From: Halohasta litorea
GTDB taxonomy: Archaea; Halobacteriota; Halobacteria; Halobacteriales; Haloferacaceae
Assembly: GCF_024494645.1 (NCBI RefSeq)
Contig: NZ_JANHDJ010000012.1
Coordinates: 1-41,481, forward strand
Direction of reading: 5' to 3'
DNA: 41,481 nucleotides
Both the position numbers and the translations under genes were made by a program. This document shows, one piece after another, positions 1 through 41,481 of the stretch. The first letter of the stretch is position 1, and each line of letters begins with the position of its first letter. A model generated the notes under the pieces. The model saw only the letters and a program-made list of their open reading frames with translations. It was not told the DNA's origin and ran no database searches.

Positions 1-2
1 GC

Positions 3-95
3 TTCGCCGTGCGAGCGCGTTCCTGGTTCCGTGAGTTCCGCGAAATCGCGCTGATGTGTGCCGTCTATAACATCAAACGCTTCGTCAAACAGTGA
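3..95 (+). pseudogene. C-terminal tail of an IS transposase (IS5/IS4-like), cut by the window edge
   Basis: The frame starting at base 3 is open to a TGA at 93-95 and reads like the C-terminus of haloarchaeal DDE transposases (WFREFREIALMCAVYNIKR). Only about 30 residues lie in the window, so I cannot tell whether the upstream transposase is complete. The stop falls in the same frame as the truncated dioxygenase that follows, and no spacer or promoter separates the two. This places an IS end, or a deletion next to one, at the break in that gene. The family assignment is from memory of this C-terminal pattern and is moderate. Confidence 0.5.
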
Positions 96-140
96 AATCC
101 TACGCTGTATGGCGATTCAACACAGCCGTTTGACGAGACG

Positions 141-740
141 GTGCTTCGATTTACTGACCCAGACGGCACGCAACTAGAACTTGTCACCGGCGAGTCGGCT
201 GTAGAACCATATGTAGACGGGCTAGTTCCAACACAATATGCAATTCGTGGCATCTCTGGTGTGACGCTGCTTTCGACGAATGTCTTTGTTACTGCAAGTG
301 TGCTGGAGACGCTGGGGTTCGAACTCCTCGAACAGGAGGGAGATCGGGTTCGATATCAAGCACCAGGTGACCGTGCTACGAGTATCGATCTCCTCGACCG
401 AGATGTCGACTTCGGCCGTGAGGGTGCTGGGTCGATCCACCACGTTGCCGTGCGTGTCCCTGATGAAGAACAACTCTTTGAGTGGCACAAACTCTTCCGA
501 GAACGCGAATACGACGTATCACGGGTGATGGATCGACACTTCTTCCACTCATTGTATGTTCGTGAGCCCGGTGGTATTCTGTTTGAACTTGCGACCGAAC
601 AACCAGGACTGACAGCCGATGTCGACCTTAATACGCTTGGCGAATCGTTGTTCCTCCCACCGTGGCTCGAAGAAGACCGTGAAATAATCGAAAGCCAACT
701 TCCGCCACTCAATATTACGCCTGATTCGGAACCAAATTGA
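141..740 (+). pseudogene. 5'-truncated ring-cleaving dioxygenase (VOC family, MhqO/MhqE-like)
   Basis: This vicinal-oxygen-chelate protein would open an aromatic (hydroquinone or catechol-like) ring using a metal centre. About 199 residues remain from GTG 141. The frame begins in the first VOC module (RFTDPDGTQLELV), followed by a second module with SIHHVAV (His100/101), FHSLYVREPGG (His136) and FELATE (Glu149), which fit the family's metal ligands. Relatives are about 310 residues, so roughly 110 N-terminal residues are missing. Homologous-looking sequence (GDSTQPFDETV) continues upstream of the GTG back to the transposase stop at 95, so the GTG is only the first available start. The stop overlaps the next gene's ATG (TGATG), as in mhqO-mhqD-type pairs. 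A broken gene is likely; residual product is possible. Confidence 0.72.
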
Positions 741-1402
741 TGGCCCAGCATACATCTTCGACCGATCCAGAAGCGGACCCACACGAAGGCCAACCGACTG
801 AGACCGCTGGCGCACCTCCACAAGCAGCTGAAGCGGCCGTGATCATGCTTCACGGCCGGGGGTCGACTGCACAATATTTTCTGAAACTCATCGACGAATT
901 TCTCCACCATGGCGTGATGTATCTCGCTCCCCAGGCCGCCCAGAGCACATGGTATCCCCGGTCGGGTTATGGACCAATCGAAGAGAACGAACCGTGGCTC
1001 TCCTCAGCATTTGATCAGGTAAGGAGTTGTCTTGAGACAGCCGCTGCCGCAGGTATCCCTTACGAACGCACACTCCTACTGGGGTTTTCACAAGGTGGGT
1101 GCCTTGCAAGCGAGTTCGTCGCACGAAATCCCCGTCGCTACGGTGGACTCGTGGTGTTATCCGGGAGTTTACTTGGACCAGAAATCAGACAAGACTACGA
1201 AGGCTCTATCGATGGCACACCGGTGTTTCTTGGGTGTAGTAGTGACGATACCTACGTTCCTGCAGAGCGCATTCGCGAATCAGCTCACGTGTTTGAACAG
1301 CTCGATAGTGCGGTCGACTACAGACTTTATGATGATTTGGGACACGCGATCAATGACGACGAAATCCAGATGATCAACACATTCATCCAACGATTACTTT
1401 GA
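740..1402 (+). CDS. Alpha/beta hydrolase, phospholipase/carboxylesterase family (MhqD-like)
   Basis: A cytosolic serine hydrolase of about 220 residues, the usual size for the phospholipase/carboxylesterase (LysoPL-2/MhqD) family. Visible features are the oxyanion segment MLHGRGS near residue 37, the nucleophile elbow GFSQGG (Ser117), an acid in CSSDD (Asp169/170) and the final catalytic His202 in LGHAI. ATG 740 overlaps the TGA of the dioxygenase gene, so translation was probably coupled to it. The pairing of ring-cleaving dioxygenase and hydrolase resembles the Bacillus quinone/azo-compound detoxification operons. With the upstream gene beheaded, its promoter is probably lost or replaced by one reading out of the IS end. 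The substrate cannot be read from the sequence. Confidence 0.85.
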   Translation: MAQHTSSTDPEADPHEGQPTETAGAPPQAAEAAVIMLHGRGSTAQYFLKLIDEFLHHGVMYLAPQAAQSTWYPRSGYGPIEENEPWLSSAFDQVRSCLETAAAAGIPYERTLLLGFSQGGCLASEFVARNPRRYGGLVVLSGSLLGPEIRQDYEGSIDGTPVFLGCSSDDTYVPAERIRESAHVFEQLDSAVDYRLYDDLGHAINDDEIQMINTFIQRLL

Positions 1403-1689
1403 GCCGGTGTGGTGTCAATGGTCAGACTCCGGCCTGCAGATACTGTGTGAGCTTTCGGAATACCCAACGAGTACCCGGCAGCAACAGCGTATATATCAGC
1501 GGTGCAGATGTACCCCTCCGACTCAATGGAGACATCTACGTTCTGTTCTCCAGCGACGATCTCGCGAAACACACGCTCAGTAACTGCGCAGACTCTGTCA
1601 TAGAATGGCGATTCAAGAGACAGTGTGAAATACCACCGCTACCGTGTCTCTAAAGCACATCGTCACATATCTCGATGGAAGAACACTGA

Positions 1690-2565
1690 ATGACCGACTC
1701 GCATTGGCAGGCTGCGATACAGACGGCGCGCAACTCAAAGTCTGGGATCTATGGTCCACAGTCGTTTCGAGATTACATCACAGACATTGGGCAGGACCCT
1801 CGTGATTATCGAACGGCTGCAGAGATTTCTATCGATAAGAGACGAGATCTTGCGAGCGAATTAGAACAGAACGATATGATGGTGCTTCGGCTGGGACGGG
1901 CACCCGACGGCACTGGGACCCAATTTGCATTGGTCGAAGCTGAAGGTGGGTTAGATGACTTCTTTATCGACGAGGCGACCTTCGATTCAGATCAGTATAC
2001 CGAGCTCGACCTGCGCCCAGAGAGCCAAGACGCACAGAACTTCGCCCAGCAAACCCAAGATAGGCTTCGTGCATATCAACTCCTTCCCCAGTTTTCTGAG
2101 TCCTCGTTGGTCAATCTGGCACTCACGAGTGGCTTGGTGAGTCGAACACTGGGTCTTGACGTTGAAACAGTCGGCGCTGCGCCTGCTACCGTCGCCTCGA
2201 CCTTTGAGTTTGAGTTCCAACCACACCCAGCGACCCCAGTGACACTCCGACATAACAATGGACAAGTCGAAGTCGACGCCTGTTTTGTGAGTCGACGGAA
2301 TGGGAAGCGAGTCTTGATCGTGCTTGAGGCGAAGACCGGGACGAAGCGATCGCTTGCCAAACACAAGCTCTTCTATCCACTGATGAGTCTTCAATCAGAG
2401 GCCTCGAATGAGGACTTTGAGATTATTCCGGTCTACCTCCGAGCCCAAGAGATCAAGGGTGGGATCGACTACCATATCTACGAATGTACGCCATTTGATG
2501 GTGAAAAGCCGGTCCTTAGCAGTGTACGCGTCGACTCCCATAGCCAGTACCGACTCCGGATTTGA
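1690..2565 (+). CDS. Hypothetical protein with a PD-(D/E)XK nuclease-like core
   Basis: A 291-residue acidic protein that I do not recognise as a named family member (possibly the haloarchaeal DUF6997-type group). Its C-terminal half has the signature of the PD-(D/E)XK fold: a strand with Asp196 (EVDACF), then a hydrophobic strand ending in Glu213-Ala-Lys215 (VLIVLEAKTG), spaced 17 residues apart as in restriction and Holliday-junction nucleases. The segment after it (LAKHKLFYPLMSL) resembles the conserved helix that follows the core in such proteins. The N-terminal 170 residues show no domain I know. It starts at ATG 1690 after a 287-base gap in which I see no gene. A role in DNA restriction or repair is inference from the motif. 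Confidence 0.7.
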   Translation: MTDSHWQAAIQTARNSKSGIYGPQSFRDYITDIGQDPRDYRTAAEISIDKRRDLASELEQNDMMVLRLGRAPDGTGTQFALVEAEGGLDDFFIDEATFDSDQYTELDLRPESQDAQNFAQQTQDRLRAYQLLPQFSESSLVNLALTSGLVSRTLGLDVETVGAAPATVASTFEFEFQPHPATPVTLRHNNGQVEVDACFVSRRNGKRVLIVLEAKTGTKRSLAKHKLFYPLMSLQSEASNEDFEIIPVYLRAQEIKGGIDYHIYECTPFDGEKPVLSSVRVDSHSQYRLRI

Positions 2566-2577
2566 TGTCGACAGTCT

Positions 2578-2871
2578 GTGGGTCGGTTGAATTTTTTGTG
2601 CCGGATCTCACGGGCCAAGTGTTACGTAGAGGTCGACAGGCTTGCGGCGGCAGCCGACACGGTTTGGGACGACGACCAGTGGGTGATTGATCTGAAATTA
2701 TGGACTAACGGGACAACCAACGCGTATGCCTACAAGCGGGCGGGTCACATTGAGGCCGGCCACCAGATTGAGAAGCGACTGTTTGTTGTCGACGGTGAGG
2801 TGTGGGCCTCTAAACACATATACAGCAACGAGCAGCTCGATGAGTGGGGTCTCGGTTTGGTGGATTCGTGA
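2578..2871 (+). CDS. Small hypothetical protein, possibly a gene remnant
   Basis: An open frame of about 97 codons from GTG 2578 (or TTG 2587), only 12 bases after the PD-(D/E)XK-like gene. The region from about residue 20 on (YVEVDRLAAAADTVWDDD, IEAGHQIEKRLFVVDGE) has haloarchaeal codon usage and an acidic composition, so it looks coding. The first 15 residues do not, and there is no good ATG. It may be the 3' part of a longer gene or a gene with a weak start. I recognise no domain. Confidence 0.4.
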   Translation: MGRLNFLCRISRAKCYVEVDRLAAAADTVWDDDQWVIDLKLWTNGTTNAYAYKRAGHIEAGHQIEKRLFVVDGEVWASKHIYSNEQLDEWGLGLVDS

Positions 2872-2959
2872 CTAGACCTTTGAGTCTCCCTTTTGAGGGT
2901 CCGTCTTTGTGTGTCGGATAGTCACAACTTTTCTAACTGACTGGTGTGACTGTCAAACT

Positions 2960-3241
2960 ATGAGAGAAGTTGTCGACACCGAACAGGCATTTGAGCAAGC
3001 GGTGTTTGATTATCAGACGGTTGGTTATGAAGTGATCGAAAAGGCCCAAGGGCGCGCTGTTCTCAAACGTGGGCTTCGTGGCGATTGGATCTGGCACGTC
3101 CCGTTGTTCATCTTTACTCTTGGAGTCGGGAATATTGCGTATCTGTTCTACCGGTGGTTCAACCGGCCTGAGAAACTGGTTGTCCGTCGACGGATGGCTC
3201 CTGATGAGGGAGCTGTGGAACGAACGGAAAAGTATGGGTAA
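2960..3241 (+). CDS. Small membrane-associated hypothetical protein
   Basis: A 93-residue protein from ATG 2960. The first 45 residues are a soluble segment (DTEQAFEQAVFDYQTVGYEVIE), followed by one hydrophobic helix at about residues 50-68 (WHVPLFIFTLGVGNIAYLF) and a basic tail (RWFNRPEKLVVRRR). This suggests a single-pass or hairpin membrane protein with a cytosolic N-terminal domain. No catalytic motif is visible and I do not assign a family. The gene has its own ~90-base upstream gap and is not clearly in an operon. Confidence 0.6.
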   Translation: MREVVDTEQAFEQAVFDYQTVGYEVIEKAQGRAVLKRGLRGDWIWHVPLFIFTLGVGNIAYLFYRWFNRPEKLVVRRRMAPDEGAVERTEKYG

Positions 3242-3518
3242 GACGGTCGACAAGACGGCGAATAGTTTGCTCCAGCGCTGTAACGCTGATTTTATCACAT
3301 CTCTGCTGTAGGTTGTCGGTCGACCCACTGCGGCAGTCGTGGTCGACGATCCGCTCTGGGAGGCCCTCACGTACACAATCAGGACACTCCAACAGGTCGG
3401 GTCGCGAGAGCTCGTCGACCAGCGTAATGGCTATCTAGATATGCTCAAGTGTTTCAGCGTCGACGGCAGTGGTTGCGGCGGCGGCCAACTGATCACACAG
3501 TTCGTCGACGGGTGTCAT
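3159..3518 (-). pseudogene. Decayed small Cys-motif protein gene with in-frame amber
   Basis: Reading leftward from ATG 3518-3516, the frame gives MTPVDELCDQLAAAATTAVD, then TLEHI, a TAG at 3437-3435, and continues in the same frame as ITLVDELSRPDLLECPDC and GLPERIVDHDC. The continuity across the stop, with a CPDC...HDC zinc-type motif behind it, shows one gene inactivated by a nonsense change. The true end was probably soon after the HDC motif (about 3330); beyond that the frame runs into the opposite-strand gene at 2960-3241. A second relic of the same family lies at 9257-9426. Function unknown. Confidence 0.6.
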
Positions 3519-3573
3519 TGCGGTTCCAGGAATGTAAGCCGACTGTGGACGAATCGGGTGTGATTTTGAATTT

Positions 3574-3616
3574 CTTAACCAACAGTTAAGCCAGAGCTGA
3601 TCGCTTGTTGGTTAAG
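3574..3616. repeat. 11-bp perfect inverted repeat (CTTAACCAACA / TGTTGGTTAAG)
   Basis: The left arm is 3574-3584 and the right arm 3606-3616, with a 21-base spacer. The arms are exact complements. The repeat lies about 55 bases upstream of the start of the decayed gene at 3159-3518, so it may be that gene's old operator. It could equally be a hairpin or an element end. Confidence 0.5.
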
Positions 3617-4327
3617 ATTTGATGAGTAGACGATCGGGAATGCGCGATTGCAATGTGCGTGGACGGCCGATGCGGTCGACCTGTGTTGGTGTGGCGACCC
3701 ACTTCGGCATTGATGATTGAGAATCTGCTCTGGCATACCCATGACCGTTTGTTGAGGCAGTGCTGAATAGAGGGCGCGTATCGGTCATACCTCCGTCCCG
3801 CATCGAACCGGATGCCATGTACCCCCTGTGAGATTAAATCAGGTGTCCGTAGCTGTTTACAGGTCGGTTCGAAGTACGTCGATTGCAGATCACATCGAAT
3901 TCCGGAGTCGACTCTTTCATTTCCGAGACTATTTTTATTTACCAATTGAAACAATTAGGCTCTGTACTTTGCACATCCGACACCTGCACTGAAGTAGAGA
4001 TACCGAATATAATGCTATTGGATAGATTTCCCCCTCCCCCATCTCTGATAGTCTAGTGTGTCTCTTACTTTCCCCCAGTGCGAGACCACTACAGTAAGTC
4101 CAACTGACGTAACCCCCGGACAAAACACGTCTTCGGTATCTCTACCAGTGGACTTCCAAACTGGTAATACAGCAAGACGTCCATTCCCCCCAGAATGGCC
4201 TGTTGCTGGATTATCAGCCTGCCCGGTTTCAATACGACTGCTGCATTCCCCCATACAGCAGACCGAGTGGAATTCAATCCACGCATTTAGTAAGACAGTG
4301 GCGTATATGAATAGTGAGACTGACTAG
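3617..4327. other. Gene-poor stretch of about 700 bases
   Basis: I find no gene that I can support. A short minus-strand frame at 3612-3818 and a plus-strand frame at 4058-4327 have neither convincing starts nor recognisable content. The DNA is more mixed in composition than its neighbours and includes a pyrimidine run near 4027-4041. It probably contains debris from the rearrangements that left relics on both sides. Confidence 0.5.
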
Positions 4328-5683
4328 TCAGTGTATGCCTTTCCCGGAAGCTTCGAATAACTGTTCGAAGATCGCTTGTTCTGCTTTGCGGAGGTGGCGA
4401 TTGTATGTTTTCCGTGTGATTCCCAAGCGATCTGCTAACTCGTCGCCGGAACTTGCTCGTGGGGTCTCAAAGTAGCCGCCATAGTAGGCCATCTGTACGG
4501 CTACAAGCTGCTTTTCGGTCAGCACATCTTCGATGATATTGTACAAGAGCCGTGGTGAGTAGTCGAGTTCGTGAGACACGACTTCGATATCCGAACACAC
4601 ATGCCGAATCTCTCCAAGGGCAGTTCGGAGATCGAGATCTCCCGGTAGTCTTCCAGTAAGCACCACTGAGCCATCCGACTGAGGTTTAATGAGAGAAATC
4701 ACTTGCCCTCCGAGAGACTCAAAGACTAACGGGACACGCAGGTCCCCTACATGGACCTCTAGTCGACAGACCTCATCAGTCGACTTGAGCAATTTCGCAT
4801 CTAAGATGGTAGAATCTTCAGCGGCCACGCTGTGTACTGTTTTCGTTGGAATTCCAGTTGCGGAGAGGTATTCGAGTGCGGTTCCATCGGGAAGTCTCAC
4901 CACCTCATCGATATCGATCTGGAATCCGGAATCAGCAGCGGCCACAAACGGCTCAAACAGCTGTTCTGAAGAGAGTTCGACCAATCGTATCTCTTCGCTC
5001 GTCAACTTGTCTTCGCGGTCTTTCAGCGCTGTCGCATCTTCAATGCCGACAACAATGTAGTCGACATCCCCACTGGCATTGAACACAGGTGCAGAGTTAC
5101 TCGACAACCATCGTTCGGTCCCATCTGGGAGCTCAATCCAGTGTTCAAACCCATACACAGCCCGTCCCGTTTTCAAAACACGTGTGATTGGGTGCTCATC
5201 CACAGGAACTGGCGTTCCATCGTCGTAATAGATGTTCCACTCAGGCTGTCTGTAGGTTCGGCTCGTAATCTCACTGCGTTCGAGGCCTAACATCTCCTCA
5301 GCACGTTCGTTCGCAAATTCGATCTCCCCAGAGGAGTCGACAACAACGATACTTACAGGACTGGCCTCCAAGATCTGCTCGATTAGCAAATCCTCGCCTA
5401 GGCCACGAGCGAGTCGACCAGTGCTGTCGGATTCAGTGCGCGGATGAGCCAGATCAAAATCATCCACAGACGGTGGTCGCCACCATACCTGTATGTCGTT
5501 GGCAATCGATTTAGATTTCAATTGTCCTTGACTGCCCAGTGAATTCAGTGTCGCCTGCGCCACGGATGGACTACATCCCACACCACTCGCAACCTCTTCC
5601 GTAGTGAGAGGCTCTGTGGTATCACTCATTGTGTCGAAAACTCTGAAAACCACCTGCCTATCGATTTGACCCGAACAACCCAT
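4328..5683 (-). CDS. PAS-domain HTH_10 transcriptional regulator (bacterio-opsin activator type)
   Basis: A 451-residue Bat-like regulator. The order is an N-terminal winged-helix segment (residues about 8-70, LTTEEVASGVGCSPSVAQAT), a PAS domain (about 105-225, ILEASPVSIVVVDSSGEIEF), the GAF-like/BAT partner domain (about 240-385) and a C-terminal HTH_10 domain (about 390-445, LTEKQLVAVQMAYYGGYFETPR, then ELADRLGITRKTYNRHLR). In this family the PAS and BAT domains sense small ligands, light or redox state and the HTH_10 binds DNA. I chose ATG 5683 over the internal ATG 5629 because the first winged-helix segment (VVFRVFDTM) needs the upstream residues. An inverted repeat sits directly before the start. 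No target gene is obvious; the 3' side is empty. Confidence 0.9.
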   Translation of the reverse strand: MGCSGQIDRQVVFRVFDTMSDTTEPLTTEEVASGVGCSPSVAQATLNSLGSQGQLKSKSIANDIQVWWRPPSVDDFDLAHPRTESDSTGRLARGLGEDLLIEQILEASPVSIVVVDSSGEIEFANERAEEMLGLERSEITSRTYRQPEWNIYYDDGTPVPVDEHPITRVLKTGRAVYGFEHWIELPDGTERWLSSNSAPVFNASGDVDYIVVGIEDATALKDREDKLTSEEIRLVELSSEQLFEPFVAAADSGFQIDIDEVVRLPDGTALEYLSATGIPTKTVHSVAAEDSTILDAKLLKSTDEVCRLEVHVGDLRVPLVFESLGGQVISLIKPQSDGSVVLTGRLPGDLDLRTALGEIRHVCSDIEVVSHELDYSPRLLYNIIEDVLTEKQLVAVQMAYYGGYFETPRASSGDELADRLGITRKTYNRHLRKAEQAIFEQLFEASGKGIH

Positions 5684-5684
5684 T

Positions 5685-5713
5685 GTCTATTCTAGGAGTG
5701 TATACGAATAGAC
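5685..5713 (-). promoter_or_regulatory. 8-bp inverted repeat at the promoter of the PAS/HTH_10 gene
   Basis: GTCTATTC at 5685-5692 and GAATAGAC at 5706-5713 are perfect complements, 13 bases apart, and the inner arm ends one base before the regulator's start codon. The spacer holds a TATA-like GTATAC. The position suits an autoregulatory operator, but binding is an inference. Confidence 0.45.
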
Positions 5714-5785
5714 GTTGTTGGCTATTTTGTAGACAGTCGGTGTTCTGGGCCAATAGAACAAAGAAAATTGGACTGGTTACCGGAT

Positions 5786-6160
5786 TCAGTCGTCGACTGT
5801 TTTCCGGAGTTCCTCGGAGAGTCGGTCAAGACAGATTTCGAAGAAACTCAGCGGTGCTTCGACCTCGATATCTCCTGGCTCATGAATTGAGTCGTCAGTC
5901 GTTTCGAGTTGGAAGTGCGTTGTTCCAAGATCCGGGTGATCATCGTCTTTGTGCCAGCCAACACTGACACCATCATCTGCCCAGTGAACACGCTGGACGT
6001 CAGTGCCCTCACGTGGCCGCCAGAGTACCTCGACTGTTGCGTCTGTCCGTGGAAACGACTCACTAAGGAAGATCTCGATGTCGACATCAGCAACAACCTT
6101 CCGAGGACGGATTCGAGACAGTTCATATCGAACGCTATCGAATCCAGGTACGTTCTCCAT
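5786..6160 (-). CDS. TumE/DUF6516-like protein, putative toxin of a toxin-antitoxin pair
   Basis: A 124-residue protein whose central and C-terminal part (VEVLWRPRE, VHWADDGVSVGW, HPDLGTTHFQLE, then a helix FFEICLDRLSEEL) follows the layout I associate with TumE/DUF6516 proteins, which sit beside HTH antitoxins. It lies directly downstream of the HTH gene ending at 6236. The frame is open back to that stop, and the intervening codons (GFTRREGLRRLKER) look like real protein, yet contain no ATG, GTG or TTG. ATG 6160 is therefore the first usable start. Either the N-terminus is short, an unusual start is used, or a frameshift near 6200 has separated it from the ATG at 6228. Toxicity is inferred from context. 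Confidence 0.55.
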   Translation of the reverse strand: MENVPGFDSVRYELSRIRPRKVVADVDIEIFLSESFPRTDATVEVLWRPREGTDVQRVHWADDGVSVGWHKDDDHPDLGTTHFQLETTDDSIHEPGDIEVEAPLSFFEICLDRLSEELRKTVDD

Positions 6161-6235
6161 TCGTTCTTTGAGTCGACGAAGACCCTCACGCCGGGTGAAT
6201 CCCCGGCACCTGCGAGAAAAATCACCATCTAACGA

Positions 6236-6787
6236 CTAGCCTTCCTGCGGGAGTGTTGTCGACGAGCCACTAGACAGCGAATCAGTACCGAGTGTCGACA
6301 GCGAACTTTTGAGACTGATTGCAAGCTGAATTGATTCGCGTATCTCGACGTTGTATTCCCACTCTTCGATTACCTCTAAGCGCTCATGGCGATCCTTACT
6401 AGTAAGGACCTCACTGCCGATACTTTTGCGCAGCTCAGCGAGTGAGTCGACCCCGAATCTCTCTTTCCACCCATCGATTTCGTCACCGATCGCGTTGAGC
6501 TCCTGGGTGAGTTCGTCGAGTGTGTGTTCTTCAGCCAGTTGGCGAACTTCTCGAAGTAGCTGGGTGATGCTGTCTGGCTTGTAGCACGTACCCTCAGCAG
6601 TTTCGGTGACTTCGAGATCCCCCTGGTCGACCATCCGATTGAGATACTTCACAGCGGTATCGCGTGAGACGTCTGCCTCGGTGGCGATCCATCCTGCGTT
6701 TTGTGGTTCAGTCTGTGTCAGTACAACATGACGGACGCGTTCTGCTGCATCCGCTCCAGGAGGCCATCTCGGTTCTTTCTCACTCAT
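6236..6787 (-). CDS. Winged-helix protein of the DUF7342 type, putative antitoxin/regulator
   Basis: About 183 residues from ATG 6787 (an ATG at 6805 in frame is also possible; MSEKEPRWPPGADAAERVR is the more typical beginning). A winged-helix domain covers about residues 15-75 (GWIATEADVSRDTAVKYLNR, MVDQGDLEV). It is followed by a long helical, likely coiled-coil region (about 80-150) rich in Glu and Leu, and a low-complexity Ser-rich tail. This pattern is common in haloarchaeal HTH proteins encoded just before TumE-like genes. It probably binds its own promoter and its partner. The gene pair is co-directional with no gap. Confidence 0.68.
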   Translation of the reverse strand: MSEKEPRWPPGADAAERVRHVVLTQTEPQNAGWIATEADVSRDTAVKYLNRMVDQGDLEVTETAEGTCYKPDSITQLLREVRQLAEEHTLDELTQELNAIGDEIDGWKERFGVDSLAELRKSIGSEVLTSKDRHERLEVIEEWEYNVEIRESIQLAISLKSSLSTLGTDSLSSGSSTTLPQEG

Positions 6788-6805
6788 GAGTAGAATCTTC
6801 GCCAC

Positions 6806-7417
6806 CAGTACACTAATAATTTCGCACTAGCATGGAATAGTTGGTATTGGCTTACAACCGAGTTGAGGGACTGAGTAGTAGTCGACACTATTGTTCGACA
6901 CCACTTCTCCCGTCAGTAGGAGACAAATGGTAAAACAAATTGGACTATTATCGCCTGAGCGTTTTCTGATATATCATCTGTATGCCCTATACTCCAGATG
7001 GCTTTTCGGCCAGAGAGAGCCAGCGGCGTTTGCACCGTTGTACCCTAGCCTTTCTTTGGACTATTCCAGAGGTACAGAAGGAAATATAACGGCCTCAGAT
7101 TAGCCTAAAAGATCGTCGGGAACTTCTCTAACCGTTTTGATGACCCCGACGCGATCAAAAATGGTGGGAGTGGTCTAATTGACCCCGACGGATAGTTGAA
7201 ACACCTAAAATCGACTGATTCAGGCTAAGAGAAAGGCTACGACGAAAAATACGGATAGACACTCAAATCAGACACAGACACAATCTTGAGATCAATACCA
7301 ACTATTCTGCGCATATCGGGGGTTAGAGACCCTGAAAAGTGCCCGACGGACTCTACAAGCAGATTATTCTGGACTTACAACGAAAACATACAAATTCTAG
7401 TACTTAATCCAGCAGGA
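6806..7417. other. Gene-poor stretch with an 11-bp direct repeat
   Basis: No gene can be supported here. Frames on the plus strand near 6891-7103 lack haloarchaeal composition. The 11-mer TGACCCCGACG occurs at 7141-7151 and again at 7180-7190. The sequence is more AT-rich than the surrounding genes. Confidence 0.45.
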
Positions 7418-7816
7418 TCAAAACTCAATCCCAGTCGACGCCGTCGCATCCAACTGGTCATACATTTCATCTGGGAAAGGGAGACTCCCCCAGATCGAGT
7501 ATGGACACTGGTCTTCGCCAATGCAGTACCGCTGCATATCATCGTTACCACAGTTCATCGGAAGCGGGGTGTTACCACCAATCATATTCGAGAATTCATA
7601 GCGGAGTTGATAGTCCGTAACCTGCTCGTCATACCAGGACCAACGCGAAAAGACGCCTTTGAGATCTTCGAGTTCCTTGAGGCGGTCCTTGTCGGGCTCG
7701 TCATGCTGCTTTTCACGACGGATTGCAGCCTTGATATCATCACGAGCATCGATGATCGGCTGGAGAACGTCGACCAGATAGCCTCGGTCGTCGCAGATCG
7801 AATAGCCGAGTCGCGA
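7418..7816 (-). pseudogene. C-terminal relic of an unrecognised Cys-containing protein
   Basis: The minus-strand frame from 7816 to the TGA at 7420-7418 encodes about 132 residues that read as genuine protein: GYSICDDRGYLVDVLQP near the start, a charged helix (REKQHDEPDKDRLKELEDL), then NMIGGNTPLPMNCGN, YCIGEDQCPYSIWGS and an acidic end. Three Cys residues in the last third could bind metal. A TGA lies at 7819-7817 and no start codon is near the 5' end, so this is the 3' part of a longer gene whose beginning is lost. The antisense plus-strand frame is a shadow. I do not know the parent family; a replication or plasmid protein is only a guess. Confidence 0.55.
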
Positions 7817-7821
7817 TCACG

Positions 7822-7998
7822 ATGGCACTGACACCGAATCACGTCAGGAGAGACGTCGGCGGCGACATGCTCGACAAGGGCGTCTTCACGCCGTCGACGT
7901 CGAAACAGTACCTGAAACGAAAGCTCGCTGAGCGGGTCGGAGACCGACAGGAGCTACTCCGTCTCAACCCAGACCAGCACCCCGTTCGTCCTGATTAG
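7822..7998 (+). CDS. Small hypothetical protein or fragment (58 residues)
   Basis: ATG 7822 opens a 58-codon frame with haloarchaeal codon choice and a basic, helical content ([20 protein letters not shown]). It stops at 7998, overlapping the convergent lipoprotein gene's end by four bases. It starts six bases after the relic on the opposite strand. It may be a complete small protein or, more likely, a piece of a longer gene joined here by rearrangement. Confidence 0.35.
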
Positions 7999-9173
7999 TC
8001 ACAGTTTGTTTGCAGCGTCACCGTATTCCCTGATGTGTAAAGCAGGCCCCGACTTACAGGAACGCACCCTGTGGCAGATGTCTCAGACCGAGCCCACAGC
8101 TCGTTACCATCCTCAATACTCAGACCCACAATCCGGTCAGTCGTCGGAACGACGACCGACTCCCCAACGACCATTGGGGAGCCTGCGACATCGAGGTCTT
8201 GTTCCCAGCGGACATCGCCATCCTCGACGGCAAGCGCATACACGGTTTCCTCGTCCGCGCTAAAGACGCGGCTATGTCCGATTGCTGGTGAGAACAGACC
8301 ACCATCGTACATCGCTTTCGACCACTGCCGGTCTCCACTCCCAGCATCGAACGCCGCGAGTTCATAGCGGTCGTAGCTCGCGAGAACGACATCCTCCGTG
8401 CGAACTAACGGTTCCGGAATATTTGGTCCAGGGATTTCCCACTGTATTTCACCCGTCTCGCGGTCTAGCGTATAGATGCCTTGGGCGGCAGAGCCATCTG
8501 CTGTGATATACACGTGGTCGTCGTCGACGGCTGGCGGTGCAGGGATGCTTGCACGCTGGTGACCGTCACCAAACGTCCGCGTCCACTGCGTGTCGCCACT
8601 GGACGCCGCAAGCGCAGTTACATCACCCCGATCGCTCGTGGCGACGAGGAGGTCGTCAGCGACGGTCGGCGGATTGGGTCTGCCAGCTGTATCGTGTGTC
8701 CAAGTGGTCGTCCAGCTAGCGGTATCGAGCGCGACGAGCCCGCCGGTCGATGGCTCGGTATAGTCGCCAAGTACGGGCGTAACAGCGACCGAACCGGCGA
8801 GGGCCGGTGGCCCAGTTGGACGCCGATTGAGTTCGTGGGTCGTATCGGAGGACCCATCGTCGAGTTGTACGGTGGTCAGGATGCCATTGTGCTCGCCGGA
8901 CGTGCGGCCGACGACGACAGCCGTATTATTTGTGGCAACGAGTCCGGTGATATCGATATCGTCCGCGAGGGAACTCGTCCAATAGTCACCACCCGCCGTG
9001 AGCGTCGGCTGATCGGGAATGGCGTTCGTATTTTGCGGAGAAGCACGTATCTGTGGCCACTGCGCGACGCCAGGATCTGTCGGCGTACACGAGTTGGTCT
9101 GGCAGCCGGCATTTGCCGCGAGAACTGTCGTGGCCGAGACTGCAAGGTATTCACGGCGCGATATGGAGGACAT
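7995..9173 (-). CDS. Tat-exported lipoprotein with PQQ-like beta-propeller repeats
   Basis: A 392-residue protein. The N-terminus has a twin-arginine motif (SRREYLAV) and a lipobox ending in Cys23 (LAANAGC), so it should be folded in the cytoplasm, exported by Tat and lipid-anchored outside. The rest consists of about seven PQQ/BamB-type blades: repeated A.D..tG...W units such as [55 protein letters not shown] and [12 protein letters not shown]. Such propellers act as scaffolds or quinoprotein-like binding domains; no dehydrogenase active site is visible. It stands alone between relics, with no operon partner. The long plus-strand frame opposite it is a shadow. Confidence 0.85.
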
Positions 9174-9256
9174 CTAACCGAGACATCGGATACAGAACCC
9201 ATAGGGGTTTTGGATATCCATCGATGGGCGATTTACTCGAAGACAGCTGCTGTTTT

Positions 9257-9426
9257 TCAGGGCCAGTATGGGTGATCCCCGCCATAGGCTCGTAATTCGG
9301 ACCCCGACAGTTCGTCGACCAACCCAATGGCCGTCTCAATGTGATCACACGTCTCGTCGTCGACAGCCCGTAGAGGCTACGACCATCTGATCGCACAACT
9401 CTTGAATAGTTCTGTTTTTCAGTCAT
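9257..9426 (-). pseudogene. Frameshifted relic related to the gene remnant at 3159-3518
   Basis: Two minus-strand frames together reproduce the other relic. One gives QELCDQMVVAST, and after a shift near 9360 another gives AVDDETCDHIETAIGLVDEL and SGSEL before a TGA at 9259-9257. The counterpart reads ELCDQLAAAATTAVDAETLEHI and ITLVDELSRPDL. Both copies are inactivated, one by an amber and this one by a frameshift, and the CPDC region is gone here. Confidence 0.5.
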
Positions 9427-9575
9427 CCTCGCAGTGCAGGGGTCTAGGTCTAGATTGAATACCAGAGTCGGATTTCTTGGTCGACCTCAATCAGCGAACA
9501 CGACTGGTACACTTCAATAGAGGTTTTATCGTGCCCTGAGGGGTGCGGCACTCAGTATGTGTGTCCCATCTCACA

Positions 9576-10229
9576 ATGACTCAATCACTTCTGGAGAAGC
9601 TTAGCCCGATGAATCGTGTCCTGAAACGAGCCCAGTACGAAGCCTTCGCGTTCTCCCTCTACGACGGTGATGTCCTCATTCGTAACGAGAGTCACCTCAA
9701 TCCAGATGATCACGAGTACCATGTTGCAGTCGTCGACGGTGTGCCAGAGAGCTGTGAGTGTCCTGCCGATGAACGATTTGGCGGCCCGTGTAAACACCGA
9801 ACGGCAATCGCGATCCGACCAACCATCCTGGATGTGGCGACCCAGATGCAGCTGGTCGCCGACGGTAGGTCACGGCAGCTCGCCAGTCATATTGACGAGA
9901 TCCTCCTCGGTTCGCCACCGATACAGCCGTCCCCCTCGGTCAAACAACTCGAAGATACCATCCTGCATCCAGCCGAATGGATGCACCTCATCCTCGTACG
10001 TCCGCTTGAGGACGTGACTTTTTGCGAAGTACTCGGTCGTGCCGACGAGCAGACCCTGCTCGACGAGGAAGCCGCTCGGATCCTTCTCGGCAACGCCGAC
10101 GAGATACGTCACGAGATCGGCGATGAGACAGAACTTCTGGATGCTGTTGTCCCACTCACCACGGATGTCGACCATCCGGAAGGCGTACGCGTTAGTGCGA
10201 CGGTTGAGGCGGTCAACCACCAAGTTTAG
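9576..10229 (+). pseudogene. SWIM zinc-finger protein with its 3' end replaced by antisense sequence
   Basis: From ATG 9576 the first ~100 residues are a haloarchaeal SWIM zinc-finger protein: a YEAFAFSLYDGD beta segment, then CECPADERFGGPCKHR, the CxCx(n)CxH zinc site, and a helix TILDVATQMQLVADG. SWIM domains bind DNA or proteins. From about base 9870 the frame runs antisense through the whole coding region of the minus-strand gene at 9870-10418 and stops at 10229. Related SWIM proteins, as I know them, are short (about 110-130 residues) and end with a further Cys motif, which is absent here. The 3' end was therefore probably cut off at about 9870-9890 and the remaining ~120 codons are accidental. 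A chimeric protein could still be made. Confidence 0.6.
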
Positions 10230-10418
10230 ACGTCGGATCGGCTCTCGGTCGTAGTTCCCGAGCACAAAGTACGACCGGTCGTTCTCGTAGACCGGAGTTA
10301 ACTCGCTCAAAGCGTAGAGGATCTCTTCATTATCAGCCAGCGTTATTTCCTCTTCATCAAGTTGGTCTTTGGCACTTTTGAGAACGTCATCAGGAACAGG
10401 CGACTCCTCATCGGACAT
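9870..10418 (-). CDS. Conserved-looking haloarchaeal hypothetical protein, divergent from an HTH gene
   Basis: A 182-residue soluble acidic protein from ATG 10418. Its composition and smooth pattern (LNRRTNAYAFRMVDIRGEW, CLIADLVTYLVGVAEKDPSG, EYFAKSHVLKR, FGWMQDGIFELFDRGGRLYRW) favour this strand over the overlapping plus-strand frame. No signal, membrane helix or catalytic motif is recognised. A TATA-like CTATAAA (10457-10451, read leftward) lies about 33 bases before the ATG, which would give an almost leaderless mRNA. The TTACTC/GAGTAA palindromes next to it suggest control by the divergent winged-helix protein. The two genes may form a functional pair. Confidence 0.72.
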   Translation of the reverse strand: MSDEESPVPDDVLKSAKDQLDEEEITLADNEEILYALSELTPVYENDRSYFVLGNYDREPIRRLNLVVDRLNRRTNAYAFRMVDIRGEWDNSIQKFCLIADLVTYLVGVAEKDPSGFLVEQGLLVGTTEYFAKSHVLKRTYEDEVHPFGWMQDGIFELFDRGGRLYRWRTEEDLVNMTGELP

Positions 10419-10450
10419 ACTGAATGTCTCTCGGGGCAGGGAGATATGAT

Positions 10451-10504
10451 TTATAGAGTAAATTACCTGTTCAACTCCTTGATTTACTCTAGAGTAATTT
10501 ACTC
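10451..10504. promoter_or_regulatory. Divergent promoter with overlapping TTACTC/GAGTAA palindromes
   Basis: TTACTCTAGAGTAA at 10484-10497 is a perfect 14-bp palindrome, and GAGTAATTTACTC at 10492-10504 is a second palindrome sharing the GAGTAA half-site. A further GAGTAA lies at 10456-10461 beside the TATA-like element of the minus-strand gene. All sit between two divergently transcribed genes, one encoding a winged-helix protein. This is what an autoregulated operator cluster should look like. Confidence 0.6.
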
Positions 10505-10544
10505 AAGGGTAAACTACTTGTCGCCACGCCGTGTACTGTATGGT

Positions 10545-10958
10545 ATGAGTACAGAACTTGGGACTGCTGAGGAGATGGAACCGCGCGAACTCGTTCACTT
10601 CGTCACCCAGCAGACACGATTTGCCCTCATCAACAACATCCTCCAACATCCTGATCAGCTCCCCTCGATGTACGAGCTCGAAGAGCTCAATCCCAGCGTG
10701 AGCGATGCCACCGTCTACAAGCACATCCAGAAGCTGATCGACGCTGGCATCGTGAAGGAAGTCGCACTGGACGACGACCAGCGTCGACAGGGCTACCCCT
10801 GGAAGTTCTATGGCCTCACAGAGGACGGCCGAACTTTCCTCGACGAACACAACCTCCTCACTGCAGAGGAAACCCTCCAACAGATCTACGAGACTATCTC
10901 CGACAAGCCCGAGAAGATGGTCAAGTACGAGAACGCCCCGCGACCGGACAAAGCCTAA
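10545..10958 (+). CDS. Winged-helix transcriptional regulator (PadR/ArsR-like)
   Basis: A 137-residue protein from ATG 10545. It is essentially a single winged helix: helix 1 (VHFVTQQTRFALINNIL), a recognition helix (SVSDATVYKHIQKLIDAGIV) and a wing (LDDDQRRQGYPWKFYGLTEDG), followed by a C-terminal helix (TAEETLQQIYETISDKPEKM) that could dimerise. The frame is open far upstream, but the palindromic promoter and the family's usual length put the start here. It lies divergent from the gene at 9870-10418. It probably represses or activates both genes through the palindromes between them. The signal it senses is unknown. Confidence 0.8.
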   Translation: MSTELGTAEEMEPRELVHFVTQQTRFALINNILQHPDQLPSMYELEELNPSVSDATVYKHIQKLIDAGIVKEVALDDDQRRQGYPWKFYGLTEDGRTFLDEHNLLTAEETLQQIYETISDKPEKMVKYENAPRPDKA

Positions 10959-10991
10959 CTCCTGGAGGATCGGCTCCGTATCAGTACTCGA

Positions 10992-11155
10992 TCACCGTTC
11001 GATTTCATAGTCAGCCGCTAGTTTCTGGAACTCGTCCCACTCCAGGAGGCTGTCGTCGTCGACTTTACCACACGTACCGAAGTAACAGATCGGGACGTCG
11101 ATTTCGTCTTCGATCTCATATTTCGCCGCTCGCTCACGAAGGTCGTTCGAGAATA
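10992..11155 (-). pseudogene. C-terminal remnant of a haloarchaeal hypothetical gene
   Basis: The minus-strand frame ending at TGA 10994-10992 encodes about 54 residues (SNDLRERAAKYEIEDEID, VPICYFGTCGKVDDDSLLEW, DEFQKLAADYEIER) that read as a real protein C-terminus. It has no start codon and begins right after the stop of the gene at 11156-12112 in a different frame. It is a 3' fragment joined here by deletion, or the tail of a gene displaced by the cluster upstream. Confidence 0.5.
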
Positions 11156-12112
11156 TTACTTAAATAGATCCTTGCGTTCGGATTCTGAGAGCCGAACATC
11201 CGGGTGTGCGTTTGTCGAACACTCTTCACACTCGTAGGAGCCGCTGCCAGCTTCGAACTGGTAGATCGGATAGCCGAACAAGAAAAACGCATCCTCCTGG
11301 TGGCGTTCGATGACAGCGTCTGCGGTCGCTCCACAGCCAGGACAGTAGTCCTCGCTCATGGCTGGGACTTGGTAGGTGATTTTCTTGCGGCCCATGAATG
11401 CCTCTCTGTACGCTGCACTCTGTGATGTCTTGATGAGATCCTCCACAGGGAAGTCGTCGACACTCACCGTGTTGTCGTGACCGGTTTCGGTGGCGACGGT
11501 GACATCGGTGTAAGCACTCACCTCGACGGTGTTGTTCGACCCGACGAGGTGGAGGCGGAGGCTGCCATAGCCGTCGACTCGGACGCTGTTGTTCCAGCCA
11601 GTGACGTAGAGTTCGAACGCCGCTTCGGAGTTCTCGATCCGCACCGAGTTCTGACCACCGGTAACCGAAACCCCGGTTTCCGGCTCGGAAACGCTCAACT
11701 CGCGGTCCCAGCCGGTCACGCCGTTGTCGTACTGCTTCCGGGAGAGTGGGGATGTATCGCTTTCGTCGTGGAACCGCTGTTCGTCGCCGACGATCTGGAG
11801 GTTGCCACTGACCGCGTCGTGTTCGATGAACACATCTTCGGCGTCGACGATGAGGACGTCACCGGAGACCCCACCCGATTCGATATATCCGTCCTCGATC
11901 GTCCCGCTGATCTCGGTCTCGATGGCGCCGATATCGGCTGTGTCGCCCGTAGGCGTGTTCGTATAGACGTATTCCGCGTTCAGTATTTTCAGATCACCGC
12001 CGACGGCCCCGGACTTGACGTGGATGTTTTCGGGGTCGACAATCTTGACGGGTGTCTGTTCGTCACCGTTGAGCGTAATATCGCCGGAGTAGGTTGTCGA
12101 AGGGGAACTCAT
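11156..12112 (-). CDS. Beta-helix-like repeat protein with C-terminal zinc ribbon
   Basis: A 318-residue protein. Residues about 5-225 are an acidic series of short strand-turn repeats (GGDLKILNAEYVYT, SGDVLIVDAEDVFI, SGNLQIVGDE, NNSVRVDGYGSLRLHLVG, NNTVEVSAYTDV), consistent with a right-handed beta-helix or similar solenoid. A linker with a basic stretch (GRKKITYQ) leads to a four-Cys zinc ribbon (CPGCG about residue 255, CEEC about 299). No signal peptide is seen, so it should be cytosolic. It is the last gene of the minus-strand cluster that runs down from 17571, 43 bases after the K+ channel gene. It may bind the channel's pentapeptide solenoid, but that is only inference from shape and position. 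Confidence 0.72.
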   Translation of the reverse strand: MSSPSTTYSGDITLNGDEQTPVKIVDPENIHVKSGAVGGDLKILNAEYVYTNTPTGDTADIGAIETEISGTIEDGYIESGGVSGDVLIVDAEDVFIEHDAVSGNLQIVGDEQRFHDESDTSPLSRKQYDNGVTGWDRELSVSEPETGVSVTGGQNSVRIENSEAAFELYVTGWNNSVRVDGYGSLRLHLVGSNNTVEVSAYTDVTVATETGHDNTVSVDDFPVEDLIKTSQSAAYREAFMGRKKITYQVPAMSEDYCPGCGATADAVIERHQEDAFFLFGYPIYQFEAGSGSYECEECSTNAHPDVRLSESERKDLFK

Positions 12113-12155
12113 TGTTGTCAGATTGTATGCTGATTGCTATAGTTCTGTTTACGGT

Positions 12156-14333
12156 TCAAATTTCGCTCCGTTTGATCAGGGCGTATAGAAACAGCCCCGC
12201 GAGGATCACGTTCATGTAGACGAGGAACGCGGAGACGAGTCTGGCAGCGGGGCCGATCGGCCCGATGTTGCCGTAGCCGATCGTGAGGAACGTGATATAC
12301 GAGAAGTACAGATTCAATCCGAGCGTCTGCAGCCCATCGAACGTGGCAAGCTCGGCAACCGCGATCTGTCCGGCCCCGGTCTCGAAGGGCGAACCACCAA
12401 CTGCAAACAGCAGGCCAGCGAACAGCGGAAACAAAATAAAAACAGTCGTGATCCGATAGAGCCGGAGCCCATAGCCACATGAGATCCCGAGAAACAAGTT
12501 TTCGATACCGCGGAGCGCGTTCTGCCCCCGTGTCAACAGTGCTTCACTCGAATCTGCGGCGATCTCGAAGAACTTTCGTCGGGCGTGTTGCTGGCGTTTG
12601 ACGCGGAACTCGCCTGCAGCCTTCACGTTGCTCTGGGCCGATGCGCTGTTTTTCGCCTTTAGATACGTTTTTTCGATTACGTCGGGCGTCATCTCAACCT
12701 CGAAATCATACGGACACGTCCCGTCGTCGAACCCGTGGAGGTTCCAATCGTTGCGGTCCAGATAGTTGGTGTGTTCCGAGAAGGTGAATTCATCGAACGT
12801 CGTATCACAGAATCGAACGTAGTCGAGGAGTTCCCGCTCATCGGTCGGCTTCTCCGCGCTCAGTTCGACATCGCCGACCGTCGCCCGTGTCAGATCGAAC
12901 CGAACCCAGCCGTCTTCGGGCTGGATAATACGCCCTTCGGCAATCGTCGCCTCGGTGAAATTGAGATAGGTGTCGTCGCCGAAGGAGACCGCTTTCAACC
13001 GAAGCGAGTCGGTGAACTCCGCGTCAGTAAAGTCCGCACTCTCTTTGAACGCGACCTCGCTAAAGTCCGCAGCGGTACAGACGACATCGCTGAAGTCGAC
13101 AGCGCCGACAAACGTCGCATCCTGGAAGACGGCATCGTCTTCTAAATGGTTGGTTCCGCCGTTGAATGTCGCTCCACGGAAGGTAGTGGATCCACCGAAA
13201 ACAGCGTTCGTGAATACGGAGTCACCGTCAAACAGTACTTCATCGAAATCGGCTACACCATGGAACTGGGCGTTTTCGAACGTCACATCGTCGGTAAACT
13301 CGCATCGCTCGAAGATTACATCACCAACAAATTCAGTTTTCGTGAAGTTCGAATACCCGAAGCGCCCCTTCTCGAAGGTCACTCTGTCGCCGAACTCCGC
13401 ATTGGCGAACGACACATCGTCCTCAAGCAGTGCTGTGCCACCACGACACTCGACGCCACGGAAGCTCGCTCCCTCATCGAAGCGCGTGTCGTCGAACAGG
13501 ACGTCCTCACCGAAGGTGACCTCGTCGAAGTCCGCAGCGGCGGTGAACTCGCTGCCAGTAAACACCACCGTGCCCGAGGCGTCGACCTTCTCGAAGGCGG
13601 CCTCGCCGTCGAACAGGACGTCTCTGAATTCGATGTATTCGAAGGTAGCATACAGAAACGAGACGTTGCGGTTGAATACTGCCCCCGAGAACGTCGTATT
13701 ATCGCCCGTCTCGTTGGATCGACCGTAGAACTGCGTCCCCTCGAAACTCGCCTCGGCCTCGAATACTGCGTCAGTAAAACCCACATCGTTGGTGAACTCC
13801 ACCTCATCGAAGAGTGCTTGCTGGGTGAAGATAGTCCCCGTGAACTCGGTATCGTCGCCTGTGACTGTCGCCTCAAAGCAGTCGACGGTATCGGTGAATC
13901 GGGTGCCCGTGCACAACACACCGTTTTCGAAATCACAGTTATCAGCCATGAATCCGCCGACCGTGCTATGGCGGAGATCGAGCTGTTCTTCGAATCGACC
14001 ATGGAGGACGGATATCCCGCCGGGAATCGTCGTATGCCGCAGATCGACTGGATGTTGGTCGTCGCTTTCGACGTCGACGTAGTCGAGGTCCAGCTCTGGG
14101 AGGTGGGCTCCGATGAACGCCCGCGTCGCGTGGGTATCGTCTTCGTCTTTGAGTTTCCGAACGAGAGACGCGGTGAGATCGGCTGCCGAGATACCAGCGG
14201 CCGCACGCTCGTCGGGGGCCATGTGGAACGGGCAGTAGTCGCTCGATGCGTGTTGTTCGTGTGGACACGACCATCGGTTTTCGACCGATGTCGAGTCGTG
14301 TGCTGCGGGGTCAAACTCGTAGGTACAGGTCAT
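12156..14333 (-). CDS. Pentapeptide-repeat protein fused to a two-TM potassium channel
   Basis: A 725-residue fusion. Residues 1-45 carry Cys/His pairs (TCTYEFD, SCPHEQH, YCPFHM) that may bind zinc. From about 85 to 560 the protein is a long pentapeptide-repeat solenoid (A(D/N)FxxAxF-type units such as FENAQFHGVADFDEVLF). The C-terminus is an ion channel: TM1 at about 627-647 (ITTVFILFPLFAGLLFAVGG), a pore helix, a K+ selectivity filter TIGYG at 684-688, and TM2 (LVSAFLVYMNVILAGLFLYAL). Two TMs plus the filter make one subunit, so a tetramer is expected, with the solenoids as a large cytosolic gate or scaffold. The gene follows the DUF2617-like gene by 48 bases. Channel identity is firm; gating signal unknown. 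Confidence 0.92.
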   Translation of the reverse strand: MTCTYEFDPAAHDSTSVENRWSCPHEQHASSDYCPFHMAPDERAAAGISAADLTASLVRKLKDEDDTHATRAFIGAHLPELDLDYVDVESDDQHPVDLRHTTIPGGISVLHGRFEEQLDLRHSTVGGFMADNCDFENGVLCTGTRFTDTVDCFEATVTGDDTEFTGTIFTQQALFDEVEFTNDVGFTDAVFEAEASFEGTQFYGRSNETGDNTTFSGAVFNRNVSFLYATFEYIEFRDVLFDGEAAFEKVDASGTVVFTGSEFTAAADFDEVTFGEDVLFDDTRFDEGASFRGVECRGGTALLEDDVSFANAEFGDRVTFEKGRFGYSNFTKTEFVGDVIFERCEFTDDVTFENAQFHGVADFDEVLFDGDSVFTNAVFGGSTTFRGATFNGGTNHLEDDAVFQDATFVGAVDFSDVVCTAADFSEVAFKESADFTDAEFTDSLRLKAVSFGDDTYLNFTEATIAEGRIIQPEDGWVRFDLTRATVGDVELSAEKPTDERELLDYVRFCDTTFDEFTFSEHTNYLDRNDWNLHGFDDGTCPYDFEVEMTPDVIEKTYLKAKNSASAQSNVKAAGEFRVKRQQHARRKFFEIAADSSEALLTRGQNALRGIENLFLGISCGYGLRLYRITTVFILFPLFAGLLFAVGGSPFETGAGQIAVAELATFDGLQTLGLNLYFSYITFLTIGYGNIGPIGPAARLVSAFLVYMNVILAGLFLYALIKRSEI

Positions 14334-14381
14334 AGGGATCTCGATACGGTAGTTGTTTTGACAGACGTGATGGTTCCGTAG

Positions 14382-14936
14382 TTATTTCAATTTCACATGA
14401 GGTTTTTTGTATTCTGGTTCTCTGTCGGCGGGAGCAGCTGGGAGTTCGGTGAACTCGTGTTCCGTATACAGCGCCAGCTCGTACTCCGGGTAGGTGTGGT
14501 AGGTCTCGTAGGTCCTGGCCGACCGGCAGTTGATCGTCGTATAGGCCGCCGGCTCGAATCGATAGGCGATATCGAACGGCTCTGGACCCGGAAACGCTGA
14601 CAGCGGTTCACGCTTGATCGTCGTGGTCACCCCGACCGACCCGAACCGGTAGTGACCGGCGTGGATCGCCTCTTCATCACCGGGAGCGGCTGTCCCAGGT
14701 GGTCGACTCTCGTCGACCAGTGGTACTGTTTTCACTCGTCCCTGTCGAATCGGTTTACACGAAAACAGTTCGTGGAAACCGAGTTCCGGGGCCCCGATGT
14801 AGTGTGAGTCGCCGATCACGGCAAAGGTGAACTCGGTCTCAAAGAATCGCCGTTGTACCCGTCGTTTGATGTCATACTCCGCAAGCGGTGGCTGCTCGGC
14901 AGTGTACGCAAGGTAGAGACACTCGGGTGCTGTCAT
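14382..14936 (-). CDS. DUF2617-like hypothetical protein
   Basis: A 184-residue soluble protein. FAVIGDSHYIGAPELGFHELFSC resembles the G(A/D)SH...C signature I associate with DUF2617, and the late TYHTYPEYELALYTE segment resembles its conserved W/Y-H-x-YP-x-E region. In Actinobacteria, DUF2617 genes occur beside membrane aminopropyltransferases, DUF350 and DUF4178 proteins, and the same kind of neighbour is present here. Its ATG (14936-14934) overlaps the TGA of the aminopropyltransferase (14935-14933), so the two are translationally coupled. The biochemical role is unknown. The assignment is by pattern and context, not by search. Confidence 0.6.
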   Translation of the reverse strand: MTAPECLYLAYTAEQPPLAEYDIKRRVQRRFFETEFTFAVIGDSHYIGAPELGFHELFSCKPIRQGRVKTVPLVDESRPPGTAAPGDEEAIHAGHYRFGSVGVTTTIKREPLSAFPGPEPFDIAYRFEPAAYTTINCRSARTYETYHTYPEYELALYTEHEFTELPAAPADREPEYKKPHVKLK

Positions 14937-16720
14937 TGTTTTTCCGTTTTGACTCTGGTTTCGACGATCAGCTCGTAGTTCGGATCGAAGACGCTGTTCG
15001 GCTCGATACCGGCATACTGTGGAGTTTCGCTCCAGTCGACCGCACGGTACTTTTCGCTGTGATTACGAACGTAGTCGGTCCCATTCGGCGGAGTGATGGT
15101 CGACTGGGGTCCGTCAGGGGAGAACATGAAGAACCGTTCGCCGAGCTGGTCGGTGCCATCAGCGTCGGGATCGTTGTACGCGTAGTACGCCATGCGGTGG
15201 TCGAACCCGGCCTCACGGACAGTGTTCATGTAGGCTTTGTTGTGAGGGCCGTAGGTGTAGCCCGAATACCCCCACGTCACGACGACACCGTCGTCTGATA
15301 GCCGGTCGGCGAGCATGCTGTAGAACTCGACGGAATACAGATGGAGTAGGTCGTCGCTTTTCGCGCCGGGGAGATCCAGGAGGACGAGGTCGTACTCACG
15401 GTCAGTCCCCTGAAGATACGTATAGATGTCCTGCTGGTAGACCGTCAGGTGGTCGTACTCATAGGCATCGTTGTGGTACTGTTCGAGGAACTCACTGTGT
15501 TTGGTCCGTTCCATGAACTCCCCGTCGAGGTCGACCTGGTCGACGCTGACACCGTGATCCCGCAGGTAGTTCGCTGCGATCCAGTCGCCGCCACCGACCA
15601 ACAGTACATCCGTCTCAGTCGAGTTCTCGTACATCGTCATCGGGACATCGACGAGCCCGTGGTGGTAGGAGTCAGCCCAACTATCACACAGTTGGATCGC
15701 CGAATCTAACCGCAGACAGGTGTCTGACTCGCCAGCGAACAGTTGGTTCTCCGACTCGCCGTCCCACGACCGTTCGTATCGAATTACTTGCTGGTTTCGG
15801 GTGGTATACTGATCGGTGATCGACGCCGACACGGTGTCCTGTGGGTGTTCGTCCTCGATCAGCGATTCCATGTAGTAGCCCGTCAGTTCGTCGTCGACCG
15901 CTTGGTGCTGGACACTGACGCCCGCATAGACGGCGGTAAGAAGCAAACACGCAACCAGCATCGCTCGATGTTCGCGGAAGTTGATCACGCGATCGCCGGT
16001 GCTAGTGATCCCCCAGCGGTCGCTGAACCGCGCCACAAACAGAATGGCTGCGAGACAGTTCAACAGCGCCAACACGAACACCGACGGAATCAGCCCGAGT
16101 CGCGGATAGAGAACGAACACGTAGACGAGTGCTCCGAAGAGCCCACCGAGGTAGTCCATCGCCAACACGGTCGAGTAGGTGTCGTACTCCGTGCTCTCCC
16201 GGTCGGTATGAAACACAACCGAAAGTAGCCGGTAGGAACCGTTCTCAACTACCCGCCCGAGTCGCTTCACCCAGCCGGGTGGCGACGTCGACCCCGCCTC
16301 CGTCTGGACCATCGACAGCAGCAGCGGCAGCTCGAACCCCGATAGCACACCGACGACAACGACCGGTAAGCGCGCTGCAATCTGTACCATCCCGTTCGGG
16401 AGGACCTGTGGGAGTGCGGCGGTGTTCAGCCAGAGAATGAACAGAAAGCCGACCGGAGCAACGAGTGCCAGATAGACCTCTGTCCGAAAGAAGTTCGAGT
16501 GCTGGGCGTCGTCGAAGTGGCGAACGAGAAACGAGCCGACACCAAGCGAGGAGAAAAACAGCCCGATGGTGAGCCCGTACTGCGTGACGGTCCCGCCGTA
16601 CATGACCGTCAGTAGTTCCGAGTAAACGAGTTCGTAGGCGAAGCTACAGAGGGCGACGATACACGCGATCCCGTGTAACATCGCCTGCTTGGATACGACG
16701 GACGGAGTAGAGTCTGACAT
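14933..16720 (-). CDS. Membrane-anchored spermidine-synthase-like aminopropyltransferase
   Basis: About 595 residues from ATG 16720 (an upstream in-frame start at 16753 is less likely because MSDSTPSVVS immediately precedes the first TM). The N-terminal half has about seven hydrophobic helices (CIVALCSFAYELVYSELL, YGLTIGLFFSSLGVGSFLV and further), as in membrane-fused SpeE-like proteins. The C-terminal half is the Rossmann domain: DVLLVGGGDWIAANYLRDHG (about 370), VDLDGEF (about 395) and the catalytic-loop region YDLVLLDLPGA (about 445), then LYSVEFYSMLADRLSDDGVVV. The GGGDG-type loop reads GGGDW. Cytosolic spermidine synthases lack the membrane half, so the acceptor may be membrane-bound or a local metabolite. 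It overlaps the DUF2617-like gene and follows the Tat lipoprotein gene by 77 bases. Confidence 0.88.
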   Translation of the reverse strand: MSDSTPSVVSKQAMLHGIACIVALCSFAYELVYSELLTVMYGGTVTQYGLTIGLFFSSLGVGSFLVRHFDDAQHSNFFRTEVYLALVAPVGFLFILWLNTAALPQVLPNGMVQIAARLPVVVVGVLSGFELPLLLSMVQTEAGSTSPPGWVKRLGRVVENGSYRLLSVVFHTDRESTEYDTYSTVLAMDYLGGLFGALVYVFVLYPRLGLIPSVFVLALLNCLAAILFVARFSDRWGITSTGDRVINFREHRAMLVACLLLTAVYAGVSVQHQAVDDELTGYYMESLIEDEHPQDTVSASITDQYTTRNQQVIRYERSWDGESENQLFAGESDTCLRLDSAIQLCDSWADSYHHGLVDVPMTMYENSTETDVLLVGGGDWIAANYLRDHGVSVDQVDLDGEFMERTKHSEFLEQYHNDAYEYDHLTVYQQDIYTYLQGTDREYDLVLLDLPGAKSDDLLHLYSVEFYSMLADRLSDDGVVVTWGYSGYTYGPHNKAYMNTVREAGFDHRMAYYAYNDPDADGTDQLGERFFMFSPDGPQSTITPPNGTDYVRNHSEKYRAVDWSETPQYAGIEPNSVFDPNYELIVETRVKTEKQ

Positions 16721-16797
16721 ACTATGAGAGACTGACCGACCATCGATCGGCAACTACCGGATTCGAATCCGAGAGGCGTCTCACTCGTGGAGGCTCC

Positions 16798-17571
16798 TCA
16801 GATACGGGGTGAGACTTTCCATCGTTCGGTGATCTCCTTGCCGTCGACGGTTTGTTCGACACGGAGGTCGATACACTCCCAGCCGAGATCGGTCCCCTCG
16901 TCGGGGCCCTCGGCAACGACGATGTTGGCACCGACCCGATACCACCCTGGTTGCAGCTCCTGGACCGAGGTTTCGATTTCGGCGTCGGTCGGGGAGTCGT
17001 AGGTATCGTCCCAGTTTATTGGTCCGGGGCCGGGGTCCTGCTCCTCGAAGCGAGCGTTCGAACCGATGTATGCGACGCCGAGGGTGGCGATGTCGACCGG
17101 ATACTGGGAGACTTCGTCGTCGTGATCGTCGTACCAGCCGTTCGTATACGAGCCGCCCCAGAACCACGCCCGGCCGTTTGCGGTCCGTGGGGCCGAACTG
17201 TAGCCGCCGCTTCCGCGGCCAGTTGCGCCACGTCCCTTTGCGGCCCGGGCGGTCCCGACCGGGGAGAGCTTGGAGAGCGCCGACAGGCTCGCTGTCGAGC
17301 CATTATCTCGCGTTTGATTTGTGGGTCCGGCTGACGCGTTGACTTCGAGATCCCGCCGAGACTGCACCCAGCGGTTGGATTCGGCGAACGGATCGATCCG
17401 AAGTGTTGTCCCGTCGGCTGAGAGTTCGATGTTGTCGATAACGTTCGATTTCCGTGGCGGGGGTTCGTTATTAGAACCAATACAGCCTGCAATGGCAGTA
17501 AGCCCGCCAGTAGCAACGATGCTACTGGTTCTGAGCATGGTACGCCGATCTATTGGTTGCTTAAATTTCAT
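16798..17571 (-). CDS. Tat lipoprotein of unknown function, first gene of the aminopropyltransferase cluster
   Basis: A 257-residue protein with a twin-arginine motif (DRRTMLR, residues 8-14) and a lipobox ending at Cys30 (LTAIAGC), so it should be exported folded and lipid-anchored outside. The middle is Gly/Ser/Arg-rich (about 100-130), followed by a mature domain with many aromatic residues (GRAWFWGGSYTNGWYDDHDDE, LGVAYIGSNARFEEQ) and a beta-rich end (QPGWYRVGANIVVAEG). I recognise no family. Its ATG at 17571 is preceded by an AT-rich leader and is probably the promoter-proximal gene of the cluster. It may be the outside sensor or substrate-binding part of the system, which is inference from position. 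Confidence 0.72.
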   Translation of the reverse strand: MKFKQPIDRRTMLRTSSIVATGGLTAIAGCIGSNNEPPPRKSNVIDNIELSADGTTLRIDPFAESNRWVQSRRDLEVNASAGPTNQTRDNGSTASLSALSKLSPVGTARAAKGRGATGRGSGGYSSAPRTANGRAWFWGGSYTNGWYDDHDDEVSQYPVDIATLGVAYIGSNARFEEQDPGPGPINWDDTYDSPTDAEIETSVQELQPGWYRVGANIVVAEGPDEGTDLGWECIDLRVEQTVDGKEITERWKVSPRI

Positions 17572-17633
17572 TTTTTAGCTTTTACTGCTAATTGGTTATC
17601 AGGTGACTTCTGCGCAATGATATTAAAACCTAA

Positions 17634-17933
17634 TCAACTGTAACAGTCGCGTAGTCGACTATCGGTATCTCGTGATGTTTGTAAGAACGTATCTCGTCTT
17701 CTGTAAAAGTATATATCAGAACGGATCGAACTCTTAGCGGCCGATTTTACCGTCGATTCGCCGTACCATTGAGCAAGAGACACAGCATGAAGGGTTCCAA
17801 CGATGGTCGAACTGAGGGCGACCCCCACGAACGGAAACTGAACGATCCGCCCCGATGCAAGACCGAGTATGACGATCAGCCCGAACAGTGAGGCCCATAA
17901 GATGTCGAGCGGTGCCAGCTCGTATTCAGGGGG
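17634..17933 (-). pseudogene. 3' relic of a membrane protein gene
   Basis: The minus-strand frame is open from a TGA at 17936-17934 to 17634. Its first 65 codons read as membrane protein: YELAPLDILWASLFGLIVIL, LASGRIVQFPFVGVALSSTI, VGTLHAVSLAQWYGE. There is no start codon before the hydrophobic part (only an internal GTG at 17828), and the last 35 codons look random. It is a truncated gene piece. The adjoining 17937-18030 holds a skewed low-complexity sequence and no gene. Confidence 0.45.
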
Positions 17934-18030
17934 TCACTATGCGGTGCTGTATCTCCTCCCTACTGTGCTTTTCGGTCGCTTCGCTCCCTTCGTTGCTCCT
18001 TGAGGAAAGGGACTTAGCACCTAATTTCAG

Positions 18031-18792
18031 TTAAATCCACAGCGGGATTGAGAACACTACACCGTTGAACAGCCCGTGAACGAAGGCTGGAGCAACGAGG
18101 GTGTCTGTTCGATGGTATACCCAACCGAATATTGCACCCATGAGCGTGTAATAAACCGACATATGAGTAATGACGGCGGGAGGTGGGGACAACAAAGCGA
18201 CTGGGTAGACGTGGAAGAGCGCGAACACTGCTCCGGCGATGCTGATAGCAGCTATAGGGCCGAGCGCCTCTCGAAGTCGACCCTGGATCACCCCACGGAA
18301 GAAGAACTCCTCGACAGGGCCGATCACCGAGATCGACAGGACGGCCCCTACCACAAGCCCCGAGCCAGCTACCTCGCCGAGTCCGCTGTACTCCATATAC
18401 CCAGGTGAGAATTCGAGTATAGGAACGATGCTGTCAGTGATAGCAAGCGAGAGAAACGCCGTGACGAAACTCCCGATCAGACCAACGAACAGGATCGGAT
18501 AGACCTGCCGTATAGGCAGACCAACGGGGAGACGAAACGACGACCGAAAGTGGAGATAGATACTGCCGACCAGAAGAAAGGCAAGCTCCGATCCAACAGT
18601 TACTGCAGCAAAGGTGAGTGTATCACTCGTATCACTTCCAACCATGCTAACGACAGCCAGTGTCGCTGAGATGTGTGCGGCTACTGTGACTAAAATAACG
18701 CCGGTGAGGACGAGTGCTGTGCGGACGATACTGGTTCGATTAATATACTTCTCAGGGACGCCTTCTGTGAGTGTCGACGCTGCATCCGACAT
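18031..18792 (-). CDS. CPBP-family intramembrane metalloprotease
   Basis: A 253-residue membrane protein with about seven or eight hydrophobic helices. The CPBP (CAAX protease/bacteriocin-processing, Abi) motifs are intact: EEFFFRG (Glu161, Glu162, Arg166), the FxxxHxxP-like ALFHVYP (His194) and a late HGLFN (His239, Asn243). These residues form the intramembrane glutamate/His active site. Substrates of haloarchaeal members are mostly unknown. The gene is divergent from the ArsR-type regulator at 18903 with a 110-base shared promoter region. Its 3' end abuts relic sequence. Confidence 0.9.
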   Translation of the reverse strand: MSDAASTLTEGVPEKYINRTSIVRTALVLTGVILVTVAAHISATLAVVSMVGSDTSDTLTFAAVTVGSELAFLLVGSIYLHFRSSFRLPVGLPIRQVYPILFVGLIGSFVTAFLSLAITDSIVPILEFSPGYMEYSGLGEVAGSGLVVGAVLSISVIGPVEEFFFRGVIQGRLREALGPIAAISIAGAVFALFHVYPVALLSPPPAVITHMSVYYTLMGAIFGWVYHRTDTLVAPAFVHGLFNGVVFSIPLWI

Positions 18793-18902
18793 GGTGGAGA
18801 AGTGTATCGGACCGGAGGTAAGTGTTATCTGAATGACTATTAAGTTGGATTACTGACGTGTGAGACCGGAAGACGTACGAGATAGAAAGCTCAGTGGAAA
18901 CC

Positions 18903-19775
18903 ATGGCGAACTCGGGAGAGCCTTCCGATGGTACGTATTCAGTGTTAACCGACGAGACACGTCTTCGGATCCTCTTTGCGCTTGCCGAACAGTACAATGA
19001 TGCGTGGTCATCGGGGTGCCCCTCGTTTTCGGAGTTGCGTGATCGAGTCGGCGTAGAGGACACGAGTCGGTTCAGTTATCATCTCGATGAGCTACAAGAC
19101 GAGTTCGTTCACAAGGTCGACGGGCAGTACCGGCCCCAAGTAGCCGCTCTCGAGATCGTGGCGGCGATCCGAGCAGGGATGTACGACAAGGAGGTGATGG
19201 TCGATCAACAGCAGATCGACTACGACTGCCTACATTGTGAAGGGGCACTCGTCGCATGCTATCGGGATCACTATCTGTACGTTGGGTGCCCAGATCACGG
19301 CGCAGCAATCGCCTATCCGACCCCGCCTCGGGCAGTAGTGGATCGGTCTTTGGAGGAGGTTATCGATCTCTCACTTCGAAAACACGCCTGCGATTTACGA
19401 CTGCTCCGTCAGGGAGTCTGTCCGCACTGTTGGGGCACCGCTGAGCTCTCGTTTCCACGGGACTCCGTGCCGGATTCATACCTCCTTGACAACGTTCCGT
19501 ATGCAACGGCGATGTGTGATGTCTGTTGGCTGTCCTATCCGCTTCCGGTCGCGCATCTGGTTCTCGGACACTCCGCCGTCGACCAGTTGTACGCAGATCA
19601 CGGACTTGGTCCGGCAGACACACAGCTCGGCCCCCATGATCTAGCACGAGTGAGTGCTGTCGACTACTATGAAAGCAAGCCACCAGCAGCCCGGCTTACC
19701 ATCGGACTCAGTGATCAACCGCTTGTTTTCGAACTCGACGAAAACGTGCGTATTCACGATTACTGGCAGACATAA
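18903..19775 (+). CDS. ArsR-type winged-helix regulator with zinc-ribbon domains (DUF7351-like)
   Basis: A 290-residue haloarchaeal regulator from ATG 18903. Residues about 10-85 form an ArsR-like winged helix (LTDETRLRILFALAEQYND, RFSYHLDELQDEFVHK). A first Cys pair lies in DCLHCEGALVACYRDHYLY and GCPDHG; a second set is CPHCWGT and MCDVCW. These suggest two zinc ribbons forming the C-terminal sensing or dimer domain. The size and order match the DUF7351-type HTH proteins that are abundant in Halobacteria. It is divergent from the CPBP protease gene and is the likely candidate to control it. The ligand is unknown. Confidence 0.85.
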   Translation: MANSGEPSDGTYSVLTDETRLRILFALAEQYNDAWSSGCPSFSELRDRVGVEDTSRFSYHLDELQDEFVHKVDGQYRPQVAALEIVAAIRAGMYDKEVMVDQQQIDYDCLHCEGALVACYRDHYLYVGCPDHGAAIAYPTPPRAVVDRSLEEVIDLSLRKHACDLRLLRQGVCPHCWGTAELSFPRDSVPDSYLLDNVPYATAMCDVCWLSYPLPVAHLVLGHSAVDQLYADHGLGPADTQLGPHDLARVSAVDYYESKPPAARLTIGLSDQPLVFELDENVRIHDYWQT

Positions 19776-19923
19776 TAGTCAATACCTGCTTACACATCGG
19801 TTTCGATCGGATTCTGGGTTTTTCCATAGTCAATATTGGCCCTCTGACTGGACAGTTATACTTCGAGAGACAGTCACTCAATGTTCAGGATTTAAGTGCT
19901 ATAGCTGAAATTTTCCAGAGGAT

Positions 19924-20121
19924 ATGTTTGTTCAACTCGCAGGAGTTGGATTTGTGCTACTCGGAATTGTGTATCTAATCATCCCTAGAAAGATCTATCA
20001 CTTTGCTCCTAAATTCTTACGTGATCCACAGTCTGAACCGTCTGAACCAGATGACTCGATGATTTGGATTTTTCGATTTATCGGGATTTGTCTCGTCATA
20101 ATAGGCATCTCATATTCATAA
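19924..20121 (+). CDS. Small two-TM membrane protein (DUF6199-like)
   Basis: 65 residues: a hydrophobic helix (FVQLAGVGFVLLGIVYLII), a short basic/aromatic cytosolic segment with SEPSEPDD, and a second helix (IFRFIGICLVIIGISYS) ending the protein. The layout is that of small DUF6199-like membrane proteins. The gene stops at the left edge of the TnpB element, so the element sits directly behind it. Function unknown. Confidence 0.62.
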   Translation: MFVQLAGVGFVLLGIVYLIIPRKIYHFAPKFLRDPQSEPSEPDDSMIWIFRFIGICLVIIGISYS

Positions 20122-20222
20122 TGAATGCAAGGCGGAAACCCGCGTCTTCAGGCGCGGGAGGAAGCCGACAACACCTACACAAACCACTCAGTTGCAGGCT
20201 TACTCCCCCACGCCAACCCAAA

Positions 20223-20233
20223 TTAATATAAAT
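20223..20233 (+). promoter_or_regulatory. TATA-like element of tnpB
   Basis: TTAATATAAAT lies about 29 bases before the tnpB ATG at 20259. This spacing is right for a haloarchaeal TATA box with a leaderless transcript. It is the clearest TATA candidate in this part of the window. Confidence 0.5.
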
Positions 20234-20258
20234 ACAGGCTACTACATATGAAGTACAG

Positions 20259-21545
<1,287 letters not shown>

Positions 21546-21717
21546 CTCTAACACACTTTAATTACTACACCTACTATACAGAACTATTTCAACCGAGTAT
21601 ATCGGTCCGTCAGAGTAACCAACTGAGAGTGAGTTCCGCAAAAGGAATTACACTGGAAAATGAAAAAAGGAGTTGACTCTTCCGCGGGTTTATTGTGCAG
21701 GGTGAAAAGAAGCTAAT

Positions 21718-21996
21718 ATGTCCTACAACAAGGCGAAAGCCGCAGCCCCAATAGCGACCGGTATTCTCTTCGCCGGGACAGCTACACGAGAAGTCGCACA
21801 GCACGGACTCGAAATCTGGACGGTATTGGCGCTGGCTGGCGGCCTCTCCGCAGTCGCTGTCGGTCTCGGCGTTCTGACTGGCTTCGGGGGATTCGACTCC
21901 GACGGCCTTGACGGACACCGCGACCGGACGACAGTCGCACTTACCGGCCTCGCGCTGACGTGTATTTCCGTTGGTGCCGGGATCGCACTGGCGTAG
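21718..21996 (+). CDS. Small hydrophobic membrane protein of unknown function
   Basis: A 92-residue protein with three likely membrane helices: AAAPIATGILFAGTATREV, WTVLALAGGLSAVAVGLGVL and TVALTGLALTCISVGAGIAL, and a charged loop (SDGLDGHRDR). Haloarchaeal codon usage and a proper ATG support it. No family is recognised. It lies just downstream of the TnpB element and upstream of a structured noncoding stretch. Confidence 0.6.
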   Translation: MSYNKAKAAAPIATGILFAGTATREVAQHGLEIWTVLALAGGLSAVAVGLGVLTGFGGFDSDGLDGHRDRTTVALTGLALTCISVGAGIALA

Positions 21997-22105
21997 ACGA
22001 CGCCCTACTGACCCGCATCCGCGCTACATCTGATAACCACTCGTCGTGTAGAATTATTCAAACACCACGTCAACAGGGGGGAAGCGATGTAGTAAGAGAG
22101 GACAA

Positions 22106-22173
22106 CCACGCCAGCGGGGGAAACTGGCGTGGCAGTGGGGGCAAGGTAAATCAACGGTCGGGGATTTCGTTGA
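22106..22173. repeat. Two adjacent hairpins in an intergenic region
   Basis: CCACGCCAG at 22106-22114 pairs perfectly with CTGGCGTGG at 22124-22132 over a nine-base loop. Downstream, TCAACG at 22151-22156 pairs with CGTTGA at 22168-22173. The two stems lie 110-180 bases behind the small membrane protein gene and ahead of the dead HTH_10 gene. They could be a structured RNA, a terminator-like element or the remains of an IS200/605-type end. Confidence 0.5.
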
Positions 22174-22245
22174 TGTTCCCTATCCAAACAGAGGTGTTGG
22201 ACTGGCAAGAATGATTAACCTAACAGCTTAGGGTCCCCCTGTCGA

Positions 22246-22592
22246 CGCGGCATTCCAGAGGACATTTTCCGAGCCGGTGTAGTCAATCCAGTAACGTAGT
22301 ATGTGACCGACACGGATGGCGTTGAACTCTTGCTCAAACCACTGGCCAAAGAGATCGATTTCGAGTCGGTCGACGGTGGGATCCTAACCGACAAACAGGA
22401 ACAAACGCTCAGGACAGCCTTCAAGATGGCTACTTCAGCGTTCCACGGGAGGCTCATCTTAACGATGTCGCAGACCGACTAGGGATCTCACCATCGTCGA
22501 CCAGTGCACTTCTGAGATGAGGGATGGATGAGTCGCTCTCGAGTGTTGCAAGGACCCGGAGTTCTGCCTCAGTGTACACAGTATTGCAATAG
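22246..22592 (+). pseudogene. Dead HTH_10 (bacterio-opsin activator type) regulator, 3' part
   Basis: The plus strand reads RGIPEDIFRAGVVNPVT, then a TAG at 22297-22299, then YVTDTDGVELLLKPLAKEID and ILTDKQEQTLRTAFK. After a frameshift near 22425 it continues in another frame as GYFSVPREAHLNDVADRLGI and SPSSTSALLR, with a TGA at 22518-22520 and in-frame residual sequence to 22592. This is the BAT-domain end plus the HTH_10 domain of a Bat-like regulator, with at least three disabling changes. The 5' part of the gene is missing. Confidence 0.72.
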
Positions 22593-22648
22593 AACGAACT
22601 GAGATAAATAACTCCGTAGTTACGCAACGAAAGTACTACCGGGGTAGC

Positions 22649-23245
22649 TTACTCACCTGCCATCGCCTCTCCAATCCGGCGCTCGGTCGGTTCTGCGAGA
22701 TAGGGTTCCGTAGCCGAGTAATCACTCCAGCCACCGATAGCCATCATAGTGCGGATGTCGACTTGGCGTTCGACGAGGTAGTAGGTAGCCCAGCTGCGGC
22801 GGAGATCATGCGAAGAGACAGACGTCCACCGGTTGTTACCCGTTTCGTCGGCAATTATCTGTGTTGCTTCCTTCACCCAGCGTCGGACTGATGGTGTAGA
22901 TGCGTCGACCCACCGATCAGACTCAGAGAGACTACGTTCACGAGAATACTTGTGGATGTCGTCAGCTACGCTTTCGGGCATCCACGCATCCCGGGTCTTC
23001 TGACCACCACCTTTGGTATTCTTCCCCTGAACCTCGAAGAGCCAGATTTCGCCGTTTTTCGACCATCTGAGTTCCTCAGTGCTTGGATACGAGACTTCGC
23101 TCACACGGAGTCCGCACCGCCCCATGAGTTGCATAGCAATTTCTCGTTCCCATCCTTCGCTTCCAGCAGTCTCTTCAAGACGGTCTATCTCTTCAGGTGA
23201 TAGCCAGCATTTGACGACCGTGTTTGAATCATCGATGCGAACCAT
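22649..23245 (-). CDS. Short tyrosine recombinase/integrase (catalytic domain only)
   Basis: 198 residues covering the tyrosine-recombinase catalytic domain: Arg47 in GLRVSEV, a Lys in the KNTKGGGQK hairpin (74-83), HDLRR (His146, Arg149), GGW (Trp173 in the second His/Trp position) and the nucleophile Tyr182 in EPYL. Typical integrases are 300-400 residues with an N-terminal core-binding domain, which is absent here; only about 20 residues precede the catalytic part. The GWSDYSATEPYL end is common in haloarchaeal virus and provirus integrases. A TATA box lies at the right distance for a leaderless transcript, and all catalytic residues are kept, so it may work as a minimal recombinase. No att site or tRNA is seen nearby. 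Confidence 0.85.
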   Translation of the reverse strand: MVRIDDSNTVVKCWLSPEEIDRLEETAGSEGWEREIAMQLMGRCGLRVSEVSYPSTEELRWSKNGEIWLFEVQGKNTKGGGQKTRDAWMPESVADDIHKYSRERSLSESDRWVDASTPSVRRWVKEATQIIADETGNNRWTSVSSHDLRRSWATYYLVERQVDIRTMMAIGGWSDYSATEPYLAEPTERRIGEAMAGE

Positions 23246-23267
23246 GAGCGGATAGATTAGCGTATTC

Positions 23268-23277
23268 GATTATAAAC
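23268..23277 (-). promoter_or_regulatory. TATA-like element of the integrase gene
   Basis: Read leftward, GGTTTATAAT lies about 25-30 bases before the integrase ATG (23245-23243). This spacing fits a leaderless haloarchaeal transcript. Confidence 0.45.
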
Positions 23278-23446
23278 CGATGTGTCGATCCGTGAGAGAT
23301 AGCATACAGCAGCAGATATGGGTGAACTCCAATCGAGTTGAGACATAACTCTCCTACGTCTCAGAATAATGCGTCACAGCTACACGAGAGTCAATATTCA
23401 GTACCGGCGAAAGTACCACCCTTCCTAATCATAATGCTCCGAACTG

Positions 23447-26400
23447 CTAATCGGTCCGCTGAAATCGACCCACCAATACACTGAGTGTGAGTAGCGAGAC
23501 GAGTCCCACAAGCAGTCCGAATCCGGGCGTGTCGTCGTTCGTCTCGATGGGTTCTGTCGAATCATCGGTTGGTTCGGTGTTCATCTCGTCTGCGCGTTCA
23601 CCGACCGCGAACACCGAAAAACCGGGCGTGGTCGACTCGTAGGTGACCTCGCTGTCTCCCTCCGAGACGATTTCCGTGTCGAGTTCAGTCCACTCACCCG
23701 CATCCTCGTCGTAGCGGTTGAGTGCGATGTCATCAGCGCCGAGATCACGATCTGCCAGCGTCTCGGTGGCCACGTCGAATTCGATGGTTGCCGAACTCAC
23801 GCGGTCGCTGGCGTCGACGCCCTCCGAGGAGACGGTGAACTCAACGTAGGAGATGGCGCTATCCGAGCCACTGTCGCCGTCGGCTGTCGGCTCGCCGTCG
23901 CCAGCCGCACCGCCGAGTTGAGGCGTTCCATCGGGCAGTTCGTCACGGCTCCTTGACCGAGCCTCGAAGGTCACCTCCGTGTCCGCGCCGAACGTGAGGT
24001 CGACGCGGTTGTAGTTCGTGTCACTTTCATCATCGCTGACAGAGTCACCGAGGTCGACTCGCGTCGGCTCGTTGGCCGTGACCGTCGTGGTTGCCGAGAC
24101 ACTGCCGTCCTCGTTGATTTCAACAGGAACCTCATCTTCGGTATCCCCATCGCGGTCATCGCCGCTACCGCTTGATGATCCACTACTTCCTGAACTGGAA
24201 GGTGGGTTCGAGACCGACACCGCTACCGTGTCGTTCGCATCTCGGTATGCGGATTTGAGGTCAGTGCTTCCCGTTCCGTTGGCCTGTACCGTTCCGTTGG
24301 CGTCGACGGTTGCGATAGCCGTATTGTTCGAGGTGAGGGTGGCCGCCTCGGTGACGGTGAGTGTGGTCTCATTGATATAGGTCGCTTCGGCGGTGAGCGT
24401 TGTCGACTCGCCAGTCGTGAGTGTCTCGTCGGCGAGTGAAACCGAAAGGGAGTCGACGGCTGCCCGCTCGATACTGACGTTCGCAGTGGTGTTGATCGCT
24501 GGATCAGCCTCGACTGCGATGTCGACGGTGTAGTTACCACTACTGTGTTCGGTGAACACGAAGCCAGCCTCGCCGGTTTCGTTTGTATGGTTCATTTTAC
24601 CGGGGGCGAGTCCGCCGAGGCCGTCGGTGTCAGTAACGTTGAGTACCTCGTCTGTGATCGGATTGCCAAACGTATCAGAAACAGTCACATTTAGACGTTC
24701 TGTGATGCCTGCGGTCGCAGTCACGTTCGGTGCGGTGAACGTAGTTATCTGGGCTGGCTCAACAGCAAAGGATTCTGTCTCGATGGTGTCGCTGGTCTCG
24801 ACAGTGGCATCAGTTTCGTTACTGTCGAATTGGAGCCGATAGTCGTCAGAGATCTGGGTTTCGAGAGCATCGAAGACTGCAATCCCTGTTGTATTCGTCT
24901 GTTTTGTGGTCTCCCCGGCCGTGACAGTGCCCGCTCCGTCGAGGACTGTAACATCGACATCAACCCCTTCCACGGGGTTGTCGAACTCATCGGTCGCGGA
25001 GACTGTTGGCGGCCCAGTGATCGGCTCACCAGCGGTCGAATTGTCGGGCTGAGTGACGAACGCCAGCGTGTTGCTGCCAGCTGGTTCGACCGAAAACGGT
25101 AAACTGGTCTCGTTGGCCACCCCCTCAGCGGAGGCATTCAGCATATAGTCATCAGCCGTTTCAATCGAGAGCCCGGCGAACACGGCGACCCCTGTATTCG
25201 CGTCAACTACTGTGTCGCCCGAGAGAGTACCGTCGCCAGTTTCGACAGCAAGTGTTACTTTGTCGCTGAAATCGTCGACCACATTACCGTATTTGTCCCG
25301 GATGTCGACACTGATCGGGTTGTCATTCTCGCCGGTGATCGACTCACCAGCTGTCGAATTGTCGGGCTGAGTGACGAACGTCAGTGTATTGCTTTCGGCT
25401 GGTTCGACCGCAATGTCGACGCTCTCACTACCGACGGAATCTGCGTCGGCTGTCAACGTGTGACTGTTATCTGCGGTCGTCACAGTATCTACGTCGACCA
25501 CTACCACGTACTCACCCGTTTCGTTGAGCCTCACGGACGCAGAACTGTTGAGTATGCCCTCGAACTCCGAGCTGAGAGTGAACTGTTGGAGTTGTTGATC
25601 TGCGGCCGGGTTGTCGAACTCGTCAGTTGCATTGAATTTTAGTGAGACCGATTCACCTGCCGTAATCGTGTCGGGTACCTCAACTATCGAGAGACTGTTA
25701 GCAACAGCGGCAACAACGTCGAACTTGTTGGTCGACACGGTGGCGTCGGTAGCGACGTTGGCGTCAGCACTGTCGATTGTGAAATCCAAGCCATAGTCGC
25801 CAGCTGTCTCGATTTCGAGGTCGTCAAAGGAGACGATTCCCGACGAATCGGTCGACCGTGTCGTCGTGGCTGCATCGAATGTGAAACCGTTCGTCTCCGA
25901 GACTGAGACATCGACCCCGGCGACCGGGTTGCCGAACTCGTCAGTTACAGTAACTGCTGGCGGTCCAGTGATCGGTTTACCAGCAGTCTGGGAGGACGCT
26001 GGCTGCGTGTCGATGGTCACGGAGTCGGCGGCTGCGGCACGTACGCTGAACCCGTTGGTCGACACGGTAGCATCGGTGCTGACGTTGGGGTCTGTGCTAT
26101 CTATCTCGAAATCGAGGTTGTAGTCGCCAGCGGTCTCGATTTCGAGGTCGTCGAAGGATGCGATACCCGATGAGTTGGTCGACACCGTCGTCGTTCCGTT
26201 ATCGAACGCGTAGCCGTTCGCCTCCGAAACTGAGACGTCAACCCCGCGGACTGGGAGCCCGGACGCGGTGGTAACGATAGCCTGGGGTGGTCCCGAAACC
26301 GACTCTCCAGCCGTCGATTCGGTAGGCTGTGTCCCAACGTCGACGGAATTTGCGAGTTCGACCGTAATCGTCGAACTATCGCTGACTGCCCCGTTGCCTT

Positions 26401-27745
26401 CCAGCTCGAAGGCCAAAGTGTACTCACCGGCGGTCTCCTCAGTGAAACTGAACGTCGCGTTACCGTTTTCGTCGGTTCGTACCGAGTCACCAGTCACGAT
26501 TCCGTTGATACCGCCGTCGTCGGTGACAGTCACGTTGACACCCTCGCCTGCGTCGTCGCCCGGAGCGACGAAGGCAGTGACATTGAGTTGTCCGTCGTTA
26601 CCGACGGCCGTAGTGATGGTTTCGGCCGTAAGACTCTCAACGGTGGGTTGGTCGACGTTCTGCCAGGCGAGTGCCGGGTAGCCGTCGCTGATAGTCCATG
26701 TCTGGGGATTGTCGAACGAAAGAGCGTCCATGGTGACCGGCGGCCCAAAGCGCTGCATTTCCGAGGCTGGCTCGGTGTCGCTCACCTCGCCAAAGCCGAC
26801 GACGCCACTTACTGTACCGCCATCATTTTGGACGGAAGCGGTCTGAGTTGTCGTTCCAACATCCCAGTACGAGTTTTCCACGGAACCGTCATTGTCACCT
26901 ATAAGCCCACCAACATCGTCCGTTCCCCCGGAGACGTCGCCAGTCGCATAGGACCTGCGCACAATAGCGTTGCCCAAAGTGGGGCCAAAACTGGTACCAA
27001 TAAGTCCACCTGCTGAACCAGAGCCATCTGTGTGCGTAACATCACCTAGTGCATACGAATCAACTACCAGACCGAAATTACTCGCAACTAACCCGCCAGT
27101 ACCACGTCTGGACTCAACATCAACATCTGCATACGACTCTTTGATAGTGGCGCCCTCGCTGTTGGATCTGACTAATCCTCCAGCATCGCCACTATCACGA
27201 CCAACAGCAGCTACCTCACCAGTCACGTATGATCGACGAATTGTGGTACCCTCGCCAGTTGCCATGACTAGTCCTCCGGCGCCAACGTCAGCAGTAACGT
27301 CGACATTCTCTAGACCAACATCCGTAATAAGCGAATTCTCCGTCTGCCCGACCAGTCCGGCGTAGGACTCGTCCTGTGGGTTGATGTACAGATCATGAAT
27401 AACATACCCATCACCATCGAGGGTCCCGGTGAAATGGGGACCTCTTGCATCGTATTTAGCTATCGGAAGGAATCCTTTGGCACCACCCCCGTCGTCGTTC
27501 CAGTTCTCAGTTCCGGCGGCCTCGATATCTTGGGTTAGAACGTAGTTCTGGTCTAATCCTTGGTCCTCGATACACTGTAGTTGGCTGATGTTCGTGATTT
27601 CGTAATAGCCACTGGCGTTCGGCGTGTATCCGATATCGCTACAAACAGGTGCCGTAGTGGTCGCCGCAGCCGTCCCAATGAAGCCACTGCCGACAACCAC
27701 GAGTAACGCAACAAGAACAGCCACACGCACCGACCGTCCTCTCAT
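23447..27745 (-). CDS. Large PGF-CTERM surface glycoprotein with GLUG and Ig-like repeats
   Basis: About 1432 residues from ATG 27745 (an in-frame start 24 bases upstream is less likely because MRGRSVRVAVLVALLVVV is a good signal peptide start). After the signal (cleavage near GTAAA) come GLUG-type repeats (about 110-320: YAGLVGQTENSLITDVGLEN, GGLIGDNDGSVENSYWD). At least four Ig-like/Big_1 units of about 110 residues follow (about 460-1010), then a Ser/Gly-rich linker (SSSGSSGSSSGSG) and a PGF-pre-PGF-like beta domain. A C-terminal PGF-CTERM signal (TPGFGLLVGLVSLLTLSVLV plus a basic end) should be processed by archaeosortase A and lipid-anchored. It probably acts in adhesion or as a cell-envelope component. 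It is divergent from the sensor kinase at 28093. Confidence 0.92.
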   Translation of the reverse strand: MRGRSVRVAVLVALLVVVGSGFIGTAAATTTAPVCSDIGYTPNASGYYEITNISQLQCIEDQGLDQNYVLTQDIEAAGTENWNDDGGGAKGFLPIAKYDARGPHFTGTLDGDGYVIHDLYINPQDESYAGLVGQTENSLITDVGLENVDVTADVGAGGLVMATGEGTTIRRSYVTGEVAAVGRDSGDAGGLVRSNSEGATIKESYADVDVESRRGTGGLVASNFGLVVDSYALGDVTHTDGSGSAGGLIGTSFGPTLGNAIVRRSYATGDVSGGTDDVGGLIGDNDGSVENSYWDVGTTTQTASVQNDGGTVSGVVGFGEVSDTEPASEMQRFGPPVTMDALSFDNPQTWTISDGYPALAWQNVDQPTVESLTAETITTAVGNDGQLNVTAFVAPGDDAGEGVNVTVTDDGGINGIVTGDSVRTDENGNATFSFTEETAGEYTLAFELEGNGAVSDSSTITVELANSVDVGTQPTESTAGESVSGPPQAIVTTASGLPVRGVDVSVSEANGYAFDNGTTTVSTNSSGIASFDDLEIETAGDYNLDFEIDSTDPNVSTDATVSTNGFSVRAAAADSVTIDTQPASSQTAGKPITGPPAVTVTDEFGNPVAGVDVSVSETNGFTFDAATTTRSTDSSGIVSFDDLEIETAGDYGLDFTIDSADANVATDATVSTNKFDVVAAVANSLSIVEVPDTITAGESVSLKFNATDEFDNPAADQQLQQFTLSSEFEGILNSSASVRLNETGEYVVVVDVDTVTTADNSHTLTADADSVGSESVDIAVEPAESNTLTFVTQPDNSTAGESITGENDNPISVDIRDKYGNVVDDFSDKVTLAVETGDGTLSGDTVVDANTGVAVFAGLSIETADDYMLNASAEGVANETSLPFSVEPAGSNTLAFVTQPDNSTAGEPITGPPTVSATDEFDNPVEGVDVDVTVLDGAGTVTAGETTKQTNTTGIAVFDALETQISDDYRLQFDSNETDATVETSDTIETESFAVEPAQITTFTAPNVTATAGITERLNVTVSDTFGNPITDEVLNVTDTDGLGGLAPGKMNHTNETGEAGFVFTEHSSGNYTVDIAVEADPAINTTANVSIERAAVDSLSVSLADETLTTGESTTLTAEATYINETTLTVTEAATLTSNNTAIATVDANGTVQANGTGSTDLKSAYRDANDTVAVSVSNPPSSSGSSGSSSGSGDDRDGDTEDEVPVEINEDGSVSATTTVTANEPTRVDLGDSVSDDESDTNYNRVDLTFGADTEVTFEARSRSRDELPDGTPQLGGAAGDGEPTADGDSGSDSAISYVEFTVSSEGVDASDRVSSATIEFDVATETLADRDLGADDIALNRYDEDAGEWTELDTEIVSEGDSEVTYESTTPGFSVFAVGERADEMNTEPTDDSTEPIETNDDTPGFGLLVGLVSLLTLSVLVGRFQRTD
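24740..26370 (-). repeat. Tandem Ig-like repeat units inside the surface protein gene
   Basis: About four units of ~320-330 bases. Two share long identical protein stretches (SFDDLEIETAGDY) and the same frame positions near 25815 and 26147. The other two share the DNA around 25041 and 25361 (a 23-base identical run beginning GAATTGTCGGGC). The high DNA identity indicates recent unit duplication or gene conversion and makes copy number likely to vary. Confidence 0.7.
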
Positions 27746-28092
27746 TGGTTCCCCGCTGCTGTCTCGCACAGCCTCGCAAGATTGTCTTGTGGGGGTTGGT
27801 CACTGTTCGGTACGCCATCGGCTTCTGCCGCGACGGGCATTCGACTCTTTCGCTGGTACATACTGTCTTTCGTAGCGTCTTGCCATTGTCCAGTGAGGCC
27901 CACTTGACGAATGGTCCAAGCCACTCTTATATTGGATTTGGTTAGTGTATACTTAGTTGGAATACCAGCGAATGATGGTATTTCGAGTTTCACGTCCTGA
28001 GACGCTCGCCGTCGATCGCCTCGGACCCAACTATTCGTGAACTGATCAGAAGCGACAGAGTCGTACTGGTCGAGTCGAAAGACAGTCTCAAG

Positions 28093-29796
28093 ATGATGTA
28101 TGTTGCCGGGCTGATCGCCTACGGCGGGTCGGCGCTCATCGGCGGGCTGCTGGCGGTCTCGCTGTTGGTCAAATACGACCGTCGACAGCCCGCCTTTACG
28201 TTCGGCGTCTTCTTGCTCGTGGTCGGTTTTTGGGCGGCGACCTACGTCGGCTATCTCGTCGCCGACACCCAGCAGTGGCTGCTGTTTTTCATCCAACTAT
28301 CGTACCTCTCGGTCGTTTCGGTGCCCATCGTCTGGATCACCTTCGCCCTCCAGTACACCGACCGCGAGGCGTGGCTCTCACGGCGTCGACTCGCCGTCCT
28401 GTCGCTGGTTCCGATCTGTGTCCTCGGGCTCGTCTGGACCGCCGACTCCCACTCGCTATTCTACGCCGATATCGTACTCATAGTCGTCGACGGCGTCGCT
28501 CTGCTCGAAACGCCGCCTGCAATCGCCCACCGAATCAATATCGTCTACTCCTACGCTCTACTTCTGATCGGGACGGGCCTCATCGTGAGCGAAACCGTCA
28601 CGAACAACCGGCTGTACCGACGCCAATCGCTGGTGTTGCTGGCCTGTCTGAGTACGCCGTGGCTCGCCAACGGCCTGTTCCATCTCGGCTTTCGCCCGAT
28701 CCCGACGGCGGATCTCACGCCCGTTCTCTTCGTCATCATCGGGATTCCGCTCGCGGTGATCGTCCAGCGTGCCGAATTGACTGGGTTCGTCCCAGTCGCC
28801 CACGAGCGCGTCTTCCATACCCTGGACGATCCCGTCTTCGTTGTCACCACATCGAACCGGGTCCTGGATGCTAACCGCGCCGCCCGACAGATCGTCGAGG
28901 CTGCGGGCCCGCTCGAAGGCTGCGATCTCATCGGGATTCTGCCCGAACCCCTGCTCGAAGACGGTGATCTGCATCCCGATCTCGACGACGCAATGGAGTG
29001 TGTGATCGAGGTCGACGGCACACCCCGACAGTACATCGCTCGGCTCCGCGGCACTGAGTCAACCACCCGAGACGATCCACGCGGCTACATTCTCTCGTTG
29101 ACAGATATCACGCTCCAGAAGACCCAACAGGAGAGCCTCGAAGCCAAAAACGAACAGCTCGAACGCCTCGCGGGCGTCGTCTCACACGATCTGGCGACGC
29201 CGCTGGCGACCGGCGAGAGCCTTCTGCATCTCATCCAGGAGGACCTCGATTCGCCCTCGGACGAGATCGACCAGTCGCTAGCAGACCTCGAAGCCGTCCA
29301 CCGTCGGCTCCGAGCCTTCGCGGAGGGGTTGCCCGCGCTGGCCCGCGAAAGTACGGATGTGAAGACGCCGACCGACTGCGATCTCGAAACGGTCGCTCGG
29401 GGGGCCTGGGAGGTGGTCAACACCGGCGACCTTCGCTTGTCGGTTGAGTCGACTGAGACAGTACAGGCAGACGCCAGTCGGCTCCAGCAGGCTTTTGAGA
29501 ACCTCTTTGGGAACGCCGCCGAGCATGCTGTCGACGGCCAGAGAGGTGCGACAACGGTCCGAATCGGACGACTATCAACCACTTCGGGGTTTTATGTCGA
29601 GGACGATGGGACAGGCATTCCGGTGGGTCGACGCAAGGATCTCCTAGCCTTTGGGGTGTCGACCGGGAGTGGATCCGGCTATGGGCTGGCGATTGTCCGG
29701 ACAATTATCGAAGCCCATGGCTGGTCGCTATCAGTCACCGACAGCTCAGAGGGTGGCGCACGTTTTGAGATCGAGACGACGCCACAGACCCGGTAA
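28093..29796 (+). CDS. Sensor histidine kinase with 7TM N-terminus and PAS-like domain
   Basis: A 567-residue kinase. Residues 1-225 are seven membrane helices of the histidine-kinase N-terminal 7TM type. A PAS-like region spans about 235-350 (HTLDDPVFVVTTSNRVLDAN). The HisKA box is VSHDLATPL (phospho-accepting His near 366), and the ATPase domain has an N box (QQAFENLFGNAAEHA) and G boxes (DDGTGIP, GSGYGLAIVRTIIEAHG). It should autophosphorylate in response to a membrane or redox signal. The HTH_10 response regulator at 29916 follows on the same strand after 119 bases and is its likely partner. The surface protein gene lies divergent, so control of the cell surface is a possible output. Confidence 0.92.
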   Translation: MMYVAGLIAYGGSALIGGLLAVSLLVKYDRRQPAFTFGVFLLVVGFWAATYVGYLVADTQQWLLFFIQLSYLSVVSVPIVWITFALQYTDREAWLSRRRLAVLSLVPICVLGLVWTADSHSLFYADIVLIVVDGVALLETPPAIAHRINIVYSYALLLIGTGLIVSETVTNNRLYRRQSLVLLACLSTPWLANGLFHLGFRPIPTADLTPVLFVIIGIPLAVIVQRAELTGFVPVAHERVFHTLDDPVFVVTTSNRVLDANRAARQIVEAAGPLEGCDLIGILPEPLLEDGDLHPDLDDAMECVIEVDGTPRQYIARLRGTESTTRDDPRGYILSLTDITLQKTQQESLEAKNEQLERLAGVVSHDLATPLATGESLLHLIQEDLDSPSDEIDQSLADLEAVHRRLRAFAEGLPALARESTDVKTPTDCDLETVARGAWEVVNTGDLRLSVESTETVQADASRLQQAFENLFGNAAEHAVDGQRGATTVRIGRLSTTSGFYVEDDGTGIPVGRRKDLLAFGVSTGSGSGYGLAIVRTIIEAHGWSLSVTDSSEGGARFEIETTPQTR

Positions 29797-29915
29797 GACA
29801 ACCGTTCTCTGTAACATACCCCTATACGGTGGTATGCACTTTAGTAGCCTCTGACGATACTATCAGTTATGATGGATCATGTTCGGAGTGGTATGGTCGG
29901 CTCCGGTCGCTATCG

Positions 29916-31541
29916 ATGGATCTGTGGAGTGAAGCCGTGATCGATCCGGCAGACTCAGTTTCGCCAGCCACGTCGACCCGACCGATTTCGGTGCTTCTGA
30001 TCGACGATGACGAGACGTGGGCCCGGACACAGCGTCGACTGCTCGAACGCTCCCACGAGCGACTCAGCGTGTCGACGGCGACCAGTTTCAACGCGGCCAG
30101 AGACGCGCTCGGAGCCACCGAGCCGGACTGTATCGTCTGTGACTACCAACTCGGCGACGGGACGGGTCTCGACCTGCTGGCCGAGGTTCGGGCCACCGAA
30201 CCGGATGTACCGTTTATTCTGGTGACTGGAGAAGGTGATGAGGCAGTCGCCAGCGATGCGATAAGCGAGCAGGTCACTGACTACGTGAGAAAAATGGATC
30301 TCAGCCAGCAGCCCATCGGGTTGGTCCGGCGGATCAAAACGGTCGTCGAGGTCGACCGGAGCCGTCGAGCATTGGCCCGCGAACGACAGCACAAGGAGGC
30401 GCTCCTCGAAACTGTCACCGCCTCGTCGACCCGCTCGGAACTCGGTGAGACCATCTGTGAGCAGCTTGTTGACAGCGGCTACGTTTGTGCGTGGATCGCT
30501 GTTCTCGACGACGACCAAGGGGTTGTCCCGCTGTCGACGGTTGGTGATAGCGCCTATCTTGAAAGCACAATCACGCCCGGAACCCGGCCAACTGACAGCA
30601 CCGAACCGACCCTCCGCGCACTCGACGAAACCGAACCTATTGTCCACTCATTGGCAACCATCGGGGAGACAGAACCCGAGTCAGCTGACTGGGTGCCGGT
30701 TGCCGTCGACCACGGCTTTGGGTCGGTGGCAGCGATCCCGATCAGTCACAACGGCGTTTATTTCGGTGTGTTGACCGTGTATAGCCAGACAGCAAGAATC
30801 GACGACCGCGAACGGGCGTTACTCGTCGAGTACGCTGAAACGGTCGGCTATGCCTTCCAGACGACCGCGTGGAAACGAACACTCCTCTCGTCTGCGACCC
30901 CAACCGTCGAATTCACGCTCAGCGGAGGGTGCCACCCACTTCTCGGGCTTGCAACAGCACTGTCCGACGAGTCGACGCTCCGTATAGCAACGATCATTCC
31001 TCGAAACGACGACGAGGTGCTCTATGTGACGACCGCTGAGGGAGTCACGGAAGCCGACCTCTCGGAGGCAGTCGATGTGACCGATTCGATTGTCTCGGTC
31101 GACTATTATCGAACTGACGGCGTCATCCACTGTGGACTCATCGCAGAATCGCCGGTTCCCGAAACACGGATCGTCGACGCCGGAGTCTCGCTATCCGAAA
31201 CCAATGTCAGTGGACGAGATGCACGGATTTTGGCCGTTCTCGGTGGGGGAACCAGTGTCCAGCAGTGTGTCGACGCCCTCTCAGAGCTCTGTGGCGATGG
31301 CTCGGTGACGACACTCTGGACCAGCGACGAATCCACTACCTCGAAGACCGAGGCGGTCGACGATCTGACCGATCGGCAGCGACAGGTGCTCAAACTCGCC
31401 GTCGAAGCGGGCTACTTTGAGCGACCGCGGCACAACAACACCGGTGAGCTTGCCGATACCCTTGATATTTCACGAGCAACCTTCACTCAGCACTTACGAG
31501 CCGCCCAGCGGAAATTGTTCGCAAGCAAGATTCACAGGTAA
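29916..31541 (+). CDS. Response regulator with receiver, GAF/BAT and HTH_10 domains
   Basis: About 541 residues from ATG 29916, chosen because the receiver begins soon after (PISVLLIDDDE); a GTG at 29829 is in frame but adds unlikely sequence. The receiver has Asp31/Asp32, phospho-acceptor Asp76 (CDYQLGDG), Thr104 and Lys126 (YVRKMD). A GAF-type sensor follows (about 150-315, ETICEQLVDSGYVCAWIAVL), then the BAT partner domain, and a C-terminal HTH_10 (LTDRQRQVLKLAVEAGYFER, ELADTLDISRATFTQHLRAA). This makes it a DNA-binding output regulator joining phospho-relay and ligand sensing in one chain. Partner kinase: the gene at 28093. Confidence 0.9.
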   Translation: MDLWSEAVIDPADSVSPATSTRPISVLLIDDDETWARTQRRLLERSHERLSVSTATSFNAARDALGATEPDCIVCDYQLGDGTGLDLLAEVRATEPDVPFILVTGEGDEAVASDAISEQVTDYVRKMDLSQQPIGLVRRIKTVVEVDRSRRALARERQHKEALLETVTASSTRSELGETICEQLVDSGYVCAWIAVLDDDQGVVPLSTVGDSAYLESTITPGTRPTDSTEPTLRALDETEPIVHSLATIGETEPESADWVPVAVDHGFGSVAAIPISHNGVYFGVLTVYSQTARIDDRERALLVEYAETVGYAFQTTAWKRTLLSSATPTVEFTLSGGCHPLLGLATALSDESTLRIATIIPRNDDEVLYVTTAEGVTEADLSEAVDVTDSIVSVDYYRTDGVIHCGLIAESPVPETRIVDAGVSLSETNVSGRDARILAVLGGGTSVQQCVDALSELCGDGSVTTLWTSDESTTSKTEAVDDLTDRQRQVLKLAVEAGYFERPRHNNTGELADTLDISRATFTQHLRAAQRKLFASKIHR

Positions 31542-31834
31542 TATGTATTATCGTGTGAGCTGTGGTGCTTTCAATAAATGAGATTATAATCGAGTTCTAG
31601 CATAACGCGATTACTCAGTACAGCTACGCCAGACGTACCCACCGCGCCGGACGGCACGACCGGGTACGTAGAGTGGGTACAGATACTCAACACCGACCAG
31701 AAGACAAACCTCTCTCCACAGTAATCAGCACAGTATCCCTAGGGATTTTCAAAACCAGGATCAACCACCTCATATTGTAGAAACATAGCCAGTATCCAAG
31801 TGAACTATATCCGGGGACAATAGAATACGATGAT

Positions 31835-32503
31835 ATGTTGATCAACACTCTCGTGGAACCTGGTAGACACCACGGCAACAGATCCAACCACCTCGTCTTC
31901 GTCTTACTCAAAGCTGAGAAACACGGGCTAAACCGTATAGAACCAGAACCTTACACCTGCGAATGCGGAATCATACTTACACCAGAAGTACTGGATAGAG
32001 GAGACGAGTCCAAAAATTCTTGGCCAAACTGCAAGTCCTGGAGAGACGGAGGAAAAAAGAAATGCCCAGAATGCGACGAATACCCTTCTATCGATCGGGA
32101 GCAACACATCCGGGCAAGAGGGTATGAACCAACGCCTAAATCGCAAATTAAGTCTGTAACGCAGTCACAGAGAGAAGCGGCGCTTGAAGAAACAGATCAT
32201 ACCTGTATCACCTGCAACTCAAAGGCAGAGTACGTGAAAAGGATGGTTCCACCAAGATACGGAGGATCACGGGACGTGGTGAATCTGGCTCCGCTCTGTA
32301 ACAAGCACTACAAAAAATACGGGCATATGTTTGCCGACGTCCTCCACCCCGAAGAATGGCACCAGATACACCACCTAGACTGGGAAGGATACGTAGAAGC
32401 TCTCAGAGATAAATACGCAAACGGATCCAACAGGTTAGTGAATATCCTTGATTCACTTCTCGACGAAGGACAACCCGAAAACCCGTACCCGTATATCGAT
32501 TAA
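31835..32503 (+). CDS. HNH-endonuclease-like protein with a substituted catalytic His
   Basis: A 222-residue protein. An N-terminal zinc-type region has TCECG (42-45) and CPEC (77-80). The HNH-like module is CITC (124-127), VKRMVPPRYGG (134-144), VVNLAPLC (148-155) and NKHYKKYG. In haloarchaeal HNH proteins the equivalent stretch reads HRMVP or dHi.P; here Lys135 stands at that His, while Asn150, the four Cys/His ligands and GG are kept. It may be inactive as a nuclease, or it may use another residue. The composition is more AT-rich than upstream genes, marking the start of an acquired block. Its last 51 bases overlap the 3' end of the convergent DUF3644 gene. The start at 31835 is the first ATG of the frame. 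Confidence 0.72.
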   Translation: MLINTLVEPGRHHGNRSNHLVFVLLKAEKHGLNRIEPEPYTCECGIILTPEVLDRGDESKNSWPNCKSWRDGGKKKCPECDEYPSIDREQHIRARGYEPTPKSQIKSVTQSQREAALEETDHTCITCNSKAEYVKRMVPPRYGGSRDVVNLAPLCNKHYKKYGHMFADVLHPEEWHQIHHLDWEGYVEALRDKYANGSNRLVNILDSLLDEGQPENPYPYID

Positions 32504-33586
32504 CAAGCTACACCCAGCCATATGTCTCCCAGGCTTCTTCTGGGTCAACCTCACCGCTTTCAATGCCTCTGCGATCTTATCAATAGCTCTGTCCGTGTAG
32601 CGGTCCTGGGTTTGACTATCGCTTATTCTCACATTCTTATGATACTCCGGATTATCATGGATATCCAGCTTCCGTACAATAGCCCATACTCGTGGGTAAC
32701 TGATTCCGTCAATGTGCTCCGCCAATTTTGTAATACTAAGACTATACCTGTCTAACGGATTCACCTCCCGATATCCTACGACATACTCCAGTTCCTCTGC
32801 ATCCTCTTCGGTAACCTCCATCACCGGCATACCCTCACTACGAGTCATCTTCACTTTCACCGTCGGCCCATCACTGTCGACACTAAACTGAACGCTTGAA
32901 ACACCGGGATACAACTCTCTTAGATCATTACCCTCCTCAATACGCGACAACTTCTCCTCCAATTCCTTATCCGTGGCAGGTCCATCACCATCCTCAAGCG
33001 TTCTTTCAGATGCCTCAATAGACCGTAGTTTCACCTTTGCAGCTTCCTCTGCACCCTGCTCCAGTAACTCTCGAACAGTGTCAAACTCTTCCTGGTAAAT
33101 AATATCCAATCGCTTCAACGGCATCGCTGAAAGCGGGAGCACACGGTCAGGAAGATAATCCCCAACAGACTCATCATAGAACTCTTTCAGTAACTCATCG
33201 AATATGGTAAGTCCAGATCTGGCGAAACCATGTAGACGCTGCTCACTGATGTTAATAACTCCATGCGTAGCTTCGTTCCTCTGTGAAGAGATATCGTATA
33301 GTGTGACAGTTTGATCCTCGGAAAGCACAGCAATTTCCGGAGCATCGTGATGCCCATTTTCGAGATAATTAATGCAATCACTGAACTCGATCGTGTGACC
33401 ATTCTCTTTCCTGATGTCAACTCCGTTGTCTTTGAGAATTGATTTCAGAAGCATCTCCAGACTATGATTCAAGAGAATCAATGTAGCACAGTCACGTCCA
33501 GTATTGTGAGGCCTGTTGAACAGCTCAACTACCAACTGGATAGAGTCTGTAGCTGCGTCCTTGAATAGGGGTTCATTCTCGGGCAT
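32453..33586 (-). CDS. DUF3644 HEPN-domain protein, putative RNase/defence effector
   Basis: A 377-residue protein. The N-terminal part matches the DUF3644/HEPN pattern: LLNHSLEMLLKSIL (helix), FSDCINYLENG, and then SQRNEATHG with the Rx4-6H motif (Arg103, Asn104, His108), the usual HEPN RNase active site. The middle (residues 170-250) is a charged helical region with a likely coiled coil. The C-terminus (about 275-350) looks like a small winged-helix or DNA-binding segment (ITKLAEHIDGISYPRVWAIV). DUF3644 proteins are often found in restriction and phage-defence neighbourhoods. A toxic RNase role in abortive infection is plausible but unproven. The gene overlaps the convergent HNH-like gene. 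Confidence 0.78.
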   Translation of the reverse strand: MPENEPLFKDAATDSIQLVVELFNRPHNTGRDCATLILLNHSLEMLLKSILKDNGVDIRKENGHTIEFSDCINYLENGHHDAPEIAVLSEDQTVTLYDISSQRNEATHGVINISEQRLHGFARSGLTIFDELLKEFYDESVGDYLPDRVLPLSAMPLKRLDIIYQEEFDTVRELLEQGAEEAAKVKLRSIEASERTLEDGDGPATDKELEEKLSRIEEGNDLRELYPGVSSVQFSVDSDGPTVKVKMTRSEGMPVMEVTEEDAEELEYVVGYREVNPLDRYSLSITKLAEHIDGISYPRVWAIVRKLDIHDNPEYHKNVRISDSQTQDRYTDRAIDKIAEALKAVRLTQKKPGRHMAGCSLLIDIRVRVFGLSFVEK

Positions 33587-33778
33587 AGTTAGATTGAGTT
33601 GCTAAAGTGCCATTAATTCACCAGAAAGAGATTAATCAGTCTGTTAGCCCGGATTAATGTCGAACTGCCCGTCAGCGTGACTCAATTTCGGGACAAGGTG
33701 ATTGACCCCTAGGCACACTAAATTTCCCTCAGAGGACGACACCTGTTAAAATGTTTGGCTAGATACAAATCCCCGACA

Positions 33779-34648
33779 TCATACAAAAAGATCGTCCATT
33801 ACAACATCAGGCTGCTCCAAACTAGACTCTTCTTTAGCTTCCAGCACCTCCAAATCCGTAATCCCATACTCACTCTTGTACTCCTCCCTAACAGAACGAA
33901 GACTGTAAATAAGCTCATGGTTCAAAGACTTGACCTGTTCAAACCTATCCATCAGCTCATCAATCTCATCAGTCTCCTTAATTTTCTTCTCGCGAAGCTC
34001 CAACAACTCTGAGTTCAAATCAGCCCAAATTTCAGAGTGCCCCCGTCTCCCACTAGAAAGCTCCATAATATTACGAGCAAACACGTGAGCATACGACTCA
34101 AGAATCTCCTCCTCCCGTACATCATTATCAACATAGGACTGAAGAAGATCCTCCCGTTCTTCCAGAATTGCTTCTTCCATCATTTCAACCAGATTTCCCC
34201 ACTGTATCATATACCTCCTATTTTGAGTGACATACTCGCTGAACATTTCCTTAATCCCTGGAGACTTTGTGTCTAAGTCATTGAGAAACACATTATCAGG
34301 CATCTTCAAATCCTGAATAGAAGAAAACGAATCCTTCCTCGCCTCCTCCCTCCATTTTTTCTGCCGTCTCTCAAATTCATCCAGAAGCGGATCAATGCCA
34401 TATGCAATAACAAGAATTGAACCGGGTTTCTCCCGATCACGTCTCATCTCATCAAGACTCTCCTCAGTGTACTCAACAGATTTCACAGTCTGATAGGCGT
34501 ACACAGCAGTCACAACAACCAGCGTGAAAGAACTCACAGTAGACGCCGTCGACTGCTCAATATCCCCTAGAATAACTCCAGCAACCAGTCCTCCAAGGAC
34601 AAGAATAAGCACACCGAGAGGCACAAAAGCCAGCTTACGGATATCCAT
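33779..34648 (-). CDS. Membrane-anchored coiled-coil hypothetical protein
   Basis: 289 residues. Two N-terminal membrane helices (FVPLGVLILVLGGLVAGVIL at about 7-27 and STVSSFTLVVVTAVYAYQTV) are followed by a long charged cytosolic domain with helical and coiled-coil character (DEMRRDREKPGS, then EEEILESYAHVFARNIMELS and a Glu/Lys-rich stretch). No catalytic motif is visible. Codon use is AT-rich, as in its neighbours. Two-TM plus coiled-coil proteins are frequent membrane effectors in defence islands, but the function here is not known. Confidence 0.65.
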   Translation of the reverse strand: MDIRKLAFVPLGVLILVLGGLVAGVILGDIEQSTASTVSSFTLVVVTAVYAYQTVKSVEYTEESLDEMRRDREKPGSILVIAYGIDPLLDEFERRQKKWREEARKDSFSSIQDLKMPDNVFLNDLDTKSPGIKEMFSEYVTQNRRYMIQWGNLVEMMEEAILEEREDLLQSYVDNDVREEEILESYAHVFARNIMELSSGRRGHSEIWADLNSELLELREKKIKETDEIDELMDRFEQVKSLNHELIYSLRSVREEYKSEYGITDLEVLEAKEESSLEQPDVVMDDLFV

Positions 34649-34757
34649 ATCACCAACCAGATAGCGTTCCTCCCTAAAACCATCTGAAAAAGATTCACTA
34701 TCTCCGAACTACAGAGGACCGAACTACTTAGTCAAACCTCCACAAAAACCCGACTAC

Positions 34758-34904
34758 ATGGGAGAGATCCGCTTAGAAGCCGTAATCACTATAGAAACAC
34801 CTCAAGACCTCTACGACGTCAACCCCGAAACATTGGTTGAAGAGGTAGATGGTATCGGATCAAAGAGAGCTGAGGATCTGACTGAAAAGTCTCTAGAAGA
34901 CTGA
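34758..34904 (+). CDS. Tiny helix-hairpin-helix protein (48 residues)
   Basis: ATG 34758 to TGA 34904 encodes 48 residues. The second half is a helix-hairpin-helix: LVEEVDGIGSKRAEDLTEKS, with the GIG hairpin and a following Lys/Arg. This motif binds the DNA backbone. It is divergent from the membrane protein at 33779-34648 with a 109-base gap. The motif is good but the protein is very short, so it could be an independent DNA-binding accessory or a degraded piece of a larger enzyme. Confidence 0.55.
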   Translation: MGEIRLEAVITIETPQDLYDVNPETLVEEVDGIGSKRAEDLTEKSLED

Positions 34905-35023
34905 CCATCACCACACCTATTGGCAATCTCAGTTGACCACGTAGCTCCCAAAATAGTTGATACAGTCTACGTACAGGTAACTTCCACACACCACTTGTGA
35001 CACATATTGTGACAAAATAAAAA

Positions 35024-35065
<42 letters not shown>

Positions 35066-35130
35066 ATTCATTTCGCTGCTGAACATCGGTCCTATTTCCT
35101 TGCGAGATACAGTGGCCGAGTGGAATATGG

Positions 35131-35373
35131 TTAGTTCTCTTCTGTGAGAAATGCTATGTTACCTTCGGCAAGATCATCTGTTACCATCGAGACCTCGTAA
35201 ACTCTATGCACTGGAATCTGCATGAGGTCTCTTTCTGATTGTTCGCGGTTTTCATTAGCGAATTCAATCTGCCAGTGTTGAATTTGCTTGTTATATTCGA
35301 TGGACTTCACGTTGTGCTGGGTAGTCGAGAACTCTTCAACTCCTTCAGGACCGTCGTAAACCAAGTTCGTCAT
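35131..35373 (-). CDS. Small hypothetical protein next to the helicase gene
   Basis: About 80 residues from ATG 35373 (an in-frame ATG two codons upstream at 35379 is also possible). It is acidic and mostly beta-like (MTNLVYDGPEGVEEFSTT, HWQIEFANENREQSERD, IPVHRVYEVSMV) and has no membrane helix or known motif. It is divergent from the helicase at 35521, with about 150 bases between. It could be a small accessory of the island. Unrecognised. Confidence 0.5.
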   Translation of the reverse strand: MTNLVYDGPEGVEEFSTTQHNVKSIEYNKQIQHWQIEFANENREQSERDLMQIPVHRVYEVSMVTDDLAEGNIAFLTEEN

Positions 35374-35520
35374 ACACACTCTGTATTTGTCTCGATTTAA
35401 AAAATAGGTCGGAGTGGGTATGGATCAGAGTGCTCAACTATCGCTCGCAGTCTTGCACTCCGCTGAAAAAATTCACACCTCAAATACTAAGTTTGCGTGA
35501 ATGATACCTTATATAAATAG

Positions 35521-38500
35521 ATGCTCTCACTACCCCCTCTCGTCGACAACGCCGACAGAAAACTCGAAGAGGTCTTCAAGAGAATCATTCCACAGATCGA
35601 AGAAGCCCGTATCGCAACAGGCTATTTCTACCTGTCTGGCTTCGATCTCTACCGCGAGGACCTCGAACAACTTGCAGATCCTGATGAGATCGGTCATTCT
35701 CCACTTCGGATTCTCATGGGTCGGCAAACAGACCAATCTACTGCAGATGAAATTGGCGAGGGTCAAAACCTAAGAGAAGAGTTCAAAAATGAAGTCAAAG
35801 AGAGTATTGCTGAGTTGAACAACGCCCAGCTCAGTCGACTTGATCGACTCCGGGATTTCATAGCAGAGGGACTAGTTAGTGTGCGTGTCCGAGATCCAGA
35901 AAACGGATACTTCCATGCAAAGGGGGCGTCTTTTCGGGCACCTCTGGACGATGATGGGTGGGCAGAAGATGATGATACCGATACCCGACCCTGTGCGACT
36001 ATTGTTGGCTCTTCGAATTTCACTGCCAGTGGGCACCGTAACAACATTGAACTGAATCTCACGAGTCAGGATCAACGCGAAGCGGAAGCGTTCGAGGACT
36101 GGTATGACAATCAGTGGGCCAACGCTGAGGAGTTCAGCGACGAAATCATTCGGATCATCGAGAACAGCGACCGGTACAAAGATTGGCAAGCACAACAAAA
36201 AGACGAGGAGGAAGATGAAGATACCTCTGAGGAACTGGGAACGTACATCGAGCCGTTCGAGTTGTACAAACTCCTTGCCTATGACGAACTGAGTGGGAAC
36301 GTCGACATCCGCGACAGTCCACTGTACTACTTCCAGACCCTCGGCTACGAAAGCGCGAAAGAGAAGCTCTCCCAGTTCAACGGCTGCATTATTTCCGACT
36401 CGGTCGGTCTCGGGAAGTCGTTCATAGGCGGTGAGCTCCTCCACGACTACCGACAGCACGGCGATCACTGCCTTCTCATCGTCCCCGCGAATCTCACCGA
36501 ACAGTGGGAAGACCTGCTACAAAACGATACGGACGAAGATGGCAATCCGTATTTCGGACTTGAGGTCGACGGAACACACCTCGATGTAATGAGTATCAGC
36601 AGGTTCCAGAACCTGACATTCGACGAGGTCCAGGAACTCAAAGACACGTTCGATGTCGTGCTGATCGACGAGGCACACCGCTTTCGAAACCACGGAAAGT
36701 GGCGACCAAACCCAGACCACGACGACGATTACCAAGGAACGCGTCGACACGCCAACCTCCGTCAATTGCGCGGCAAGACGATGATCATGCTGACGGCAAC
36801 ACCGATCAACAACTCCGCGACCGATCTGAAGAACCTCATCAGTTTGTTTACTAGTGCAGAGGAGCTTCGGAATAAGGCATCGCTGGACTTCGACGCCTTC
36901 GAAGAGTACATCGAACTCTCGGAGGCGCGGAAACGCATCGCAGCCGGAAAGGAGGAGGTAGGAAAGGACGAACAGCAGCAGATCACTGAGCAGCTCCAGC
37001 GGCACTCCGAAGAGATTTCGGAGATCCTCAACGAGGTGATGGTGCTTCGGACCCGAAAGCACGTCAAAGAGCAGATTCAGGACGAAGAAGATTTCGAGAT
37101 GAGTTTCAAGCCGCCGTCGCTCAGTAAAGAGCAGTATTCGCTCCCGGCGGCCTACCAGCCGGTGTATCGGATGCTGCCGGATGTGATGGACGCGCTTCAT
37201 CTCCCGCACATCACGGTAAAGAACCCGAAGGCGGGCGGGACACTCAAAGCACTGTACAAGCTGAATCTGCTCAAACGGTTGGAGTCGTCGACGTATGCGT
37301 TCGTTCAGTCAATCGAGACGCTGCACCAGAGCGAGCGGCAACTCCTCGGGCTTCTCAATGGGCTGCCGGAAGATGAGAAGATCGACAGACTCCGTGCGGC
37401 ACAGGGTGATGACCATCCGGAGACGCTCAATGACTTCGTTGAGGGGCGTGATGCGGCCGAAGATCTCGAACAGACGCTCGAAGAGTTCGGATTCGACGCG
37501 ACCGCGGTTCGAGCCGAAGATAGTGGTGAAAATGTCGATAGCGACGAGCTGGCGGATGCGACGATTGGCGAGGTGAAAACCTACATTCGTGAGGATCTGA
37601 CGCTACTGGCGTACTTCCTCTCGCAGTTCATCGGCGACGTTGCTCGTGACTCCGGCGATGTGAATGATCAGGCCGTGTCGACACGTCAGTGGTTGCATGA
37701 TCACAATGCGGGTGTGCTTCCAGACGTGCCTGAAGAGGAATTGAATCCGATTCTGTACCCGCAAAGCGATTTGAACGAGGTCGACGAGGCGACGCGAGAG
37801 TTCTACGACGCGGTGTTTTCGTTGCGGGAGTTCCGCGATCCGAAGATCGACCGGCTTGCGGACGTACTTAACGGGTACGACGACGAGAAGGTCCTCATCT
37901 TCACCCAGTACCGGGCCACAGCTGACTACGTCCATCGGACGCTGTTGAACAACTCCGAGTCGCCGCTGAAGGAGGCCAATAGTGCGGTCGTCAAGGGTGG
38001 TGACGACAACAAGCAGGACGTTATCCAGCGGTTCGCCCCCGAGGCCTCGGGCTATCAGCAGACGCTCGCGGAGTCGGGTGAGTCGGAACTACAGTACGTC
38101 GTAGCGACTGATACGCTCTCAGAGGGTGTCAACCTGCAGGACGTCTCGGTGCAGGTTTCGTACGATCTGCCGTGGAATCCGATGCGGATCGTCCAGCGTG
38201 TTGGACGGATTGACCGCATCGGGAGTATGGCCGACAAGTACGTCCACAACTTCTACCCGGACGGCGATATCGAGGCGGCGATCAAGCTCCTCAAGCGATT
38301 GCAGGCGAAGATCAACGACATCGCGCTCATCGTTGGCAAGGAGAACAACATCCTCGATCCGAACGAAGACCAGATCCTCGAACAGACCGGTGTCGAGACC
38401 GAAAAGACAATTGGGGAACTGCAGGTCGACGAGATCGGCGAGTCCCTCCAGCAGTCCCGCGAGATCGACGACGTGAACGAACTCGATGATACAAGCAAAA

Positions 38501-39333
38501 ATCCGCTGTTGCGGAACGCCGGGAGCAACGAACAGGCCGCCTACGAGCGGTTCCTGCTGAAAAAAGAGTTGAACGAGGAGTTTGGTCTCGACTCAGAGGA
38601 CTTTGAGTATGCCGAGCAGTATTTCGACCAGTCGCCCGACGAGCGGGAGTTCCTGTATACGAACGTCGTCGACCACGAATCGGGGCCACGGCCCGGTGTG
38701 TTCGGGCTGGCACATCTCTGGTTCGATGACGACGACGAATCCTCACCACTCGGGCGTGTACGCCGGGCGTTCTACTACAAACCGTTTGCCGGAGAGGTGA
38801 AAGAACGGCCGGTCGGGATGCTCAAATTCGATCCCGAGGTAGCAGGGGAGCCGATCACGGACAGCGCCGACAACGTAGTGGCAAACCGCGAGGCGATGCA
38901 GGCGGTACTCGACGAGCGGCTGGAAGCGATTCGAGAGGGACAGGTCGAGGGGGCGTTCAAACAGGGCGACTCCTTTTCGAAGGAGCAGGAAACGATTCTG
39001 GACTTCATCTCACACTATCTGGAGCCGAACCACGGTGAGATGGCAGTGTCTGTGGATGGCTACGAGACGCTTGCCGACTGGACAGGGGATCTCCGAGAGC
39101 GGCTGCAAGGCGTGAAGCTTGCCAACACCGATGAGGACCGTATCCTTCGGGACACGTTCCGACACAGCGAACAGTACGAGTCGTTCCCGGACTGGCCGCC
39201 TATGGAATTCCTAGAGACGCTTACGGAGTTCTTGGAAGAGAATGTCGAAGCGTCGAGTGAGTATCAGACGAAACTTGTGGGTGAAAGCGATGTGCAAGCT
39301 AAATTGATGTGTTGGGGCGTGGTTGGACGATAA
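35521..39333 (+). CDS. PLD-nuclease/SNF2-type helicase fusion
   Basis: A 1270-residue protein. The N-terminal ~190 residues are a phospholipase-D-like domain: HAK (His132, Lys134), GSSNFTASG (163-171) and NIELNL, one HxK...N...E half-site, so activity would need a dimer. Residues about 250-1000 are a superfamily 2 SNF2-like helicase: Walker A in DSVGLGKSF (293-301), DEAH (383-386), TATP (425-428), VATDTLSEGVNLQ (about 862-874) and the arginine finger QRVGRIDRIG (about 890). The C-terminal region is helical and acidic. Such PLD-helicases occur beside Eco57I-type methylases in restriction-like defence loci, as here. ATG 35521 is chosen because a stop lies directly upstream. Convergent with the methylase gene. 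Confidence 0.92.
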   Translation: MLSLPPLVDNADRKLEEVFKRIIPQIEEARIATGYFYLSGFDLYREDLEQLADPDEIGHSPLRILMGRQTDQSTADEIGEGQNLREEFKNEVKESIAELNNAQLSRLDRLRDFIAEGLVSVRVRDPENGYFHAKGASFRAPLDDDGWAEDDDTDTRPCATIVGSSNFTASGHRNNIELNLTSQDQREAEAFEDWYDNQWANAEEFSDEIIRIIENSDRYKDWQAQQKDEEEDEDTSEELGTYIEPFELYKLLAYDELSGNVDIRDSPLYYFQTLGYESAKEKLSQFNGCIISDSVGLGKSFIGGELLHDYRQHGDHCLLIVPANLTEQWEDLLQNDTDEDGNPYFGLEVDGTHLDVMSISRFQNLTFDEVQELKDTFDVVLIDEAHRFRNHGKWRPNPDHDDDYQGTRRHANLRQLRGKTMIMLTATPINNSATDLKNLISLFTSAEELRNKASLDFDAFEEYIELSEARKRIAAGKEEVGKDEQQQITEQLQRHSEEISEILNEVMVLRTRKHVKEQIQDEEDFEMSFKPPSLSKEQYSLPAAYQPVYRMLPDVMDALHLPHITVKNPKAGGTLKALYKLNLLKRLESSTYAFVQSIETLHQSERQLLGLLNGLPEDEKIDRLRAAQGDDHPETLNDFVEGRDAAEDLEQTLEEFGFDATAVRAEDSGENVDSDELADATIGEVKTYIREDLTLLAYFLSQFIGDVARDSGDVNDQAVSTRQWLHDHNAGVLPDVPEEELNPILYPQSDLNEVDEATREFYDAVFSLREFRDPKIDRLADVLNGYDDEKVLIFTQYRATADYVHRTLLNNSESPLKEANSAVVKGGDDNKQDVIQRFAPEASGYQQTLAESGESELQYVVATDTLSEGVNLQDVSVQVSYDLPWNPMRIVQRVGRIDRIGSMADKYVHNFYPDGDIEAAIKLLKRLQAKINDIALIVGKENNILDPNEDQILEQTGVETEKTIGELQVDEIGESLQQSREIDDVNELDDTSKNPLLRNAGSNEQAAYERFLLKKELNEEFGLDSEDFEYAEQYFDQSPDEREFLYTNVVDHESGPRPGVFGLAHLWFDDDDESSPLGRVRRAFYYKPFAGEVKERPVGMLKFDPEVAGEPITDSADNVVANREAMQAVLDERLEAIREGQVEGAFKQGDSFSKEQETILDFISHYLEPNHGEMAVSVDGYETLADWTGDLRERLQGVKLANTDEDRILRDTFRHSEQYESFPDWPPMEFLETLTEFLEENVEASSEYQTKLVGESDVQAKLMCWGVVGR

Positions 39334-39354
39334 TAAGACCAGCTCCGTCTTTTC

Positions 39355-41481
39355 TCAGGGTTCTGGTCTATTCTGTATGAGGTGATCGTACTTTTCGAAG
39401 ACCATATCGAAATATTCCTCGTCCATAATTCGTGGATTAGAGACTCGATGAAAGTCGTTGAGAATGAACTCCGTGTCACGACGGTTGAGTTCGTAGGCGT
39501 GTAGAGCAGCAGCATCAATCTCGGCCTGAAGTTCTCTGCGCTCAGATTCATCGGTTGCAGGTTCGATACCACCCAGCCGATCACGCATTTCGGCGAAGGC
39601 TTCGCCATAACAGTTCAATCGAGCAGACCGGTCGGAAATATAGTGGAACCAATCGTCACCCGCAGTAAGACGGGGCATCTGTGACTCTTCGAACTTGTAT
39701 TTGACAATGTGTGAGTCGACCTTGGTTCGCAGGAGGTAGTCGAAAGGAATGCTGTTCAGCAGTCCGACAGCGGCGAACAGCTCTTTGTCTGTGAACACTC
39801 GTTGATAAGCACCGTGCATCGGGTACTCATCAAGATCGTCCTGTTCTGGCTCGACTTTATATGGACGAACCGTGTGAAGAGTGTGGACTGCCACAGCACC
39901 TTTTGGAATAACACCGGCAATAAGCGTCCTTTCATCAGTTGCCCGAGCGATCTCTCTTAAAACAATTCGATACTCTGTGGAGTCCAAAAGTACATCTTGT
40001 GGTGATAACTCCTGACGGTTGTGTTCGTCCGTCAGGACATCGTTCACGAATCCTTTCTGGGACCGAGTGCTCAAATGTGAATACGCTGGGTGTTCAGTGA
40101 ATCTCTCGTAGATGGCCTTCTTGAGACTGATGTCAGCATCACGGGAACGGAAATTCTTCCCACGTATTCGGGCCTTCGCACTGTCTTCTTCGGAATCATC
40201 CTCGTCGACGCTCCAAAGAGCAATGTCTTCCAACCCATCTACGTATTCATTGGTGTAGGCAAACTGGAAGACGTTTTTACCCTGATATACCGGATAATCG
40301 CCTTTGTTTATATCTTCAACAAACCGGTCAGAGTCTTGGGCCCTGTCCAACTCCCTATATAATGACGCATACCACGATCCTTCAACATCCTCGCCAACAG
40401 AGGGAGGTTTCAGAACTTCATTGAGTACCCTAACTTCTTGTTCGGACTCAATGTTGGGGAATATCCGTGAGTTTGGAGAATATTCTTCTAAAACCCTTCT
40501 TGGAATTTTGACTGTCTTCGATTCATGCTGTGGAAGGATGCTAGTATCTGTCTGACTAAATATGCCGTTAACAACGTCTGTAGACCCCGAATTTTTGAAT
40601 GTTACTATACCGAATCGATACTGGAAGTGAATCTGATCGAAAATGCCGCGATTTTCGAAACCAATGATGTGCTGAATGTTTGTTTTATCCAACAGATGCG
40701 ATCTTAGGTCCTTGCCTGCTGCACCGTTGAGAATTACACCGGGAAGAATTTGTGCTACGTATCCATCTTCACTTATAATATCAAATACCCGCTCCAAGAA
40801 TAGCATTGAGAGGTCATTCTCATTTCCTACGGTTGAGCCACCTACTTCGGGATTCTGTAACTCATATTGTCCCCCATCATTGAAGTATTTCGCACGTCGT
40901 CCCATCTCTGTCTGGTATTTTTCCCATTCCTCTTCTATGGAGGAGTCTTCTAGCAGTTCTTCCATCATCGCATCTTTGTCCTCCGGCATTCGTGTACGAA
41001 ATGTCTCGTCATATTTTGGGAAGAAATCATCACGGTTGGAAGTGAGGACATCCCACGGAGGGTTCCCGATAATCACGTCGAAGCCACCGTCTTGATACAC
41101 AGTGGCGAACTCCAGCACCCAGTGGAAGGGGTGGTACGAGTTTAGGGCATTTTCAGAAACACCCTCGACGCCAGCAGCCTCAAATTGTTCGAGAATCTTC
41201 TCGTTGAGCACCTCGCTGTGTCTGTTGATTTTCGATTCAGCTAGTCGGCGCGCATTTGCTGCTTCCTTCCCGGTTGAGGCATATCGATGCCGTTCGACGG
41301 CTTCGATAATATCGTTATAGAGTTCCTCAACACTAACACCGATACCACCACCATCATCCGTCTTTAGTTAGGAGACGAACCGCATGACAGCGGCGGCGTA
41401 TCGAGGTATGTTTGCGGAAGGAACGAGGAGGCAACGAGTGTGTACCACGAAACCTCCTCATCTCGGATTATGCGTCGGCTC
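39355..41481 (-). pseudogene. Eco57I-type DNA adenine methylase, 5' part damaged, truncated by the window edge
   Basis: The main frame from GTG 41211 to the stop at 39355 encodes 618 residues of an Eco57I-like methylase. The catalytic NPPW motif is in VIIGNPPWDV (about 45-55), with FLERVFDIISEDGYVAQILP further on and a C-terminal target-recognition region. Homologous coding continues upstream in the same frame (GIGVSVEELYNDIIEAVERH, RYASTGKEAANARRLAESK) through to a TAA at 41370-41368. Beyond it comes RYAAAVMRFVS in frame, and then EEVSWYTLVASS in a different frame. So there is at least one stop and one shift before the window edge, with no start codon between TAA and GTG 41211. An intact shortened methylase from the GTG is possible, but a mutated gene or sequence error is more likely. 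Confidence 0.72.

Follow-up and report, generated by a model that had tools for sequence, protein, structure and literature searches.

A conserved haloarchaeal gene module comprising a membrane-bound SpeE-like protein, a DUF2617 protein and a predicted solenoid potassium channel

Introduction

The role of the SpeE homologues of haloarchaea has been an explicit question since 2016, as it was raised by the lack of spermidine, of dcAdoMet and of a mutant phenotype. As described by Prunetti et al. (2016), the Haloferax homologues have seven transmembrane (7TM) segments and are without putrescine-binding residues, no AdoMet decarboxylase (AdoMetDC) was found in halophiles and no spermidine was detected in Hfx. 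volcanii; a strain deleted for one such gene, HVO_B0357, showed no phenotype in the conditions examined, and the role of this gene was left open (PMC5178350). A further report describes a GGGD(W/Y) motif in HVO_B0357 and the presence of agmatine in haloarchaea (PMC6267482). In the excerpted parts of both papers HVO_B0357 is treated as an orphan enzyme and its gene neighbourhood is not discussed.

In bacteria, operons encoding 7TM-SpeE proteins with DUF350, DUF4178 or DUF2617/DUF4247 proteins and a K+ channel have been described around PspA and connected with envelope stress (PMC11237479). The window analysed here, contig NZ_JANHDJ010000012.1 of Halohasta litorea (GCF_024494645.1; 41,481 nt), carries a comparable association at 11156-17571, and it was originally predicted that a polyamine-type product made at the membrane might gate the channel. 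What the SpeE-like protein does in this setting, and with which partners, is considered below.

Organisation of the locus

Inspection of the open reading frames (ORFs) places five minus-strand genes, separated by small gaps or overlapping, where the original prediction had put them (Table 1). The DUF2617 ORF overlaps the stop of the SpeE-like gene by 4 nt. The start conserved among SpeE-like proteins fits position 16720, which is perhaps better than 16753, and the remaining intergenic gaps are 43-77 nt, varying with the start chosen. Scans of the sequence for sigma-70 promoters and terminators gave matches at shuffle level only; promoters of the sigma-70 type are not expected in archaea. A CAAX protease gene upstream was considered as a conserved partner and rejected, as it is not common to other loci.

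Table 1. Genes of the module in the Halohasta litorea window
Product	Coordinates	Strand	Length	Family matches
Tat-exported lipoprotein	16798..17571	(-)	257 aa	no Pfam family
7TM + spermidine-synthase-fold enzyme (SpeE-like)	14933..16753	(-)	606 aa	PF01564, NF002956
DUF2617 family protein	14382..14936	(-)	184 aa	PF10936
Predicted 2TM K+ channel with N-terminal beta-solenoid	12156..14333	(-)	725 aa	PF13576, Ion_trans_2
Beta-solenoid (DUF3060-like)/zinc-ribbon protein	11156..12112	(-)	318 aa	

Conservation and mobility of the module

In a first survey the DUF2617 protein of the window was searched against 146 genomes of the order, and homologues were found in 18. Comparison of their neighbourhoods revealed the lipoprotein, SpeE-like and DUF2617 genes together in all 18 genomes. 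The zinc-ribbon gene adjoins this trio in 17, being absent from the remaining genome (G002), and the solenoid channel gene adjoins it in 16. In the other two the channel is found elsewhere, about 27 kb from the module in G008 and, in a longer form, on another contig in G002. In one genome (G126) the module is divided between the two ends of a single contig, as expected if a circular plasmid had been opened there.

When these 146 genomes were searched with profiles, full-length lipoprotein matches came only from the 18 genomes and from G142, and there was no strong match to the zinc-ribbon protein beyond the 17 genomes that have it. A model of the SpeE-like family gave at least 800 bits for the 18 loci of module genomes and at most 62 bits for the rest of the 30 Spermine_synth loci retrieved. 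The channel family is more widely spread than the module, and is found without the other module genes in G035 and G075. A scan of genome contigs with the DUF2617 protein of the window returned one locus, and scans of viral contigs found no relatives of the module.

A class-wide DUF2617 profile search, which matched 35 of 242 genomes, provided a hold-out set of 24 previously unseen loci chosen by DUF2617 alone. The trio is present at every one of these loci, as is the zinc-ribbon gene (24/24), and the channel is present at 22. The co-occurrence on which the original prediction depended is thus borne out in both sets, and conservation of the module is far beyond chance. It is near certain that the five genes make up a real, tightly packed and strongly conserved module.

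The module is found across six families. Within the first set of loci its gene order varies in a few ways, the genes flanking it are mostly unshared, and many copies are plasmid-borne; other copies lie on chromosomal-sized contigs. Because the flanks are mostly unrelated and many copies are on plasmids, the module is concluded to move as a unit. The Haloferax larsenii plasmid carries the channel gene some 160 kb away from the remaining four. Rank correlation of pairwise identities between the five families is moderate (Spearman 0.39-0.72), which adds little.

Several loci have features of their own. The lipoprotein homologue of G142 (L096:9498-10190) stands alone, with the other module genes absent. 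Two adjacent lipoprotein copies are present in Halorussus-type modules (L030:6092-7593 and L043:5652-7154). Upstream of the module in the second of these (L043:1712-5529) are genes for an aldehyde dehydrogenase, an NAD-binding_4 reductase and an aldo/keto reductase, an arrangement common to several related loci.

The solenoid channel and the zinc-ribbon protein

The 2TM K+ channels of the MthK type have a TxGYG selectivity filter and cytosolic sensor or regulatory domains. The module channel resembles these in its two TM segments, its TxGYG filter and its cytosolic sensor, but the regulatory part is an N-terminal solenoid and there is no RCK domain after the second TM helix. The window protein matches Pentapeptide_3 (3.5e-42) and Ion_trans_2 (3.3e-8), has the filter TIGYG, and ends directly after the second of its two hydrophobic segments; the filter residues T684, G686, Y687 and G688 are invariant in 17 sequences. 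It has an N-terminal Phe-rich beta-solenoid of about 400 residues (PF13576) as well as a conserved linker region. A pentapeptide-solenoid K+ channel had been predicted. The PF13576 match, the two TM segments and the filter uphold this description, but the repeat is not strictly one of five residues: Phe spacing alternates between 5 and 6, giving an 11-residue period with autocorrelation peaks at 11 and 22 and none at 10 or 20. Longer relatives of 1068-1353 aa are encoded in other genomes, at L102:6380-15108, L103:8063-11524 and L100:7600-10806; at L102 there are two giant solenoid channels in tandem, one of which has TLEYV in place of TxGYG.

The last gene of the module encodes, as anticipated, a beta-helix-like protein with a zinc ribbon, made up of a DUF3060-like solenoid and a C-terminal CxxC...CxxC ribbon. 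DUF3060 weakly matches 13 of 17 homologues, and a signal peptide is not evident in the window protein. A weak DUF7351 match is also present in its C-terminal part.

The DUF2617 protein and the lipoprotein

At 22.1 bits the DUF2617 protein of the window falls just under the PF10936 cut-off of 22.3. Nevertheless, PF10936 matches 16 of 16 homologues at E<=0.01 (best 2.7e-8), and the Haloarcula hispanica member is annotated as DUF2617 by NCBI. His45, Glu56, Cys60, His147 and Glu151 are invariant in these proteins, which share an HTYPE motif and have no invariant Asp; the family has been described as having two conserved His residues together with a conserved Asp and Glu (PMC11237479). In the Tat-exported lipoprotein the twin Arg and the lipobox Cys are invariant, and a Gly-rich segment and a C-terminal WKVSPR motif are conserved.

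Active site of the SpeE-like enzyme

The SpeE-like protein of the window matches Spermine_synth (PF01564) at 3.8e-13, with 49.8 bits against a cut-off of 22.9, and NF002956 at 2.6e-63, so that its assignment, like that of the DUF2617 protein, holds in profile searches. It carries the motifs GGGDW and DLPG. Across 42 SpeE-like sequences Tyr363, His364, Gln354, Gly387-389, Asp390, Asp408, Asp442 and Asp460 are all invariant, which implies that the enzyme still has a nucleoside site together with the first of the two catalytic Asp residues (Asp460). The second, amine-binding catalytic Asp is replaced by Gly at position 463 in 42/42, giving DxPG instead of the DxPD seen in four of four bacterial 7TM homologues; solved relatives have DLTD (DxTD). 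GGGDG is likewise replaced by GGGD(W/Y/F) in all 42, and a Gln by Trp494. AdoMet decarboxylase (PF02675) was detected in 0/146 genomes, in a search whose control gave matches in 8 of 14. Thus, of the attributes of a spermidine synthase, the profile match is present, while the two-Asp DxxD and a source of dcAdoMet are missing. Aminopropyltransferase function has likely been lost, and the enzyme has probably been repurposed as another SAM-dependent transferase. AlphaFold models built from a two-sequence alignment were too poor (pLDDT 36 for the SpeE-like and 40 for the DUF2617 protein) and were left out of fold searches.

This reading of the active site is much the same as that of Prunetti et al. 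(PMC5178350). HVO_B0357 and the module enzyme are alike in their 7TM part, GGGD(W/Y) motif, loss of putrescine residues and lack of AdoMetDC (PMC5178350, PMC6267482). Hfx. volcanii, a control in the class-wide profile search, scores for DUF2617; given this and the reported motif of HVO_B0357, it very probably carries the module.

It is also conceivable, if unlikely, that the SpeE-like domain does no catalysis and instead senses SAM, MTA or a related nucleoside, or else a ligand at the surface, and signals through the 7TM part to the channel. Invariant nucleoside-binding residues beside a lost amine site would suit such a sensor, as would a link to a channel whose cytosolic arm is large, but the catalytic-type residues Asp460, Tyr363 and His364 are invariant too, suggesting chemistry.

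A working polyamine system, in which the enzyme adds an aminopropyl group to agmatine or some other amine at the membrane and so yields a polyamine that blocks or gates the channel, appears highly improbable. The SpeE fold and GGGD are retained, bacterial relatives adjoin speD and agmatine is present in haloarchaea (PMC6267482); however, the uniform loss of the second Asp, the missing decarboxylase and the reported lack of spermidine in Haloferax (PMC5178350) speak against the predicted aminopropyltransferase with a polyamine-type product. P. aeruginosa PA4774 was considered as a precedent for surface spermidine being produced by a membrane-fused SpeE and set aside, the paper giving a protein of 349 aa and describing no membrane fusion. 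A second, distant haloarchaeal 7TM-SpeE-like family, with a GGGG(F/Y) motif, is found at L049, L051, L052, L062, L063 and L065-L071 and is apparently unlinked to the module.

Topology of the SpeE-like protein

Seven TM segments are evident in the averaged hydropathy profile. Lys and Arg cluster at the N-terminus and in loops 2, 4 and 6, and outnumber those of the remaining loops in 42/42 sequences; under the positive-inside rule this pattern predicts a cytosolic N-terminus and an outward-facing catalytic domain. Cys346 and Cys356 are also invariant. They lie on the two sides of a predicted hairpin and might be joined by a disulphide; at these positions the four bacterial homologues carry Arg and Ser. 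Together, the charge pattern and the two cysteines suggest, without proof, that the catalytic domain is extracytoplasmic. The charge pattern recurs in the bacterial homologues, of which two have a speD partner, so that either these also face outward or the rule misleads here. To our knowledge, there is no extracytoplasmic source of SAM in archaea.

Comparison with known systems

The bacterial SpeE/DUF2617/K+ channel operons are the closest described kind, and the module is a new archaeal variant of them. Both combine, in one or in related operons, a 7TM-SpeE protein with DUF2617, a lipoprotein and an intracellularly sensing K+ channel. In the archaeal module, by contrast, DUF350, DUF4178 and DUF4247 are each found in 0/18 genomes and SpeD is absent, while speD, DUF4178 and DUF350 accompany the 7TM enzyme in two bacterial plasmid operons. 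The archaeal channel sensor is a Phe-rich solenoid, the beta-solenoid/zinc-ribbon protein is additional, and the enzyme has DxPG. The expectation of a distinct archaeal version, conserved as a module and with two solenoids added, is therefore well founded.

A more distant parallel is the fungal NHMT, a 7TM spermidine-synthase-like ER protein methyltransferase that acts on secreted proteins (PMC10349129). NHMT and the module enzyme share an N-terminal 7TM part and a spermidine-synthase-like domain, but NHMT is a eukaryotic ER protein and lacks the acidic GxG(D/E)G residue present in the module enzymes. NHMT shows that a protein built in this way can be used to modify proteins on the exported side.

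Proposed function

The working hypothesis is that the module serves envelope-linked K+ control, which is the best, albeit tentative, explanation. The five genes would constitute a single operon and a single functional module, horizontally mobile and acting at the haloarchaeal cell envelope. The SpeE-like protein would still bind a SAM-type nucleoside and, with its catalytic domain predicted to face outward, would transfer something other than an aminopropyl group to an amine; most likely it would be a SAM-dependent transferase whose substrate is the exported lipoprotein encoded next to it, a different exported protein or a lipid. The lipoprotein/enzyme pair would read the state of the envelope, and this would be passed on to the cytosolic solenoid of the channel, with DUF2617 in the relay as a cytosolic or membrane-side enzyme and the solenoid/zinc-ribbon protein as an adaptor. 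The outcome would be altered K+ flux in cells whose internal KCl offsets the salt outside. The coupling of enzyme to channel is putative. Counting against envelope-linked K+ control are the channels without module genes, the lack of a phenotype on HVO_B0357 deletion (PMC5178350) and the speD-partnered homologues with the same charge pattern.

In a bolder and rather doubtful form of this hypothesis, the 7TM part would convey SAM, or a donor like it, through the membrane to a disulphide-stabilised outer catalytic domain that modifies the lipoprotein, and the modification state would gate the solenoid channel. If true, this would amount to a novel form of envelope signalling in archaea, built on a repurposed polyamine enzyme. 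A plasmid-borne defence or conflict module, in which sensor genes trigger channel opening as a toxic effector, would fit the patchy, often plasmid-borne distribution and movement as a unit, but is very improbable given the copies on chromosomal-sized contigs, the absence of any known defence domain from the window genes (Pfam, NCBIfam) and the envelope-stress ties of the bacterial kin (PMC11237479).

As regards envelope-linked K+ control, the constant company of DUF2617, lipoprotein and K+ channel directs attention for the GGGD(W/Y/F) enzyme to topology, lipoprotein modification and K+ handling on salt shift. Confirmation would give a function to DUF2617 and to this 7TM-SpeE family, and would define a channel type with a beta-solenoid gating arm.

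Elsewhere in the window, a DUF7347/DUF7351 HTH regulator is encoded at 18894-19775, and a SWIM zinc-finger ORF at 9543-10229 (+) is overlapped by a long antisense ORF at 9870-10418 (-).
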